A stretch of 64,000 nucleotides of DNA from Acidocella sp. (GTDB lineage: Bacteria; Pseudomonadota; Alphaproteobacteria; Acetobacterales; Acetobacteraceae): positions 1 through 64,000 of the forward strand of contig JAMFRU010000111.1 of assembly GCA_026224875.1 (NCBI GenBank), in the 5' to 3' direction. Both the position numbers and the translations under genes were made by a program. The notes below the pieces were generated by a model, which saw only the letters and a program-made list of their open reading frames with translations, searched no databases and was not told the origin of the DNA. How positions within the stretch are numbered: the first letter of the stretch is position 1; the number at the start of each line of letters is the position of its first letter. Shown piece by piece: positions 1-64,000 of the stretch.

Positions 1-72
1 CCAATTGCATCAAGGGTCGATGACTTAATTCAAATACTAGACGCTCTTGACGCAAGCAAGCGGGACGAAGGT

Positions 73-501
73 ATGATGTCTACCTTCATGCAGTTTGTAG
101 AAATGGAAGTCGATCCCACGGCAATAGATACGCAGAAGTTTGTTTCCTTGTTCTCTGACGAAGGATACATGTTGGATATGGCTTCCGGCACCAAGTTCCG
201 CGGGAAGACCATTGGTGACTCCATTGCCCGCTTGGCAAGTGCATTCCCCGACCTCCACCGTGAGTTACTTAACATCTACGTCGCGGAGAACGTCGTCGTT
301 GTCGAAATCGCAATTCGGGGAACGCATAAAGGTGAGCTGGCGCTTGCTTCTGGACCTCTAGCTCCCACCGGCAAGATAATAGATGTTCCGTGCTGCGATG
401 TTTATCACCTTGAGGGTGGGAAGATCATATCCTTTCATTGCTATTACGTGCCTTCCGTAATGCAGCAACAGCTTGGCGTAAAAAATATGAGGCTATCATG
501 A
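73..501 (+). CDS. SnoaL-like (NTF2-fold) ester cyclase family protein
   Basis: This is a 142-residue protein of the SnoaL/NTF2-like fold, a small alpha+beta cone used by polyketide cyclases, dehydratases and many proteins of unknown function. The central motif FRGKTIGDSIARL, followed by the aromatic FPDLH, and the late HLEGGKIISFHCYYV strand are typical of predicted ester cyclases. The length fits a start at the ATG at 73 (or 76, which has GAAGG just upstream). However, the frame stays open to base 1, so a start outside the window cannot be excluded. Its stop overlaps the start of the next gene (ATGA), so the two are translationally coupled. No substrate can be inferred. Confidence 0.75.
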   Translation: MMSTFMQFVEMEVDPTAIDTQKFVSLFSDEGYMLDMASGTKFRGKTIGDSIARLASAFPDLHRELLNIYVAENVVVVEIAIRGTHKGELALASGPLAPTGKIIDVPCCDVYHLEGGKIISFHCYYVPSVMQQQLGVKNMRLS

Positions 502-1124
502 CCACGAAACCCCGCATCGCCATTGTGATTGGCTCGACCAGGCCCGGTAGGTACGCCGACAAGGCCGCTGGCTGGATGCTGAAACAGACCAAGGCCCGTG
601 ACGACATCGAGGCGGAACTTCTCGACCTTCGCGACCATCCGCTGCCGTTCTTCGATGAGAAGGGGCCCCCTATGTCGACGCCCAGCGAAAACCCCGAGGC
701 ATTGCGCTGGCAGAAAACGCTCGCCCGATACGACGGCTTCATTTTCGTGGTGGCCGAATATAACAGCTCGATCACGGGTGCGCTGAAGAATGCGCTCGAC
801 CAAGCCTATAAGGAGTGGGGACGGAAGCCGTTCACTGCCATTGGTTACGGCGGGGCCGGAGCTGCGCGGGCGATTGAGCATCTACGCCAAATCACGAGTG
901 CGCTGCGAATGGTTTCGACCACACCCACTGTCAACATTGGCGGCGCAGATTTCATGTCGACCTCCCCGATGGGTGCAAACAAGCCCATCGAAGACATCGA
1001 GGCACACCTGTTTGCCTCCACGAAGTCGGCTTTGGATGAGCTCGTCTGGTGGGCCCACGCGACGATGGCGGCGAAAGCCGCTGAAGCTTCATCGCAGCGC
1101 GACCCGAACGAGCTGGCGGCGTAG
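498..1124 (+). CDS. NADPH-dependent FMN reductase family protein
   Basis: This 208-residue flavodoxin-like protein belongs to the NADPH:FMN reductase family (SsuE, ChrR and MdaB relatives). The FMN phosphate loop GSTRPGR lies at residues 12-18, the EYNSSITGALKNALD flavin-binding segment at about 87-101, and a GYGGAGAARA turn at about 116-125. The ATG at 498 was chosen over an in-frame start at 438 because homologous sequence begins there and it overlaps the upstream stop as ATGA. Such enzymes supply reduced flavin to two-component monooxygenases or reduce quinones. Two NtaA-type flavin monooxygenases lie further along the window, but a partnership is only an inference. Confidence 0.85.
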   Translation: MTTKPRIAIVIGSTRPGRYADKAAGWMLKQTKARDDIEAELLDLRDHPLPFFDEKGPPMSTPSENPEALRWQKTLARYDGFIFVVAEYNSSITGALKNALDQAYKEWGRKPFTAIGYGGAGAARAIEHLRQITSALRMVSTTPTVNIGGADFMSTSPMGANKPIEDIEAHLFASTKSALDELVWWAHATMAAKAAEASSQRDPNELAA

Positions 1125-1129
1125 CGCTA

Positions 1130-1746
1130 GAGCATTTTCCCATCTGACTGATTCAAGGGGGGATTCCCGAAACGGGTTTTGTCTGATTCAAGGTATGGGC
1201 TGGCGAAGGAGGCCAGCCTGAGATGGCCCGTGCGATATCCGTTGATCTTCGGCAGCGTGTCTGTGCTGCCATTTCTGAGGGCCTTTCGTGCCATCAGGCA
1301 GCTGCCCGGTTTAAGGTTAGCGCGTCGAGCGCGATTCGCTGGCAGGCCCGGCTGCGTCAATCAGGCAGTGTGCAACCCGAGGTGCAGGGCGGTGATCGCA
1401 AGTCGCTTCGGATCGAGGCACACGCGGCTTTTATTCTCGGGGAATATGAAGCCAAGTCCGACATCACCTTGGCGGAACTGCAGAACAAGTTGGCAGCGCG
1501 GGGCACCGACGTAGGCATTGGCACTTTGTGGCGGTTCTTCGACAGACGACGCATCACGCTCAAAAAAAGACGGCGCATGCAGCTGAACAACAACGTCCCG
1601 ATGTAGCGGCGGCTCGTGAGGAATGGATCAAGCAGCAACTTGATCTCGATCCTGCAAAGCTCGTGTTCATTGACGAGACCGGCGCGACCACGAAGATGGC
1701 CCGGCTGCGGGGACGCGCACCCAAGCCGTGCATCACATTGCCATGA
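1130..1746 (+). mobile_element. IS630-family insertion sequence remnant, 3' truncated
   Basis: The left end appears to start near 1130 (GAGCATTTTCCC, next to a TA dinucleotide as expected for IS630 targets). A transposase reading frame follows at 1223. Homology stops abruptly near 1725, after the first catalytic Asp region, and the right end and most of the DDE domain are missing. The element is therefore a dead fragment. It sits immediately after the flavin reductase stop codon. Confidence 0.75.
1223..1746 (+). pseudogene. IS630-family transposase fragment with A7 frameshift site
   Basis: The first frame (1223-1606) encodes the N-terminal helix-turn-helix part of an IS630 transposase: MARAISVDLRQRV at the start, then AAARFKVSASSAIRW. 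At 1560-1567 the run of seven A residues is the usual slippery site. A -1 shift there continues into the frame ending at 1746, which carries FIDETGATTKMARLRGRAP with the first catalytic Asp. Past RAP the sequence no longer resembles the family and stops after about seven codons, so the second and third catalytic acids are absent. The two-frame organisation is normal for this family. The truncation is what kills it. Confidence 0.85.
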
Positions 1747-1800
1747 ATGCTCTCGCGTCAAAATCGCTGACCGTGCCCGCATCAAAAATATGGAAATAGC

Positions 1801-2298
1801 TTACTGCGTCTTGGGCGGCCGGGCTGCAATCACCTCGATTTCCACAAGCCAGCCGGGATTGGCCAGAGCCGCCACCTGGAAGGCTGACCGCGCCGGCAGG
1901 TCCGGCTGCGTCTTGGTACCGAAGAATTGCGTCCATGCCGCCTGCAACCCCGTGAAATCGAGCTTGCCGCCCTTGGCCTTGTCGCCGGCGAGGTAGACAT
2001 GCACCGCGACGACATCGCTATAGGACAGGCCGAGCCCCTGCAGTGTCGCGCCGATCTTTGTCAGTGCACTACGCGTCTGCGTCTCGGTATCGCCATACTC
2101 ATGCGGCGCGTTGGGCAGAGGGTCCGCGCCGATGCCGCTAAGATAGACCGTGCTGTCCCCCGCAGGCACCTCCACAGCCAGCGCAATGGGGAATTTGGCG
2201 CCATTGGGCAACGGCGTGCGCAAAGGCTGCGCGGCGGCCGCGTGGGTGAGGGCGACGCCCGCCAGCAGAGTCAAAAATCCGGCCGTGGAAATACGCAT
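1801..2298 (-). CDS. Exported RidA/YjgF family enamine/imine deaminase
   Basis: This is a 165-residue RidA-family protein with an N-terminal signal peptide (hydrophobic residues 6-20, likely cleavage around AAAAQ at 21-24). RidA proteins hydrolyse reactive enamine/imine products to ketones and ammonia. The conserved arginine that binds the substrate carboxylate is present in PARSAF (R137), with the following acidic segment VEIEVIA at 152-158. Cytosolic RidA proteins are about 130 residues, and the extra length here is the export signal. It is the last gene of a minus-strand unit after an amine oxidase and a cytochrome c. This suggests that it clears imines made in the periplasm. Confidence 0.85.
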   Translation of the reverse strand: MRISTAGFLTLLAGVALTHAAAAQPLRTPLPNGAKFPIALAVEVPAGDSTVYLSGIGADPLPNAPHEYGDTETQTRSALTKIGATLQGLGLSYSDVVAVHVYLAGDKAKGGKLDFTGLQAAWTQFFGTKTQPDLPARSAFQVAALANPGWLVEIEVIAARPPKTQ

Positions 2299-2323
2299 GA
2301 AATATCCTTCCTATTGTAATAAT

Positions 2324-2755
2324 TTAGAACCCGCCAGCGTAGAGCTTGCCTGGAATTCTGGCGGCCTTCACCTCGGTCGGCGACACCGGCCCGGCGAAAT
2401 GATTGCCGAAATTCTGCCGCACATAATTCAGCACCCCGGCGATCTGATCATCGCTCAGAATCCCGCCCAGCGCCGGCATGGCGCCACGCCCGTAGAGCAC
2501 GACGAAAATCGGGTAGGCATGTGCAGCAAGATGCTTGTTGCCGGCCAGTGGGGGAATTGCCGCCGCCCCCACCGCGCCGCGTGCATCTTCCATATGGCAG
2601 GCCTGGCAGAGATTGGCATAGACAGTAGCGCCAGACGTTGATTGTGCCGTCGGCAGCGTGCCGGTCTGCGGCCCTGCATTATCGGCCATGGCCGCGGCAA
2701 AGGGAAGTGCGAGGGCAACGGCACCGAGGAGAATTTTCGAGAATTTCATGGTCAT
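2324..2755 (-). CDS. Exported c-type cytochrome (class I, single haem)
   Basis: This 143-residue protein has a signal peptide (residues 1-24, AAAMADN cleavage region), one haem-binding motif CQACH (50-54) and a probable axial methionine in GRGAMPAL (M93). The class I cytochrome fold is further supported by the LSDDQIAGVLNYVRQNFGN C-terminal helix. The start at 2755 was chosen because its ATG overlaps the stop of the upstream oxidase (TAATG), which implies coupled translation, and because it leaves an intact signal peptide. An upstream in-frame start at 2830 would add 25 low-complexity residues. It probably accepts electrons from the coupled flavin amine oxidase. Confidence 0.88.
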   Translation of the reverse strand: MTMKFSKILLGAVALALPFAAAMADNAGPQTGTLPTAQSTSGATVYANLCQACHMEDARGAVGAAAIPPLAGNKHLAAHAYPIFVVLYGRGAMPALGGILSDDQIAGVLNYVRQNFGNHFAGPVSPTEVKAARIPGKLYAGGF

Positions 2756-4344
2756 TACCCCGCCACCGCCCGTTGATGCAGCCGCGTTACGGCATCGAGC
2801 GACGACAGCAGCGCCCCCTCCTGCCAGCATCCGACATAGGATGCATGTTCACCGGCGAGCACGATCCGCCCATCGAGCGAAACGAGATTCTGGTAATGAT
2901 CCTTCCTCGTCTGTTCAGTCCAGATCGCGCAGCAGCCGAGGCTCCACGGCACACGGTTCCAGGCGACGGCAACGCCGTTGTCGAATTCCGCTCTATATTG
3001 CGGATGCAACGCCGCACCCTGGTCAAGAGCTGCCCGTATCCGCTGCGCCGGCGGCAGGCCCGCGATGCGGTAGGCCTTGCCGCCGAAACTATAGGCGCCC
3101 AGCAGCACCGCCTTGCCGCCCGACTGATAACCATGGTTGGGATAGGCGATCGTACTGATCTCCTGATCCGTATAGCTGATGCCGCCGAAAATTCCCTCAT
3201 CCTCCTCCCAGAATCGGCGCTTGAATTCGAGCCCGATTTTCAGCGAGGTGGCATAAGGCACCGCCTGGATGGCCGCTTGCTTCGCCGGGCTCACCTGGAT
3301 CTCGATCTGGCTGAGCACCGAGAGCGGGATGGTGACCACCGCAAAATCCGCCTGCGCCTGTTTGACGGCGCCACCGTTATTGTGGTCCTCATACGTCACC
3401 GTCACACCTTTATCATCCTGCGTGATCTTCGTGACCTTGGCGTTATAATCGATAAGATCCTGCACCTGCTTAGCAAAACCCTTGCCGATCTGGTCCATGC
3501 CACCCACCGGCTGGAACAACGTGGTCTGCATCTCGTAATTCGCATTCGCTGCCAGCGCATGCCACAGCCCGGAACGGATCAGCTCGTCGCGTGGCAGAAT
3601 ATCGGATGGCACAGGCGCGCCATTCACCCCGCCTGAAGGGTCCTTGGCGTAGCCGCGGAAATTCGCACTTTCATCGCCCTTGGCATAGGCGAGTTGGTCG
3701 TTCAGCCCGCCCCAGCCGCGCAGCGCATCGATGATGGCATCGCGGTCCGCCTTCGTCGCCGGCTGGTCGAGATGCTTCTGGTTGATGCTTTTGGCGAGCA
3801 ACTCGGCAACATGCCCCTGAAAATCCGCCGCTACCGCGCGGTAGCGTTGCGGCTTGCCGCCGTAGGCAGCAGAGTTATGCAGCAGCGCGTTGTAATTAAC
3901 CTGCACGAACGGCTCCAGCGCGATGCCGAATTGCTTTGTATAATGCAGCAAGGCGCGATGGTGGTAGGGAATGCGCCACGGCCCCGGATTGAGATAATTG
4001 CCCGGCGCGAACTGCACATTCTGCGTGGCGCCGCCAAGTTCAGTATAGGAGTCGCCACCGCGCAGCGACCAGTTTCGGCCGCCGGCGCGATTCTGATATT
4101 CGAGAATCTGCACCTTATAGCCTGCGTTTCTCAGCTCATAGGCCGCCAGCATGCCGGCAAGCCCCGCCCCCAGCACCAACACGCTGGCCCCGGGCTTGGC
4201 CCCCGATAAATTGGGCGGGCCCGCGAAATCCGATTCCGCGGCATGCGCAATGCCCGTCATGGCTTGATAGAGCGCGCTGCTACCGGCAGCAAGGCCGATC
4301 ATCGTCAGTAATTGCCGCCGCGTCGTTCCAGGCTGAAATACCAT
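2755..4344 (-). CDS. Tat-exported flavin monoamine oxidase family protein
   Basis: This protein of about 529 residues belongs to the FAD-dependent amine oxidase family. A twin-arginine signal (TTRRQLLTMIG, R9-R10) indicates folded export to the periplasm. The dinucleotide motif GAGLAG (59-64) followed by AGGRNW (87-92) binds FAD. The C-terminal IVLAGEHASYVGCWQEGALLS is the family's second FAD motif. The start at 4344 places the RR close to the N-terminus. An in-frame start at 4389 would add 15 residues. The stop overlaps the start of a cytochrome c gene, and an exported RidA follows. Nicotine oxidoreductase NicA2, a known relative, reduces a cytochrome c rather than oxygen, so a dehydrogenase role is likely here. 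The amine substrate is unknown. Confidence 0.88.
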   Translation of the reverse strand: MVFQPGTTRRQLLTMIGLAAGSSALYQAMTGIAHAAESDFAGPPNLSGAKPGASVLVLGAGLAGMLAAYELRNAGYKVQILEYQNRAGGRNWSLRGGDSYTELGGATQNVQFAPGNYLNPGPWRIPYHHRALLHYTKQFGIALEPFVQVNYNALLHNSAAYGGKPQRYRAVAADFQGHVAELLAKSINQKHLDQPATKADRDAIIDALRGWGGLNDQLAYAKGDESANFRGYAKDPSGGVNGAPVPSDILPRDELIRSGLWHALAANANYEMQTTLFQPVGGMDQIGKGFAKQVQDLIDYNAKVTKITQDDKGVTVTYEDHNNGGAVKQAQADFAVVTIPLSVLSQIEIQVSPAKQAAIQAVPYATSLKIGLEFKRRFWEEDEGIFGGISYTDQEISTIAYPNHGYQSGGKAVLLGAYSFGGKAYRIAGLPPAQRIRAALDQGAALHPQYRAEFDNGVAVAWNRVPWSLGCCAIWTEQTRKDHYQNLVSLDGRIVLAGEHASYVGCWQEGALLSSLDAVTRLHQRAVAG

Positions 4345-4675
4345 CGTCAGTCCATCGTCCTTGCTCTGTTGAATATCCGCCGCATACACGCAAATATATT
4401 TCTATTTCGTTATAATATTTGGATGTTCCGTACGCGTTGCATGACCACAGCAGGATTCCTGCTATCATCATCCCGCCATTCACCGCTCCTACCGTATTTT
4501 GATACGCACATGTCTACTCCGGCCTATATACACATAGAGTCAATAGTATTTTAATTTCGGCAAAAATTGTTCCAGCATAATTTTCTATAAACTGAATGAA
4601 TTACGCACGTAAATATTTTCTCATGAATTTCATTAGTAGAATTTGATTCTTAACGGCTTTGATTCCGGAGGAAAT
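4345..4675. promoter_or_regulatory. AT-rich divergent control region
   Basis: This roughly 330-base stretch separates the minus-strand amine oxidase operon from the plus-strand leader ORF and TonB receptor. It is far more AT-rich than the genes on either side. It contains no convincing long reading frame. It must hold the promoters for both directions, but I could not assign a confident -35/-10 pair. Confidence 0.5.
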
Positions 4676-4753
4676 ATGAAAATATCTAAACGACTCATTA
4701 GCATAATTAACTTTACAGCCGCTGAGTATCTACTGTCCCTTGTGAATCACTAA
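4676..4753 (+). CDS. 25-codon small ORF upstream of the TonB receptor
   Basis: A short frame, MKISKRLISIINF at the start and LLSLVNH at the end, begins at an ATG preceded by a near-perfect ribosome binding site (CCGGAGGAAAT, four-base spacing). That is stronger than the site of most genes here. It ends in TAA 73 bases before the TonB receptor start. The peptide has a basic N-terminus and a mildly hydrophobic middle. It matches no family I recognise. It could be a leader peptide controlling the receptor, a tiny membrane peptide, or the vestige of a gene. The strong initiation signal is the main evidence. Confidence 0.45.
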   Translation: MKISKRLISIINFTAAEYLLSLVNH

Positions 4754-4826
4754 ACATTCGTAACATCACGATAACAGGCCGGGCGGCGCATTTCGCGACC
4801 GCTCCGGCGCCGAAGGAACTGCACAA

Positions 4827-7286
4827 ATGGGAGCAAAAATGCGGCATTTCATTACGTATTCACGCGCCGCCACAACGCGCGCCAAAAAAACTGATCATTA
4901 TTTATTCAAACGCTTTCTGCTTTCAACCATCGCTGTTTCGGCACTCTCCGTTGAGGCCGCACATGCTCAATCCGTAAGCAACCCGCCGGCTGCCACCTCG
5001 CCTGCCCTGAATGACATCATCGTCACCGGCACGCGCGAAACCGGAACCAAGGCGCGCACCAGTGCCACGCCGATTCAGGTCATCTCTGGCCAAGCTTTAG
5101 AGAAGACCGGCGAGGTGACGCTGCGCGACGCGCTGCAGAAACTCGCTCCCTCAATCGCCCGGCAGGTGATGGGTGGCGACACGGCGAATCTGACGGATGT
5201 TCTCACCATTCACGGTCTGAGCCCGAATCACGTTCTTGTGCTGGTCAACGGCAAGCGGCGCCATACCACAGCCAATGTACAGCTCGATCCCGGACCGCAG
5301 CAGGGCGCCACCGGTGTCGATATCGATCTAATCCCGGTCAGCGCGATCGACCATATCGAAGTCCTGCTGAGCGGCGATTCGGCCCAATATGGCTCAGACG
5401 CCATTGCCGGCGTCATCAACATCATCCTGAAATCATCGGATCATGGCGGATCGGTGCAAGCCAATGCCGGCAAATATTATGCAGGCGATGGTTTTTCCCG
5501 CAACTTCTCGGCGAATGTCGGAACCTCGCTCTTCGACCACGGCTTCGTCAATCTGAGCGGCGAATATGCCGGCCAGGACCATACCTACAGATCCGGCCCC
5601 GATCCGCGCACCGGCTATCTCGACAACAAGATCCTGGGCGACCCATCCTATAACCGCGAGCTGTTTTCCGTGAACACCGGGTACTATTTCCCGGATGGCG
5701 TTGAGGTCTATGGCTTCGGCACCTATGGCCATCGTGATGCGAATACCTATGAAAACTATCGCCTGCCCTCGGTATTGACGAGCACGGTCACCGGCCTGCC
5801 AGTCTTCCCCGGCGGCTTCTCCCCGCAAGAAACGCTTTCCGAAGATGATTTCTCCACGACCGTGGGTGTCAAAGGCGATAATCTGTTCAACTGGCATTGG
5901 GATGTCAGCTCAACCTATGGCGCGGATTACGATAATATTGGCCTGATCAACTCTGCCAATCCATCCCTTTATGATGCGACCGGCTATACGCCGACCAGTT
6001 TTCATATTGAAAACCTCACCAACACGGAATGGACCAACAATCTCGATCTCTCCCGGCCGTTTAATGTTCCGTTTCTGCCGGCACCGGTTACCGTGTCCTG
6101 GGGTTTGGAGCACCGTCTCGATTCCTATAAGATCGCCGCGGGTGATGCGGATTCCTATTATGGTGGCGGTGCCCAGGCACTGCCCGGCCTGCAATCCTTT
6201 AGCGCCGGTGCGCATTTCCGCAATTCCGAGGCCGGCTATCTCGACCTCGGCACGAAACTAACGCCGCAATGGCATGTGGATGTCGCCGGGCGCTTCGAGC
6301 ATTATTCCGATGCCGGGAATACCTTGAACGGCAAATTCACCACACGCTATGATTTCAACCCGCAGATCGCCGTGCGCGGCAGCATCGGCACGGGCTTCCA
6401 GGCCCCCACTCTGGCCGAGGAATATTATACCAACCTCAACGTCTCCCCCACCGGTGCCAGCGGGCAGCTCGCTCCCAATTCCGCCGTCGCCAAAAGCCTG
6501 GGGTCCCTGCCGCTCAAGCCGGAAAAATCCACCAATTACGATGTCGGCTTCGTGCTTAATCCTCTACCGGCCCTCAACTTCACAGCGGATGCCTATCAGG
6601 TGGACATCAGCAACCGCGTAGTGGATGGCGGCACGGCCTATGGCGCCACCGCCATCGCCGCATTATCGGGTGCCGGCGTCACTTTGCCGGGCGGAATCGA
6701 CACGGCCGATGTCTCCGCCAGCTATTTCATCAACGGCGCCAACACCAGAACCCGCGGCGCGGACATTACCGGCGATTACCTTCAGGATTTGCAGGACCAT
6801 GGCAGCATCAACTGGAGCCTGGGCACGAATATCAACGATACCGAGATCACCAGCGTGAAGAACAACGCGCAAGGTACGCCGGCACTCAACGCGCAGCAGC
6901 GTTCCTATCTCACCTCGACCACGCCGAAATTCAAAATCCTCCTGGGTGCCGATTGGGAAAGCGAGAAATGGGGTTTCGTGTTGAACGAGACGATCTATGG
7001 CCCCACCTCGGATGATCTCACCTATTTCGCGGCCGGCCCCAACCAGTATTCATCGAGCGTTTTCTACCACTTTACCAACCCTACGGCCTACACCACGGAT
7101 ATAGAATTGCGCTACAGACTGACGCCGCATCTGGAACTCGCAGGCGGCGCCAATAATCTCTTCAATGCCTATCCGAAGGAAGTCCCGCTCGCCAACCAGT
7201 ATCTCGGCACCAAATACGATACCGCGTCTTCCCAGATCGGGATTGACGGCGGGCTGTATTATGCACGCGTAAGATACGTGTTCTGA
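4827..7286 (+). CDS. TonB-dependent outer membrane receptor
   Basis: This 819-residue receptor carries an extended signal peptide ending near AAHAQ (about residue 48). Next come a TonB-box-like segment (NDIIVTGTRE) and a plug domain with the SGDSAQYGSDAIAGVINIIL motif. A long beta-barrel follows, closing in YYARVRYVF with a C-terminal aromatic residue. It moves bulky or scarce ligands across the outer membrane using TonB/ExbBD energy. ATG codons at 4827 and 4839 are both possible, the second with GGGAG five bases upstream. It lies beside a periplasmic amine oxidase unit and upstream of two peptide-type ABC importers, so it may feed either one. The ligand is unknown. Confidence 0.92.
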   Translation: MGAKMRHFITYSRAATTRAKKTDHYLFKRFLLSTIAVSALSVEAAHAQSVSNPPAATSPALNDIIVTGTRETGTKARTSATPIQVISGQALEKTGEVTLRDALQKLAPSIARQVMGGDTANLTDVLTIHGLSPNHVLVLVNGKRRHTTANVQLDPGPQQGATGVDIDLIPVSAIDHIEVLLSGDSAQYGSDAIAGVINIILKSSDHGGSVQANAGKYYAGDGFSRNFSANVGTSLFDHGFVNLSGEYAGQDHTYRSGPDPRTGYLDNKILGDPSYNRELFSVNTGYYFPDGVEVYGFGTYGHRDANTYENYRLPSVLTSTVTGLPVFPGGFSPQETLSEDDFSTTVGVKGDNLFNWHWDVSSTYGADYDNIGLINSANPSLYDATGYTPTSFHIENLTNTEWTNNLDLSRPFNVPFLPAPVTVSWGLEHRLDSYKIAAGDADSYYGGGAQALPGLQSFSAGAHFRNSEAGYLDLGTKLTPQWHVDVAGRFEHYSDAGNTLNGKFTTRYDFNPQIAVRGSIGTGFQAPTLAEEYYTNLNVSPTGASGQLAPNSAVAKSLGSLPLKPEKSTNYDVGFVLNPLPALNFTADAYQVDISNRVVDGGTAYGATAIAALSGAGVTLPGGIDTADVSASYFINGANTRTRGADITGDYLQDLQDHGSINWSLGTNINDTEITSVKNNAQGTPALNAQQRSYLTSTTPKFKILLGADWESEKWGFVLNETIYGPTSDDLTYFAAGPNQYSSSVFYHFTNPTAYTTDIELRYRLTPHLELAGGANNLFNAYPKEVPLANQYLGTKYDTASSQIGIDGGLYYARVRYVF

Positions 7287-7309
7287 GAACCGACCGCATC
7301 GACGAAACC

Positions 7310-7340
7310 GCTCCACGGCCAAAACCGTGGAGCATTTTAT
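7310..7340 (+). terminator. Rho-independent terminator of the TonB receptor gene
   Basis: A perfect 9-bp stem, GCTCCACGG (7310-7318) with CCGTGGAGC (7325-7333), has a six-base loop. It is followed by ATTTTATT and lies 23 bases after the receptor stop codon. Confidence 0.8.
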
Positions 7341-7483
7341 TGCACGGTCCTGATTGCAAGATCGCATTTTCTATCGATGCGCGGCCCGTATTCGTGGAAG
7401 TTTCAAGCGGGCCGGCGCACGCTTCACGTTCGGGAGCAATATGCTAGGGTACAAGCGCGTTGCAACCATATGGGACTCCGAAC

Positions 7484-8359
7484 ATGACCGGCACATCAGA
7501 TTACACGCCACCGAAAATCTGGACCTGGAACAAGGAGAATGGTGGCCAGTTCGCGTCCATAAACCGGCCGGTCTCGGGGCCCACCCATGAGAAGGAGTTG
7601 CCCGTTGGCAGGCATCCGCTCCAGCTCTACTCTCTGGCCACGCCGAACGGCCAAAAGGTCACGATCCTACTGGAAGAACTGCTCGCGCGCGGCCATGCCG
7701 GCGCGGAATATGACGCCTGGTTGATCAAGATCGGTGATGGCGACCAATTCGGCAGCGGTTTCGTGGGGGTCAACCCCAACTCGAAGATACCGGCGCTGCT
7801 GGATCGCAGCAGCCCTGAGCCCATCCGGGTTTTCGAATCCGGAGCGATCCTGCTCTATCTCGCTGAAAAATTCGGAGCGTTCTTGCCTAAAGCGGTGAAG
7901 GCGCGCGCGGAAAGCCTGTCATGGCTGTTCTGGCAGATGGGAAGTGCCCCCTATCTCGGCGGCGGGCTGGGCCATTTCTATGCCTATGCACCGGCGAAAA
8001 TCGAATATGCGATCGACCGCTTCGCCATGGAGGCGAAGCGTCAACTCGACGTACTCGACAAACGCCTGGCGGAAAACGAATATCTCGCCGGCGGCGAATA
8101 TACGATTGCCGATATTGCCGTTTGGCCCTGGTATGGCGGTCTGGCAAAAGGCTGGCTGTACGGCGCTGGCGAATTTCTGCAGGTTCAGGATTACAAGAAT
8201 CTGCAACGCTGGGCCGAGGCGATCTGGCAGCGGCCGGCGGTACAACGTGGCCGCATGGTCAATCGTGCGACTGGCGAAGCTTCAGGCCAGCTGCATGAAC
8301 GGCATGATGCAAGCGATTTTGAAACGAAGACGCAGGATAAGATTGCTGTCGGAATTTGA
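7484..8359 (+). CDS. yghU: Glutathione-dependent disulfide-bond oxidoreductase (YghU type)
   Basis: This 291-residue protein matches the YghU subgroup of the glutathione S-transferase superfamily along its whole length. It has the N-terminal PPKIWTWNKENGGQF and INRPVSGPTHEKELPVG segments, the thioredoxin-like glutathione site GFVGVNPNSKIPAL, then RVFESGAILLYLAEKFG, and the C-terminal LHERHDASDFET signature. These enzymes bind two glutathione molecules and reduce disulfides or organic peroxides. The ATG at 7484 reproduces the family's usual N-terminus. An in-frame ATG at 7460 would add eight residues. It is probably a cytosolic stress or redox function next to oxidative pathways. Confidence 0.93.
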   Translation: MTGTSDYTPPKIWTWNKENGGQFASINRPVSGPTHEKELPVGRHPLQLYSLATPNGQKVTILLEELLARGHAGAEYDAWLIKIGDGDQFGSGFVGVNPNSKIPALLDRSSPEPIRVFESGAILLYLAEKFGAFLPKAVKARAESLSWLFWQMGSAPYLGGGLGHFYAYAPAKIEYAIDRFAMEAKRQLDVLDKRLAENEYLAGGEYTIADIAVWPWYGGLAKGWLYGAGEFLQVQDYKNLQRWAEAIWQRPAVQRGRMVNRATGEASGQLHERHDASDFETKTQDKIAVGI

Positions 8360-8438
8360 ACCTCGTTTCAGGCATAATACGTTTTCCTGAACAATCCGGC
8401 CCGGATATTTCTGGACCTTCGCTCTGAAAGAGAAGACC

Positions 8439-8738
8439 ATGATCCATGTTGTCGCCATCATCTCCGCCAAGGCTGGACAGCGCCCCGCACTGCTTGATGC
8501 ATTCGCGGAACTCTCTCCCATTGTCCTGACCGAGAGCGGGTGTATCGAGTACTCCGTGACGATCGACACGCCGGACGCGGACCCGGCTTTTGGCCCGGAT
8601 ACGATCATCGTGATCGAGAAATGGGAAAGTCCGGACACGCTGAAAGCACGCGCCGCCTCCGCGCATATGGCGGCATTCGGTCTGCGCGCCAAAGATCTGG
8701 CCGCCGGCGTCGCCATTCACCGTCTTCAGGCGGCCTGA
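8439..8738 (+). CDS. Antibiotic biosynthesis monooxygenase (ABM) domain protein
   Basis: This 99-residue protein is a single ABM domain (ferredoxin-like fold, usually dimeric). It opens with MIHVVAIISAKAGQRPALL and contains TESGCIEYSVTID and the IIVIEKWESPDTLKAR strand-helix unit typical of YgiN-like quinol monooxygenases. The ribosome binding site is AGAGAAG, six bases before the ATG. Members act on quinols or on intermediates of aromatic metabolism without cofactors, or merely bind small molecules. It follows yghU in the same orientation with an 80-base gap, so co-transcription is possible. Confidence 0.85.
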   Translation: MIHVVAIISAKAGQRPALLDAFAELSPIVLTESGCIEYSVTIDTPDADPAFGPDTIIVIEKWESPDTLKARAASAHMAAFGLRAKDLAAGVAIHRLQAA

Positions 8739-8752
8739 CGCAAAATACGCAA

Positions 8753-8785
8753 GGATCCGGTGACGAACACGACGATTCCGGATCC
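8753..8785. repeat. 8-bp inverted repeat between convergent genes
   Basis: GGATCCGG (8753-8760) pairs with CCGGATCC (8778-8785) across a 17-base loop, between the convergent ABM and ABC-transporter genes. There is no clear T-tract, so a terminator role is only possible. Confidence 0.35.
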
Positions 8786-8831
8786 CACAATATCTAACCT
8801 ATTTGCGCGCCCAAACGGGCCATACGCATGT

Positions 8832-10472
8832 TCAGGCAGCGGACGAAACCAGACGGCGTCCGGGGACGGATTCAAGCAGTTGCCTTGTGTAGGGGCTTTG
8901 CGGCGCGGACAGGACCTGAGCGATCGGCCCCTGTTCCACGATGGTTCCGCGCCGTAGCACAAGAAGCTGGTGAGCAATGCGCGCAACCGCCGCCAGATCG
9001 TGCGAGACCAGCACATAGCTGACGCCCAGACGCTCCTGCAATTCGATCAGCAGATCGAGAATCTTGGCGCTGACGGAAGCATCAAGCGCCGAGACGGGTT
9101 CATCAAGAAACAAAAGATCGGGTTTGAGTGCAAGCGCGCGGGCGATGATGGCACGCTGCAGCTGCCCGCCCGAAAGTTCGCGCGGCCGGCGGGTAAGGCA
9201 TGACGCCGGCAAATGCACGATATCGGCCAACCGCCGCGCGGCTGCATCGAGTTCCGCCCCTTTCGCCAACTTGAATGAAACCAAAGGCTCGACGATGCTC
9301 TCAAAAATGGTGAGGCGCGGATCCAGCGAGGCATACGGATTCTGCTGCACCAATTGAACCCGTTGACGGAGTGGGCGGAACTGCCGCTCCGTCATACCGC
9401 TGATCTCCTGACCTTCAAAAATCACTCTGCCGCGGGATGGTTTCTCCAGTCCCAAGGCCACGCGCAATATCGTTGTTTTGCCCGACCCCGATTCGCCGAC
9501 GATCGCCATCGTCTGGCCGGCGCGTACGGAGAAACTGACCTCTTCCAGTGCTGCGAACTGCCGGTCGGCGCTGCCGCGCGGCAGGGTAAAATATTTGGCG
9601 ACACGGTCGAACGACAATATTTCAGGCGTAAGCGGCACATCGAGATGGCGGACAGCAAATCCGCCATCTCTACTCAGCGCAGGTGCGGCCGCGATCAGCG
9701 CACGCGTGGCTTCGCTGGCGGGGCCCGAAAATATGCGTGCCGGCGTTCCTTGTTCGACGATCCGTCCGGCCTGCATCACCAGAACACGGTCGGATCGGTC
9801 TGCCGCCACCCCAAGATCATGCGTGATCAAAAGCAGTGAAATACCACGCTTGGCTACCAACCCATCAAGATGGTCGAGCAGCCGTTTCTGCACGGTGGCA
9901 TCGAGCGCGCTAGTTGGCTCGTCGGCAATCAGCAGATCGGGATCGCCAGCCAGCGCAATGGCGATCAATATCCTCTGGCGCATGCCGCCCGAAAGCTCGT
10001 GCGGATATTGCCGCGCCCGCAGCACGGGATTGTCGATCCCGACCTGCTCCAGCAGGTCGAGCACATCGGCGTCTATCCCGCGGGTGCGCCGGCCTTTGGC
10101 CTGGATCAGCGCTTCGGCAATCTGCCTGCCGTTGCGGGTGGTGGGGTTGAGCCCCACCATCGGGTCCTGCGGCACCAGCCCGATCACCTTACCCCGCAGC
10201 GCCCGCCGCCGCCGTTCGGGCACGTGCGCCACATCCTCTCCGTTCACCAGAATCTGCCCAGCCGTGATCCGGGCATTCGGAGACAGCAATCCGATCAGGG
10301 CGCCGGCGATGGTCGATTTGCCTGAGCCGGATTCGCCGACGATCGCGAGCCTCTCGCCTCTACCGATCGCAAGGGTTACGTCATGCAGCACCTCGTTGAG
10401 CTGGCCTGCGGCCGGGTAGGCAATGCGCAGGCCGCGGATTTCGACGAGATTATCGGCCGGAGGGGGGGCCAT
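8832..10472 (-). CDS. Dipeptide/oligopeptide-type ABC transporter, fused double ATPase
   Basis: This 546-residue protein contains two complete ABC ATPase domains, equivalent to DppD and DppF fused. Walker A motifs GESGSGKST (46-54) and GESGSGKTT (327-335), signatures LSGGM (161) and LSGGQ (434), and Walker B segments LLIADEP and LLFLDEP are all intact. The start at 10472 lies two bases after the upstream permease stop. Longer in-frame starts would run into that gene. It is the last gene of a four-gene minus-strand operon (binding protein, two permeases, ATPase) and powers import across the inner membrane. The first half lacks the Cys-rich oligopeptide C-terminal extension seen in the second system. 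Confidence 0.93.
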   Translation of the reverse strand: MAPPPADNLVEIRGLRIAYPAAGQLNEVLHDVTLAIGRGERLAIVGESGSGKSTIAGALIGLLSPNARITAGQILVNGEDVAHVPERRRRALRGKVIGLVPQDPMVGLNPTTRNGRQIAEALIQAKGRRTRGIDADVLDLLEQVGIDNPVLRARQYPHELSGGMRQRILIAIALAGDPDLLIADEPTSALDATVQKRLLDHLDGLVAKRGISLLLITHDLGVAADRSDRVLVMQAGRIVEQGTPARIFSGPASEATRALIAAAPALSRDGGFAVRHLDVPLTPEILSFDRVAKYFTLPRGSADRQFAALEEVSFSVRAGQTMAIVGESGSGKTTILRVALGLEKPSRGRVIFEGQEISGMTERQFRPLRQRVQLVQQNPYASLDPRLTIFESIVEPLVSFKLAKGAELDAAARRLADIVHLPASCLTRRPRELSGGQLQRAIIARALALKPDLLFLDEPVSALDASVSAKILDLLIELQERLGVSYVLVSHDLAAVARIAHQLLVLRRGTIVEQGPIAQVLSAPQSPYTRQLLESVPGRRLVSSAA

Positions 10473-10474
10473 CG

Positions 10475-11401
10475 CTACAGTTCCTCGATAGTGCGGGCAA
10501 TGTGGTTCAGGCTGAAGACGACAACCGCCACGAACAATCCCGGAATCAACGAAAGCCATGGCGTGGTCATCAGGAAATTGCGCCCATCGGCGATCAGCGT
10601 GCCCCATTCCGCGGCCGGTGGTGCCGCGCCGAAACCGAGGAAACTGAGCCCGGCCGTCGCCAAAATGGCAAAGCCGAAATCGAGCGTGGTCAGCACCGCG
10701 ACGGGCCCCCAGCTATTGGGCAGCACATGGCGCAGCAGAACACTGAACCATCCGGCCCCGCCCAGTTTCGCGGCCTCGACATAGGGCAGAATTTTGACGC
10801 GCAGCACCTCGGCGCGGGTTGTGCGCGCGAAGCCGGGTATGATGCCGAGACCCACCGCAATAGCAACAGGAATGGTCCCAAAGCCGATGGCCGTCACGAG
10901 CGCCAGGGCAAGTAGAAGGGGCGGCAATGCCAGCATCACGTCGACGGCCCGCATGATCACCTCGTCGGCCAACCCGCCAAGGTAACCGGACAGCACGCCG
11001 AGCGTCAGCCCCACTGTCAGGCCAATCCCCACCGCGATCAGCGCCGCCGCAACCGAAAGCCGCGCACCGAAAACGACGCGCGTGTAGAGGTCGCGGCCCA
11101 GATCATCCGTGCCGAACCAGTGCGCCATGCTGGGCGGCAGAAATTTATCGGCTTCCGAGGTGGCATAGGGGTCATAACCCGTGAGCAATTGCGGCCAAGC
11201 AGCGGCAAGCAGCACGAAGGCGATGAGCCCGGCCCCCAGCAGAAAGCCGGGGCGCGCCAGCAGCGGCCGGAGTGTTACGGCGGTGCGTTTGAAGCGGCTG
11301 GGCCGCAGCCGTGGCACGCCGCCGGAAACTGGCGCATCGGCCACGCTCTCCAAAACCGGTGCCGGCACCGGCGTCTCTTCGAGATCGCGGATGCTCGACA
11401 T
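10475..11401 (-). CDS. ABC transporter permease, DppC-like
   Basis: This permease of about 308 residues is of the DppC/OppC type. It has a cytoplasmic Pro-rich N-terminus, a first membrane span near residues 52-70, and the family motif FGTDDLGRDLYTRVVFGAR in the periplasmic loop. A BPD-transporter domain follows, with the EAAxxGGAGWFSVLLRHVLPN coupling loop that contacts the ATPase. Its ATG overlaps the upstream permease stop (TGATG). A GTG one codon earlier is also possible. It forms the heterodimeric channel with the DppB-like protein encoded upstream. Confidence 0.92.
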   Translation of the reverse strand: MSSIRDLEETPVPAPVLESVADAPVSGGVPRLRPSRFKRTAVTLRPLLARPGFLLGAGLIAFVLLAAAWPQLLTGYDPYATSEADKFLPPSMAHWFGTDDLGRDLYTRVVFGARLSVAAALIAVGIGLTVGLTLGVLSGYLGGLADEVIMRAVDVMLALPPLLLALALVTAIGFGTIPVAIAVGLGIIPGFARTTRAEVLRVKILPYVEAAKLGGAGWFSVLLRHVLPNSWGPVAVLTTLDFGFAILATAGLSFLGFGAAPPAAEWGTLIADGRNFLMTTPWLSLIPGLFVAVVVFSLNHIARTIEEL

Positions 11402-12351
11402 CACGTCACCCTGGGTGTGCGGGTGATGCGCGGATCAAACACGGGATAGAGCAGGTCAACGATGAGATTGATCACGACAAAGATCGCTGCCGCCAGGGTA
11501 ACGATGGCCAACACCACGGGCATATCCTGCCGTAGCACGGCCTCCTGGGCGAGGCGGCCGACACCCACCCGTGCGAACACGGTTTCCACCAGTACGGCTT
11601 CAAACACCAGATTGCCGATCTGCAGGCCGATCAACGTAAACACCGGCAGCAGCGCGTTGCGCAACACGTGACGCGCCTGGACCTGGCCCCGGCTCAACCC
11701 CTTGGCCAGCGCGGTGACGATAAAGGGCTCCCTCCAGACATCGCCGAAACTGCGCAGCAGCACCTGCGCGAAGGTGGCACCGCTGGGAATGGCGAGCGTC
11801 ACGGCAGGCAGGATCAGGCTCTGAATCCCGTCGTTGCCGGTGGCGGGGAACCAGCCGAGATCGAAAGCGAAGATCTGGATCAACAGCAATCCGGTCCAGA
11901 ACACCGGGGTGGAAAGCCCCAGCGCCGGCAGGCGTGTGAGTGCCTGCCGCAGCGGCCGCCAAGTGACGAGCGACACGGCATAGGCAAAGCCGCAGCCAGC
12001 CAGCACCGACAGCACCACAGCACTCCCGGCGAGCTCGAGCGACGGCGCTGCCCGCGCGAACAGGAGCTGGCGGATTGGGTCGTTATCTGCGAGCGAGCGG
12101 CCAAAATCACCCTGCAGGTAACCGCCGAGCAGCGAAAAATAATGTGCGACCACGCCCTGATCGAGTCCATATTGCGCCCGCAGCACATCCAGCTGCTGTG
12201 GCGAGAGCGAACCTGGCTGTATCCCGGAGGCGCCGAGCATAATCGACAATGGATCGCCGGGCAGCAGGTAAAGGATGAGATAGGTGACCGTGAAGGCACC
12301 CCACAACACCAGAAATGCCTGTCCGAGCCGTGATAAGATGTACCCGGTCAT
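11401..12351 (-). CDS. ABC transporter permease, DppB-like
   Basis: This 316-residue permease of the DppB/OppB type starts with the characteristic YILSRLGQAFLVLWGAFTVTYLI span, followed by LLPGDPLS and a periplasmic loop ending RSLADNDPI. The coupling loop is TALAKGLSRGQVQARHVLRNALLP. About six membrane segments are expected. It overlaps the binding-protein gene by four bases (ATGA) and the DppC-like gene by one base. Co-translation and a 1:1 membrane complex are therefore likely. Confidence 0.93.
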   Translation of the reverse strand: MTGYILSRLGQAFLVLWGAFTVTYLILYLLPGDPLSIMLGASGIQPGSLSPQQLDVLRAQYGLDQGVVAHYFSLLGGYLQGDFGRSLADNDPIRQLLFARAAPSLELAGSAVVLSVLAGCGFAYAVSLVTWRPLRQALTRLPALGLSTPVFWTGLLLIQIFAFDLGWFPATGNDGIQSLILPAVTLAIPSGATFAQVLLRSFGDVWREPFIVTALAKGLSRGQVQARHVLRNALLPVFTLIGLQIGNLVFEAVLVETVFARVGVGRLAQEAVLRQDMPVVLAIVTLAAAIFVVINLIVDLLYPVFDPRITRTPRVT

Positions 12352-13985
12352 CGTTTGATCTCAATGTCGTTGAACGAGGCGAAGCCTTCGTCTGTCCAGG
12401 TGAAGCCCTGCACATTCTTCGCCACGGCGACCTGCCAGATGCGTTCGTAGATGGGGAAGGCAACCCCCTCTTTGATGAGCAGGTCCTGCAATTGGCCGTA
12501 GGCCGCGGCACGCTTGTTCGTATCGGTGGTAATCAGCCCGGCGTCGAAAAGCTGCTCCGCTTCGGCGAGGTCCGCCGGGTCATAGGCATCGAGGGCCAGT
12601 TTTGCCTGGAGGGCGAAACGCGGATCGAGGAAACTCTGCAGCACTGCGGGATCGCCGCGCGTCAAATAGGAGCCGATAAGATCATAATTTCCGTGGATGA
12701 TATCCGAAACATAAGTGCCGGGCACAACCACGGTGATCTTGAGGGCGATTCCCACTTTGCGTAGCTGGTCCTGCAACAGCTCATCGCCGGGCGATTGGGC
12801 TTGCGCGACCTCCTCCAGAGCCAGCGCTCTGCCGTTCTTATAGCGATAGCCATCCTGGCCCAGCTTCCAACCCGCCGCATCGAGCAACTGCGCGGCACCA
12901 TGCGGGTCATAGGCAAGATTCTGCTTTTCCGATTTGAAATAGGGCGTCGTCCTGTCGAGCACGCTCTCCACCACGGGAAATTGCGCATCGTAGATCGTGG
13001 CGGCGTAGCCTGGGCGGTCGATGGATTTTTGCAGCGCAAGCCGGACCGCTGGGTCGGCGAGAAGCCGGCCGGCGCTGGTATTGGGAAACAGATTATAGGC
13101 AGGCCCCGGCAAAGAGCGACTATAGATCGTGGCACCATGCGACTTCAACAGGCCTGATTCGGTGTCGGAAAACGGCAGACGCGGCCACACGATATCGATA
13201 CTGCCCTGTACGAACGCGCCGTCGCGCACATATTGCTCGGGAACATAGCTGACGAGGATCTTGTCGATATGCGCCTCGCCCGGATTGGTGACGGCCTTGG
13301 AGGGCCAGGCGTAACCCTTGCGCTTGATGAGGGTCAGCCCGACCGCGGGCACGTAACTTTGCAGAATGAAGGGGCCGGTGCCGACGATGGCGCCGCGGGA
13401 ACGCTGCTGCGCCGTCAGCGCATAGGAGGCGGGGGCCAGAATGGCGAGGTTGGTGGTGGAGGTGGCCTGCAGGAAGGCAGCGTTGGGACGCGAAAGCACG
13501 ATGCGGACGTGCTGATCGTCGATCACATCCGCATGGGCGTAGCCTGAAAGATAGGTGGCGCCGAACACGCCCGGATTTTTCACCGTCTCGGCCTCATCGG
13601 AATCGAAGGCGATTTTTACTGCCTGGGCATTGAATTTTTCGCCATCGCTGAAGGTCACGTCGTCTCGCAAGGTAAAAATATATTGCAACCCGTCCGGGCT
13701 GATCTGCCAAGTTTTCGCGAGCCAGGGAATGATTTCGCCGGTATCGGGATTCTGATCGGTCAATGATTCGACGACATTGCGCAGCACGACCCGATGCTCG
13801 ATCCAATAAACCTGAAACGGATCGAGACTTACGAGGGTTGTGTTGTCGCCGGCGAAGGCAATTCTGAGCGTATTATCATCGGCGCTCGCTTTCCGATGGC
13901 AAGCAGTCAGTACCAGTGGGGCGAATGCCAGCGCGGCTATGCAGATATATTTGAACCAAGAGTGTTTTCTGCAATTCACGCGCAA
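12348..13985 (-). CDS. ABC transporter substrate-binding lipoprotein, family 5
   Basis: This 545-residue extracytoplasmic binding protein belongs to the SBP family 5 (peptide, nickel and opine class). The N-terminus is a lipoprotein signal: basic start, hydrophobic residues 13-25, lipobox LTAC with lipidated C29. The conserved SPDGLQYIFTLRDDVTFSDGE and VGTGPF motifs define the fold. It captures the ligand in the periplasm for the two permeases and double ATPase encoded downstream. Lipid anchoring is less usual for Gram-negative binding proteins, and the second system in this window uses a Tat signal instead. The ligand is not predictable. Confidence 0.92.
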   Translation of the reverse strand: MRVNCRKHSWFKYICIAALAFAPLVLTACHRKASADDNTLRIAFAGDNTTLVSLDPFQVYWIEHRVVLRNVVESLTDQNPDTGEIIPWLAKTWQISPDGLQYIFTLRDDVTFSDGEKFNAQAVKIAFDSDEAETVKNPGVFGATYLSGYAHADVIDDQHVRIVLSRPNAAFLQATSTTNLAILAPASYALTAQQRSRGAIVGTGPFILQSYVPAVGLTLIKRKGYAWPSKAVTNPGEAHIDKILVSYVPEQYVRDGAFVQGSIDIVWPRLPFSDTESGLLKSHGATIYSRSLPGPAYNLFPNTSAGRLLADPAVRLALQKSIDRPGYAATIYDAQFPVVESVLDRTTPYFKSEKQNLAYDPHGAAQLLDAAGWKLGQDGYRYKNGRALALEEVAQAQSPGDELLQDQLRKVGIALKITVVVPGTYVSDIIHGNYDLIGSYLTRGDPAVLQSFLDPRFALQAKLALDAYDPADLAEAEQLFDAGLITTDTNKRAAAYGQLQDLLIKEGVAFPIYERIWQVAVAKNVQGFTWTDEGFASFNDIEIKR

Positions 13986-14518
13986 TTCCTTTCGATACCG
14001 CTACTTATTCGGCGCATCGTCTGCGCGTAAGAGTTGATGAATGACGGGAAAATCTCCGCGAAGGAAGCCGCTGGTCGCGGCTGCCGAGCACACCGAGACT
14101 ATTGGACCGTCAGACGCTTGAGACGCGTCGACAGCTCACGAGCACAAGTAGGATAGGGCATTCCCGGCACATAGATATTAGATAATAGCTATAGATCAAA
14201 TAGACAATCAAGTATTATTCATGGTTATGTGCGATATCTTCAAGAAACACGGGGCCGAATCACCGGTCGTCTGGATAACGAGCATGGGAGCGCCCTACAG
14301 CGCATTGCTCGCGGGTGCCGCCTACAGCGTGACATCTGTGGATTGAAGAGAGCGGCGTGGCGGCACGGATGATGTGGGGGGCGCTCCTGCAGGCTGACAC
14401 GCGGTGCTTCCGGGATTTTGCAGAGACTTTAATCAAACTAAAGCGGCTATGAGTATTTCTCGTTTTTCCGGCAGACAAAACATGTTAAATTCCATATAGA
14501 ATATAGGGATATGTGATT
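13986..14518. promoter_or_regulatory. Divergent control region between ABC operon and flavin monooxygenase
   Basis: About 530 bases separate the minus-strand ABC operon from the plus-strand monooxygenase. The stretch 14160-14220 is AT-rich with repeated TAGATA/TAGCTATAGAT-like tracts, as expected for promoters or operators. A 41-codon frame at 14221-14346 lacks a ribosome binding site and resembles nothing known to me. No regulator gene is present here. Confidence 0.45.
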
Positions 14519-15868
14519 ATGACCGATCAGCCACGCCAGTTAAAGCTAGGTGCTATTCTCGAGGGTGTAGGCGCCGACCATGCAACCTGGCGGCAGCCCG
14601 ATGTGGCAGGCGATGCCAGCATTGACATCGACTGGTATATCGAGAACGCGCGGGCGGCAGAGGCGGCGAAGTTCGACCTTGTCTTCATTGTGGATTCGCC
14701 TTTCATCACACCGGATACGGCACCGCATTTTTTAAACCGGCTCGAGCCGCTAACCCTGCTCTCGGCAATAGCGGTATCGACCGCCAAGATCGGCGTCGTC
14801 GGCACACTCACCACTTCCTATTGGGAGCCTTATAATGTGGCCCGCCAGTTTGGTTCGCTCGACCATATCAGCAAGGGGCGTGCCGGTTGGAATGTGGTAA
14901 CGACAGGGCTTGAGGGTGCGGCGCGCAATTATGGCCGCGAAGAGCATTTCGACCACGCCGTGCGCTACGCAAGGGCGCACGAGTTCGTTGAAGTCGTGAA
15001 GGGATTGTGGGATTCCTACGAAGATGACGCCTTCCCGCGCGACAAGGCGAACGGCATTTTCCTCGACAAACGCAAGCAACATCGCCTCGACCATAAGGGC
15101 GAGCATTTCTCGGTCGCCGGGCCGCTCGCGCTCAGTCGTTCGCGGCAGGGGCAACCCGTTATCTTCCAGGCAGGCGACAGCAGTGAAGGGCGCAACCTCG
15201 GTGCATTGATTGCCGAAGCGACTTTTGCCAGCGCGGAGGATTTCGAGACAGGACGCGCCTATTACCAGGATTTGAAAGCACGCGCCGCGGCACTTGGCCG
15301 TGATCCCGAGCTGATCAAGGTCATGCCTGGCCTATCGCCGACCATCGCCGAAACCGATGAGGAAGCCCAGGCGATTGCAGCGGCGGCCAGGGACGGACTC
15401 GATGTTAAAAAGCTGCTTGTACAACTAGGGCGCGCTTTCAACTATCATGATTTTACCCAGTACGATCTCGACTCCCCTTTTCCAGATCTCACAGGCGTAA
15501 CACTCAACAGTTATAAAGGCCAAGCCGAGCGGATCATCCGTTTATCCGCGCGGGACAGACTGACGCTACGCCAAGCCGCCTATCGCTTCGGCGTGTTTCG
15601 GTCAGATTTCGTGGGATCGCCCGAAACGATCGCCAACGAGATCGAACGCTGGTTCGTGGGCCGTGCCGCGGATGGATTCATCCTGAGGGTCACCCGCTCA
15701 AAGGATTTTGCACTATTCCGCGAACGCGTGGTGCCCATTCTGCAACAGCGCGGGTTGTTCCGACACGAGTATGAACATGACACGCTGCGTGGGCATCTCG
15801 GTTTGCCGGCGCCGGAGAACCGCTATGCGCGTGATCACAACTTATTGCAGGCGGTTGCTGCCGAGTAA
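14519..15868 (+). CDS. LLM-class flavin-dependent monooxygenase, NtaA/SnaA/DszA type
   Basis: This protein of about 449 residues is a luciferase-like (TIM barrel) FMNH2-dependent monooxygenase of the NtaA/SnaA/DszA/SfnG group. Typical segments are LKLGAILEGVGADHATW at the start, then LEPLTLLSAIA, GLVxT-like GVVGTLTTSYWEPYNVARQFGSLDHIS, GRAGWNVVTT and QPVIFQAGDSSEGR. Members attack nitrilotriacetate, EDTA, pristinamycin, sulfones or dibenzothiophene sulfone, using reduced FMN from a separate reductase. The ATG at 14519 and a GTG at 14513 share the same AGGG site. Peptide-type ABC importers on both sides suggest that its substrate is imported by one of them. Confidence 0.92.
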   Translation: MTDQPRQLKLGAILEGVGADHATWRQPDVAGDASIDIDWYIENARAAEAAKFDLVFIVDSPFITPDTAPHFLNRLEPLTLLSAIAVSTAKIGVVGTLTTSYWEPYNVARQFGSLDHISKGRAGWNVVTTGLEGAARNYGREEHFDHAVRYARAHEFVEVVKGLWDSYEDDAFPRDKANGIFLDKRKQHRLDHKGEHFSVAGPLALSRSRQGQPVIFQAGDSSEGRNLGALIAEATFASAEDFETGRAYYQDLKARAAALGRDPELIKVMPGLSPTIAETDEEAQAIAAAARDGLDVKKLLVQLGRAFNYHDFTQYDLDSPFPDLTGVTLNSYKGQAERIIRLSARDRLTLRQAAYRFGVFRSDFVGSPETIANEIERWFVGRAADGFILRVTRSKDFALFRERVVPILQQRGLFRHEYEHDTLRGHLGLPAPENRYARDHNLLQAVAAE

Positions 15869-15892
15869 TCGTGCGGCGTTAGCGGAAGATAT

Positions 15893-15938
15893 TCTGGTAC
15901 GGCATGGCAAAATAAAAATCATGCCATGCTGTACCAGA
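15893..15938. terminator. Long hairpin between convergent genes
   Basis: TCTGGTACGGCATGGCA (15893-15909) pairs with TGCCATGCTGTACCAGA (15922-15938). It forms a 17-bp stem with one mismatch and a 12-base A-rich loop, between convergent genes. Location favours a bidirectional terminator, but neither side has a strong T-tract. Confidence 0.45.
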
Positions 15939-16011
15939 GGCATATAGATGCTGCCTTTAAGCCGGGATGACCGCGCAAACCGGCCCGCTTGCAATTTTTC
16001 GCGCGGTGCCG

Positions 16012-16854
16012 TCAGCGTAAAGCGAAACCAAGCTGGTTCAGTACGTCACGCAAAACATCGCGCCCATGCAAACTCGCCGCATTGCGGATACGCGCGCCGG
16101 CTTGATCCGTCCAATCCTGCACGGGCAGGTTCTGCTCCTGCTGGAAACCGCGCATCCGCTCGTTGTAAGCGGCGATCCCGGCTCGTTCCCGTTCACCCCA
16201 TTCATATTGTTCCTTGAACAGTACGACCTCCTGCGGAAGGCGCGGCTTAACTTCCGCCGGCCGCGCGGGGTCCGGCCGCCCGATGGCGAGACCGAACAGC
16301 GCGAAGGCCTGCGGGGGAAGGTTAAGCTCGGCAGCGACCTCGGCTGGATGGTTGCGTATAGCACCGATATACATGGCACCGAGCCCAAGCGATTCCACCG
16401 CTACCACAGCGTTCTGTGCCGCGAGCGAAGCATCCACGGCACCGAGCAGGAAGCTTTCAAAGTAGCCCAGCGCCTCGGCAGACTCGTTGCGTTCCTTGCT
16501 CAACGCTGCCAGCCGGTGCAAATCGACAAGCCAAAGCAGAAACAAGGGGGCTTCCAGAATATGCTGCTGATTTCCCGCCAGAGCCGCCAGCCGGGCCTTG
16601 CGCGCCGGCTCCTGAATGGCGACGACACTCCAGACCTGCAGATTGGAAGAGGAGGATGCCGATTGCGCCGCGGCGACCAACGTCTCCAGAGTGCCCACGG
16701 GCAATTTTTCCGGCAAATAGGTACGCACGGAGCGATGTGACAGCAGTACATCCAGAGTTTCGTTCAACACGGCAACGCCCGGCACATCGCCACGATAGCG
16801 CTGGTGCAATAGCTTGGCCGCGGCAGCCCGTGCGAGGCTGGTGATTTCGTTCAT
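16012..16854 (-). CDS. NADPH-dependent flavin oxidoreductase, NfsA-like nitroreductase family
   Basis: This 280-residue protein of the nitroreductase fold is of the NfsA/SnrA/FRP type. HRSVRTYLPEKLP is the phosphate-binding arginine segment, and SASSSSNLQVWSVV is the Ser-rich FMN-binding loop. GLGAMYIGAIRNHP and ALFGLAIGRPD complete the FMN site. The start at 16854 has AGGA nine bases upstream. A longer frame from 16953 would add an unlikely Pro-rich leader. NfsA relatives such as the Vibrio FRP protein provide FMNH2 to luciferase-like monooxygenases, and this gene sits convergently next to one. It is therefore a plausible reductase partner. This is an inference from position. Confidence 0.88.
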   Translation of the reverse strand: MNEITSLARAAAAKLLHQRYRGDVPGVAVLNETLDVLLSHRSVRTYLPEKLPVGTLETLVAAAQSASSSSNLQVWSVVAIQEPARKARLAALAGNQQHILEAPLFLLWLVDLHRLAALSKERNESAEALGYFESFLLGAVDASLAAQNAVVAVESLGLGAMYIGAIRNHPAEVAAELNLPPQAFALFGLAIGRPDPARPAEVKPRLPQEVVLFKEQYEWGERERAGIAAYNERMRGFQQEQNLPVQDWTDQAGARIRNAASLHGRDVLRDVLNQLGFALR

Positions 16855-16986
16855 AGGTATATCCTGTTCTACAACCGGTCCTGGCCGATGTGTTCGTAAT
16901 ATGCCGCAGGATCCCGCGTATCCAGTTGCAGGGATATCTGGCAAAATCCGCATCCAATTTGTTGCATGACCAAGCGCAGAGTTTAC

Positions 16987-17014
16987 ACTATAATGCCGAT
17001 AGTAATTGTCAAGT
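16987..17014 (-). promoter_or_regulatory. Candidate sigma-70 promoter for the NfsA-like gene
   Basis: On the minus strand a perfect TTGACA (17014-17009), a 16-base spacer and TAGTGT (16992-16987) lie 130 bases upstream of the flavin oxidoreductase start. The -35 is ideal and the -10 is weak. Confidence 0.4.
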
Positions 17015-17125
17015 AATCCGCACGATGCTATTCGCGCAGCTCAGCTTTGCGTGGCCCGGAAGTACTCAATCTGAAAGACACCTCCCATTGTGCCAAGCTA
17101 CGGCTGAACAAACCGGAGACACACG

Positions 17126-18421
17126 ATGAGCCAGATCGATGTTACCCAGAACGACTTTGCCGGCAAAACCCTTGCGGTGAACAACAACGCCTATGTGCCG
17201 CCGCTACAACGCACCGCGGGGCAACCGCCGCCCGTCGCGGCAAATGGCGGTTTGTCCTACATGGCGTTTGCGCGCAATGGAGATGCCGGAACTGCCTCGG
17301 CATTCGAGGATGCCCGCATCGAAATCACCAGCGGCGAAGAACAGCTCCTGATCGAGACGATCGACAGCGCGCCGCCAGGGCCAATTCAAACACGGTGGGG
17401 CCTGGGGTTCCGGGATTACGACGAATGCCTGGATTACAGTCGGGCTAATCCCCGCTCCAATCCCATCGAGGTTCCCGAAGGCGGCGTGGCCTTGCCGCTC
17501 TGCTATACGGTTTATGAGCGATCAACCTATTCCGTCGTCTCCTCCAACGCAATCTGGCAGGACCCGGCACGCGCCGATCTCGCTGAACTCCTGCGGAGCA
17601 GCGGTGAGCTCGCCCAGCGGCGGCCGGAGCTTTATTTCCCGCAGGTGCTGCGCGATGCCCGGCGTATCGGCGAGTATTACCCCGGCCTCTCCCCAGAGAG
17701 CCCTGAATGCATGGACCGGCTCGGCGTCTCGCTCGCCCATCTCGAGTCCAAATGTGCGAATTTTTATGATGCGGCAGAGGTGGAACGCGTCTTCTACCCC
17801 GAAATCGAGAAGCTCCTGCTGGAATTCTTTCCCGGTGCCACGGATGCGCTGGTCTATAACCACGATGTTTTCGACAAGGACTACACGGGCGACCGCACGG
17901 AGGACCAGGATGCCAAGAACCCCGGCGTGAACGCGCAATATGCCAACATCGTGCATAACGATCTCAACGATAACAGCGGCCGCGTACGCTGCCGCGAACT
18001 CCTCACCCGCAACCTGCGCAATTTCGGCCGCACGCAGCATTACACCGAGGCGGAAGCAGACGAAAAAATGTCGCGCCGGTTCATGTCCATCAATCTCGCC
18101 AAGCCAATGGAGACGGTCGAGCAATTTCCCTTCGTGCTCTGCGCCTGGCCGTCCTTCGCGGACCAGCCCTACATCACGAATTACCGCATCTATGACGACC
18201 GCGTCGGCGAGACCACCCGCTTCACCTACCGTCCAGATCACGAATGGTACTGGTTGCCCCAACAGAAATCCAATGAGGTCTCAATGCTGAAATGCTATGA
18301 TTCCATTACTGATGGTTCTGTCTCGCGCTGGTCCTTCCATACCGCCTGTATAGACCCAACCGCGCCTGCCGATGCGCGGTGCCGCAAGAACGTCGTGGTC
18401 CGGTCCTTCGTTTTCTTCTAG
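17126..18421 (+). CDS. CmcJ/NvfI (AsaB, GA4-desaturase) family oxygenase
   Basis: This 431-residue protein carries the hallmarks of the CmcJ/NvfI family. That family includes cephamycin CmcJ, fungal NvfI and AsaB, and gibberellin desaturases, generally Fe(II)/2-oxoglutarate oxygenases. The IVHNDLN motif (H277, D279) should supply two iron ligands. SFHTACIDP (H405) is the likely third, and R426 in VVRSFVFF is a candidate 2-oxoglutarate anchor. The preceding ATDALVYNHDVF and PDHEWYWLP segments are family signatures. The N-terminal 110 residues are less conserved. It has its own control region and sits directly before the second ABC operon, so it may hydroxylate or desaturate an imported compound. 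The reaction is unknown. Confidence 0.82.
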   Translation: MSQIDVTQNDFAGKTLAVNNNAYVPPLQRTAGQPPPVAANGGLSYMAFARNGDAGTASAFEDARIEITSGEEQLLIETIDSAPPGPIQTRWGLGFRDYDECLDYSRANPRSNPIEVPEGGVALPLCYTVYERSTYSVVSSNAIWQDPARADLAELLRSSGELAQRRPELYFPQVLRDARRIGEYYPGLSPESPECMDRLGVSLAHLESKCANFYDAAEVERVFYPEIEKLLLEFFPGATDALVYNHDVFDKDYTGDRTEDQDAKNPGVNAQYANIVHNDLNDNSGRVRCRELLTRNLRNFGRTQHYTEAEADEKMSRRFMSINLAKPMETVEQFPFVLCAWPSFADQPYITNYRIYDDRVGETTRFTYRPDHEWYWLPQQKSNEVSMLKCYDSITDGSVSRWSFHTACIDPTAPADARCRKNVVVRSFVFF

Positions 18422-18564
18422 ACCCACGCCTTCTAGCCCACGTCTTCCAGGCCCACGGCAACCAGCCGGCTACACACGGTGCGGCCGGAAGGCCTTGCCA
18501 GATCAACGGCAAAATCGATGATTTTTTGGCGCGTGATTACAAGATTTCATCATATAACAATATC

Positions 18565-18593
18565 TTGCCTATAGACTTAATGTACGCTATAAT
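18565..18593 (+). promoter_or_regulatory. Sigma-70 promoter of the second ABC importer operon
   Basis: TTGCCT (18565-18570), a 17-base spacer and a perfect TATAAT (18588-18593) precede the binding-protein start at 18646 by about 50 bases, within an AT-rich stretch. Confidence 0.65.
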
Positions 18594-18645
18594 AAAAAAC
18601 TTATCGTGGCCACTCCCGGCACGGTTGACGTGAGGGGCGCTGCCA

Positions 18646-20256
18646 ATGCTGACGAGACGTGACTTTGCGACGTTGATCACCGGCGCGGCATTCGTTGCAG
18701 GCGCCCCCACGGCCAGGGCCGACACCACGGGCAGCACAACGGGAAGCACGCTGACCGTGGCCTTCGACGGCGCGTCGGTGCCGAGTTTCGTGCTCGATCC
18801 GCATAATTGCCGCTTCGCCCCGCAGGCGCGCGTGTTACGTTCGATCTTCGACAATCTCGTGGTGCTGCGCGAGGACCAATCGGTGGGACCATGGCTTGCG
18901 ACCGCCTGGGAAATCTCGCCGGACCGGACTCAATACACCTTCACGCTGCGGCAGGATGTCACCTTCCACGACGGCACTCCATTGAACGCCGCGGCCGTGC
19001 AGGCAAATTTCGACCGCATTTTAAACCCCGCCAATGCTTTGCAATCCTTGTCGCAGATCGGCCCATACACCGGTGCTACGGTGCTCTCCCCGTTTCAGGT
19101 GCGCCTGGAGTTTTCAGCGCCCTTTGAGCCGTTCCTGCATAATTTATCCACAACCGGCCTGGCCATCGCCTCGCCCGCGGCTGTGCAGAAATACGGCAAG
19201 GCCTTCGGCCAAAATCCCGTCGGCACCGGCCCGTTCAAATTCACCAGCCTCACCCCGGGCACGCAAATCCGGCTGGCGAAAAACCTTGCCTATCAATGGG
19301 CCCCGGCTGGTGCCGCCCATCCCGGCCCGGCTTTGCTCGACCAGCTGATCTTCGCCGATGTGCCGGAGCAACTCACCCGCGTATCAGCTTTGCAGAGTGG
19401 CCAGGTGCAGGTGGCGGATTTAATCCCCGCGCAGAATATTGCCGCGTTCAAGGCGGATCCGGGCTTCACCTTCCAGCAGAAGGAAATGCTCGATACGACC
19501 TATGCGCTGATGCCCAATGTAGCCAAGGCACCATGGAATGACCTGCAGATTCGCCAGGCGCTGAAATTGTCGCTGGATATCGATCTGATCGTGCGGGTCA
19601 TCTATTTCGGCACCATCCAGCGCGCCTGGTCGCCGCTTTCGCATCAATTGTTCGGCTCGGCCGAGCAGGCGCTCACGGATAGCTGGAAACCGGACCCGGC
19701 GCAGGCACGCGCCATTCTCGATGCCAAAGGCTGGGTGCCGGGCGCGGACGGCATCCGTGTGAAGAATGGGCAGCGCTTGTCCTTGAGCTTCATCGATACC
19801 CAGGGCAACCGCGAGCAGCGGCTGGATGTGATCGAACTGGTCCGCCGGCAGCTCAATGCCAGCGGCATCGACCTGGTGATCGACAGCCAGCCGCCCGGTA
19901 ATTATCTCAAAAAACTCGCCGATAACGACTATGACCTTGCCGCCGGCGCGCAATACGCGGCGGACCCGGATGTGCTGCGCTCTTTCTTCGTGCCCGATGC
20001 CCGCTCGCAGATGGAGGCTTTGAATGAAAACGATCCCGTACTGACACAGCTTCTTGTCGCGGGTGCCGCGGAAGGCGATTCCGCCAAGCGCGCCAATTTA
20101 TATGTGCAGGCGCAGAAGCGGATCATCGATCAGGTCTATCTCATCCCAATCTATGTGCTGCGCTATAATCTCGCGGCCGCGGTCAATGTGCAGGGCATCG
20201 CGCTCGACGCGCACGGCTTTCCCAATTACCACGGCGCCGCATTGGGCAGCGGCTAG
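18646..20256 (+). CDS. ABC transporter substrate-binding protein, family 5, Tat-exported
   Basis: This 536-residue SBP family 5 protein has a twin-arginine signal, LTRRDFATLITGAAF (R4-R5), and likely cleavage near TARAD (about residue 26). Family motifs include SPDRTQYTFTLRQDVTFHDGTPLN, NPVGTGPFKF and QIRQALKLSLDIDLI. It delivers its ligand to the two permeases and the double ATPase encoded immediately downstream. The ribosome binding site is GAGGGG, nine bases upstream. The first importer's binding protein is a lipoprotein, whereas this one is exported through Tat and is probably soluble. The ligand is unknown. Confidence 0.92.
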   Translation: MLTRRDFATLITGAAFVAGAPTARADTTGSTTGSTLTVAFDGASVPSFVLDPHNCRFAPQARVLRSIFDNLVVLREDQSVGPWLATAWEISPDRTQYTFTLRQDVTFHDGTPLNAAAVQANFDRILNPANALQSLSQIGPYTGATVLSPFQVRLEFSAPFEPFLHNLSTTGLAIASPAAVQKYGKAFGQNPVGTGPFKFTSLTPGTQIRLAKNLAYQWAPAGAAHPGPALLDQLIFADVPEQLTRVSALQSGQVQVADLIPAQNIAAFKADPGFTFQQKEMLDTTYALMPNVAKAPWNDLQIRQALKLSLDIDLIVRVIYFGTIQRAWSPLSHQLFGSAEQALTDSWKPDPAQARAILDAKGWVPGADGIRVKNGQRLSLSFIDTQGNREQRLDVIELVRRQLNASGIDLVIDSQPPGNYLKKLADNDYDLAAGAQYAADPDVLRSFFVPDARSQMEALNENDPVLTQLLVAGAAEGDSAKRANLYVQAQKRIIDQVYLIPIYVLRYNLAAAVNVQGIALDAHGFPNYHGAALGSG

Positions 20257-20257
20257 C

Positions 20258-21172
20258 ATGGGCTTTGTGCTGCAACGGCTCGGCCACGCTTTATTCGTGA
20301 TCTTCGGTGCCGTCACCCTGGTTTTTCTGATCCTGTACTGGCTGCCCGGCGATCCGGCGTTGCTGGTGGCGGGCGACGGCGCCAGCCCGCAGACAATTGC
20401 CGACATCCGCGCGCAGCTCGGCACCACCAGGCCGCTCTGGGAACAATACGGCGTCTATCTCTGGCACCTCGCGCACGGCGATCTGGGCATCTCCTTCACC
20501 ACCAACGAGCCGGTATTGAGCAAAATTCTCGCGCAATTGCCGCCATCCCTGGCGCTCACTTTATCGACCAGCCTGTTTGCCATCTGCGTGGGCACGGCCC
20601 TTGGCCTGCTCGCCGCCGTGCATGAGGGCAAAACGCTGGACCGGCTGATCCAGACCGTGACGCTGGCCATCACCGCCATGCCCGTCTTCTGGGTGGGCAT
20701 GTTGCTCATTTTGCTGTTTTCGGTGCGGCTGCGCTGGCTGCCGGCACTTGGCAACGGCAGTTTCAAGCAGTTGGTCTTACCTACGCTGGCGCTGGGCTTC
20801 AATGCCGCCGGACAATTGCAGCGCATGGTGCGCGGCAGCGTCATCGAGGTGCTGCACGAACCCTTCCTCGCCACACTGCGTGGCGCCGGGTTGCGCGAAC
20901 GTGCGATTCTATGGCGGCATGTGCTGCGCAACGCGCTCATCCCCATCGTCACTTTCCTCGGTGTCATCATGGGGCAGCTACTGGCCGGTGTCGTCGTCAT
21001 CGAGACATTGTTCGCCCGGCAAGGACTGGGCCGGCTCATCGTGGATGGGCTGTCGAACAAAGACATTCCGGTGCTGCAAGGTGTCGTGCTGTTCGCCGCC
21101 CTGTTCTACGTTCTGTTCAACCTGCTGATCGACCTGTCCTATGGCTGGATCGACCGGCGTACGCAGCTGTGA
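20258..21172 (+). CDS. ABC transporter permease, DppB-like
   Basis: This 304-residue permease has the DppB-type opening GFVLQRLGHALFVIFGAVTLVFLILYWLPGDP. It also has a periplasmic loop ending GISFTTNEPVLSKI and the coupling loop TLRGAGLRERAILWRHVLRNALIP. The start at 20258 is one base after the binding-protein stop. An in-frame extension to 20054 would lie inside that gene and is rejected. It is part of a four-gene importer operon. Confidence 0.92.
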   Translation: MGFVLQRLGHALFVIFGAVTLVFLILYWLPGDPALLVAGDGASPQTIADIRAQLGTTRPLWEQYGVYLWHLAHGDLGISFTTNEPVLSKILAQLPPSLALTLSTSLFAICVGTALGLLAAVHEGKTLDRLIQTVTLAITAMPVFWVGMLLILLFSVRLRWLPALGNGSFKQLVLPTLALGFNAAGQLQRMVRGSVIEVLHEPFLATLRGAGLRERAILWRHVLRNALIPIVTFLGVIMGQLLAGVVVIETLFARQGLGRLIVDGLSNKDIPVLQGVVLFAALFYVLFNLLIDLSYGWIDRRTQL

Positions 21173-21179
21173 GGGCGCC

Positions 21180-22094
21180 ATGAGCGATACCAGCCTGCCC
21201 CGCACGCGCGCATTGGTGGCGAAGACAACCACAACACCGCCCTTCGCACTCCTTGGAAGTTTGCTGCCCATCCGGCAGCTGCACCGCCTGCCCCTGGTCT
21301 TGCCGCTGGCGGGGCTGGTCGTGCTGCTCCTAGTGGCCTGCGCGATTGCCCCCGATCTCATCGCCCCCTACGCCCCGACCGATTTCGACTATAACGCCAT
21401 CCTCAACCCGCCCGGGCTGCATCATCTTTTCGGCACCGATGCTTATGGGCGCGATGTGGCGAGCCTGGTGGTCTACGGCGCCCGCAGCTCCATCCTTATG
21501 GCAGCCGGCGCCATATTGCTCGGCATGACGGCTGGCGGCGCGATGGGGCTGGTTGCGGGCTATGCCGGCGGCTGGCTCGACCAGCTGTTGATGCGGCTGG
21601 TCGATATCTGGATCTCCGTACCGCCCATGCTGCTCGCCCTTATCATCGCCGCGGCGTTGCAGGGCGGCTACGGCGCCACGATCATCGCCGTCACCTCGAT
21701 GATCGTGCCGCGCTTCGCCCGGGTCATCCGGGCCCAGGTTATCGCGGTCAAGGCACGGCCCTTCATCCTCGCGGCGCGCACGCTGGGGGCCAGCCCCAGC
21801 TGGATTCTGCTGCGCCACGTGCTGCCGCATACGCTACCGCAACTGCTGGTGCTCAGCACCCTGGGCATGGCGGAAGCCGTGCTGATCGGCGCGTCGTTGA
21901 GCTTCATCGGGCTCGGCGTTGTCACTGACCGCCCTGATTGGGGTTTTCTGCTGTCGCAGGGCCGGGATTATCTCACCGTTGCCTGGTGGTACGCCACCTT
22001 TCCGGGTCTTGCCATCACGTCGCTGGCCGTTTCTGTCAATCTGCTGGGCGACGCGCTGCGCCAGCGCCTCGATGGACGGGCTAACCGGGAATGA
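21180..22094 (+). CDS. ABC transporter permease, DppC-like
   Basis: This 304-residue DppC-type permease has a cytoplasmic N-terminal arm, a first span at about residues 39-58, and the diagnostic FGTDAYGRDVASLVVYGAR motif. The coupling loop is AARTLGASPSWILLRHVLPHTLPQ. Its ATG begins seven bases after the DppB-like stop, preceded by GAGGGC. The next gene overlaps its end by four bases. It pairs with the upstream permease to form the channel. Confidence 0.92.
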   Translation: MSDTSLPRTRALVAKTTTTPPFALLGSLLPIRQLHRLPLVLPLAGLVVLLLVACAIAPDLIAPYAPTDFDYNAILNPPGLHHLFGTDAYGRDVASLVVYGARSSILMAAGAILLGMTAGGAMGLVAGYAGGWLDQLLMRLVDIWISVPPMLLALIIAAALQGGYGATIIAVTSMIVPRFARVIRAQVIAVKARPFILAARTLGASPSWILLRHVLPHTLPQLLVLSTLGMAEAVLIGASLSFIGLGVVTDRPDWGFLLSQGRDYLTVAWWYATFPGLAITSLAVSVNLLGDALRQRLDGRANRE

Positions 22095-24079
22095 GCGCGC
22101 TTCTGGATGTGCGCGATCTCAGCGTCGCGGTGCAACGCCGGAGCGGCACGTTAGGACTGGTCGAGAGGGTATCCCTTACCATCGCACCCGGCGAAGTGGT
22201 GTGCCTCGCGGGGGAATCCGGCAGCGGCAAAAGCCTGACCGCATTGTCGGTGATGCGGCTGGCCGAATATCGCGGTGCGGTGGTGACACATGGCGCGATC
22301 CGCTTTGAGGGGCAGGACCTCGCACGCCTCTCCCAACGCAAAATGAGCACACTGCGTGGACGCCGCATCGGCCTCATCTCGCAGGAGCCGATGACCGCGT
22401 TCGATCCGCTTTTTCCCATCGGCGCGCAGATTGCCGAAATTCTAACCCGCCATCTCGGATTTGGCGGAACCGAGGCCCGCGCGCGTGTATTGGAATTGCT
22501 CGAACGGGTGCGCGTGCCGGACCCTGCCATGCGCGCCGGGCAATATCCGCATGAGCTGTCCGGCGGCCTGCTGCAACGGGCCATGATCGCGCTGGCGCTC
22601 GCCTGCAATCCGGCGCTGCTCATTGCCGATGAACCGACGACAGCGCTCGACGTTACCATCCAGGCGCAGATCCTCGACCTCCTCCGGGATATCAGTGCGG
22701 AGTCGAACCTGTCCGTCCTGCTGATCACACATGATCTCGGCGCGGCCGCGCGCATCGCGGACCGGGTGGTGGTGATGTATGCGGGGCGCATTGCCGAACA
22801 GGGCACGGCGGCCGCGATCCTCTCGCGCCCAGTCCATCCCTACACGCAAGGGCTATTGCGGGCCGTTATCAATGATGCAAGCACAGATGCAAGCGCGCGC
22901 GGCGGGCGGCTTTACGCCATCCCAGGCACGATGCCGGCCGCCCATGATTTTTCCACCGGCTGCCGGTTTCATCCGCGCTGTGCGCAGGCGAGTACACGCT
23001 GTGCCGCAGAGGCACCGCCGCTGGCCCGCAGTGCCGCAAGCGAAGCAGCATGCTGGCACCCCCAACCCATGCCCGCCCTCGCCATCACGATACCGGCCAC
23101 CCCGGCACCGGCCGCCACGCCTGCGCGCAAGCAAGCGGTGCTGGTTGAAGCCGTGGACCTTACCCGGCATTACCCATTGCCTGGGCACCGTACCCTGCGC
23201 GCGGTGGACGGCGTCTCGCTCAACCTCAACGAGGGGGAGGTTTTCGGTCTGGTCGGAGAATCCGGTTCGGGCAAATCCACACTGGCACGGCTGCTGCTGC
23301 GCATGGAGCCGCCAAATTCCGGCACGGTGCTGTTCGATGGCGTGGATCTCGCCAGCCTGTCCCCGCCATTACTGCGCCGTGCCCGGCGCGACATGCAGAT
23401 GATTTTCCAGGACCCGGCCGGCTCGTTGGACCCGCGCTGGACCGTCGGCGACTCCATTGCCGAGCCGTTGCGGATTCACAATATCGACAATGCCAGCGGC
23501 CGGCGTGCGCGGGTCGAAGAATTGCTGCGGCAGGTCGGGCTCGATGCAGGCTGGGCCAAGCGTCTTCCGCACCAGCTCTCAGGCGGCCAGCGCCAGCGTG
23601 TCGCCATTGCCCGCGCCATCGCGCTGCGGCCGCGCCTGCTCGTGGCAGATGAAGCCGTCTCCGCGCTCGACGTCTCCGTCCGCGCGCAGATCGTCAATCT
23701 GCTGCAGGATGTCGGCGCGGCACTCGGTCTGACCACCCTTTTCATCGGCCATGACCTTGCGCTGATGCGCCATATATCGGACCGCATCGGCATCATGTAT
23801 CTCGGCCGGCTGGTGGAAACCGGCCCCTCGGGAGAGGTATTTTCAGCACCTGCGCACCCCTACACACGCGGGTTGATCGCAGCGATTCCGGCCATCGGCA
23901 TTCAGCGCCCGCGGGATACGGCGTTGCTGCCCGGCGAACTGCCCTCGGCCGCCAATCCACCGCCGGGCTGCCGGTTCCACACACGCTGCCCGCTCGCCAC
24001 ACCGCGCTGCCGCGTGGAGGAGCCGGTACTGACACACCAAGGTGGCGGCCGGGCGGTTGCCTGCCATTTTCCACTATAA
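22091..24079 (+). CDS. Dipeptide/oligopeptide-type ABC transporter, fused double ATPase
   Basis: This 662-residue protein fuses two ABC ATPase domains. Both Walker A motifs are GESGSGKS-type. The signatures are LSGGL and LSGGQ, and the Walker B segments are LLIADEP and LLVADEA. Each half ends in the Cys-containing oligopeptide/dipeptide transporter C-terminal region (CRFHPRC and CRFHTRC). The Walker B Glu of the second half is followed by Ala instead of the usual Pro. The gene is coupled to the permease by an ATGA overlap and completes the plus-strand importer. It is about 115 residues longer than the ATPase of the first importer because of these C-terminal regions. Confidence 0.93.
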
Positions 24080-24094
24080 ACGCGAAGGTATTCC

Positions 24095-24853
24095 ATGGAT
24101 CTGCAACTCAGCGGCAAACGCGCCATCGTCACCGGCGGTAGCCGCGGCATCGGCAAGGCCATCGCCCGCGCGCTGGCATTGGAAGGGGTTGATGTCGTCA
24201 TCACGGCGCGCGGCTTCGACGCCCTGACCACGACCGCGGCCGAACTGGCACGAGAAACCGGGGCACGGATCATTCCCATCGCCGCGGATACTGGCGACGA
24301 CGCCGCGGTGGCAACGCTGGTGGGCGCCACGGTGGCGGTGCTGGGCGGTATCGATATTCTGGTGAACAACGCCGCCACCCCCGGCGGCATCGCGCCGGCG
24401 GCAAAACTGGCTGAGGTCGATGCCCGTAATCTGCTGAATGATGTGAACGTGAAAGTCGCCGGCTATCTGCGCACCTCCCAGGCAGCCGCGCCGTATCTGG
24501 TGCAGAACGGCTGGGGCCGGATCATCAATATTGGCGGGCTGGCGGCACGGCGCACTGGCAATTACATCGCCTCGGTGCGAAATGTTGCCGTTTCCTCCAT
24601 CACCAAGAATCTAGCCGATGAATTCGGGCCGCAAGGCATCACGGTGAATGCCATTCATCCCGGTGCCACGCGCACGGAAAAGACGGATACCGCCGCCGCG
24701 CAAAAGGCCGCCGCCAATGTCACGGTCGGCCGCATTATCGACGCCGCCGAGATTGCCTGGCTTGTCACCATATTGGCGTCCCCCAAAAGCATTGCCCTCA
24801 ATGGCCAGACATTGCAGGCCGGCGGTGGCAGCTTCGGCGTCATCGACTACTGA
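24095..24853 (+). CDS. Atypical short-chain dehydrogenase/reductase lacking catalytic Lys
   Basis: This 252-residue Rossmann-fold protein of the SDR superfamily has an intact cofactor motif, TGGSRGIG (13-20), and NNAA (91-94). The active-site region reads NIGGLAARRTGNYIASVRN. Tyr157 is present, but the Lys expected four residues later is Val161 and the usual Ser is replaced by Gly147/148. Classical SDR chemistry needs Ser-Tyr-Lys, so this protein may use different chemistry or only bind a ligand. It follows the ABC ATPase by 15 bases and is the last gene before a strong terminator, hence probably in the importer operon. Confidence 0.87.
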   Translation: MDLQLSGKRAIVTGGSRGIGKAIARALALEGVDVVITARGFDALTTTAAELARETGARIIPIAADTGDDAAVATLVGATVAVLGGIDILVNNAATPGGIAPAAKLAEVDARNLLNDVNVKVAGYLRTSQAAAPYLVQNGWGRIINIGGLAARRTGNYIASVRNVAVSSITKNLADEFGPQGITVNAIHPGATRTEKTDTAAAQKAAANVTVGRIIDAAEIAWLVTILASPKSIALNGQTLQAGGGSFGVIDY

Positions 24854-24874
24854 TAAGGTTGTTTGTCAAAAAAA

Positions 24875-24912
24875 ACGCCTCCAGAAATTGCACTGAAGGC
24901 GTTTTGTTTTTA
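24875..24912. terminator. Bidirectional rho-independent terminator
   Basis: ACGCCTCCAG (24875-24884) pairs with CTGAAGGCGT (24893-24902) with one mismatch. It is flanked by an A-tract on the left and GTTTTGTTTTT on the right. It separates the convergent SDR and TauD-type genes and can stop transcription from both. Confidence 0.85.
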
Positions 24913-24922
24913 ACCGAGCGGC

Positions 24923-25780
24923 TTAAAGATCAGCGTAAAGCGGCTCGTCCGCAATCAGAATACGGTCTAACGACCGCGGGAAATCGCCATAATTGCGCAC
25001 GGCGTAATGCACGGCACCGCGGTTATCCCAGAACGCGATAGAGTTCGGGCGCCAGGAAAAACGCACCTGAACTTCAGGACGTTTGTATTCTTCGAGGACC
25101 GCGCTGAGAATTTCCTTGCTCTCGGCAATATCGAGGCCGATGATATGCGGCTTCTGCGAGAAATTGACCCAAAGCACTTTTTCACCCGTTTCGCGATGCG
25201 TACGCACGACGGGATGGGCGACGATCGGATAGTCATGGCCCGATTTTAGCAAGGCATCGCGGAAATCATGCGTCACATGCTTGCCTTCCAGCCGCTGCTT
25301 CAACTCATCCGGCAGATGGCGGTAGGCGGCCGCGGCATCAACCCAGATCGTATCGCCCCCGATTTCCGGCAGGTTGACGGCGCGCAGCACCGCGCCCCAG
25401 GTCGGCACCAGGCGCCAGCTCGTATCCGTGTGATACCCGGCATCGATGGAGGTTGGTGTCGGTATACGTTCGTATTTTTTGAACTCCTCCGCGGAGATTT
25501 TGTGCAGCGGCGAGATGTTTTCATCCCGTGGTGTGCTGGGATGGGTGTAAAGCGGCCCGAAATTGCGCGCGAAAGCTGCATGCTGTTCGGCATTCAGCTC
25601 CTGATCCCTGAAGAAGATAACCTTATGAGTGAGAAGTGCCCGCCGGATTTCATCGCGCACCGCATCCGTCAGGGGCAAACGCAGATCGACGCCGGAAATC
25701 TCGGCACCGATATGCGGCTGCAGCTTTTTCAGCTCGATATGGGTATAGGTGGGTCTATTGAGTTCAAGTGCCGTGCTCAT
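24923..25780 (-). CDS. TauD/TfdA family Fe(II)/2-oxoglutarate dioxygenase
   Basis: This 285-residue protein belongs to the TauD/TfdA family. The iron triad is visible: H117 and D119 in GYHTDTSW, and H258 in NRGAVHYAV. The 2-oxoglutarate-binding Arg is R269 in PRSLDRI. Members release sulfite from taurine or alkyl sulfates, or cleave aryloxyalkanoates. The start at 25780 has AAAGGAAAACC upstream and gives the normal N-terminus. A longer frame to 25849 would add an Arg-rich leader. Its promoter region faces a TonB receptor gene. Together with the NtaA/SfnG-type monooxygenase this suggests sulfur or xenobiotic scavenging, although that is an inference. Confidence 0.92.
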   Translation of the reverse strand: MSTALELNRPTYTHIELKKLQPHIGAEISGVDLRLPLTDAVRDEIRRALLTHKVIFFRDQELNAEQHAAFARNFGPLYTHPSTPRDENISPLHKISAEEFKKYERIPTPTSIDAGYHTDTSWRLVPTWGAVLRAVNLPEIGGDTIWVDAAAAYRHLPDELKQRLEGKHVTHDFRDALLKSGHDYPIVAHPVVRTHRETGEKVLWVNFSQKPHIIGLDIAESKEILSAVLEEYKRPEVQVRFSWRPNSIAFWDNRGAVHYAVRNYGDFPRSLDRILIADEPLYADL

Positions 25781-26247
25781 GGTTTTCCTTTCTGGTTTCT
25801 GCAACATGGCGGCGCGCCGCGGATTGCTCCCTCGGCCTTGGCCACTCATGACGGAACCGGCTACAGCCGCCGATCATGCCACTCTAATTATTCTACACAA
25901 TTTATATACTTAAAAGCGAAGGCGAACGTTGATATTTTCTTATATGCCGGCCATCGCTCCTTATATTTCATCTCGGGGAGCCCCCCTGAAAATACCCGGA
26001 GCACAAAAGTTATTTTAAAATATCGTCTTATTTTAGCAAGAACTTACAAAATACCATCAGTCCATGGTGGTTCTGGCTTTTTACATACCTCCTGGCATGA
26101 TGTGCAACGAGATTATCGCCAAAACCCCGAAATTTATAATAGTAAAATAGTAGACATATTGCGTTACTCCACTCTAAGAGAGCAGCAGGCTGGCACAAAG
26201 CGGCGTGCCTCAAGACCTAACAGGGACTGGCTTTACGAAAGGCAAAG
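25781..26247. promoter_or_regulatory. AT-rich divergent control region
   Basis: About 470 bases lie between the TauD-type gene and the second TonB receptor. The stretch 25875-26160 is strongly AT-rich with several TATAAT-like boxes. I see no supported gene in it. Short frames lack ribosome binding sites. Confidence 0.45.
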
Positions 26248-28677
26248 TTGATTTTCATGCTCCATCATCATTCCGGCAAACTGCGCACGCAAAATACATT
26301 CTGGTACCGTACGATGATGGCCGGAACATGCCTGGCCGGCCTGCTCCCCGCCGTCGCCCACGGCCAAACACCGCCGCCGCCGCCCGCCGTTAATGGGGGC
26401 GGCCTACAGGATGTGGTCATCACCGCGCGGCACCGCACGGAGCGCGCGCAATCCGTTCCGGTTGCAATCACGGTCGTAAGCCAGAAGCAAATTCAGTCCG
26501 TCGGCTCGCTTAACCTGAATACCCTCAAGCAGTTCGTGCCGTCATTAACGATCAACGCCTATAACCCGCGCAATATCGGGCTCGATATTCGCGGCCTCGG
26601 CAGCGTCGGCTTCTTTGGCTACGACGGGCTTGAAGGCGGCGTCGGCATCTATGTCGATGGTGTGCTGCTCGGCCGCTCGACGGAATCAAATTTCGACCTG
26701 CCCGACCTGCAGGACATCGAAGTGCTGCGTGGCCCGCAAGGAACTTTGTTCGGCAAAAACACGGTTGCGGGTGCGGTCAACATCACCACGAAACTACCCA
26801 GCTTCAAGCCGGAGGCTGATATTTCCGCTTCCTACGGCAATTATAATTACTGGCAGCTGCAGGGCTATGCCACGAGCGCGCTTGCCGGCAGCGACAAGGC
26901 CGCGGTTTCGCTGTCATTTCATGCCACCCAGCATAACGGCTATATCAAAGACTACAGCAACGGCGCGACGTATGCCAATGAAGACGATAAGGGTGTCCGG
27001 GCCCAGGCGCTGCTGCAGCCTACCAGCGCCCTCACCGTGCGCATCATCGCCAATTATGATCATTCCGACGCTAATTGCTGCATAACGACCCCGGTTGGCG
27101 TGGTTACTAATTTCGCTAACGGCGCACCCTATCAGGGCACCGCCGGCAAGATCAGTATCTTCAACCGCTTCGCCGCCGCCGGCTATACGCTGCCAACCAT
27201 CAACCCATTCGGCCGCACCACGGATATCAACAGCTGGAACCATTACGCCATGGAGACGGCGGGGCTTAGTCTGCTGGCCGATTACGATCTCGATGGCTAC
27301 ACGATCTCCTCCATCACCGGCGCCAGTTATTACAACTGGTATCCGCATCTGGATGGCGACGCCACGGGTGCGGACATCCTCACCGCTGCCAATAATACCA
27401 CTCATCAGCGCCAGATCAGCCAGGAGTTCCGCCTCACCTCACCGCTCGGTGGCGCGGTCGACTTTACAGCAGGGCTCTACGGCTTCTACCAGCAGCTAAA
27501 CGACCAGGCGATCACCCGCTTCGGCACGCAGGCCGCCGCCGAATTTACCGGAACGAATACCGGAACGACCTATACTAACACCCAACTTGCCTTGAACGGC
27601 TTTGCCGGAGCATATACCGATATTCCCAGCACCTATAGCGAGGCCGCTTACGGCCAGGCGACCTGGCATATCACACCGAAACTCGACCTTACCGGTGGCG
27701 CGCGCCTGACCTATGAGGAGAAATTCGGCGATTACTATGGCAACGAGCAAGGCGGCGCCAACCTTGCCGGCAACCCGGCTGCCCAGGCCATACGCACGGC
27801 CTATTACGGGCTGGCAGCACCCTATTCACTGCGCCATTACGACATACTGCCCGGCGGGCTCGTCACCCTTTCCTACAAGCCGCAACCGAATCTCCTCACC
27901 TATATCACTTACTCACACGGCGAAAAATCCGCGGGGCTCAACTTCGTTAACTCGCCCACCACGCCGAAAGTCGTGGCACCCGAAAAAATCGACAATTACG
28001 AAATTGGGGCAAAATCAACCCTGCTCAACGGCCGCCTGCTGCTGGATGGTGATGCCTTCTGGGACGAGGATACCGACTTCCAGAGCACGATTTTAAGTGC
28101 GGTCAACAACCAGCTTGTCGCCTATCTTGCCAGCGTACCCAAGGTCCGGTCGCGCGGCATCGAAACGGATATCCATGCGCAGGTCACCGATAATCTGACC
28201 CTGTTCGTCTCCACCGTCTACGATGAGGCTTATAACGAATCCAACCCCAAGGCCGTATGCCCCATCGAGGTCACCAACATCTCCTCCACCTGCAATCTCA
28301 CTGGCAGGCCGCTTGCCGGTGCCTCGAAATGGAGTGGCTCGTTCGGCGGCGAGTATGATCAGCCCTTGCCCCCAATCGCGGGCACCGAAACGACTGCCTA
28401 TCTCGGCGGCAATTATTATCTACGGTCGTCATTCTATTCCACGGCCGACGATAGTGCCTACAGCAAGGTTCCGGGTTACGGCGTTGGAAACATCAATTTC
28501 GGCATCCGCCAGGCCGATGGCAGATGGGATCTTTCCGGCTGGATCCACAATTTCACTAACTCCCGCTACTATCTCTTCAAAGAGGTCACCGGCTCGTTGC
28601 CCACCTACAACCTCGTTGTCGGCGAGGTCGGCGATCCGATAACTTTCGGCATCACGCTGCGGGCTAAATTCAATTAG
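26248..28677 (+). CDS. TonB-dependent outer membrane receptor
   Basis: This receptor of about 806-809 residues has a signal peptide ending near AVAHGQ, a Pro-rich linker and a TonB-box-like DVVITARHRTER. The plug contains DLQDIEVLRGPQGTLFGKNTVAGAVNI, and the barrel ends in ITLRAKFN. The plug motif is that of the FecA/FyuA-like and maltodextrin/vanillate-like receptor groups. The first start is a TTG at 26248 with GAAAGG five bases before it. An ATG at 26257 is the alternative. It is divergent from a TauD-type dioxygenase, which hints that the imported ligand is oxidised by that enzyme. The ligand is unknown. Confidence 0.92.
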   Translation: MIFMLHHHSGKLRTQNTFWYRTMMAGTCLAGLLPAVAHGQTPPPPPAVNGGGLQDVVITARHRTERAQSVPVAITVVSQKQIQSVGSLNLNTLKQFVPSLTINAYNPRNIGLDIRGLGSVGFFGYDGLEGGVGIYVDGVLLGRSTESNFDLPDLQDIEVLRGPQGTLFGKNTVAGAVNITTKLPSFKPEADISASYGNYNYWQLQGYATSALAGSDKAAVSLSFHATQHNGYIKDYSNGATYANEDDKGVRAQALLQPTSALTVRIIANYDHSDANCCITTPVGVVTNFANGAPYQGTAGKISIFNRFAAAGYTLPTINPFGRTTDINSWNHYAMETAGLSLLADYDLDGYTISSITGASYYNWYPHLDGDATGADILTAANNTTHQRQISQEFRLTSPLGGAVDFTAGLYGFYQQLNDQAITRFGTQAAAEFTGTNTGTTYTNTQLALNGFAGAYTDIPSTYSEAAYGQATWHITPKLDLTGGARLTYEEKFGDYYGNEQGGANLAGNPAAQAIRTAYYGLAAPYSLRHYDILPGGLVTLSYKPQPNLLTYITYSHGEKSAGLNFVNSPTTPKVVAPEKIDNYEIGAKSTLLNGRLLLDGDAFWDEDTDFQSTILSAVNNQLVAYLASVPKVRSRGIETDIHAQVTDNLTLFVSTVYDEAYNESNPKAVCPIEVTNISSTCNLTGRPLAGASKWSGSFGGEYDQPLPPIAGTETTAYLGGNYYLRSSFYSTADDSAYSKVPGYGVGNINFGIRQADGRWDLSGWIHNFTNSRYYLFKEVTGSLPTYNLVVGEVGDPITFGITLRAKFN

Positions 28678-28772
28678 GCTGCCTTAGCCGCGCCACGTTC
28701 GGCCTCCGCCATGGTACCAAACGCGGTTTGTTCTAAGTGTCTGTTTGAAAATTCTTGCGGCGTATTTGATAT

Positions 28773-28799
28773 GGTGATCCATCCTATGGATGGATCACC
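28773..28799. repeat. Perfect 12-bp inverted repeat with 3-base loop
   Basis: GGTGATCCATCC (28773-28784) and GGATGGATCACC (28788-28799) are perfect complements separated by TAT. The hairpin lies just upstream of the transposase start in the IS5 remnant. No T-tract follows, so it is more likely part of the element than a terminator. Confidence 0.7.
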
Positions 28800-28814
28800 G
28801 AGAGTCATGGCCGG

Positions 28815-28900
28815 ATGGCCGATATTCAGCACAAGACAAAGCGTTACCTGCGTGATCTGACTGACGAGGAGTGAGCGGCGACGGCGGACATCCCACTCGC
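28815..28900 (+). pseudogene. IS5-family transposase N-terminal fragment
   Basis: From ATG at 28815 the frame reads MADIQHKTKRYLRDLTDEE and then meets TGA where IS5 transposases have the Trp of the DEEW motif. The following codons (AATADI) lose similarity after a few residues. The single-base change of TGG to TGA and the loss of the remainder show that it is inactive. Confidence 0.7.
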
Positions 28901-28968
28901 GACAGGTTCTTGCCTAAAAGGCCGTGAGTTTGTCCCCAGGCCGTAACCTCTCTGTCGAGATACCCCAA

Positions 28969-30405
28969 CTAATGCAAATAATAGTTCTTCACGATCGTGA
29001 GCGGCAGATAACCCACATCATACAGCCCGAGCAGAATTGTGGGGATCGCGGGGATGATCGGCGATAGTTTGAAACGCAGGCGCAAGGCCGGCAAAGCGAA
29101 CAGCAGGAACGGCAATAGCGGCAGGAAGTAGCGCCCCTGAAGGCCGGTGATGGAATCCTCGCCGGCATCGGTGAAATTGACGTAAAACACCATCATGATC
29201 AGCCAGTATGTTACCGCAATGGCTGCAATGGTGACGAGGAAATTCGAGATCGCGGCCGGGCGTGGAACGGCCGCCCGGCGCGGGCAAAACAGCAGCCCCA
29301 GCAGAGCAGCGGCAGCGGCAGCACCCCAGAGATAATAATAGAACATGGGCAGGCCGATACATACCAGGCCGAGAACGCCGACCATCTCCTGCATCAACCC
29401 GGAAAACCAGATCTGCTCGGTACGAAACGGCAATGTAAGCAGCCTGGTCGGGTCGGCCAGCAGAATATGAAAATTCACTGCGGGAACGGCATGGTCAAGC
29501 CAGACGCTGGCATCACCCTGATACAGCGGGCCGGGATGATAGAGTGCCACCGGATAAGGCACAGCCACATAGGCGGCAACAAGCCCGGTCCAGAGCAGCA
29601 ACGGCAGGCAGGCCAGGGCCAAATCGCGTAGCTTCACCCAAAAGCCGGCGCGGGACAAAGGCAGCAGGAATATGGCCAGCAACGGAATGTAAGGCGGTTT
29701 GGAGAGCAGCACGGACAGAAACAGCAGCAGTGCCGCCAGCCACGCAATGCGGCTGTTGCGCGAGAGCAGCGCGCAAACCAGGCAGATGATGGCAACAACG
29801 ATGGCATCCTGGCTGACGGAGCCGGCGAGGAAGATGGTCATCGGCAGGAGCAGAATGGTCAGCAGCACCGCCTCGCCAAAGGCCGCGAACCACAAGGCCA
29901 GGCTGCCCAGGAGTAAAAATGCGCCCAGCATGAAGAGCCTGGCCAGCAGGAAGCAGATAAACGGCGAGGCTTGCGCGGCCAGGCCGATGGCCAGCGCCGC
30001 CGTGGCGGGCAGATAGGTAATGGGGAAATAGGCCGCCGTGTTCGGCATATCGATATAGGCCCTGGCGTGATTGGCGGGCAGGCCACTTTCCGCCCAGAAA
30101 TCATCGCTGGTGATGATGCGGTTGCCGTTGATCATCGTAACCGGGCTGGCGGCGGCGTTATATAGGCCGAAATCCACCTTCAGCCCCGTGCGCATGACGG
30201 GCTGGTGCGTGAACGGATCGACCGCCGGTTTGCGGACGCCCAGGACCGCGCCGTGCAGCAGGCCAAGCGCCCTGGCCATATGCGCCTGCTCGTCGGGTCC
30301 CTGCCCCGGAGGGGTGAGGACGGCCAGTAACACCCCGGCCGGCAAAGCAACAAGCAAAAACACCAATACAATCAAAAGCTTGTATGTGGTATTTTGCATG
30401 TCCAT
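28969..30405 (-). CDS. DUF2142 family polytopic membrane protein
   Basis: This 478-residue integral membrane protein has about ten hydrophobic segments. After the first span, the motif PPGQGPDEQAHMARALGL matches the PPDExxH signature of DUF2142 proteins. These resemble GT-C glycosyltransferases or polymerases of surface polysaccharide. A large extracytoplasmic loop runs from about 60 to 120. The C-terminal segment includes TGLQGRYFLPLLPFLLF, also typical. It is transcribed divergently from a YfhO-like membrane protein, and the pair suggests cell-envelope glycan modification. No catalytic function has been shown for the family to my knowledge. Confidence 0.8.
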   Translation of the reverse strand: MDMQNTTYKLLIVLVFLLVALPAGVLLAVLTPPGQGPDEQAHMARALGLLHGAVLGVRKPAVDPFTHQPVMRTGLKVDFGLYNAAASPVTMINGNRIITSDDFWAESGLPANHARAYIDMPNTAAYFPITYLPATAALAIGLAAQASPFICFLLARLFMLGAFLLLGSLALWFAAFGEAVLLTILLLPMTIFLAGSVSQDAIVVAIICLVCALLSRNSRIAWLAALLLFLSVLLSKPPYIPLLAIFLLPLSRAGFWVKLRDLALACLPLLLWTGLVAAYVAVPYPVALYHPGPLYQGDASVWLDHAVPAVNFHILLADPTRLLTLPFRTEQIWFSGLMQEMVGVLGLVCIGLPMFYYYLWGAAAAAALLGLLFCPRRAAVPRPAAISNFLVTIAAIAVTYWLIMMVFYVNFTDAGEDSITGLQGRYFLPLLPFLLFALPALRLRFKLSPIIPAIPTILLGLYDVGYLPLTIVKNYYLH

Positions 30406-30553
30406 CCCATTTCAAATCATCTGCGCCATGCACGCATTTGGTGCGTCACGCTTGAGAAGCGTTAAAACCCATGCGGCCATGGCGTACAATAGCGGCGGCT
30501 GGATCAAACACCGAAGTTCTGGCAATCAGGCCAGGGTTACGGGAGATTTGGGG

Positions 30554-33262
30554 ATGGGTGATAGCCGGATGGCATTTTTAACGCGCATTCGGCCGTGCCT
30601 GCACCGCCACCGCTGGCCGCTGGCCATATTGCTGTTGCTGCCCGTGTTAGCGAATGCCTTGGCGGTGTCCGGCATATTCAACAACGACCCCACATTGCAG
30701 TTTATCGGTCTAGGCACCCAGTTGCGCGGCGGTTTGTTCGGCGGCCAGATGGACTGGCTGGACCCAACCGTGGGTTATATCACCCAGCCGATCGGCCATC
30801 TCGTGGCGGGCGATTGGGCGCATGGCATTATCCCCTGGTGGAATCCTTATTCCGGCGCCGGCATGCCATTGGCCGCCGAAATGCAAAGCGCGGTTTTCTT
30901 TCTGCCGTTTGTATTGCTGCTGCACTGGAATTGTGGCTGGCTGCTGCTGCGCGTGCTGTTGCAAATACTCTGTGGCCTGTTCGCCTACGCGTTTTTTACC
31001 GAAATAAAATTGCGGCGCGAGGCCTCCCTTCTCGGCGCGGCACTTTACGGCCTGAGCCCGATATTTTTCCTCTCCCCCCACGCCGCCATCAACCCGCTGC
31101 CGTTTCTCCCCTTGTTGCTTTTGGGCATCGAATACGCCGCGCGGGCAACCCGTGAGGGTAAAAAACTGGGCTGGTCGCTGGTGACCATCGCTTTGGCCTA
31201 TTCAATCGTCGGCGGTTTTCCCGAAACAGCGTATCTGAACGGTTTGCTCGCCGCGGTGTGGACGCTCTGGGTCGTCAGCACATTACCGCCAAAGCTGTGG
31301 CTGCAGTTTGCCGGCAAACTCATCCTCGGCATCGTGATCGCCCTTGGCATTTGCGCCCCGTTGCTCATCCCCTTCTTCGAATATCTGCCCCTTGCCAATA
31401 TCGGCCCGCACAGTGGTCTATTATTCACGCATAACCGGCTCGAAGCCACGATTATGCCGTTGCAGATTTTCCCGTTCTTATACGGCCCGCTCAACACCCC
31501 AGTCCCGCCGTCCATTGCGGCGGCGTTCGGCGGCGCTTTCGTCCGCGTGCCGAGCTGGGTTGGCCTGCCTGTGCTGGCGCTTGCCGTTGCGGCACTTTGG
31601 CGGCGCGGCGCACGGCCGCAGCCGCGCTATGTTCTGCTGTTCTGGATTATTTTCTGGGAAGCCCGATATGCCGGATTCGCACCGGTCATCTGGCTGGTCA
31701 ATCTAATCCCCGGCCTAGCGACATCGGATATCATCCGTTTCAGCGGGCCCATGCTGGCGTTTTGTGTCTTCATCCTGGCCGCCTTCGGGCTTGACGATTA
31801 CCTCGAACAAAAGGCGCTGGGCTGGCGGCGCTTGTGCGGCATGGCGGCCACGGTTTTGCTCGTCATATTTGCAGCCGTTGCCCCAGCTTTTTCCTTCCTG
31901 GTGTCCTGGTGGAAACAAAACTCCCCCGATATGCTGGTCGGCTTTGTAACCCTCCAGCTGGCGTGTTTAATCACCTTGTTTCTGGCCTGGGAGCTGCAGC
32001 GCCCACGGCATAAATCGGCACTTCTGGCGCTGTTGCTGGCAGGTCCCTTCTGCGGGCTTGCCTACACACAATTCGCCGGGTTTCGCGGCGGCCAGATTGA
32101 TCAGGCCCCCATTCAATTTCTGCGGCTGCATACGGGCACGGACAGGATGCTCAGCCTGGGGCCGCTCGATTTCAACTTTCCCCTGCGTTACGGCATTGCC
32201 TCCATCAATTATGCCGCCATGCCCACGCCGATCGACTGGACCAACTACATCACGGCGAATTTGTTCTCAGATGTCGATCTGAGTATTTATAACGGTGCCG
32301 CGCCGGGCGCCCAAACATTCCTGTTGCAGCATCTGGCCAATTACGAAGCTCTTGGTGTCCATTATATCGTAACACCCGCCGGTGATGATCTCACGGCAGC
32401 GCCCTTTCCTCTGGCTCATTTGCAGTCTCGCAACATGACCCATGCGCTGTTGCCGAATATTGGCGGATTCGTGGACAAAACCAAAGGCTATGTGAACTTC
32501 GCCTCATTGCCGAATGCAGGCGATTTCACAGGGTCCATATCAGTCTCCCTCACCTCTCCCAGCATCAGCGCCGTGTCGGTAATCGTCGGAACCTACCTCG
32601 GGGCTGCACGCGGTACGATTACGCTTGACCTATGTGCCGCCGGACAATGCGAAACCACCACAGCTGATGCCGGCCAAGCCCAGGACAATAAGCCCCTGAC
32701 GTTTCACTTGAGCGTGCCGCTCAATGTTCCCGCCGGATCAGATCTGAGCTTTCGTTTCAACCACCCGGACGGTACGCTCGTTGCGATCTGGCTGGCGCCA
32801 AGTTTTTACGGCACCGAGGTGCCAAGCTTCAGTTTTACCGGCGCGGATGGCAAAAACGATCCCGGTGTGGTCCTCAGCGGTCTCAGCCTGGCGTTCCGGG
32901 ATGAGACCACCGCGATCTACCAGCTCGCGAACACCTCCCCCTATGCATCCTCAACCGATACAGACTGCAAGATCGACATCATCAACCGGCTGCAAATGCA
33001 CAGCTCATGCATGGCCCAGGCCAGTATGATTCGGCGCGAAATGTATTTTCCGGGATGGTCCGCGACAGTGAACGGAACAGCAGTGCAGGTGTCACCCGCG
33101 GGCCTGTTTCAGTCCGTTTCCGTACCGAAAGGTGAGGCCGATATAATATTCAGCTATGCCCCGCCGCATATCCGCCTGGCCTTTCTGCTTGCCACCCTGG
33201 CGCTGGCACTCTGGCTTGCTCTATCGCTCAGCGCCTGCAGCTTCAGAAAACGGACGGGCTAA
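30554..33262 (+). CDS. YfhO-like large membrane protein (putative GT-C type)
   Basis: This 902-residue protein has an N-terminal half of about 11-12 membrane spans and a C-terminal extracytoplasmic beta-rich domain (about residues 520-870), followed by one last span near 870-890. The WWNPYSGAGMPLAAEMQSAVFFLPF segment and the C-terminal MYFPGWSATVNGT motif are diagnostic of YfhO-like proteins. Bacterial YfhO glycosylates lipoteichoic acid in Gram-positives. In Gram-negatives these proteins are linked to surface glycans. The ATG at 30554 has GGGAG eight bases upstream. An in-frame extension to 30071 would run antisense through the neighbouring gene and is rejected. Its stop overlaps that of the convergent aidB gene. 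Confidence 0.82.
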   Translation: MGDSRMAFLTRIRPCLHRHRWPLAILLLLPVLANALAVSGIFNNDPTLQFIGLGTQLRGGLFGGQMDWLDPTVGYITQPIGHLVAGDWAHGIIPWWNPYSGAGMPLAAEMQSAVFFLPFVLLLHWNCGWLLLRVLLQILCGLFAYAFFTEIKLRREASLLGAALYGLSPIFFLSPHAAINPLPFLPLLLLGIEYAARATREGKKLGWSLVTIALAYSIVGGFPETAYLNGLLAAVWTLWVVSTLPPKLWLQFAGKLILGIVIALGICAPLLIPFFEYLPLANIGPHSGLLFTHNRLEATIMPLQIFPFLYGPLNTPVPPSIAAAFGGAFVRVPSWVGLPVLALAVAALWRRGARPQPRYVLLFWIIFWEARYAGFAPVIWLVNLIPGLATSDIIRFSGPMLAFCVFILAAFGLDDYLEQKALGWRRLCGMAATVLLVIFAAVAPAFSFLVSWWKQNSPDMLVGFVTLQLACLITLFLAWELQRPRHKSALLALLLAGPFCGLAYTQFAGFRGGQIDQAPIQFLRLHTGTDRMLSLGPLDFNFPLRYGIASINYAAMPTPIDWTNYITANLFSDVDLSIYNGAAPGAQTFLLQHLANYEALGVHYIVTPAGDDLTAAPFPLAHLQSRNMTHALLPNIGGFVDKTKGYVNFASLPNAGDFTGSISVSLTSPSISAVSVIVGTYLGAARGTITLDLCAAGQCETTTADAGQAQDNKPLTFHLSVPLNVPAGSDLSFRFNHPDGTLVAIWLAPSFYGTEVPSFSFTGADGKNDPGVVLSGLSLAFRDETTAIYQLANTSPYASSTDTDCKIDIINRLQMHSSCMAQASMIRREMYFPGWSATVNGTAVQVSPAGLFQSVSVPKGEADIIFSYAPPHIRLAFLLATLALALWLALSLSACSFRKRTG

Positions 33263-34872
33263 GTCAGCACCGGCATCGCCGCGCGCTGCAATATCGTGTC
33301 CGCCCTCACGCCCTCCGGCAGCGAACCAAACGCAAACCCGTTACCGCCCCCCAGGCGCGTTACGCAAAATGCTTCGGCCAAAGGCGGTGGTGCAAAGCGC
33401 AGCAACAGGCTCGCCGTGAGTGCCACCGCCAGTTGCTGGGTGAGATAGCGCGCATTGGCTTCCGTGGGCTGCGGCAACGGTGTGGCCAAAAACCCGTCCA
33501 ACGCGCTGTGTCCACCCGCTGCTAGAGCGGTCTCCGCCCGCAGTGCAGCTGCCGCCTCCGGTTCGCGCGTCATCGCACGCAACACATCCAGGCAGATGAC
33601 ATTGCCCGAGCCCTCCCACAGCCCGTTCACCGGCGCATCGCGGTACAGCCGTGCCGCCACATGCTCCTCGATGAAGCCATTGCCGCCATGGCATTCCATC
33701 GCCTCCGCCGCCACGGCCGGGGCGCGTTTGCAAATCCAGTATTTGGCGATGGGGGCAAGGATGCGGAAAAGTGCTGCCTCCCCCGCATCGAGTGCCTCGG
33801 CGGTGCGCATCGCCAGCCACATCGCCGCTTCGGCCTCTATCGCCATATCCGCGAGCACATTGGCCATGAGCGGCTGGTCGATGAGCCGGCGCTGAAACGC
33901 CGTGCGATGGCCAGCGTGGTGAATGGCCCGAGCCACCGCCTGGCGCATCAGCCCTGCTGAGCCCAACGCACATTCCAACCGGGTCAGCTGCGCCATTTCC
34001 AGAATGGTGGCGATGCCGCGCCCCTCCACGCCCACCAGTTCCGCTTCCAGCCCGCGAAACTCGACTTCGGCGGAAGCATTGGAGCGATTCCCGCATTTAT
34101 CCTTCAGCCGTTGCAGGAGCAGCAAATTGCGGCTGCCATCGTCACGCCAGCCTTGCGCGAGAAAGCAGGAAATACCGGCATCCGTGCGCGCCAAAGTGAG
34201 GAACAGATCCGAGGTGGGCACGGAGAAGAACCATTTATGCCCGGTCAGCTGGAAGCGGCCGCCGCCAGTTGGTGTGGCTTCTGTCTGCGTCTGGCGCAAA
34301 TCCGAGCCGCCTTGTTTTTCGGTCATCGCCATGGCCACGGTGAGTGCGGATTTTTGCGCCGGCGGGACGGGGGAAGGGTCGTAGCCGGCCGAGAGAATCT
34401 TGCCCCGGAATTTTTCCAGCAACCCCGGCGCATGACGCAGCGCAGCCATGGAGGCAAAGGTCATGGCAGCGGGACAGCCCACCCCGGCCTCGCCTTGCGA
34501 CCATAGATAGGACAAAGCGGCCCGCGCCACGTGTGCTGCCGGGCGCGCCGCCGTCCAGCCCAGCGCATGCACCTCATCCGCCCGTATCCCGGTCATCAAC
34601 CCGTGCCAGGCGGGGCAAAACTCTACCATGTCGATGCGGTGGCCGAAGCGGTCGTGCGTACGCAGCGCCGGCACCTGGCGGTTGGCATCATAGGCGAGCG
34701 TTTGTAACTGCGCGGTGCCGATGCGCGCGCCGCATGCCACCAATCGGTCCTCGGCCCAGCCGGCGCCAAAAGCGGTCACCGCATCACGCAGCGCGGCATC
34801 GCCCAGATAGGCGTTGAAGCCGGTGAATTCCGGCGGCTGGTTCAGCACCTCGTGCGTGGCGTAGCCCGGCAT
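33259..34872 (-). CDS. aidB: Acyl-CoA dehydrogenase family protein, AidB-like
   Basis: This 537-residue flavoprotein of the AidB branch of acyl-CoA dehydrogenases matches the family from N- to C-terminus. It has an N-terminal TRIM-like extra domain, TEKQGGSDLRQTQT for FAD binding, and ECHGGNGFIEEH. LWEGSGNVICLDVLRA occupies the place of the catalytic base region. E. coli AidB (541 residues) is induced by alkylation damage and binds DNA, with weak isovaleryl-CoA dehydrogenase activity. No partner is obvious nearby. The two convergent stop codons overlap (TAA on plus at 33260-33262, TAG on minus at 33261-33259). Confidence 0.9.
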   Translation of the reverse strand: MPGYATHEVLNQPPEFTGFNAYLGDAALRDAVTAFGAGWAEDRLVACGARIGTAQLQTLAYDANRQVPALRTHDRFGHRIDMVEFCPAWHGLMTGIRADEVHALGWTAARPAAHVARAALSYLWSQGEAGVGCPAAMTFASMAALRHAPGLLEKFRGKILSAGYDPSPVPPAQKSALTVAMAMTEKQGGSDLRQTQTEATPTGGGRFQLTGHKWFFSVPTSDLFLTLARTDAGISCFLAQGWRDDGSRNLLLLQRLKDKCGNRSNASAEVEFRGLEAELVGVEGRGIATILEMAQLTRLECALGSAGLMRQAVARAIHHAGHRTAFQRRLIDQPLMANVLADMAIEAEAAMWLAMRTAEALDAGEAALFRILAPIAKYWICKRAPAVAAEAMECHGGNGFIEEHVAARLYRDAPVNGLWEGSGNVICLDVLRAMTREPEAAAALRAETALAAGGHSALDGFLATPLPQPTEANARYLTQQLAVALTASLLLRFAPPPLAEAFCVTRLGGGNGFAFGSLPEGVRADTILQRAAMPVLT

Positions 34873-35216
34873 GGATTTCCTCGTTTACCGCCAGCCTAGC
34901 CGATTGCGGCCGTTAGATACAGAAAAACCGGGCGCCCTACCGACCGCACATTAACGTGTTACCTATTTTTCCGACCTGGACAGATGCCGTACATTACGCA
35001 TTATTCACAGCCGATTATCAATTACCCCAATAGAGACAGAGCCGGTTGCAATGTAAACCAAATTGCCCGCATCGGGCTGGAAAGGTGAAAATGTCCAGGA
35101 TGGCGAGACGCGCGTGCCGGCTACGCTCCTGGATGGTGCCCGTAAACCTCCGGAAATCGTGGTTTTCAGCCCTATAACCGTTGCCCTGCAGCCCCTGATA
35201 TAGATTGAGAGTCCTG
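34873..35216. promoter_or_regulatory. Divergent control region upstream of the signalling operon
   Basis: About 340 bases lie between aidB and the hybrid kinase gene, containing the promoters for both. The part next to aidB is AT-rich (34950-35030). A short Arg-rich frame at 35091-35177 is listed separately. Confidence 0.4.
35091..35177 (+). CDS. 28-codon Arg-rich small ORF upstream of hybrid kinase
   Basis: A frame beginning MSRMARRACRLRSW and ending in TAA is preceded by GGAAAGGTGAAA, a usable ribosome binding site. It ends 39 bases before the kinase start. The composition (many Arg, two Trp, one Cys) is consistent with a leader peptide or with chance. Nothing else supports it. Confidence 0.2.
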   Translation: MSRMARRACRLRSWMVPVNLRKSWFSAL

Positions 35217-38200
35217 ATGAACCGGAGTTCCGTGCCTAGCAAAGCCAAACAAAAGCCGGGCCTGGACCCAGTCGTCGGATTCAGCCTTTTAGGCGCACTC
35301 CTGTTCTTCATCATCAGCGGATCGATTGCTTTCCTCAATCTTGAAACGCTACAAAACGACAACCAGCAGCTGATCCATTCCGAAGATGTTATCGTACTAC
35401 TTTCACAACTTCTATCCAGCGCGCAGGATGCGGAGACGGGCCAGCGCGGCTTTCTGCTGACCGACAACGAAAAATATCTGACGCCATATAATGAAGCGGT
35501 TGAAGCCGTGCCGTTGCGCCTGGACCAGCTGACACAGCTCACCCGCGACAACCCGGCGCAGCAGGCCAATATTCCGGTGCTCAAGCTGCATCTCAACGCC
35601 AAAATGGACGAGCTGAAGGAGACCATCGATCTGCGCCGCACACAGAGTGCCGTGGCGGCCCTCGCTTTGGTCAATACCGATTATGGTAAAATCGAAATGG
35701 ATGCGGTCCGCGCGCAGATCGCCACCATGAACCAGGTCGAGGATAATCTGCGCACCACAAGACTTGCCGAAATGAAGGACGCCTATGAAACGGCTTCCGT
35801 CAGCGGCCTGCTCTCCGGCCTGCTCGGCGTTGCTTTAACGGCGGTGGTGGGACTTCTGATCCGCAGATCGACTCTCGCCCGCCACCGGGAGGAATGGCTC
35901 CAGGCCGGGCAGGTTGGGCTGGCCAGCACCATATTGGGCGACCAGGAAAGCCGGCAGCTCGGCGAAAGCATTCTTGCCTATCTGGCGCAATATCTCGGCG
36001 CGGTCGCGGGCGCTATATTTATCCAGGGCCAGAATGGGTACCGGCTGGCCTCCAAATACGGCGTGCCCGCGGGCGCCACGATACCAGACAAATTCGATGA
36101 AAATGACGGCCTGCTGGGCGAAGCGGCACGGAAAAACCGGCCGGTCGTCATGGATGATGTGCCGGATGGCTATATCGCCTTTGGCTCGGCTTTGGGGCAA
36201 AACAAGCCGAAACATCTCGTGATCTGGCCGGCCAGTGTTGACGGCACCGTGAATACGGTCACCGAGTTGGGCTTCAACCGCCCGGTGGAGGCGAATACGC
36301 TGGCCTTGCTCGCGCAGATCGCGGATACCATTGCCGTCGCCATGCGCTCGGCGGGTTACCGTGCCGCATTGCAGGACCTGCTGGAAGATACCCAGCGCAA
36401 ATCCGAAGAGCTGCAGGTGCAGGGCGAGGAGCTGCGTGTTTCCAACGAGGAACTGGAAGAGCAGAGCCGGGCGCTGAAAGAATCGCAGGCGCGACTCGAA
36501 CAGCAGCAGGCGGAATTGGAGCAGACGAATGCGCAGCTCGAAGAACAAGCCCAGTTGCTGGAAACGCAACGCGATGACCTTGAGCGCACCAACGAGATCG
36601 CGCAGCTACGGGCGCGTGAGCTGGAGCAGGCGAGCCAGTATAAGACCGACTTCCTAGCCAATATGTCGCATGAATTGCGCACGCCGCTCAACTCCTCGCT
36701 GATCCTCGCCAAACTGCTCGCGGATAATCCTGACGACAATCTGACCGCGGAGCAAATCAAATACGCGCAGACGATCCAGGCCTCCGGCAATGACCTGCTG
36801 ACCTTGATCAATGATATTCTCGACCTCTCCAAAATCGAGGCCGGGCATGTGGAGATCAGGCCGGAATCCGTTACGTTGCAGCATATTTCTGGAAATATAC
36901 GGCAGGTATTTCAGCCAGTCGCGCAAAGCAAGGGGCTGGCGTTCAGCATCGACATCGCACCGGAATGCCCGGATGCCATCAGTACCGATGTGCAGCGGCT
37001 GGAACAAATTCTTAAAAACCTGCTGTCAAACGCATTCAAGTTTACCGAAAAGGGCAAGGTTGAATTCAAAATCGGCCGGATCAGCGACAAACGACTTGCT
37101 TTGTCGGTCAGCGATACCGGCGTCGGCATTACGGAAGAACAGCAGCTGAGTGTATTCGAGGCGTTCCGCCAGGCCGATGGCACCATCAGCCGTAAATATG
37201 GCGGCACCGGGCTCGGGCTTTCAATCTCGCGGGAGCTCGCACGCCTGCTCGGCGGGGCAATTCAGCTGACGAGCCGCCCCGGTCACGGCAGCACATTCAC
37301 GGTCATCATTCCGGAAATCTACACACCGGCCATGGTCGCCATGCGCGAGCCGCGTTTGAGCCCCATGGCTGAACCCGTGGCACCTGCCATGGCAACCGCG
37401 CCCGCATCTTTGCGCAGACACGCGGTGGATGACCGTCGCGCGCTCGGGGATGCTACGCTTGTGGGTACTAAACGCGTGCTGCTGATCATCGAGGATGACG
37501 AGACCTTCGCCGGGATACTGCTGGATCTGTCGCATGAAATGGGTTTCCAGTCACTGGTGGCCAGCACCGCCGCGGAGGCGCTGAGCCTGGCCCGGGAGTA
37601 TCTGCCCAGCGCCATCATCCTCGATGTCGGCCTGCCCGACCAATCGGGGCTTTCCGTGCTCGACCAGCTCAAGCGCGACGTACACACAAGGCATATTCCC
37701 ATCCATGTCGTATCTGGCAACGACCATGCGCAGACCGCCCTCTCGCTGGGTGCCGTCGGTCATATGATCAAGCCGGTCCAACGCGAGCAGCTGGCCGAGG
37801 TGCTGCAAAAGCTTGAGGCACGATTCTCGCAGCGCATGCATCGTGTGCTGGTCGTGGAGGACGACGACCGCCAGCGCGAGGCCGTCGGCAAATTATTAAG
37901 CTCACCCGATGTGGAAATCATCACCGCGGGCACGGCGGCGGAATGCCTGGCGCATCTCGCGGCGCAGACGTTCGACTGCATGGTGCTCGACCTCACGCTG
38001 CCGGATGCAACCGGCTATTCCCTGCTGGAAACATTGAGCCAGGAGGAAGCCTATTCATTCCCGCCCGTGATTGTTTACACCGGGCGCGAACTCTCGGCGG
38101 ATGATGAGCTGCGGCTACGCCGGTATTCAAAATCGATCATCATCAAGGGTGCGAAATCGCCGGAACGCCTGCTCGATGAGGTGACGTTGTTCCTGCACCG

Positions 38201-38657
38201 GGTGATGTCCGAACTGCCGGACGACCAGCAGAAAATGATCCGCAAGGCGCGCAACCGCGATGCGATTCTCGAAGGCCGGCGTATCCTCGTCGTTGAAGAC
38301 GATGTGCGCAATGTCTATGCACTGACCAACATCCTCGAGCCGCGCGGCGCACTGGTGGAAATTGCCCGCAACGGCCGCGAGGCGCTGGACGTGCTGGAGA
38401 AATCCCGGAACCATGATGCTCTGGCGATCGATCTGGTGCTGATGGACGTGATGATGCCGATCATGGACGGGCTTACCGCCACGCGCGAAATCCGTAGGCA
38501 GGCTGAGTGGAAAAAACTGCCGATTATTACGTTGACGGCAAAAGCCATGCCGGATGATCAGCAGCGCTGCATCGAGGCCGGGGCGAGCGATTATATGGCC
38601 AAGCCGCTGGATGTGGAAAAGCTGCTCTCGCTCGTGCGTGTGTGGATGCCGCGATGA
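35217..38657 (+). CDS. Hybrid histidine kinase: CHASE3-GAF-HisKA-HATPase-REC-REC-REC
   Basis: This 1146-residue membrane sensor has two spans (about 18-40 and 195-215) enclosing a CHASE3 periplasmic domain with QRGFLLTDNEKYL. A cytoplasmic GAF domain follows (about 225-370). Next come a long Gln/Glu-rich coiled coil (about 380-470), HisKA with phospho-accepting H485 in SHELRTPLNS, and a HATPase domain with GGTGLGLSISRELA. Three receiver domains have acceptor aspartates D803, D925 and D1077. The ATG at 35217 has GAGAG upstream and is preferred to an in-frame TTG at 35205. It overlaps the CheR gene (ATGA). CHASE3 usually senses small extracellular signals. The signal here is unknown. Confidence 0.93.
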   Translation: MNRSSVPSKAKQKPGLDPVVGFSLLGALLFFIISGSIAFLNLETLQNDNQQLIHSEDVIVLLSQLLSSAQDAETGQRGFLLTDNEKYLTPYNEAVEAVPLRLDQLTQLTRDNPAQQANIPVLKLHLNAKMDELKETIDLRRTQSAVAALALVNTDYGKIEMDAVRAQIATMNQVEDNLRTTRLAEMKDAYETASVSGLLSGLLGVALTAVVGLLIRRSTLARHREEWLQAGQVGLASTILGDQESRQLGESILAYLAQYLGAVAGAIFIQGQNGYRLASKYGVPAGATIPDKFDENDGLLGEAARKNRPVVMDDVPDGYIAFGSALGQNKPKHLVIWPASVDGTVNTVTELGFNRPVEANTLALLAQIADTIAVAMRSAGYRAALQDLLEDTQRKSEELQVQGEELRVSNEELEEQSRALKESQARLEQQQAELEQTNAQLEEQAQLLETQRDDLERTNEIAQLRARELEQASQYKTDFLANMSHELRTPLNSSLILAKLLADNPDDNLTAEQIKYAQTIQASGNDLLTLINDILDLSKIEAGHVEIRPESVTLQHISGNIRQVFQPVAQSKGLAFSIDIAPECPDAISTDVQRLEQILKNLLSNAFKFTEKGKVEFKIGRISDKRLALSVSDTGVGITEEQQLSVFEAFRQADGTISRKYGGTGLGLSISRELARLLGGAIQLTSRPGHGSTFTVIIPEIYTPAMVAMREPRLSPMAEPVAPAMATAPASLRRHAVDDRRALGDATLVGTKRVLLIIEDDETFAGILLDLSHEMGFQSLVASTAAEALSLAREYLPSAIILDVGLPDQSGLSVLDQLKRDVHTRHIPIHVVSGNDHAQTALSLGAVGHMIKPVQREQLAEVLQKLEARFSQRMHRVLVVEDDDRQREAVGKLLSSPDVEIITAGTAAECLAHLAAQTFDCMVLDLTLPDATGYSLLETLSQEEAYSFPPVIVYTGRELSADDELRLRRYSKSIIIKGAKSPERLLDEVTLFLHRVMSELPDDQQKMIRKARNRDAILEGRRILVVEDDVRNVYALTNILEPRGALVEIARNGREALDVLEKSRNHDALAIDLVLMDVMMPIMDGLTATREIRRQAEWKKLPIITLTAKAMPDDQQRCIEAGASDYMAKPLDVEKLLSLVRVWMPR

Positions 38658-39517
38658 GCGATATCCCGGCCCCACCTGCTGAAGCCGCTGCCGAAGCGAT
38701 GGCCGTAGAGACCCTCGAAATCCAGCTTCTGCTGGAGGCGGTGTATCAGCGGTACCATTATGATTTCCGCAACTACGCGCAGGCCTCCATCAAACGGCGC
38801 TTGCGCCAGGCGCGCGAACAATTGGGGTATCCAACCTTCTCCGCACTGCAGGACGCGCTGCTGCGTAACCCGGCTTTATTGTCCAGCCTGCTTGGCTACC
38901 TCACCATCCAGGTGAGTGAGATGTTCCGGGACCCGTCCTATTTCCGCGCCTTGCGTGAGAAGGTGCTACCGCACTTACGCACCTATCCGTCGCTCAAAGT
39001 CTGGGTCGCCGGCTGTAGCGAGGGCGAGGAGCTTTATTCGCTGGTCATCCTGTTCCGCGAGGAGGGGCTTGAAGAGCGGACATTATTCTATGCCACCGAC
39101 ATCAGCCAGGAGGCGCTCGATAAAGCCAGTGCCGGGATTTACAGCCTGGACCGTATTCAGCTGTTCACCGAAAACCATCGCAAATCCGGCGGCAAATCAT
39201 CCCTCTCCGATTATTACAGCGCCGCCTACGGGCGCGCCTCTTTCGACAAAAGCCTGCGCCAGCGCGTAGTTTTCTCCGACCACAGCCTGGTGACAGATGC
39301 CGTGTTTGCCGAGATGCACCTGATCTCCTGCCGCAATGTGATGATCTATTTCGACCGGGGCTTGCAGGACCGCGCTCTAGGCCTGTTCAATGACTCATTG
39401 GCACGCAAAGGATTTCTCGGATTGGGTGCGAAGGAAAGCCTGCGGTTTTCTAGCCATGCCGGCGCCTTCACGGATTTCGTGAAAGAGGAAAAAATCTATC
39501 AAAGGCGCGCCGGATGA
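38654..39517 (+). CDS. CheR-type protein-glutamate methyltransferase
   Basis: This 287-residue SAM-dependent methyltransferase is of the CheR class. The N-terminal helical domain contains YHYDFRNYAQASIKRRL, a form common in CheR proteins attached to kinases rather than flagellar chemotaxis. The SAM-binding motif is VWVAGCSEGEELYSL, and the catalytic core includes DISQEALDKASAGIY and SCRNVMIYFD. The ATG overlaps the hybrid kinase stop, and the gene overlaps the CheB-domain gene by four bases. CheR normally methylates chemoreceptor glutamates. No receptor is encoded here, so the target may be elsewhere or may be the kinase itself. Confidence 0.92.
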   Translation: MSDIPAPPAEAAAEAMAVETLEIQLLLEAVYQRYHYDFRNYAQASIKRRLRQAREQLGYPTFSALQDALLRNPALLSSLLGYLTIQVSEMFRDPSYFRALREKVLPHLRTYPSLKVWVAGCSEGEELYSLVILFREEGLEERTLFYATDISQEALDKASAGIYSLDRIQLFTENHRKSGGKSSLSDYYSAAYGRASFDKSLRQRVVFSDHSLVTDAVFAEMHLISCRNVMIYFDRGLQDRALGLFNDSLARKGFLGLGAKESLRFSSHAGAFTDFVKEEKIYQRRAG

Positions 39518-40101
39518 CTGAAATGCCCGCTCAAGCTCCCGCTCAAGCAGTGGTGATTGGTGCATCCGCCGGCGCACTGGACGCGTTATCCGTGATTCTG
39601 CCGGCCCTGCCGCGCGATTACAGCCTGCCGATCATCATCGTGGTCCATCTACCACCGGACAAGAACAGTGTGCTTGCCGCGTTATTCGGCGATAAATGCG
39701 CCATGCCTGTGGTCGAAGCGGCGGATAAAGAGGCTGTCTGCGCAGGGACCATCTATTTCGCGCCGCCCGGTTATCATTTGCTTATCGAGACGGATAAAAC
39801 CCTGTCCCTTTCCAGCGACCAGCCGGTTTTCTTCTCCCGCCCCTCTGTCGATGTGCTGTTTGAGAGTGCCGCCGATGCCTATGGCGCGGCGTTGATCTCC
39901 GTTGTTCTGACAGGCGCCAATCAGGATGGCGCCAACGGCATGAAATCCGTGATCGCTTCCGGTGGCCGGGGTCTGATCCAGCGCCCCGGTGGCGCATTTG
40001 CCACCGCGATGCCCGAGGCCGCTATCGCCTTATGCCCCACGGCACATGTGTTATCCGTTGCAGAGATCGCGCTTTATCTGCGCAGCATTGAAAAGGTATG
40101 A
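39514..40101 (+). CDS. CheB-type methylesterase domain protein without receiver
   Basis: This 195-residue protein consists only of the CheB esterase/deamidase domain. The catalytic triad is visible: S18 in IGASAGAL, H45 in VVHLPPD, and D138 in LTGANQDGANG. The regulatory receiver found in flagellar CheB is missing, so its activity is not directly phosphorylation-gated. It could be controlled by the receivers of the flanking kinases. Overlaps of four bases at both ends tie it to CheR and to the second kinase. It should remove the methyl groups that CheR adds. Confidence 0.92.
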   Translation: MTEMPAQAPAQAVVIGASAGALDALSVILPALPRDYSLPIIIVVHLPPDKNSVLAALFGDKCAMPVVEAADKEAVCAGTIYFAPPGYHLLIETDKTLSLSSDQPVFFSRPSVDVLFESAADAYGAALISVVLTGANQDGANGMKSVIASGGRGLIQRPGGAFATAMPEAAIALCPTAHVLSVAEIALYLRSIEKV

Positions 40102-41654
40102 AACCGGCTATGGACCCTGTTCACTTTCTGCTGGTCGATGATCTTGAGGAAAACCTGCTCTCGCTCGGCGCGTTATTGCGGCGCGATGGGCTGGTGCTGC
40201 TGAAGGCGCGTTCGGGCGATGAAGCGCTGGAACTTCTGCTGCAATATGACGTGGCACTCGCGCTGGTGGATGTGCAGATGCCGGGGCTGAACGGGTTTGA
40301 ACTGGCCGAGCTGATGCGCGGCAATGAGCGCTCGCGCCATGTGCCCATCATCTTCGTCACCGCCGGCAATGCCGATACGCAATGGCGTTTTCGTGGCTAT
40401 GAGGCCGGTGCCGTCGATTTTATCCAGAAACCAATCGAGGCCGATATTCTGCGCGGCAAGGCCAAGATATTTTTCGAACTTTACCGGCAACGCCAACAAA
40501 TAGCCGCACAGCGCGATGAGTTGCAGGCGCAGGCCGAGGCTCTGCGGGAAGCCGATATCCGCAAGGATGAATTCCTCGCGATGCTGGCCCATGAGCTGCG
40601 CAACCCACTCGCCCCGCTGCGGCATGGGTTGGATATTCTGCGCCGCACCCCCGATGGCCCGAGTGCCGTGGAAATCCGCGACGTGATGGACCGGCAATTG
40701 CACCATCTGGTGCGGCTGATCGACGATCTGCTGGATGTCTCCCGCGTCAGCCAGGGCAAGATCGAACTGCGCCGCGAAACACACCAGGCGGCGGACATAT
40801 TCCGCGCGGCACTTGAGACCAGCATGCCGCTGATCGATGCCGCGGGACACACGCTCACCGTTGAACAGCCGGAAGAGCCGATCTGGCTCGATGCCGATTT
40901 GACACGCCTTGCCCAGGTGGTTGGAAATCTGCTGAACAATGCCGCGAAATACACGCCCGCGGGTGGCCGCATCACACTTTCCGTGCAGGCCCAGAACGAC
41001 ACCGCCGTGATCACGGTGGCCGATAACGGCATCGGCATTCCAGCCAACATGCTCCCGAAAGTGTTTCAACTTTTCGCCCAGGTCGATAATAACCTGGACC
41101 GCGCCCAAGGCGGGCTCGGCATTGGCCTCGCCCTCGTCAAACAGCTCGCCATTATGCATGGCGGCACGGTCGAAGCGGCAAGTGAGGGGGCGGGGCGGGG
41201 GAGTATTTTCACCTTGCGCTTACCGCTGGCGGCGGGGCCCGAGCCTGAGGCGTTGCCGCAAACCATCGCGGCCGAGGTAGCACCGGCACGGCGCCTGAAA
41301 GTGCTGGTGGTGGACGATAGTTTCGAAGTCGCCCAGACCGTCGGCTGGATGCTCGAAGAAATCGGCCATGAATATTTTCTCGTGGATAGCGGCCAAAAAG
41401 CGCTGCAGGCGGCAAAGGAGTTCTCGCCGGATGCGATTCTGCTCGATATCGGCCTGCCCGGGATGGATGGCTACGCCGTTTGCCGCGCCTTACGCCAGGA
41501 AGAACTTTTCAAAACAACACCCATTATCGCGCAAACCGGCTGGGGGCGGGACCGGGACAAATCCCTCGCCACCGAGGCGGGGTTTGACCACCATCTCGTC
41601 AAACCCATTTCGATGGCGGCTCTCGAACGGCTGCTCGCCGATGTGACCCGCTAG
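40098..41654 (+). CDS. Hybrid histidine kinase: REC-HisKA-HATPase-REC
   Basis: This 518-residue soluble kinase has an N-terminal receiver (acceptor D58 in LVDVQMPG) and a short coiled coil. HisKA follows with H165 in LAHELRNPLAP, then HATPase with GGLGIGLALVKQLAIMHGG and a C-terminal receiver (D450 in LLDIGLPGMDGYAV). There is no membrane span, so input probably arrives by phosphotransfer to the first receiver, plausibly from the CHASE3 kinase. The start overlaps the CheB-domain stop. The stop overlaps that of the convergent DUF2252 gene. This is the output end of a four-gene relay operon. Confidence 0.92.
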   Translation: MKPAMDPVHFLLVDDLEENLLSLGALLRRDGLVLLKARSGDEALELLLQYDVALALVDVQMPGLNGFELAELMRGNERSRHVPIIFVTAGNADTQWRFRGYEAGAVDFIQKPIEADILRGKAKIFFELYRQRQQIAAQRDELQAQAEALREADIRKDEFLAMLAHELRNPLAPLRHGLDILRRTPDGPSAVEIRDVMDRQLHHLVRLIDDLLDVSRVSQGKIELRRETHQAADIFRAALETSMPLIDAAGHTLTVEQPEEPIWLDADLTRLAQVVGNLLNNAAKYTPAGGRITLSVQAQNDTAVITVADNGIGIPANMLPKVFQLFAQVDNNLDRAQGGLGIGLALVKQLAIMHGGTVEAASEGAGRGSIFTLRLPLAAGPEPEALPQTIAAEVAPARRLKVLVVDDSFEVAQTVGWMLEEIGHEYFLVDSGQKALQAAKEFSPDAILLDIGLPGMDGYAVCRALRQEELFKTTPIIAQTGWGRDRDKSLATEAGFDHHLVKPISMAALERLLADVTR

Positions 41655-42883
41655 GCGGCTTCCAGCGCGTAGCGGCGGCAGTGGTTGAGGTAGGCTGCCT
41701 CATGCGCCGAAACGAGATCGACGACGCTGTTCCACAACCAGCCCGGCGCATCCAGCGTGGCGGAGCGGTTACGCTGCAATTCCGCCAACCAGCGTTTCTG
41801 TTCAGCCCGGCTCAGCTGGCGGGCATGCGCGCGGCCGACGATTTGCGCCAGGTAGGCGGCCATTTCGGTCGCCTCCTGGGCAGAGAGCTGGTCAATCTCC
41901 AGTTTCATATCCTGCGGCAGTAATTCGCGGATGAAGACCGGCTGGCCCAGCAGATGCTCCGCCAGCATTCTACTGCCGAGATAGGGGGATAAATGCCGCG
42001 CCCCCGTAACGACGCGTTCGGCATTGTCACGCGGCATTGGGCTGGCCTCGTTATGTGGTGCGGCCGCGTCCACGGCTTGCTTGATGTCGATCAGGCAATG
42101 CCGCTCCTGCTTGCCGCTATCCACCGCCACCAGCACGGCAAAGCGCAACCCGCCGAGCGAACTGCAGCCTTTGCGCCAATAGGCGGCATCGAGCACGCGC
42201 ACCGGCGCGTCATCATCGCGCGAGCGCAGCGCGGTGACCAGGCGGCGCGTATTTTCCTGATCAAAGAGGGTGGTGACCGCATCGTGCTCCTCCGGCGTTA
42301 ACGGCCAGAAGCGTTTGCCGAGAGGAATGACGGGCGAGACGCCCTCGATGCGCTCATCGGCCAGATGTTTCCAGGACCGCCCGGCGGCTTCGCGCATCAG
42401 CCGCCGGACGATTTTGGGTGTCTCTTCCGGCACGCGCTTGCGGGGTGTGAAGGCCTGCTCATAACCATCGACCATGTGTTCGATCATGCGGGCGGTGGTC
42501 ACACCCGGCAGGTCCGAGCCGCGTGCGGCCATGGCCAGGGAAAGTGCTAAGCGGATGAGATCGTGCACGGGATTGCCGATCACGGTCTGGTCCAGATCGC
42601 GGATCTGCACCTCCAAACTACCGCCCGCGCTGGCCACCGGGCCGAGATTACCGACGTGGCAATCGCCGCAGATCCAGGCACTGGGTCCTTCCGGCAAAGC
42701 GGCGCGGTTTGAATCCTCCAGCCATTGGTAGAAGCGCACGGTGCTGCCCCGCACATAAGCATGGGCGGAGGCCGCCATCTTGCTGTTGCGGGCCACCCGC
42801 AAAGGCGCTGCTCTTGCGTCCGGCGCGGCAAAAGCCGCCGGCTTTACTTTATGTCCCAAATTCGGCCCCAAGTTTCGCCCCAA
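41651..42883 (-). CDS. DUF2252 domain protein
   Basis: This protein of about 410 residues belongs to DUF2252, a kinase-like-fold family of unknown function. Characteristic segments are MAASAHAYVRGSTVRFYQWL, WICGDCHVGNLGPV, QIRDLDQTVIGNPVHDLIRLALSLA and LGSRMLAEHLLGQPVFIRELLPQDMKLE. The GDCHVGN and RDLDQT motifs resemble the catalytic loop and metal-binding Asp of aminoglycoside-phosphotransferase-like enzymes. The start is uncertain. The frame has no ATG, so a TTG at 42883 is given, but coding-like sequence extends upstream to about 42940. It stands alone, convergent with the signalling operon. Confidence 0.85.
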   Translation of the reverse strand: MGRNLGPNLGHKVKPAAFAAPDARAAPLRVARNSKMAASAHAYVRGSTVRFYQWLEDSNRAALPEGPSAWICGDCHVGNLGPVASAGGSLEVQIRDLDQTVIGNPVHDLIRLALSLAMAARGSDLPGVTTARMIEHMVDGYEQAFTPRKRVPEETPKIVRRLMREAAGRSWKHLADERIEGVSPVIPLGKRFWPLTPEEHDAVTTLFDQENTRRLVTALRSRDDDAPVRVLDAAYWRKGCSSLGGLRFAVLVAVDSGKQERHCLIDIKQAVDAAAPHNEASPMPRDNAERVVTGARHLSPYLGSRMLAEHLLGQPVFIRELLPQDMKLEIDQLSAQEATEMAAYLAQIVGRAHARQLSRAEQKRWLAELQRNRSATLDAPGWLWNSVVDLVSAHEAAYLNHCRRYALEAA

Positions 42884-43021
42884 GTTCTGCTCACGCGCGC
42901 GAACCTCCAGTATCTTGTTGTTATCTGGTAGGGCACGGTCTGAATTTTAGGGCCAAGTACGCCCCCGTTGAAGATTGCAAATCCTTAACCAGATGAAGAG
43001 GGACCATAGCGGAGACGATTA

Positions 43022-44344
43022 GTGCCCAAACAACTGCATCTCGGCGCCTTCATGCGCCCCGTCGGCATTCATACCGGCTGGTGGCGCTACCCCGGCGCCT
43101 GGCCGGACGCGAATTTCAACCTCGGCCATATGGTCCATCTCATCCAAACCCTGGAGCGCGGCCGGTTCGACGCGTTTTTCATGGCCGATCATCTCGCGTT
43201 GCTGAACATGAATCGGGCGGCCCTGCGCCGCAGCGCCACAGCCACGTCTTTCGAGCCTCTGACCCTGCTTTCAGCACTGGCCATGGTCACCAGCCGCATC
43301 GGCCTGGTGGCCACTGCCTCCACCAGTTTCGATACGCCGTACCATATCGCGCGGCGGTTCTCCTCGCTCGACCATATCAGCAGCGGGCGCTCGGGCTGGA
43401 ATATTGTCACCACCAGCAACCCCGAAGCGGCGCTGAATTTCGGGCTCGATGACCATCTGGACCATGATGAGCGCTACCGCCGCGCGCGCGAGTTCTACGA
43501 TGTGGTGACCGGGCTATGGGATAGTTTTGCCGATGACGCCTGGATACGCGACCAGGAGAGCGGGATATTCTTCGATACGGATAAATTGCGCACGCTCGGC
43601 CATAAAGGCGAGTTTCTATCGGTGCGCGGGCCGCTGAACATCGCCCGCCCGGTGCAGGGCTGGCCGGTGATTGTACAGGCCGGTGCCTCGGAGGCCGGGC
43701 GACAGCTGGCGGCGGAAACGGCGGAGGTGATCTTCGGCTCGGCCCGCGATATCACCGACGGCCGCGCCTTCCGCACCGATATTCATGCCCGTATGAAGGC
43801 TCTCGGGCGCGATCCGGATTCCATCAAGATTCTGCCCGCCTGTCTGGTGACCACCGGCCGCACCCATGCGGAGGCGGAGGAGAAACGCAAACTGCTCGAT
43901 AGCCTGGTGCATACCGACAGCTCTCTGCCCAACCTCTCCATGCGCCTGGGCGTGGACGCCTCCAAATTCGAGCTGGATGCGCCGCTGCCGGAGCTGCCGG
44001 AAACCAACCAGAGCCGCAGCAGCCAGGCGGGGATGGTGGCACTGGCAAAGCGCGATAATCTCACCGTGCGCGACCTCGCGCGCATCGCCGGCGGCCATGG
44101 CGGGCTGACCATGGTCGGTACCCCGGAAGAGATTGCCGATGAGATGCAGGAATGGCTGGAGACCGGCGCATCCGACGGGTTCAACATCATGTTCCACACC
44201 GTGCCGCAGGGGGTGGAGGAGTTCGTCGATCTGGTGATCCCGGAGCTTACCAAACGCGGGCTGTTCCGCGAGGCTTACGAAGGCACCACATTGCGCGAGC
44301 ATCTGGGCCTCGCGCGGCCGCCGAACCGGTTTTTCACATCGTGA
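43022..44344 (+). CDS. LLM-class flavin-dependent monooxygenase, NtaA/SnaA/DszA type
   Basis: This 440-residue luciferase-like monooxygenase is of the same group as the one at 14.5 kb. It starts at a GTG with GCGGAG nine bases upstream. Diagnostic segments are LHLGAFMRPVGIHTGWWRYP, ADHLALLNM, LEPLTLLSALA-like FEPLTLLSALAMVT, ARRFSSLDHISSGRSGWNIVTT and WPVIVQAGASEAGR. The GWWRYP and WNIVTTSNPEAALNFG forms are typical of the NtaA/EmoA branch. It needs FMNH2 from a separate reductase, and none is adjacent. It is monocistronic, between a DUF2252 gene and the Hint-domain protein gene. The substrate is unknown. Confidence 0.92.
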   Translation: MPKQLHLGAFMRPVGIHTGWWRYPGAWPDANFNLGHMVHLIQTLERGRFDAFFMADHLALLNMNRAALRRSATATSFEPLTLLSALAMVTSRIGLVATASTSFDTPYHIARRFSSLDHISSGRSGWNIVTTSNPEAALNFGLDDHLDHDERYRRAREFYDVVTGLWDSFADDAWIRDQESGIFFDTDKLRTLGHKGEFLSVRGPLNIARPVQGWPVIVQAGASEAGRQLAAETAEVIFGSARDITDGRAFRTDIHARMKALGRDPDSIKILPACLVTTGRTHAEAEEKRKLLDSLVHTDSSLPNLSMRLGVDASKFELDAPLPELPETNQSRSSQAGMVALAKRDNLTVRDLARIAGGHGGLTMVGTPEEIADEMQEWLETGASDGFNIMFHTVPQGVEEFVDLVIPELTKRGLFREAYEGTTLREHLGLARPPNRFFTS

Positions 44345-44422
44345 TTTAACGGCGGCGCTGCATGATTTGTGAGAACATGCGGCGCCAGCAAGCTTCAATC
44401 CCGTATCTCTCTATCGCCGCTT

Positions 44423-47400
44423 TCAGGCGTGTTTGGAATATTTACCGAAAACCTGCGCGCGGCCATCAAGCCAATGACGCAACGGCACGGGCAGCTGCCG
44501 GGCGGATTTGGCGCGCGGGTAAGGGAGTTCGGCAATGGCCAAGGCATTGCCGTGAAGCGCCTCATGCTCCGCCCAATTGTCGAAATTCTTGCGGTCGGCA
44601 TTGTCCACAAAAGTCTCGGTCGGCGCGCCTTCCGCAAGGATCAAAGCATGGTCCACGACCTCTACATGATAGTATGTGAAGCTGGCCGGCATGCTGGCTT
44701 CGCGGGTGATGGAAATGCCGTTCACCAGAGCGCCGGCCTGCACCAATATGCCGCCCAGAAACATAGCGTGGTCGGGGGAGACCAGAAGGTCGCGCGCGGG
44801 CACACCATCCGCCAAAGCGCCGGCCTGAATACGGATGGGGAAGGCGCGCATCGAGTTAACAAAGCGAGTGGCGACCTTGCGCACACCAATCCAACGTATG
44901 GGCACTGGCCGGCCGCATGAAGTCAGCACCAAATCCCCAACGCTCAAATCTTCAACCGCCACTTCGCCACGCGGCGTGCTTATATGCGTGCCGGAGAGGA
45001 AGCAGGGCAGAATATCGGTGCCGCCAGAACCATCGCTGACGAGGCTGAAATCCGCCGTGGTAAAATCGCCGGAGATATCGAGCGTGACGGATTGCGCGAA
45101 CCCGCCGGTGTAGGTCCCGTTCAGGACCAGCTGCCCGGCGGCAAAGGTTTTAGATTGAGCCGCAAACCCTTCGAGATCAATCGTATCACCCGCGGCAAAA
45201 CCGTTCAGCGACACGCCCGTGAGGTTGAGGTTGTCGCGTGTGCTGACTTCCCAGCTCGACCCACTGGCGAAGCTGATATTAGAGAAGCCATAGAACGAGC
45301 GGACATAGGCATTGCCAATTTGCCCCGGCGCGCCAGCGGCCAGGATCAGCGTGCCGCCGGCATCGGCGAAGACGCGGCCATTGCCAAATAATGCCCCAGG
45401 CGTCTCGATCAGCGTGAGCGCGCCCTTTGCTACGATCCCATCGGTACCGTCGATGGAGCCGGCATTATAGACCGTGCCGCCCGCCGCCAGATAAATGCCG
45501 TCAGTGCCGCGGATTAAGCCCGTGTTTTTAATGTAGCCCGCAGCTTGCAGTGAGACGCCATCGCGATTTTCCGATGAGCCATCGATGACGCCCTGGTTGG
45601 TCAGGCTCACGGCCACGCCGCTGCCGGCATAAACCTCGCCCGGGCCGAAGGAAGATCCCAACACACCGGATGAGGTGATGGTGAGGTTGGCGGCATAGGT
45701 GCCGCCGCCCAGATTTACCCTGGCACTGGAGGGCAGGTTGGTACTGATGATGCTGATCAGCGGCGCCGCGGTAATGGTGGTGTTGGTGCCATCCGTATGC
45801 TCGGCGAAAAATCCGCCAGTGAGGCTGTTGAGGGCGATGGTGTCGGTGCTGCTGCCGTTGCTCAGCACCAGCCCAATGCCGGCTTCAAATGTTTCCGAGG
45901 TCGCGGCAAAACCATCGAGATTGATGGTGTCGCCAAAGCCGAAACCGGTGATGGCGCCGCTCAGCCCGGCGCTGTGCCCGGCGATGACGAAATCGCCGGT
46001 GCCGAGGCTGATGCTGGCCGGGGTGATGCCGATGGTGGTGGTGTTGCCATCGCTGATGGCAACAAAATTATCCGTGGCGGCACCGAGCGATAATGTGTGG
46101 GTGGTAGCACCACTGGCCAAAGTGAGCACGCCGCCGTTCAATGTCTCGGAGGTCGCGGCAAAGCCGTCCAGGATCAGATGATCCGCGCTGGTAAAGCCGG
46201 TGATGCTCTCGCCGGTGGCAAGGCCTGTGACATTGCCCTCAATGGTCCAGGCTGCACCCGCGGCAAAACTGATCTGTTTGAAATTCTGTTCGGCCGTGCC
46301 GATGCCGGTCCATTTGGACGCACCGGCTCCCACGAACGCCAGGACATCGGCCACTGCGGCATTGGCCACGACGGCGCCATTAAAGACCGCGCCATTCTCG
46401 ATGACGAGCGTGGCGGCGGCGGCGCCGAACTGCACCGCAACCGCGGCATAGCCACCTGTAATGATACCGTAATTGATCAGCGTGCTGCCGGAGAGATACA
46501 CACCGTCACCGCCGATGCCGGTGCGTCCGTAACCGCTCCCATTGAAGGCGCCGCCGCCCTGGCCACCGGAACCGGTGGTGATCAGCCCGGTATTGATGAT
46601 GATCCCGCCAGACGCGCTGACCCCGGCGCCACCGGCGCCGCCGGTGCCGCGTGAGCCGAAGTCCGTGTCGCCGCCCTGGCCGCCCTGGCCGCCGCGGATT
46701 GTGCCGCTATTGGTGACGGTCTCGGCCCCGCTGATGGTGAGGCCAACCCCGCCGGTACCGCCTAAACCAGCGTAACCGTACAGAGAATAGCCACCCTTGC
46801 CGCCCAGACCGCCCGTAACCTGGCCGGAATTATTGAAACTGCCGCCAACCAGGCTGATACCGGTGCCGCCAGTGCCGCCGGTAGGACCGTTCTGGCCGTG
46901 GCCTGTGACTTCATTGCCCAGGCCACCAAGGCCACCGATGATCTTGCCCTGGTTGATGAGCGTGGCGGTAACTGGGGCCGTAAGTCCGGTTCCCCCCGGC
47001 AGACTAGTAAAGCCGCCAGCGGCGCCACCGATCACCGTGCCCGTGCTCGTCACGGTCAGCAGGTTGCTGTAATGCCCGGTTTCCAGCGTAACACCCGGCG
47101 CGACCGCGGCGCTGATGGTGGTGACGGCGGCCACCGCCGAGATCGTGCTATTGGTGCCATTGCTGGTCAATATAAGCGCCTCGGCCGAGGTCAGCCCCGT
47201 GAGATCCAATGTTTCCGTCGTGCCGCCGCTGTTGCGCAGCACCAGCGCAGTGCTGGAAGCGAAACTCTCCGAGGTGGCGGCGAAGCCGGTGACGGTGATG
47301 GTGTCGCCGCTCACGAAGCCGCTGATGATCTGGCCGTTGGTCAGGCCAAGCGTGGTGCCGGACAGGCCGAAACCGCCGAGCGTGGAGCCGAATGCCAGAT

Positions 47401-48109
47401 GCCCGAAGCCGGTGAGTTTGCCGCTTGCACCAATTCCGCTCAAAATGAACGGTGTCGTGCCGCCGGCCTCCAGCGTGGAAGCGCCATCGCCCACAAAATT
47501 ATACAGCGAGGTGGCGCCGGATTCCATGATGATCGTGGCGTTGGAGGCGCGCAGCTCGACGCCCGTGTCGTAGATAGAGCCATTATCGACGAACACGCCA
47601 TTGCTGATGGTAACGCCATTGCCTGATGTTCCCGATGTGGCGGCGTAATGCTGGTGCCCGTACCCAGCCACCTGCGCGCCCGCACCGCCGGAGATAAAAC
47701 CGTCGTTGATGAATGTCCCGCCGCTGATGACCACGCCATAGCCACCGTTACCGCCATGCTGCGCACTGCCAGGTGTAACCGAATCACCGTAGCCGCCGGC
47801 GCCACCGATGATCGAACCGGTGTTGATCACCACCCCGCTGGTTTCGCTCACCCCCACACCGCCCGTGCCGGGAAAGCCGTAGCCGTTCGTCACATGGTCC
47901 TTGCTGCCGGTGCCGCCGTAGATATGGCCGGTATTGGTAAGCACACCCGCCGAGATCTGCACGCCGGCGCTGCCGGGATTGCCGTTGGTGTTATTCGCCG
48001 CCGGAATGGCCCCCGTGGTGCCGATCACACCTCCAGAGCTGGTAATGGAATAATTGCCGGAATTGATCAACACAGTGCTGTTTACGGTTGTGGATATGGT
48101 GTTGGTCAT
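44423..48109 (-). CDS. Giant repeat protein with C-terminal Hint domain
   Basis: This 1228-residue protein has Gly/Ser/Thr/Asn-rich beta-helix-like repeats over residues 1-1030 (recurring INxGxIxGGxGG units). The C-terminal Hint (hedgehog/intein-type) domain starts at C1036 in LPCFLSGTHISTPRGEVAVEDL and ends in the family's HALILAEGAPTETF region. Four copies of a GFAATSE-like module (near 276, 650, 734 and 982) follow GFxxGDTI segments. There is no Sec signal peptide. Autoproteolysis at the Cys is possible. The start at 48109 has GGGAA upstream. An ATG at 48124 is an alternative. Such proteins are presumed to be secreted or surface adhesins. The TetR gene diverges from it. Confidence 0.85.
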   Translation of the reverse strand: MTNTISTTVNSTVLINSGNYSITSSGGVIGTTGAIPAANNTNGNPGSAGVQISAGVLTNTGHIYGGTGSKDHVTNGYGFPGTGGVGVSETSGVVINTGSIIGGAGGYGDSVTPGSAQHGGNGGYGVVISGGTFINDGFISGGAGAQVAGYGHQHYAATSGTSGNGVTISNGVFVDNGSIYDTGVELRASNATIIMESGATSLYNFVGDGASTLEAGGTTPFILSGIGASGKLTGFGHLAFGSTLGGFGLSGTTLGLTNGQIISGFVSGDTITVTGFAATSESFASSTALVLRNSGGTTETLDLTGLTSAEALILTSNGTNSTISAVAAVTTISAAVAPGVTLETGHYSNLLTVTSTGTVIGGAAGGFTSLPGGTGLTAPVTATLINQGKIIGGLGGLGNEVTGHGQNGPTGGTGGTGISLVGGSFNNSGQVTGGLGGKGGYSLYGYAGLGGTGGVGLTISGAETVTNSGTIRGGQGGQGGDTDFGSRGTGGAGGAGVSASGGIIINTGLITTGSGGQGGGAFNGSGYGRTGIGGDGVYLSGSTLINYGIITGGYAAVAVQFGAAAATLVIENGAVFNGAVVANAAVADVLAFVGAGASKWTGIGTAEQNFKQISFAAGAAWTIEGNVTGLATGESITGFTSADHLILDGFAATSETLNGGVLTLASGATTHTLSLGAATDNFVAISDGNTTTIGITPASISLGTGDFVIAGHSAGLSGAITGFGFGDTINLDGFAATSETFEAGIGLVLSNGSSTDTIALNSLTGGFFAEHTDGTNTTITAAPLISIISTNLPSSARVNLGGGTYAANLTITSSGVLGSSFGPGEVYAGSGVAVSLTNQGVIDGSSENRDGVSLQAAGYIKNTGLIRGTDGIYLAAGGTVYNAGSIDGTDGIVAKGALTLIETPGALFGNGRVFADAGGTLILAAGAPGQIGNAYVRSFYGFSNISFASGSSWEVSTRDNLNLTGVSLNGFAAGDTIDLEGFAAQSKTFAAGQLVLNGTYTGGFAQSVTLDISGDFTTADFSLVSDGSGGTDILPCFLSGTHISTPRGEVAVEDLSVGDLVLTSCGRPVPIRWIGVRKVATRFVNSMRAFPIRIQAGALADGVPARDLLVSPDHAMFLGGILVQAGALVNGISITREASMPASFTYYHVEVVDHALILAEGAPTETFVDNADRKNFDNWAEHEALHGNALAIAELPYPRAKSARQLPVPLRHWLDGRAQVFGKYSKHA

Positions 48110-48255
48110 GGCAATTTCCCGCATGAAATAATTTGTTACCCGCAACACAGTATTTACATATTTGTGTATTTTATGCAATATGATGTTGCGTGAATGGCCG
48201 ATGAATGAGAATTTTGTGATAAGACAACCGAGGTGGGAAATGCTAAGCCGCCTCA

Positions 48256-48849
48256 ATGAGTCTCCTGAATCCACGAGATATTTTGCTGCAAAAATTGCAG
48301 AGGGCGTTCCTGGCCCACGGCTATGAGCAGATCACCATGATCGGCCTCGCCAAAGCCGTGGATATGTCGCGCCGCTCGCTCTACAATTATTTCCCCAACA
48401 AAGAGGAAGCGTTCCGCGGCGCCATCCGCTGGGGCAATGCGCATAACATCGCCATGGGGCAGGTCGCCGTGGCCCATGCCAAAGCTGCCGGGGCATCCGC
48501 GCTGGAAATCCTCGTGGCCTTTGCCGATGCGCGCTATGGCGAGACCCGGCGCGAGCTGAGCGCCTCGCCGCACGCAGTGGAAATCAACGACCAGGCTTTT
48601 AAACGCTGCCGGGACATTATGATCGACGCGGCGGTGGCCAGCCAGGAGCGGCTGGCGGAAATTTTGCTGGATTTGCAGGAGCAAGGGCTGGTGCGCTGGC
48701 GGGCGAATTATTCCGCCGGGCTGCTGGCACAGCTATTCTCCGACGCCGCGCGCGGGGTAAACCAAACCCTGCCGCCGCGCCCGGCGGTGAGCCTGCCGGA
48801 ACGCTACCGCGAGATTTTTGCAGCCCTTCTCGGCGGCGTAGCCACGTAG
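48256..48849 (+). CDS. TetR/AcrR family transcriptional regulator
   Basis: This 197-residue regulator has an N-terminal helix-turn-helix at about residues 25-48 (MIGLAKAVDMSRRSLYNYFPNKEEAF), the defining TetR DNA-binding unit. A helical ligand-binding and dimerisation domain follows. It is divergent from the Hint-domain protein with a 146-base gap and precedes a sulfotransferase gene by 17 bases. It may control either. The ligand cannot be predicted. Confidence 0.9.
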   Translation: MSLLNPRDILLQKLQRAFLAHGYEQITMIGLAKAVDMSRRSLYNYFPNKEEAFRGAIRWGNAHNIAMGQVAVAHAKAAGASALEILVAFADARYGETRRELSASPHAVEINDQAFKRCRDIMIDAAVASQERLAEILLDLQEQGLVRWRANYSAGLLAQLFSDAARGVNQTLPPRPAVSLPERYREIFAALLGGVAT

Positions 48850-48866
48850 CGCCGGGAGGATAGGAT

Positions 48867-49748
48867 TTGCCGGACTGGATGGACCGCCAAATGGAGCTTG
48901 CCGCATTTTCGGCACGGCAGTTGTTCTTCATCGGCGGCGCGCCGCGTTCGGGCACCACCTGGCTGCAACAGATTCTGGATGCGCATCCAGAGGTGAGCTG
49001 CCAAGGCGAGGGGCTGTTTTTAAAACACCTGGCCGTGCCCATGGAAAACATGATGGCGGCGCGGCGCCAGGCGCTGGTTGAGAAAAACACAGTGATTTTC
49101 CAGCACACCGGCGGCTACAAACTGCCCGGCGATGAGGATTCGGAACACCTGATCGGCACAGCGATTCTCCTGGCGCTGCAACGCCAGTGCGCGGGCAAGG
49201 CCTGCAAGGCGGTCGGCGAGAAAACACCCGAAAACGTGTTCTTCTTCCCCCGCCTGAAACAACTATTTCCCGGCGCGAAATTCATCGGGCTGATGCGCGA
49301 CCCGCGCGATGTGCTGGCCTCGGCCTGGCATTTTTTCCGCGCCGGCGGGACGGAGGATGACGCCGCCAAATTCGCATTCATCCAGTCGGCTCTGCCGTCG
49401 TTGAACGCGGGTACGCGCCAGATGCTCGCACTGGCCCAGGAGTTTCCCTCGGACAGTGCCATGGTAACCTATGAAGGACTACGCACCAGCCCCGCCCCCA
49501 TCATCGCCAGCCTTTTCCGCCTGCTCGGCGTAACGGATGACGAGGAGATCGTGCAGGATTGCCTGACACAAACCGCATTCGCCACACAAACCAGCGGCCG
49601 CGCCGCAGGCTCCACCAGCAACGGCGCGTTTCTACGCAGCGGCGTAGCCGGAGGCTGGTGCACCACAATCTCCCCCGCCATGAACGCCCTCATCCTGCAT
49701 GAACTAGGCTGGATGTTTCCCCGGTTCGGCTGGGACCCGGCGGGCTAG
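48867..49748 (+). CDS. Sulfotransferase family protein (PAPS-dependent)
   Basis: This 293-residue protein carries the PAPS 5'-phosphosulfate-binding motif GAPRSGTTWLQQIL (24-37) and the 3'-phosphate-binding segment FIGLMRDPRDVLASAW. Both are characteristic of cytosolic-type sulfotransferases. It starts at a TTG with a strong GGGAGGA site at seven-base spacing. The next ATG (48879) has poor spacing. The gene is probably co-transcribed with the TetR regulator. The acceptor could be a small hydroxylated metabolite or a carbohydrate. Its stop overlaps that of the convergent SDR gene. Confidence 0.87.
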   Translation: MPDWMDRQMELAAFSARQLFFIGGAPRSGTTWLQQILDAHPEVSCQGEGLFLKHLAVPMENMMAARRQALVEKNTVIFQHTGGYKLPGDEDSEHLIGTAILLALQRQCAGKACKAVGEKTPENVFFFPRLKQLFPGAKFIGLMRDPRDVLASAWHFFRAGGTEDDAAKFAFIQSALPSLNAGTRQMLALAQEFPSDSAMVTYEGLRTSPAPIIASLFRLLGVTDDEEIVQDCLTQTAFATQTSGRAAGSTSNGAFLRSGVAGGWCTTISPAMNALILHELGWMFPRFGWDPAG

Positions 49749-50485
49749 ATACCCGCCGCAAAACCGCCGGTGACGCGCAGGGTTTCGCCAGTGACAAACC
49801 GCGCCTGGGGCGAGGTGAGATAGAGCATGGCATCGACAATATCCTGCTCCGCCCCGTCATCGGGCAGATATTGCATCGCTTTGACGCGGGCCTGCGTTTC
49901 GGGTGCCAGCTCGTTGCGGATGGTATCCGTGAGGATAATGCCGGGAGCAATGGCGTTAACCCTAATCCCCTCTGCTCCCAGCTCGCGCGCGAACGTCATG
50001 GTCAGCCCAATGACGGCGAGTTTCGAGGTGCCGTAGCCGCCGCCCTGAAATGCCGCGGCGGAGGCGATGTTCACGATGCAGGCCCCCTGGCGCCCGGCCA
50101 TGAAGGGGGCGGCCGCGAGTGTGCAGGCCACGGTGCCCATCACATTCACCTCGAACAGACGGCGTATTTTAGCCAGCCCCAGCTCGGCAAGCGGCCGGCT
50201 GTACTCATGCGAATGCAGCCCGGCATTGTTGATCAGAATATCGATCCCGCCATGCGCCTGCGCGATTTGCCCCATGATGACGCCGATTTGCGCCTCATCG
50301 CTCACATCTCCGGCGAAACCCGTGGCCAAAGGGCCGATGTCCCGTGCGGCGGCATGTGCGGCGTCACCATTGCGGTCCACCAGCGCAACCGTCGCGCCGG
50401 AAGCTGCTAAAGCGGCGCCAAAAACCTTGCCGAAACCGCCCCCGCCGCCGGTAACCACTGCCACCCGCTTGTTTACATCCGCCAT
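49745..50485 (-). CDS. SDR family oxidoreductase (classical)
   Basis: This 246-residue classical SDR has VTGGGGGFGKVFG for NAD(P) binding, NNAG, and a complete catalytic set: Ser in NIASAAA and YGTSK. The C-terminal RFVTGETLRVTGGF is typical of 3-oxoacyl-ACP-reductase-like members. An acidic residue after the second strand (ALVDRNG) favours NAD(H). The gene is convergent with the sulfotransferase and divergent from an aldo/keto reductase, so it could share a regulator with the latter. It probably interconverts an alcohol and a ketone. Confidence 0.9.
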   Translation of the reverse strand: MADVNKRVAVVTGGGGGFGKVFGAALAASGATVALVDRNGDAAHAAARDIGPLATGFAGDVSDEAQIGVIMGQIAQAHGGIDILINNAGLHSHEYSRPLAELGLAKIRRLFEVNVMGTVACTLAAAPFMAGRQGACIVNIASAAAFQGGGYGTSKLAVIGLTMTFARELGAEGIRVNAIAPGIILTDTIRNELAPETQARVKAMQYLPDDGAEQDIVDAMLYLTSPQARFVTGETLRVTGGFAAGI

Positions 50486-50606
50486 TGTTCTTCGCCTCCT
50501 CGCGCGTATTTATAGTCGTCACCTAACTTAGCGTTTCCCTCGCATCAACGCCGAACGCCGCATTCATGAATTATAGGCATAAGGACATGCCGCTCCCCTC
50601 AACTAA

Positions 50607-51671
<1,065 letters not shown>

Positions 51672-51743
51672 GCGGATAGCGCCGTTTGGCGCCAGCGCCC
51701 GCATGCGTTAAAACCCGGATATAATCATATCCGGAGTTCATGA

Positions 51744-52637
51744 ATGCGCCGCGAAGAGCTGGTCGATTTGAACGCCTTTCTCACGGTGACGGAGGAGCAG
51801 AACTTTACCCGCGCGGCGGCACGGCTCGGCACCTCGCAATCGGCGCTGAGCCATACCATCCGGCGGCTGGAAACCAGGCTAGGGGTGCGGCTGCTCACCC
51901 GCACCACCCGCCGGGTCGCCCCCACCCAGGCCGGCGAACAATTGCTCAAAACCCTGGGGCCGGCACTCGTCAGCATCGCCGCCGAACTCGCCGCCATCAG
52001 CGAATTACGCGAGAAACCCGCCGGCACCATCCGCATCACCACCTCCGAACATGCAGCCAGTGCCGTGCTCTGGCCCGTGCTGGCGCGGCTGCTACCAGAA
52101 TACCCGGATATAAATGTCGAATTATCGGTTGATCTTGGCTTCACCGACATTGTTACCGAGCGCTTCGATGCCGGCATCCGCCTGGGCGAGTCCATCGACA
52201 AGGACATGGTGGCCGTGCGCATCGGCCCCAATCTGCGCATGGCGGTGGTGGGCGCACCCAGCTATTTCGCCACAAAACCCAGGCCGCTCGTGCCGCAGGA
52301 CCTCAGCCAGCATCAATGCATCAATTTGCGCCTGCCCACCGCCGGCGGGATTTACGCCTGGGAGCTTGGGCAAAACGGGCACGAGCTGAAAGTGCGGGTG
52401 GACGGCCAGCTCGCCTCCAACAATGTCGGCGTGATTTTGCGCGCCGCCAAAGCCGGGTTCGGCCTGGCCTGCGTGCTGGATGACCATGTCGCCGAGGCGG
52501 TGGCGCAGGGTGAGCTGGTTCGCGTACTGGAGGATTGGTGCCCGTATTTTACGGGCTATCACCTCTATTACCCCAGCCGCCGCCAGCATTCCGCGGCCTT
52601 TACCTTGCTGGTTAACGCGCTTCGGTGTTCCGAATAG
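51744..52637 (+). CDS. LysR family transcriptional regulator
   Basis: This 297-residue LysR protein has an N-terminal winged helix-turn-helix (residues 5-63, FTRAAARLGTSQSALSHTIRRLE). The effector-binding domain opens with TIRITTSEHAASAVLWPVLARLL. The form matches the CrgA/DsdC-like subgroup often controlling adjacent oxidoreductases. It lies 72 bases after the aldo/keto reductase and 135 bases before an MFS transporter. It probably controls one or both of these. Confidence 0.92.
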   Translation: MRREELVDLNAFLTVTEEQNFTRAAARLGTSQSALSHTIRRLETRLGVRLLTRTTRRVAPTQAGEQLLKTLGPALVSIAAELAAISELREKPAGTIRITTSEHAASAVLWPVLARLLPEYPDINVELSVDLGFTDIVTERFDAGIRLGESIDKDMVAVRIGPNLRMAVVGAPSYFATKPRPLVPQDLSQHQCINLRLPTAGGIYAWELGQNGHELKVRVDGQLASNNVGVILRAAKAGFGLACVLDDHVAEAVAQGELVRVLEDWCPYFTGYHLYYPSRRQHSAAFTLLVNALRCSE

Positions 52638-52772
52638 GTTTAATTCTACCGCACCTAAGTTCCCGCCTGGCGAATAATAGTGGCGAATAATAATCGTTTT
52701 AGGGCTTGTGCGCGGAAACATGCTATGGCCTCATTAGCACGTCGCCAACAAGAGCGCGCAGAGGAAACGTAA

Positions 52773-53978
52773 ATGCATCAGGCAGACCAAATAGACATAT
52801 CCGGCGCCAGCAATCATCCGCGGGCCAAGCGGATGGCTGTCATCAGCTTTCTTAGCTTCAACATCACAATCGGCTGCATTTACGGCTCGTTCAGTGTACT
52901 GCTCGCGGCAGTGCAGTCGCAGCTGGGGGTTGGGCCTACGCTCAGCACCTTGGGCATCCCGGCGGTCGCCCTTTCAACCGCGCTTTGCGCGCCGGTTGTC
53001 GGCTGGCTGGCCACCCGCTATTCGCTGCGGCTGATCATGTTGATCGGCTCACTCCTGCTCGTCGCTGGCTTCATTCTGCTGAGCTTGGCTTCGATCCTTC
53101 CACTATATTTTCTGGCCTATGGGATGTTGCTCGGGCCGGGCATGGCGGTTGGCGTGGTCCTGCCGGCCACGCTGGTCACGCGCTGGTTCGCGGCCAATCG
53201 CGGCAAGGCACTGGGTTTTGTCAACACGCCTGTGATCATCGCCGCGGTGCCGCTGATCACGACCTGGACGTTGCAGGCGCATGGTCTGCAGGTGGCCTAT
53301 TTGGTGCTTGCCGCAATGTCGATGGTGGCCGTGCTGGGCTCGCTTTTCGTCATCGACGGCCCGCCCGGCGATACCGTTGCGGCGGTGGACGGCCTGAGCA
53401 TGGTTCAACTCATGAGCTCAACGCGTTTTTGGGGGCTGACCCTGGCTTTCATCGCCTCGGCCGTGAGCTCAATCGTGCTTACCGTGCATATGGTGCCGAT
53501 GGCGCGTACCTGGGGCATAGCCGGGATACGTGCTGCCTCGCTGCTCACTATCATGTCGTTGATCGGTATCATCGGCACCAATTTGTTCGGCTGGGTTGTG
53601 GACAGGCTGGGAGCGGTGCCGTCGCTGGTGCTGGTGGTTTTGGATGGCGGTGTGCTCTGGCTGCTGCTGCTGCTCCATCCCTCATACCCCGCGGCGGCCG
53701 TGATCATCGGGTTGATCGGCCTGCATGCCGCCGGTGTCGTGCCGGTGTTCACCGCCGCTCTATCCGAGGTTTTCGGCCAGGAGAGTTTCAGCCGCGCCTA
53801 TGGGCTCGTGCAGCTCATCATCCTGCCGTTCTCGGTGCTCTGTGTGCCGGCCGCGGCAATGTCCTACACCCATACCGGCTCCTATGCCGTCACCGTCATC
53901 GCCGTTGCCGCCTTCCTGCTGGTGGGCGCCGTGCTCGCCCTATCCGCGCGGCGGCGCACGGTTAAGCTTACAGCGTAA
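52773..53978 (+). CDS. MFS transporter
   Basis: This 401-residue major facilitator has 12 predicted spans. The first long span is FLSFNITIGCIYGSFSVLLAA and the inter-helix motif is APVVGWLATRYSLRLIMLIG, an MFS motif A variant. It resembles the oxalate/formate-like or monocarboxylate-type exchangers by the GPTLSTLGIPAVALSTALCAPVVGW organisation, but assignment is weak. The ribosome binding site is GAGGAAAC, five bases before the ATG. A cupin gene follows by 16 bases, so transporter and cupin are probably co-expressed, perhaps for uptake of a carboxylic acid. Confidence 0.9.
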   Translation: MHQADQIDISGASNHPRAKRMAVISFLSFNITIGCIYGSFSVLLAAVQSQLGVGPTLSTLGIPAVALSTALCAPVVGWLATRYSLRLIMLIGSLLLVAGFILLSLASILPLYFLAYGMLLGPGMAVGVVLPATLVTRWFAANRGKALGFVNTPVIIAAVPLITTWTLQAHGLQVAYLVLAAMSMVAVLGSLFVIDGPPGDTVAAVDGLSMVQLMSSTRFWGLTLAFIASAVSSIVLTVHMVPMARTWGIAGIRAASLLTIMSLIGIIGTNLFGWVVDRLGAVPSLVLVVLDGGVLWLLLLLHPSYPAAAVIIGLIGLHAAGVVPVFTAALSEVFGQESFSRAYGLVQLIILPFSVLCVPAAAMSYTHTGSYAVTVIAVAAFLLVGAVLALSARRRTVKLTA

Positions 53979-53994
53979 AAGAGAGGGACCGGCC

Positions 53995-54528
53995 ATGACA
54001 GGCGATACGGATAGCAAAACGGCGCGGTTCGAACTGTACCGCGCCGCCGAGGCAAAGGACTACGGCGAGCACAACGTGCAGCGCGTCGATGGCATAACCC
54101 CCGCCATCGCCGAAGGCCTGTCGCATTACGCCATGGGGCCGGATGACGCGCATGGGCAGATCGTGCAACTGCTATACGGTGCGCCCGGCTTCAGCCTTAC
54201 GAAAGTGTGGTTCAAAAGCGGCTTTCCCTTGCCGCTGCATTCGCACAGCTCGGACTGCCTGTATTACATACTGGCCGGCAGCCTGAAGATGGGCACCGAG
54301 GAACTGGGGCCAGGCGATGGCTTCTTTGTCGGCTCCGACGTGCCCTACACCTACACCGCCGGGCCCGAAGGCGTGGAAGTACTGGAGTTCCGCGATACCA
54401 ACGAGCTGAACATCCGCTTCATGGCCCGCAACAAGGCCTTTTGGGAAAAGGCTGGCAAGAAAATCAGCGACCGCCGCGAGGTTTGGAAAGCCGAGCAGCC
54501 GCCTTCAACAAAAAAAGCAGCTTTTTGA
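53995..54528 (+). CDS. Cupin domain protein
   Basis: This 177-residue single-cupin protein has its first motif around PLPLHSHSSDCLYYILAGSLKMG, with two His metal ligands and a Glu replaced by Asp/Cys context. The second is around LGPGDGFFVGSDVPYTYTAGPEG, lacking the usual His. The metal site may be incomplete, so a sensing or isomerase role is as likely as dioxygenase activity. The start at 53995 has GAGAGGGA upstream. An in-frame frame reaching back to 53725 overlaps the transporter and is rejected. It is co-transcribed with the MFS gene. Confidence 0.85.
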   Translation: MTGDTDSKTARFELYRAAEAKDYGEHNVQRVDGITPAIAEGLSHYAMGPDDAHGQIVQLLYGAPGFSLTKVWFKSGFPLPLHSHSSDCLYYILAGSLKMGTEELGPGDGFFVGSDVPYTYTAGPEGVEVLEFRDTNELNIRFMARNKAFWEKAGKKISDRREVWKAEQPPSTKKAAF

Positions 54529-54541
54529 AAAAAGACTGCTT
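54515..54541. terminator. Hairpin at the 3' end of the cupin gene
   Basis: AAGCAG-C-TTTTT (54515-54525) can pair with AAAAA-GA-CTGCTT (about 54528-54541). The stem overlaps the cupin stop codon and lies between convergent genes. The T-rich arm makes it a plausible though imperfect terminator. Confidence 0.45.
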
Positions 54542-54589
54542 AGCGCGCTCGAACCAATGGCGCGCGCTGCGCAGACCGAAAAACTTTTA

Positions 54590-55549
54590 CTAATTAATTC
54601 CTAGGCCCCGGCGTAATGCCGCCAGCTTCATGCTGATGAAACGCTTGGCCACATCGCTTTCCCGGGCCAGAGAATCAAATCCGTGGATCGCCCCGGGGAC
54701 GGTGACGAATTCCACCGGCACCGCGGCATCCGCCAGCCTCCCAGCAAAGGCGATATTCTCCGCCACAAATAAATCCAGCGTACCAACACCCATAAAGGTC
54801 GGTGGCAAACCCGCAAGGTTCTCGACCCTGGCCGGCACAGCCTCCACCGGCACATCGTCAGTGCCCGGCGCCTGGCCCAGAAAACATTGCCACCCAAACC
54901 GGTTGGTCTCCGCATTCCAGCCAAACGCGCCTATATGCGCGGGCACGGCGCGGCTGGTGCCGGTGCGGTCATCGAGCATCGGGTAGATCAGCGCCTGGAA
55001 ACAGATGGGATACTTCCCCCGGTCCCGCGCCGCGATGGCAAGCATTGCCGCATGGCCGCCACCAGCACTCTCGCCCAGCAATGCGATGCGCGCGGGGTCG
55101 GCCCCGATTTCAGCAGCGTTTTCATGCATCCAGCACAAAGCCGCATAATTATCGTTCAGCGCGCCCGGAAATATCGTCTCCGGCGCCAGCCGGTATTCCA
55201 CACTCACCACCACGCAATCCAGCGCCTGTGCCAGCTCCTGGATCATACACATGCCGGCACGCGCAGAGCCCGCATTGAACCCTCCGCCATGCAGATGCAG
55301 CACAGCCGGGCCGGACGCTCCCGGCTTGGCGTTAACAATAAAAATCGTAACCTCGGGATCGCCCCGCTGTCCCGCAATCCGCCGCTCCGCAACGCTCACA
55401 CCTTCCATCCAGGGTGGCGCCATCGCCGCCACAGCCGCCCGCCGCGTCACCAGTTTTTCCAGCGTGAGCGGTGTGTAGCTCGCATACATTTCCCGCAACC
55501 GCAGGGCCATGTCGCGCAGCGCGGGATCGACGAGATCGAGGTGTTTCAC
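54590..55549 (-). CDS. Alpha/beta hydrolase, hormone-sensitive-lipase family
   Basis: This 319-residue esterase belongs to the HSL family (family IV). The oxyanion-hole motif is LHLHGGGFNAGSA, the nucleophile elbow is LLGESAGGG, the acid is in GTLDLFVAEN and the catalytic His is in PGAIHGFDSLA. Members hydrolyse short acyl esters of diverse alcohols. The gene begins three bases after the stop of the upstream sulfotransferase-like gene, so the two form an operon. It may remove an acyl group from a substrate handled by the neighbouring dehydrogenases. Confidence 0.92.
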   Translation of the reverse strand: MKHLDLVDPALRDMALRLREMYASYTPLTLEKLVTRRAAVAAMAPPWMEGVSVAERRIAGQRGDPEVTIFIVNAKPGASGPAVLHLHGGGFNAGSARAGMCMIQELAQALDCVVVSVEYRLAPETIFPGALNDNYAALCWMHENAAEIGADPARIALLGESAGGGHAAMLAIAARDRGKYPICFQALIYPMLDDRTGTSRAVPAHIGAFGWNAETNRFGWQCFLGQAPGTDDVPVEAVPARVENLAGLPPTFMGVGTLDLFVAENIAFAGRLADAAVPVEFVTVPGAIHGFDSLARESDVAKRFISMKLAALRRGLGIN

Positions 55550-55552
55550 GGC

Positions 55553-56686
55553 CTACACGATACCGTAACGGTCACAATAATCCCTGAAATGTGCACGAAC
55601 ACCTTCGGCCGTAAGGCCAAATTCCTCCAGGCTATATTCATGCTTTCCATGCTTACCTTTCGGCGTCTCGGCCATCAGATTCCGCATCGCCGTCTCGGCC
55701 TCTTGCGTCAGCTCCTCATCGAAATGCGCATATATCTTGCGCAGCTCGCCAAGTGGATCCTTCATCAAATCCTTATAGCGCAGATCATGGATGGAATTCT
55801 CCCCATGCACATCGCGATACGCATTCTGCCGTTCGATCATCAGGTCAAACGTGCCGATCATCTGCGCCGCAATCTCCGGCAGCTCGACCTCATCGGAAAA
55901 CATCGGCCGCACATGGCGGATCAGGCTACACGCCGAGCCCACAACTTCCACCGGATCGCGATGCGTCATCACCAGCTGCGCATCCGGATACACCATGGTC
56001 AGATCATTGAGGAACAGCGGGTGCCACGGGTTTTTCAGCGTCCAGCGCCCGCCATTCTCCGCCTGTAAAAGCTGCAGCAGCTGCTTATGGAAACGGAAAG
56101 CCGGCAGATAATCGGCATTGTTGAACCAGTCGCGATAGCTCGGAATATGCACACTGGATTCAAAAATCTGCGCGCAGAACGAGAGCCCCATGGCATATTG
56201 GCACTCGGTCGGGCTATCGGCGTCCTCGTAATGAATCGCCGCGATATGCGGCATGTATTTAATCGAGGATTCCAACTTCTGCCGCTCGGCAACATAACGC
56301 GGGTCCGAATGCAGCGCCCCGGCGGCGGCGGGCGGCGCGGAATTAAGCGCCTCCCAACGCAGCAGGCAACGCCGCGCGGGGTCGGCATTGAGTAGGTTGA
56401 TGGCAAGCGTGGTGCCAGTGCGCGGCAGGCCGAACACGAACAACGGCGCTTCAACCGGCTGCTCCAGCAACGCCGGATGCTGCTTCAGATAATCGACAAT
56501 GCGCAGGCGGTTGGACAGAGTGCCAACAATACTGCCCTCCCAACGCTGCACACCGGCGGGCGAAAGCCGGGCTTCCTCAGCCGAGGCGCGAACCAGCTGC
56601 TCAAGCCCCACAAGCGCTGCCGGGTCGCCCATATCGCTCAACCCGGTTGCCGCGCGCGCCTTCGCGATAATGTCGTCTACCTGCAT
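55553..56686 (-). CDS. Sulfotransferase-like protein (Sulfotransfer_3 type)
   Basis: This 377-residue protein has the phosphosulfate-binding P-loop VFGLPRTGTTLAINLL and a THRDPVEVVGSACSL 3'-phosphate segment. An N-terminal helical region of about 80 residues precedes the catalytic domain. It represents the long sulfotransferase group common in alphaproteobacterial steroid and xenobiotic clusters, where its activity is largely untested. It is distinct in sequence from the shorter enzyme at 48.9 kb. It is followed after three bases by an HSL-type esterase gene and preceded by a VOC gene on the same strand. Confidence 0.88.
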   Translation of the reverse strand: MQVDDIIAKARAATGLSDMGDPAALVGLEQLVRASAEEARLSPAGVQRWEGSIVGTLSNRLRIVDYLKQHPALLEQPVEAPLFVFGLPRTGTTLAINLLNADPARRCLLRWEALNSAPPAAAGALHSDPRYVAERQKLESSIKYMPHIAAIHYEDADSPTECQYAMGLSFCAQIFESSVHIPSYRDWFNNADYLPAFRFHKQLLQLLQAENGGRWTLKNPWHPLFLNDLTMVYPDAQLVMTHRDPVEVVGSACSLIRHVRPMFSDEVELPEIAAQMIGTFDLMIERQNAYRDVHGENSIHDLRYKDLMKDPLGELRKIYAHFDEELTQEAETAMRNLMAETPKGKHGKHEYSLEEFGLTAEGVRAHFRDYCDRYGIV

Positions 56687-56752
56687 TCACTCAAATCCCA
56701 TTCACGGCAAAAGCGCAGAGGTTTATAAAAACTCCTGCGCTACACACATAAC

Positions 56753-57223
56753 TTACTCTTTGATTGTGCCGCCCATCTGCACCCAGCGCTCATCGGTGGT
56801 CCAGACATACTCAAGGTAATGCCCCAGGAACGCGCGCGCATCGAGATAGAGGAAGCGCAAAAATTCATTGCCGCCTTCGAGCACAACGGGATACGGCTGC
56901 TCGTCCACCCGCGCGCGGAATTCATCCCAATCCGCCACGCGCATGCACACATGGTGAAACTGCAGCCCATCGCCTTCCGGCAGCGCTTCTCTGTATAATT
57001 CCACATCGCCGGACACGGGCTGGATCAGCTCGTATTGCAGATCGCCGACCCAGATGAACGCGAGCTTGTTGGTCTGAGTCCCGTTGCCCTTCACGGTCGT
57101 GACCTCGGTGGTGCCTTCATAGGTCATCACCTTGTCAATCTTCGCGCGCTCGCTGAATGTCTTGATCCACTTATCGATATCGCGCGTCACATAGGCGTTC
57201 TGAAAATGATAACCTTCTAGCAT
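56753..57223 (-). CDS. VOC (glyoxalase/dioxygenase superfamily) protein
   Basis: This 156-residue protein has a two-module vicinal-oxygen-chelate fold. It begins LEGYHFQNAYVTRDIDKWI and has LAFIWVGDLQYELIQPVSG as one metal-ligand strand. HHVCMRVADWDEF opens the second module, and FLGHYLEYVW carries its Glu. A His and a Glu remain plausible metal ligands. The start at 57223 has GGGAG seven bases upstream. VOC proteins include glyoxalases, epimerases and extradiol dioxygenases. Methylmalonyl-epimerase-like sequences of this type recur in steroid and terpenoid clusters. It heads a minus-strand operon with the sulfotransferase-like and esterase genes. Confidence 0.85.
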   Translation of the reverse strand: MLEGYHFQNAYVTRDIDKWIKTFSERAKIDKVMTYEGTTEVTTVKGNGTQTNKLAFIWVGDLQYELIQPVSGDVELYREALPEGDGLQFHHVCMRVADWDEFRARVDEQPYPVVLEGGNEFLRFLYLDARAFLGHYLEYVWTTDERWVQMGGTIKE

Positions 57224-57418
57224 GGCCGTCTCCCGTATTTTATCGCATAATAACCGGCCAACGTGGATCAAAAGTCAAGCCGACGCGTTGTCGGTAACGC
57301 CGGGTGCCGCGCCTGCGTTTGTCCAAATAGGTCAAGCCGTACCTTGTCCCAGGGGGTAATGAGGCGCATAAGCGCACGCAAAAATCAGAGCATAAATCAG
57401 ATAGATCGAGGAACGGAA

Positions 57419-58288
57419 ATGGGATTGCTGACAGGCAAGATCGCGGTGGTCACAGGGGCGAGCCGTGGCATCGGCAAAGGCATCGCCCTGGCTTTGGGCG
57501 AGCTTGGCGCCACCGTGTATGTCACCGGGCGCACAGTCACCCCCGGCTCCTATCCACTGCCCGGTACGGTGGGAGAAACCGCCACCGAGATCGACAAACG
57601 CGGCGGCAAGGGCATTCCCGTTGCGGTGGACCACGCCGATGACGCGCAGGTGGCCGCCCTCTTCGCCCAGGTGGAGCGCGAGCAGGGCCAGCTCGATCTG
57701 CTCGTCAACAACGCCTTCGCTTTGCCGGAAGACCTCACCGAGCCTGAAAAATTCTGGGAAAAACCACTCTCCAACTGGCAGATGGTCGATGTCGGCGTGC
57801 GCTCCAATTTCACCGCCGCCTGGCATGCCGCCAAAATCATGGTGCCGCAAAAATCCGGCCTCATCGTCGCCATCTCCGGCTACGTCGGCGTCACCTACAC
57901 ATATGGTGTGGTGTTCGGCACCTGCAAGGCCGCGGTGGACCGCATGGCGCGCGACATGGCCATCGAACTGCAGCCGCATAATATCGCCTCGCTTTCGCTC
58001 TGGCAGGGCCTCACCTTTACGGAACGCGCTATCCGCAACATCGACCGCAATCCCGCGATGAAAGAACTGACCGTCACCAACCCGCTGGTCGGCTGCTCGC
58101 CGGAATTCCCCGGCCGCGTCATCGCGGCACTGCTGGCCGATGCCGAGATCATGAAACGCTCAGGCGGCACCTTCATCACCGCCGAGGTCGCGCAAGATTA
58201 CGGCATCACCGATATCGACGGCAAGGTCATCCCCAGCCTCCGGGCGGAGCGCGGCTCACCAATCTGGCAGCCAATCGGAGCTCAATAA
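57419..58288 (+). CDS. SDR family protein (DHRS1-like) with Phe at the catalytic Tyr
   Basis: This 289-residue SDR resembles the DHRS1 group, with VTGASRGIGKGIAL, TGRTVTPGS and NNAF. In the active site, Ser153 (ISGYVG) and Lys170 are present. The residue four before Lys, normally Tyr, is Phe166 (FGTCK). Tyr160 and Tyr162 lie just upstream and might substitute. The ATG at 57419 is preceded by GAGGAACGGAA. The longer frame from 57263 lacks family similarity. The stop overlaps the next start (TAATG). It opens a plus-strand unit SDR, NTF2-like, SDR. Confidence 0.88.
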   Translation: MGLLTGKIAVVTGASRGIGKGIALALGELGATVYVTGRTVTPGSYPLPGTVGETATEIDKRGGKGIPVAVDHADDAQVAALFAQVEREQGQLDLLVNNAFALPEDLTEPEKFWEKPLSNWQMVDVGVRSNFTAAWHAAKIMVPQKSGLIVAISGYVGVTYTYGVVFGTCKAAVDRMARDMAIELQPHNIASLSLWQGLTFTERAIRNIDRNPAMKELTVTNPLVGCSPEFPGRVIAALLADAEIMKRSGGTFITAEVAQDYGITDIDGKVIPSLRAERGSPIWQPIGAQ

Positions 58289-58842
58289 TGGACGCCGCAC
58301 GGAAAACCCGGCTGGAAAAACTGCTTGACGAGCAGGACATCCGCGACTGCCTCACCCGCTTCAGCCGCGGCATGGACCGTTTCGATCGTGACGTGTTCAT
58401 GTCCGCCTTCCATGACGACGCGGTGATGGCCGCCGGTCCCTTCGTCGGCAGCCCGGCCGATTGCTTCTCCTGGGCCGTGCCGATGCATGAGGCAGGCCAG
58501 ATCGCGACCCACCACAACCTTCTCAACACCACCATCGAAATCGACGGCGACACCGCGCATAGCGAAACCTATTACCTCTTCGCCGGCCGCAACCGCGATG
58601 AGAGCAACTGGATCGCCGGCGGGCGCTATATCGACCGGCTGGAAAAGCGCGACGGGGTGTGGAAGATTGCGCTGCGCACCAACACCATCGAATGGTCCGG
58701 CATGGTGCCGAGCATGGGGATACCTTTCGCCGATGTGCCGGATATTTTCGCCAATGGCGCGCCCGCACGCAGTAAGGCCGACCCATCCTATCAACGCCCG
58801 CTGGTCAACAAGCGGGAAAACCATAATCCCCAGGAATCATAA
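58288..58842 (+). CDS. SnoaL/NTF2-like protein
   Basis: This 184-residue protein of the SnoaL-like (SnoaL_4) NTF2 fold has EQDIRDCLTRFSRGMDRFDRDVFMSAFHDDAV at its N-terminus, with the Asp/His pair common in dehydratase and isomerase relatives. GRYIDRLEKRDGVWKIALRTN is the last strand pair. These proteins catalyse isomerisation or dehydration in steroid, polyketide and gamma-hexachlorocyclohexane pathways. Translation is coupled to the upstream SDR. A related but shorter protein is encoded at 61.7 kb in the same type of context. Confidence 0.88.
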   Translation: MDAARKTRLEKLLDEQDIRDCLTRFSRGMDRFDRDVFMSAFHDDAVMAAGPFVGSPADCFSWAVPMHEAGQIATHHNLLNTTIEIDGDTAHSETYYLFAGRNRDESNWIAGGRYIDRLEKRDGVWKIALRTNTIEWSGMVPSMGIPFADVPDIFANGAPARSKADPSYQRPLVNKRENHNPQES

Positions 58843-58857
58843 GCTAGGAGCTGCATA

Positions 58858-59775
58858 GTGACTGAACGCAGATTCGATGGCCGCGTCGCCGTCATCACCG
58901 GGGCCGGCCGCGGCCTCGGCCGTGCCTACGCTTTGCTGCTGGGCTCGCTGGGCGCCAAAGTGGTCGTCAACGACCCCGGCGCCTCCATAAAGGGCGGTGA
59001 TGCCGATGCCGGCCCGGCCGCCGAAGTGGTACGCGAGATCCTGGCCGCGGGCGGTAAGGCCATCGCGGATTTGAACTCCGTCGCCACCCCCGAAGGCGGT
59101 GCCGCGATCATCCAGACCGCCATCGACACCTACGGCCGCATCGACATCCTCATCCACAATGCCGGCAATGTCCGCTATGGCGCGCTGGCGACCATCACCC
59201 AGGAAGATTTCCGCGCGGTGCTCGATGTCCATCTGCTCGGCGCCTTCAATGTCGTACGCGCCGCTTTCCCCATCATGTGCGACGCCAAATACGGCCGCAT
59301 CATCCTCACCTCCTCCATCGGCGGCATCTACGGCAATACCAACGTCGTCAATTATGGTGTGTCAAAGGCCGGTATCATCGGGCTGAACAATATTGCCGCC
59401 ATCGAGGGTGCCGAGCATAACGTTAAATGCAACGCCATCCTGCCCGGCGCCGTCACCCGCATGGCCGATGGGCTGGATACCTCCTTCTACCCGCCCATGG
59501 GGCCGGAACTCGTGGCCCCCGTGGTCGGCTGGCTGGCGCATGAATCCTGCTCGGTCACCGGTGAGATGCTGGTCTCCATCGCCGGCCGCGTGGCGCGTGC
59601 CTATGTGGTGGAAACCGAAGGTGTGTTCCAGCCGAATTGGACCATCGAGAGCATCGCCGACAAAATCGGCGAAATTCGCGATCCGGCAAAGCTGTGGACG
59701 CTGCATCCGGCCGAGCACGGCCATCTCGAACACCTTAAGCGCAGCTGCGAGATGGCGAGACTGGGGAGTAAATAA
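58858..59775 (+). CDS. SDR family oxidoreductase (peroxisomal MFE-2 / 17beta-HSD4-like)
   Basis: This 305-residue SDR has VITGAGRGLGRAYALLLGSLGAKVVVNDPG, the NDxG context that favours NAD and is typical of the (3R)-hydroxyacyl-CoA dehydrogenase domain of multifunctional enzyme 2. NNAG is changed to HNAG, and the catalytic set is intact (SSIGG, YGVSK). The C-terminal 60 residues extend beyond classical SDRs, as in that group. The start is GTG at 58858, with AGGAG at seven-base spacing. It lies 15 bases after the NTF2-like gene and ends just before a terminator hairpin. It probably oxidises a hydroxy-acyl or ring hydroxyl. Confidence 0.92.
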   Translation: MTERRFDGRVAVITGAGRGLGRAYALLLGSLGAKVVVNDPGASIKGGDADAGPAAEVVREILAAGGKAIADLNSVATPEGGAAIIQTAIDTYGRIDILIHNAGNVRYGALATITQEDFRAVLDVHLLGAFNVVRAAFPIMCDAKYGRIILTSSIGGIYGNTNVVNYGVSKAGIIGLNNIAAIEGAEHNVKCNAILPGAVTRMADGLDTSFYPPMGPELVAPVVGWLAHESCSVTGEMLVSIAGRVARAYVVETEGVFQPNWTIESIADKIGEIRDPAKLWTLHPAEHGHLEHLKRSCEMARLGSK

Positions 59776-59781
59776 AAAGCA

Positions 59782-59805
59782 GCCGCTTTTTTGTAAAAAA
59801 GCGGC
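59782..59805. terminator. Bidirectional rho-independent terminator
   Basis: GCCGCTTTTTT (59782-59792) pairs perfectly with AAAAAAGCGGC (59795-59805) across two bases. It lies between the convergent SDR and LysR genes. On the minus strand the stem is followed by TGCTTTTTATTT. Confidence 0.75.
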
Positions 59806-59819
59806 GCAAAAAACTTTTG

Positions 59820-60761
59820 TTAATTTAAACATAAACGGGCTGAAAGCGGTCTGTTTATGTCCGCGCCCAGCAGCTCAAGCGCGGTCTGTGCGATCAGCTC
59901 TTCGATTGCCCTGATGCGCGGGCCGGTCAGCTGGCTGTTTTTGCGCGAGGCCACGACGATATCGATGCTTAAGCCCGGATCGGTAATCGGCCACGCTTGC
60001 AGACTGCCGCTGGCAATTTCGGCCTGGCAGTAGCAGGCGGGTAAAATCGTATAACCCAGCCCGCGCAGCAGCAAATCCTTCATCAGCCGCGAGGAATCCG
60101 CCTCCAGCCGCAGGTTAAGATGCAGATGCGCCCACAAAGCCGCATCGTTCAGCACCGCCCGTAGCCCGAGGTGGTGCGACGGCAGCACCAAAGGCAGTTT
60201 TATCGCCTCGCTGAAGGCCACGGCCTTGCCGGGCGGCAACCCACTATCCACTGGCCCCACCAGCATCAGCGGCAGCACCGTCAAATTCTGTTCCTGCAGC
60301 TGGTCATGATGCGCCACCCCCTCCAACAGCACGAAATCCACCACGCCACGGCTCACCCAGTCGATCAGACTGCCCGTAAGCCCCTCCACAATGCGCAGTT
60401 TGATCTTGGGAAACGCCCGGTCGATGCGCAGGGCCAGTGTCGTGGCGAGAATATCCGCCAGCCCTGGCGGCAGACCCAGCGCGATATTGGCCTCGGCGGC
60501 GAAGGGGAAAGAGCGGATGTTCTGCATCGCCAGCCCCAGCTCACGCAACGGACTTACCACCGAGGCGCGCAGCGCCGCCCCCTCCTCGGTCAGCCGCATG
60601 CCGCGCGCGGTACGGCTGAACAGGACCACGCCCAGCTCCTCCTCCAGCAACCGCATCTGCCGGCTCAGCGCCGGCTGGGCGATGCGCAGCACGTTGGAGG
60701 CTTTGGTGAGCGAGCCATGCTCGGCAATGCGCATGAAATAGCTTAGCCGCCTGATGTCCAC
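59820..60761 (-). CDS. LysR family transcriptional regulator
   Basis: This 313-residue LysR regulator has the N-terminal helix-turn-helix MDIRRLSYFMRIAEHGSLTK with VLRIAQPALSRQMRLLEEELG. The effector domain is of the NAC/CynR-like type (IALGLPPGLADILATTL). The minus-strand gene is divergent from the SDR, NTF2-like, ADH and isomerase operon starting at 60878. A 116-base intergenic region is a good place for its operator. It is convergent with the other SDR and NTF2 unit. It most likely controls one or both modules in response to a pathway intermediate. Confidence 0.92.
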   Translation of the reverse strand: MDIRRLSYFMRIAEHGSLTKASNVLRIAQPALSRQMRLLEEELGVVLFSRTARGMRLTEEGAALRASVVSPLRELGLAMQNIRSFPFAAEANIALGLPPGLADILATTLALRIDRAFPKIKLRIVEGLTGSLIDWVSRGVVDFVLLEGVAHHDQLQEQNLTVLPLMLVGPVDSGLPPGKAVAFSEAIKLPLVLPSHHLGLRAVLNDAALWAHLHLNLRLEADSSRLMKDLLLRGLGYTILPACYCQAEIASGSLQAWPITDPGLSIDIVVASRKNSQLTGPRIRAIEELIAQTALELLGADINRPLSARLCLN

Positions 60762-60877
60762 TCAACCCCTTCTATACAATTTCGTTATATCTGGCTGATA
60801 AAAATTGTAATAGATGCATAGCTTGAGCCGCGCTATCAAAACCCAGCAAAATTAAACAAGAGCGCGAGGAATAGATT

Positions 60878-61687
60878 TTGAGCTTTAAACAAAAATATGG
60901 TCCCTGGGCGGTTATCGCCGGGGCATCCGAAGGCACGGGCCGTGAATTTGCCCGCCAGATCGCGGCAGAGGGCGTGAACTGCATCCTCATCGCCCGGCGC
61001 GAGGCCCCGCTGCAGGAACTGGCCACCGAACTGCGTGGGACAGGCGTGGAGTGCATCACCGCCAGCATCGACCTCGCCGCCCCCGATGCGTTCACCCATA
61101 TCGCCCAGGCGGTGGGCGAGCGCGAAATCGGCCTCTACGTCAGCAATGCCGGCAGCGATCCCAACGGCTCGTTCTTTCTCGACAAAAACATCGAAGCCTG
61201 GGTCGATCTGGTCAACCGCAACGTCATCACCTCGCTGCGCTGCTGCCACCACTTCGGCCGGGCGATGCGCACACGCGGCCGCGGCGGCATCATCCTGGTC
61301 GGCTCCGGTGCCTGCTATGGCAGCGGCCCCAACCTCGCCACCTATTCCGGCGTCAAAGCCTTCGACCTGTGTTTTGCCGAAGGCCTCTGGGCCGAGCTGG
61401 AGCCGCATGGGGTGGATGTGCTGAATCTGGTGATGACCACCACCGACACGCCGGCTCTGCGCACACTGCTGGCGGAAAAAGGCTTGCCTGCACCGCCTAA
61501 TCTGGCGTCACCTACGGCTGTGGCGAAGGCTGGGCTCGACCGGCTCCCGTTTGGTCCGGTGCATAATTTCTGGCTCAAGGATGATGAAATCGGCAACGTC
61601 CCGAGTTCCGCAGCCCAGCGCCGCGACCGCGTAAAAATGATCGCCCAAGCCAGCAAATCCGTATTCGGCGGCAAAAAGGAGGCATGA
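60878..61687 (+). CDS. SDR family oxidoreductase
   Basis: This 269-residue SDR has IAGASEGTGREFARQIA as its nucleotide motif, IARRE after strand two (suggesting NADP preference), SNAG, and an intact active site (VGSGACYG, YSGVK). It starts at a TTG with GCGAGGA eight bases upstream, and no ATG gives a full-length protein. It is the first gene of an operon whose members overlap by four bases (SDR, NTF2-like, ADH, isomerase). It probably performs an alcohol or ketone step on the same substrate as the alcohol dehydrogenase. Confidence 0.9.
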   Translation: MSFKQKYGPWAVIAGASEGTGREFARQIAAEGVNCILIARREAPLQELATELRGTGVECITASIDLAAPDAFTHIAQAVGEREIGLYVSNAGSDPNGSFFLDKNIEAWVDLVNRNVITSLRCCHHFGRAMRTRGRGGIILVGSGACYGSGPNLATYSGVKAFDLCFAEGLWAELEPHGVDVLNLVMTTTDTPALRTLLAEKGLPAPPNLASPTAVAKAGLDRLPFGPVHNFWLKDDEIGNVPSSAAQRRDRVKMIAQASKSVFGGKKEA

Positions 61688-62178
61688 GCATGTCCACAAC
61701 CCAGGCCCGCGAGGCCATCACCGACCACATCTACCGCTACTGCCGCTCGGTGGACCGGCTGGACATCCCCCTCGGCCATTCCATCTTCCATCCCGGCGGC
61801 ACAGCGGATTACGGCGATTACTACAAGGGCCCCGGCCCCGGCGTCATCGACCTGATTTGCGCAAACCATCGCGGCCTGTTGCATCATTCGCATCAGATCT
61901 CGAACATTCTCATCGAGGTGGACGGCGATAAGGCCGGCAGCGAGAGCTACTGCACCGCCTCATTGCGCCTGCAAAAAGGCGATAAATTGCTGCATATGAT
62001 GGTGTGGTCCCGCTATATTGACAGCTGGTCCCGCCGTGATGGTCACTGGGCCCTGGACCACCGCATCGCCATCCGCGATTTCGACGAAATACGCGAGGTC
62101 ACGGTGATGCAGCAGCATGAAATCGGCACGCGCGACCATAACGATCCATCCTACACAGTATTGCGGAGCACGACGTGA
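61684..62178 (+). CDS. SnoaL/NTF2-like protein
   Basis: This 164-residue SnoaL-like protein has AREAITDHIYRYCRSVDRLD at the N-terminus and GGTADYGDYYKGPGPGVIDL. The following HHSHQISNILIEVDGDKAGSESYC strand resembles steroid delta-isomerase and dehydratase relatives. The Asp/His residues of the putative active cavity (D25, H75 region) are present. It overlaps both neighbours by four bases. As with the protein at 58.3 kb, pairing with an SDR suggests a dehydration or isomerisation following an oxidation. Confidence 0.88.
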   Translation: MSMSTTQAREAITDHIYRYCRSVDRLDIPLGHSIFHPGGTADYGDYYKGPGPGVIDLICANHRGLLHHSHQISNILIEVDGDKAGSESYCTASLRLQKGDKLLHMMVWSRYIDSWSRRDGHWALDHRIAIRDFDEIREVTVMQQHEIGTRDHNDPSYTVLRSTT

Positions 62179-63209
62179 AAGCCGCCTATATTCAAAACGG
62201 CCTGGTCTGCATTGGCGAAATGCCGGAACCCGTACCGGGCAAGGGCCAGGCGCTGGTGCGTACGCATAGCTGCGGCATGTGCGCCTCCGAGCAGCACTTC
62301 CTGCATTCCGGCCAGAATGTCATCGACCTGTCGAAAAAATTCGGCGGCGCCTATGCCGGGCTCGAGATGAGCCGCCCCTTCGTTCCCGGCCATGAATATG
62401 TCGGTGAGGTGCTGGATTACGGCGTGGGCAGCAAGCGCACCATCAAGCCGGGCCGCAAGGTCACCTCGGTGCCGATCATGCGCCAGTCCGGCTCCCATTC
62501 CGTCATCGGCTTCAGCCATGACTTCCCCGGCGGCTTCGGCGAGCTGATGCTGCTCGACGAGGATTTTCTCATGGAAGTACCGCCCGATCTCGACGACGAC
62601 ATGGCCGCCATGACCGAGCCGCTGGCCGTGGGGCTGGAGCATGCCCGCCGTGGCCACCCGACCAAGGAAGATGTGGTGCTGGTCGTCGGCTGCGGCGCCA
62701 TCGGCCTTGGCGTCATCGCCGGGCTGAAGCTGATGGGCATTGGCCCCATCATCGCCGCCGATTATCATGAAGCCCGCCGAGACCTGGCCCTGAAAATGGG
62801 CGCGGACATCGTCATCGACCCGCGCGAACTCTCGCCCTACGAGCCCACCCCCAGCCTCGGCAACCGCCGCGTCAACCTGGTGTATGAAAACGTCGGCCTG
62901 CCGGGCATGCTGCCGCAGATCATCGCCTCGATCGCCTTCGATTCGCGTATCGTGATGGGCGGATATTGCATGGAACCTGAGCAATTCTACGTTTTCGCCG
63001 CACAGAACAAACGCCTCACCGTGCATTTCGCCGGTGGCGAGGAGCCGCAGGATATGGAACTCGCTCTGCGTTCCATCGCCGACGGCAAGATCGACGTGCG
63101 CAGCTGGCTCGGCGAGCGCATTGGATTGAGCGGCGTGGCTACGGCCATGGCACAGATGTCCGGCCCGCTGGCGCCCGTACGCACCGTGGTTGATCCGCGC
63201 TTATTATGA
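62175..63209 (+). CDS. Zinc-type alcohol dehydrogenase (MDR superfamily)
   Basis: This 344-residue medium-chain dehydrogenase starts at a GTG that overlaps the upstream stop (GTGA). The catalytic zinc site is suggested by C33/C36 in SCGMCASEQHF and H73-E74 in PGHEYVG. The four-Cys structural zinc loop is absent. Instead residues 88-125 are unusual (SVPIMRQSGSHSV). The Rossmann motif is VVGCGAIGLGVIAGL, and DYHEARR after strand two favours NAD. The protein resembles polyol or threonine dehydrogenase relatives. It precedes a sugar-isomerase-like gene with a four-base overlap, which supports oxidation of a polyol-like or cyclic secondary alcohol. Confidence 0.9.
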   Translation: MKAAYIQNGLVCIGEMPEPVPGKGQALVRTHSCGMCASEQHFLHSGQNVIDLSKKFGGAYAGLEMSRPFVPGHEYVGEVLDYGVGSKRTIKPGRKVTSVPIMRQSGSHSVIGFSHDFPGGFGELMLLDEDFLMEVPPDLDDDMAAMTEPLAVGLEHARRGHPTKEDVVLVVGCGAIGLGVIAGLKLMGIGPIIAADYHEARRDLALKMGADIVIDPRELSPYEPTPSLGNRRVNLVYENVGLPGMLPQIIASIAFDSRIVMGGYCMEPEQFYVFAAQNKRLTVHFAGGEEPQDMELALRSIADGKIDVRSWLGERIGLSGVATAMAQMSGPLAPVRTVVDPRLL

Positions 63210-64000
63210 ACAGCATCGGCATCGAATTATTGAGCGTGTTCGGCATGAATCCTGTCGAACACGTGGAGCTCGCGGCCGACTTCGGCTGCGCCTACATCTC
63301 CACCGGCCTAACGCAGCTGCCCTTCAACCCGCATGGCTACGCCCCGTGGTCATTGCGCGATGATCCTGCGTTGCGCCGCCGCCTGGTCGAAGTGATGCGC
63401 GAGCGCGGCGTGTCCATCTCTCTCGGCGAAGGCTTCATCATCCGCCCCGGCACCGAAATGGCGGATCTCGCCGGGGATATGGAGATCATGGCCGAGCTGG
63501 GTGCGGCGTATGTGAACGCCGCCACCATGGACCCGGATGCCAGCCGCACCGCCGACCAATGCGCCGTACTTGCCGAACTTGCAGGCCAGCACGGCATCAT
63601 CGCCACCATAGAGCTGGTGCCGGCGAGTGCCGCCGGTAATTTAGCCGATACACTCGCCATTGTGCATCACGTAAACCGGCCCAATTTCTGCCTGCTGCTC
63701 GACTCCATGCATGTGTTCCGCTCCGGCGGCACGGTGGAAGAATTGCAGGCGCTGGACCCGCGCCACATCGGCTACGCCCAGCTCTGCGACGTACCCATGC
63801 CCGCCACCGCCCCCGACTACATGCGCGAAGCCATGTTCGGCCGCCTGCCACCGGGCCAAGGCGACCTCCCGCTCGCGGACTTCCTCGCCGCACTCCCGCC
63901 GGACATCCCCATCGGCCTCGAAATACCGATGCTGGCGCAGGCCGAGGCCGGCATTTCGCCCAAGCAACGTCTTCAACCCGCAATCGACGCCACGCGGGCG
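63206..64000 (+). CDS. Sugar phosphate isomerase/epimerase family protein, 3' partial
   Basis: The ATG at 63206 overlaps the upstream stop. The frame stays open for 265 codons to the end of the window, so the C-terminus is missing. The protein opens MNSIGIELLSVFGMNPVEHVELAADFGC. It continues with ATIELVPASAAGNLADTLAIV, FCLLLDSMHVFRSGG and YAQLCDVPMP. These carry the Glu, Asp, His and Asp metal ligands of the xylose-isomerase-like/AP-endonuclease-2 TIM barrel. Members isomerise or epimerise sugars and cyclitols (inosose, hydroxypyruvate, tagatose types). Only a few dozen residues are probably missing. Confidence 0.88.
   Translation, partial: MNSIGIELLSVFGMNPVEHVELAADFGCAYISTGLTQLPFNPHGYAPWSLRDDPALRRRLVEVMRERGVSISLGEGFIIRPGTEMADLAGDMEIMAELGAAYVNAATMDPDASRTADQCAVLAELAGQHGIIATIELVPASAAGNLADTLAIVHHVNRPNFCLLLDSMHVFRSGGTVEELQALDPRHIGYAQLCDVPMPATAPDYMREAMFGRLPPGQGDLPLADFLAALPPDIPIGLEIPMLAQAEAGISPKQRLQPAIDATRA

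Follow-up and report, generated by a model that had tools for sequence, protein, structure and literature searches.

A probable periplasmic L-amino acid deamination unit in Acidocella: flavoenzyme, cytochrome c, Rid3-like protein and TonB-dependent receptor

What would a bacterium gain from encoding, side by side, a flavoenzyme, a cytochrome c and a Rid protein that all appear to leave the cytoplasm? The question is raised by a locus in a 64,000-nucleotide stretch of Acidocella sp. DNA (contig JAMFRU010000111.1), referred to here as the window. The original prediction saw a complete three-gene route in which a NicA2-type enzyme dehydrogenates amines, the cytochrome takes the electrons and an exported RidA clears the imine. 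The analysis favours, with good confidence, a periplasmic L-amino acid deamination unit composed of an exported oxidase, a cytochrome c acceptor, an exported Rid3 protein and a probable receptor.

Layout of the locus

The oxidase, cytochrome and Rid genes follow one another in that order on the minus strand, and a receptor gene runs divergently from the oxidase.

2755..4344, minus strand: Tat-signal flavoenzyme, here the oxidase (Pfam PF01593 Amino_oxidase, 1.1e-57)
2324..2755, minus strand: exported monoheme c-type cytochrome, heme motif CQACH (Pfam PF13442 Cytochrome_CBB3, 1.9e-12)
1801..2298, minus strand: putative exported Rid3-like imine deaminase, 165 aa (Pfam Ribonuc_L-PSP, 4.5e-19)
4827..7286, plus strand: TonB-dependent receptor, start codon uncertain (Pfam Plug and beta-barrel)

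Coordinates and sequence confirm the original description of three genes read in one direction, the first two overlapping at TAATG; the oxidase stop TAA (2757-2755) and the first ATG of the cytochrome (2755-2753) have one base in common. The cytochrome stop is separated from the Rid start by 25 nt, and a AGGAAGGA-like ribosome site can be read ahead of Rid. Export-signal-like N-termini, also claimed originally, were found on all three products: that of the oxidase, TTRRQLLTMIGLAAG, is Tat-like, with TTRRQLL plus a hydrophobic stretch, and those of the other two, MKFSKILLGAVALALPFAAAMA and MRISTAGFLTLLAGVALTHAAAAQ, are Sec-like, signal peptides being judged by inspection and with a crude rule made for this analysis. 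In scans for promoters and terminators, site numbers were no higher than in shuffles, and repeats near the unit were limited to short, scattered ones. Among the matches listed (25 of 34 for the oxidase), no NCBIfam model scored above its cut-off for the oxidase, the cytochrome or the Rid, the last falling below those of TIGR00004 (Rid family) and RutC.

A chance neighbourhood was rejected as an explanation on the basis of cytochrome pairing in 80 of 80 loci, the genome association of Rid and oxidase, and recurrence of the receptor above expectation. The gene arrangement is far from chance.

The flavoenzyme and its probable electron acceptor

The best PDB match of the oxidase is the L-amino acid oxidase of Rhodococcus opacus (roLAAO; 2jae, E=4.6e-82), and comparison of the oxidase model with 2jae gave a TM-score of 0.95 by target length (0.86 by query length), an rmsd of 1.9 and 34% identity. 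In a fold search with the model, roLAAO headed the list, the 44 top-ranked of the 50 matches listed were L-amino acid, glutamate or lysine oxidases, and NicA2 was absent among the 50. NicA2-type catalysis, as originally proposed, was rejected, since roLAAO is nearest by both sequence and fold and NicA2 is missing from the 50 fold matches listed.

Across 124 oxidase homologues, R124 and K369 are kept in every sequence, and position 418 is Tyr in 85, Phe in 38 and Asn in 1; R124, K369 and Y418 are candidate catalytic residues. The sequence alignment of the oxidase with 2jae equates R124 and Y418 with Arg84 and Tyr371 of roLAAO (PDB numbering), both of which we take to be carboxylate-binding residues, and the Arg and Tyr with this predicted role were judged conserved in the oxidase. 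Sequence and model suggest that L-amino acids are likelier substrates than amines, the label of the original prediction having proved unsupported, and an enzyme of the L-amino acid oxidase (LAAO) rather than the NicA2 type would probably form a 2-imino acid. The family is commonly annotated as 'flavin monoamine oxidase', for example in plasmid records. Literature searches found no published biochemistry on this LAAO branch, and nothing on an L-amino acid dehydrogenase with a cytochrome.

All 80 close loci have a cytochrome gene on the oxidase's strand, no more than 139 nt from the oxidase domain, these loci being the best 80 of 458 and biased to close kin. Pairing was likewise found for 20 of 20 oxidases at identities of at least 43% in the sample of phylum and relatives, and for 113 of 124 oxidases overall. 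Nine of 12 distant oxidases (at most 40% identity) have no adjacent cytochrome, most of the nine having a Rid nearby, and in three more distant units the place is taken by a cytochrome of a different, diheme type; a count of one heme per protein, which used a narrow stretch, misses the second CxxCH of these three. By the crude rule, the N-terminus is Tat-like in 109 of the 113 homologues paired with a cytochrome and in 10 of the 11 that are not. Fifteen positions differ between paired and unpaired oxidases; they are left uninterpreted because the tree shows only about two changes in the pairing trait, and kinship alone could cause them.

The locus carries both marks of flavoprotein amine dehydrogenases that use a cytochrome c (CytC), namely a Tat flavoenzyme and an adjacent exported cytochrome c, the leader of the latter judged by eye. 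In PMC12224317, which surveys 2,911 sequences, this combination is a tested predictor of dehydrogenase function, and FAOs that have it are mostly slow with O2. Such slowness, the cytochrome adjoining the oxidase in all 80 close loci and its replacement by a diheme protein in three distant units all argue against an oxidase that uses O2 in the periplasm, producing H2O2, ammonium and keto acids outside the cytoplasm while the cytochrome merely scavenges peroxide or serves general respiration. This alternative is judged unlikely, and it would accord with the nearest solved enzyme being an oxidase, with the nine distant relatives that lack a cytochrome, with the genomes that lack a recognisable cytochrome c oxidase (9 of 21, below) and with the retained lysine adjoining flavin N5. 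The lysine is present in all 124 homologues and is common to oxidase and dehydrogenase kinds (PMC12224317); since both kinds keep it, it decides nothing on the acceptor. The preferred assignment of cytochrome c as acceptor draws on its near-invariant pairing in close relatives together with the measured behaviour of other Tat/CytC flavoprotein amine oxidoreductases.

The window's own genome encodes CuA cytochrome c oxidase subunit II and cytochrome c1. Among 21 relatives' genomes carrying the unit, hand-picked from the 80 loci and mostly of Acetobacteraceae, CuA subunit II and FixO are both absent in nine. Retention of the cytochrome in these nine, with no recognisable cytochrome c oxidase, is among what remains new.

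The Rid3 protein, the receptor and the proposed route

The best PDB matches of the Rid are 9bkc (PFL1385; 1.7e-31) and 9bka (PSPTO3006; 8.4e-30), which also lead the fold search with its model at 47-49% identity. Rid3 proteins keep the catalytic Arg and Glu and have Ile in place of RidA's Tyr (PMC4433059). The window's Rid has this pattern, with R137, E153 and I38 invariant in the A6 alignment (E153 and I154 are in the list, and E155 is almost invariant) and I38 placed at the Tyr position by alignment only. Its leader is Sec-like over about residues 1-23, and residues 1-26 have pLDDT<50 in the model. With a tightened rule, signal-like N-termini were found in 22 of 25 Rid3 proteins, the window's own included, versus 2 of 30 other Rids (p 6.4e-10), these controls being the Rid loci collected minus six Rid3 (L007, L282, L283, L285, L286, L287). 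The rule was tightened because in its first form it also gave calls within the domain of two of the control Rids (L003 and L006); a count of 44/44 came from the loose form.

Among 398 genomes of the phylum, 24 of 25 with Rid3 also have the oxidase, and 24 of 27 with the oxidase also have Rid3 (Fisher p 3.7e-34). The Rid model (A4) comprised 20 rows taken from Rids near oxidases, nine of them from genomes among the 398, and removal of those nine genomes left 15 of 16 (p 3.2e-23). The Rid3 cut of 105 bits was chosen after the gap was seen, ten more genomes at ~59 to 65 bits being left out as other Rids. The conserved association called for by the original prediction is thus found in other genomes, for Rid3 here as for the cytochrome in the close loci. 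Judged from these sequences, Rid3 seems to form an exported subfamily linked to these oxidases, which is also among what remains new. Of the 80 close loci, 41 lack a Rid up to 6.5 kb from the oxidase, six of these 41 ending at most 1.3 kb from it, so Rid is not obligatory locally; a Rid in the same operon everywhere was rejected on this count. When genomes without a Rid near the oxidase were searched, 27 of 28 carried one elsewhere, one only in part, and 14 of 20 such Rid loci examined sit in another oxidase-cytochrome-Rid unit.

Of 29 genomes, 15 have a receptor homologue no more than 6.5 kb from the oxidase (14 of 28 if the window's own is set aside), where 1 to 3 would be expected; just 34 receptor candidates were scored in six of the 29, and the expected number is 0.97, or 2.9 with every first-look candidate. 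The receptor is probably a fourth member of the unit and belongs to what remains new. Association of the three genes in the original 'complete' route stands, and the unit probably includes the receptor, which that route left out. Recurrence of the receptor could also suggest that it and the oxidase form an uptake and activation route for a specific amino-acid-containing ligand, such as a siderophore or peptide, with amino acid catabolism secondary. A predicted Fur box upstream of a gene set including lao in Gluconacetobacter diazotrophicus would fit this idea, but that set consists mainly of nuo genes (PMC9368920) and no receptor lies within 6.5 kb in 14 of 29 genomes, and we consider it improbable. 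A NicA2-like enzyme that dehydrogenates amines or alkaloids, its Rid partner handling an imine not derived from an amino acid, would share the Tat and cytochrome layout of nicA2-cycN-pnao (PMC12224317) and is very improbable in view of the fold matches and of the arginine that aligns with Arg84 of roLAAO, which all 124 homologues keep.

In the favoured L-amino acid deamination unit, the TonB-dependent receptor would probably assist the entry of an amino acid, or of a compound that carries one, into the periplasm, where the Tat-exported FAD enzyme would convert L-amino acid to 2-imino acid, as its fold, nearest enzyme and conserved carboxylate ligand suggest. Reoxidation of the FAD would fall to the cytochrome c of the adjoining gene and not mainly to O2, and electrons could pass onward to the CuA oxidase. 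Exported Rid3 would turn the imino acid into 2-oxo acid and ammonium in the same compartment, an activity published for Rid3 relatives, and the cell may use the products or release them, as happens with indole pyruvate and auxin in Gluconacetobacter. Comparative evidence supports well the mechanism of an exported flavoenzyme feeding a dedicated cytochrome c while an exported Rid clears imines. More tentatively, and perhaps wrongly as a whole, Rid3 may be exported and bound by selection to exported L-amino acid dehydrogenases, forming with a dedicated TonB-dependent receptor a four-part module from outer membrane to respiratory chain, and many acetic acid bacteria may feed cytochrome c without a recognisable cytochrome c oxidase, implying an undescribed electron exit.

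Pyridoxal-phosphate enzymes are known targets of imine damage. If Rid3 is periplasmic, imine damage control would also operate outside the cytoplasm, away from these enzymes, and its likelier role would be faster release of oxo acid and ammonium, or protection of the dehydrogenase. The unit joins three published strands, namely clustering of Rid3 with amine oxidases, CytC-using flavoprotein dehydrogenases and bacterial auxin synthesis via lao-cccA-ridA, and for a widespread family it makes predictions on the class of substrate, the compartment and the electron acceptor.

Comparison with known systems

Although genuine and widespread, the three-gene unit had been described before, in an acetic acid bacterium. 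For lao-cccA-ridA (GDI2456-GDI2455-GDI2454) of G. diazotrophicus PAL5, a periplasmic LAAO helped by cytochrome c and RidA was proposed in 2016 (PMC5053998), a correction to the original view that an exported RidA for this purpose is not well described. The two loci have the same three genes, on the same strand and closely spaced, with a Tat signal on the LAAO, and the window's oxidase shares 64-65% identity with those of six other Gluconacetobacter species. Tn5 insertion in lao abolishes IAA and lowers cytochrome and ridA transcripts, and ccm mutants are cited at 5% of IAA production (PMC5053998). The lao mutants are polar on cccA and ridA, and the need for the operon in Trp conversion to IPyA/IAA was shown in PAL5 only (PMC5053998). 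As far as its available text goes, that paper differs in naming the Tat signal of the LAAO only, not RidA export, and its text has no match for TonB or receptor.

NicA2, Pnao and other CytC-using dehydrogenases share the Tat flavoenzyme and adjacent Sec-exported cytochrome, and a separate clade works with diheme c4 cytochromes (PMC12224317), as do, it seems, three distant units here. They differ from the window's enzyme, which is roLAAO-like; the available text has no match for RidA or 'amino acid oxidase'. roLAAO itself (2jae, 2jb1) resembles the oxidase in fold, in 34% identity and in the aligned Arg84 and Tyr371, but is known as an oxidase and has no counterpart to the Tat leader in the aligned stretch. 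PFL_1385 and PSPTO_3006 match the window's Rid at 47-49% identity in the search with its modelled fold; both reduced the formation of semicarbazone from iminoarginine and from imines produced by an LAAO, in a paper whose available text has 0 matches for 'signal' and 'periplasm' (PMC5619798). The available parts of papers on chitin oxidation with a RidA protein (PMC9537276) and nicotine degradation (PMC7688666) describe no exported Rid with an LAAO. Chlamydomonas LAO1, with LAO2/RIDA, is algal and H2O2-producing, and the available text names no cytochrome in its cluster, yet it likewise pairs an extracellular, periplasmic LAAO with a RidA-type partner and converts L-Trp to IPyA and IAA (PMC10805672; also cited in PMC5053998).

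Gene layout and identity of the flavoenzyme

Gene calls and Pfam matches show that window positions 1801-4344 are filled by three minus-strand genes, encoding a flavoenzyme, a cytochrome c, and a Rid protein, which bears out the co-directional genes and the TAATG overlap of the first two described in the original prediction.

Features of the unit and its surroundings
1223-1745, plus strand: IS630-type transposase remnant, apparently frame-broken, its end lying ~55 nt past the stop of the Rid gene
within 1801-4344, minus strand: Rid protein, 165 aa, Sec-like leader
within 1801-4344, minus strand: monoheme cytochrome c, first ATG overlapping the oxidase stop (TAATG)
within 1801-4344, minus strand: flavoenzyme, 529 aa, twin-arginine leader
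4827-7286, plus strand (opposite direction): TonB-dependent receptor, starting about 480 bp from the three-gene unit

The first piece of the transposase remnant contains HTH_Tnp_IS630 (Pfam); the second, for which a Pfam search gave no match, was assigned by reading the sequence. Also near the unit (8832-13985 and 18646-20256) are ABC transporter genes of the peptide type and another gene resembling those for substrate-binding proteins, separated by one flavin-monooxygenase-like and one nitroreductase-like gene; assignments come from Pfam for 8832-10607 and 12348-13985 and from judgment of the sequence for the remainder.

The flavoenzyme had been likened to NicA2-type enzymes, a reading that sequence and fold comparisons do not support. 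Its best solved relative by phmmer is the Rhodococcus opacus L-amino acid oxidase, roLAAO (4.6e-82), and its AlphaFold2 model (mean pLDDT 81.8, pTM 0.81) matches the roLAAO structure 2jae with a TM-score of 0.95 by target length (0.86 by query), rmsd 1.9, and 34% identity. The top 44 ranked chains in the fold search were all oxidases acting on L-amino acids, glutamate, or lysine; the 50 matches listed do not include NicA2. In a sequence alignment with roLAAO, R124 corresponds to Arg84 and is kept in 124/124 homologs, while position 418 corresponds to Tyr371 and is Tyr or Phe in 123/124; in roLAAO, these two residues bind the carboxylate. The enzyme would thus convert an L-amino acid to the imino acid.

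Rid3 as a probable exported partner

The best solved relatives of the window Rid, PFL1385 and PSPTO3006, also top its fold search. The model has a pLDDT of 79.9, with residues 1-26 below 50, and the alignment shows no variation at the catalytic Arg and Glu. Both relatives are Rid3 proteins and gave less semicarbazone from LAAO-made imines and from iminoarginine (available part of PMC5619798); by this precedent, the window Rid would hydrolyze the imino acid.

Under one rule applied to both sets, a signal-like N-terminus precedes the domain in 22 of 25 Rid3 proteins versus 2 of 30 other Rids (p 6.4e-10), and this comparison, together with the leaders, suggests that all three products of the unit are exported. 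Four Rid3 leaders (L179, L186, L196, L197) resemble lipoprotein signals, which would likewise put these proteins outside the cytoplasm. The three exceptions are a fragment (G368) and two Rids (L199, L200) whose only in-frame start lies 12 residues before the domain. The oxidases partnering the latter two (L230, L235) have no cytochrome, adjoin the leaderless Rid, and contain charged residues after the RR motif, yet pass a crude Tat rule. Since the Rid lacks a leader and charged residues follow the RR motif, oxidase and Rid alike may be cytoplasmic in these cases, perhaps having moved there together. Signal-like leaders are seen in two Rids outside Rid3 as well (L267, L280; RR is present in one of them), so export in the family may have arisen more than once. 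A literature search with little coverage of subscription journals turned up no description of Rid3 proteins as being exported as a group; neither "signal" nor "periplasm" occurs in the available text of PMC5619798, nor "periplasm" or "signal peptide" in that of PMC4433059.

Conservation, mobility, and electron sink

The association of the three genes, proposed as a check in other genomes, proved to be conserved. Among the best 80 of 458 confirmed oxidase loci (genome contigs database), no more than 139 nt separate the oxidase domain from a same-strand cytochrome c gene in 80/80; counted by enzyme, a cytochrome accompanies 83 of 84 oxidases. Rid is near less regularly: 31 of the 84 have one on the same strand at most 1.3 kb away, a further 11 have a Rid at a distance of up to 6.5 kb, and the other 42 lack one in that range (by locus, 39/80 have one and 41/80 do not), although six of the 41 Rid-less loci stop no more than 1.3 kb from the oxidase, where a neighbor could be cut off. 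An A4-type Rid (A4 being a profile of 20 Rid cores near oxidases, leaders removed) was found elsewhere in 27 of the 28 genomes of such loci searched, one only partial. Of 20 such distant loci examined, 14 belong to another oxidase-cytochrome-Rid unit and 6 adjoin a TonB-dependent receptor.

Across 398 genomes of the phylum, the oxidase is present in 27 (E-value of at most 1e-40). A4 scored at least 105 bits in 25 genomes, including the G368 fragment; the next genome reached 65, and the matches in ten genomes with scores of ~59 to 65 bits were excluded as being other Rids. The oxidase is present in 24 of these 25 genomes, and the Rid in 24 of the 27 oxidase genomes (all but G132, G196, and G380; Fisher p 3.7e-34, kinship ignored). 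Nine A4 rows came from genomes within the sample; without these, 15 of 16 Rid genomes have the oxidase (p 3.2e-23).

The 27 genomes and two class relatives yielded 32 oxidases, in regions mostly of ~13 kb, of which 23 have the cytochrome and 25 a Rid within 6.5 kb. The cytochrome accompanies 20/20 at identity of at least 43% and 3/12 at 40% or less, where it is a different, diheme, c4-like protein in the same place (L229, L234, L236), resembling the c4 type of another flavoprotein amine oxidoreductase clade (available part of PMC12224317). On a 64-row tree (quick search, SH-aLRT support only), cytochrome presence requires 2 changes, compared with 15 for proximity of Rid and 16 for that of the receptor. 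Two loci (L224, L227) have a cytochrome c gene on each side of the oxidase, and their genomes yielded no Rid3. Komagataeibacter xylinus plasmid pGX5 may carry the remains of a unit: beside transposase genes, its annotation has a short cytochrome gene and a leaderless Rid frame but lacks an oxidase.

In 15/29 genomes (14/28 without the window's own), a homolog of the window receptor is located no more than 6.5 kb from the oxidase, compared with 0.97 expected from the number of homologs in each whole genome; counting all first-look candidates raises the expectation to 2.9. In one genome (G188), the oxidase's neighbor is the sole receptor homolog found; the order oxidase, receptor, Rid occurs in G048, G407, and a Sphingomonas plasmid, and 17 of the 80 close loci have a homolog. 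This linkage suggests that the receptor may feed the unit. A second copy, 59% identical, lies elsewhere in the window's genome (G000:C117:52447-54759).

The full oxidase is confined to the window's own genome among the 37 examined from its genus, the next best match being 29% identical over part. Because homologs also occur on large plasmids of other genera and an IS remnant lies alongside, the unit is likely a horizontally moved accessory element, probably acquired in this way by the window's genome.

Conservation and precedent strongly suggest that electrons would pass to the neighboring cytochrome. Cytochrome c1 is encoded in the window's genome, as is subunit II (CNQICGLNHDAM) of a cytochrome c oxidase of the CuA type. 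In 21 hand-picked, mostly Acetobacteraceae, relatives' genomes with the unit, cytochrome c1 is universal (21/21); a COX2 match with the CuA motif occurs in 11, the other 10 having one match without it, and FixO in three, one of them among those 10. Nine genomes, all Acetobacter or Komagataeibacter, therefore keep the unit and its cytochrome without a cytochrome c oxidase recognizable in the COX2 and FixO searches.

Relation to described systems

A dedicated exported RidA for such a route had been thought not well described, but a periplasmic LAAO assisted by cytochrome c and RidA was already proposed in PMC5053998. As reported in the available part of that paper, Tn5 insertion in lao abolishes IAA, cccA and ridA form a cluster with lao, LAAO has a predicted Tat signal and periplasmic location, ccm mutants with 5% IAA are cited, and conservation of the cluster in Caulobacter and Xanthomonas is mentioned; the receptor does not appear there, and the literature search, with its little subscription-journal coverage, found no text linking one to such a unit. 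Excerpts of other studies describe clustering of RidA, sometimes Rid3, genes with FAD amine oxidases (PMC4433059) and, with reference to the bacterial cluster, a periplasmic LAO1 in Chlamydomonas that has RIDA as its partner (PMC10805672). Dehydrogenase function, predicted from Tat and adjacent CytC and tested by stopped flow, was clearly supported for clades 2 and 3, one mixed case excepted, while the cytochrome reaction of clade 1 was sluggish (available part of PMC12224317). The window unit is a real, conserved member of the described lao-cccA-ridA operon type, to which it makes three modest additions: Rid3 as a family of exported partners, the receptor, and the fact that some hosts lack a recognizable terminal oxidase.
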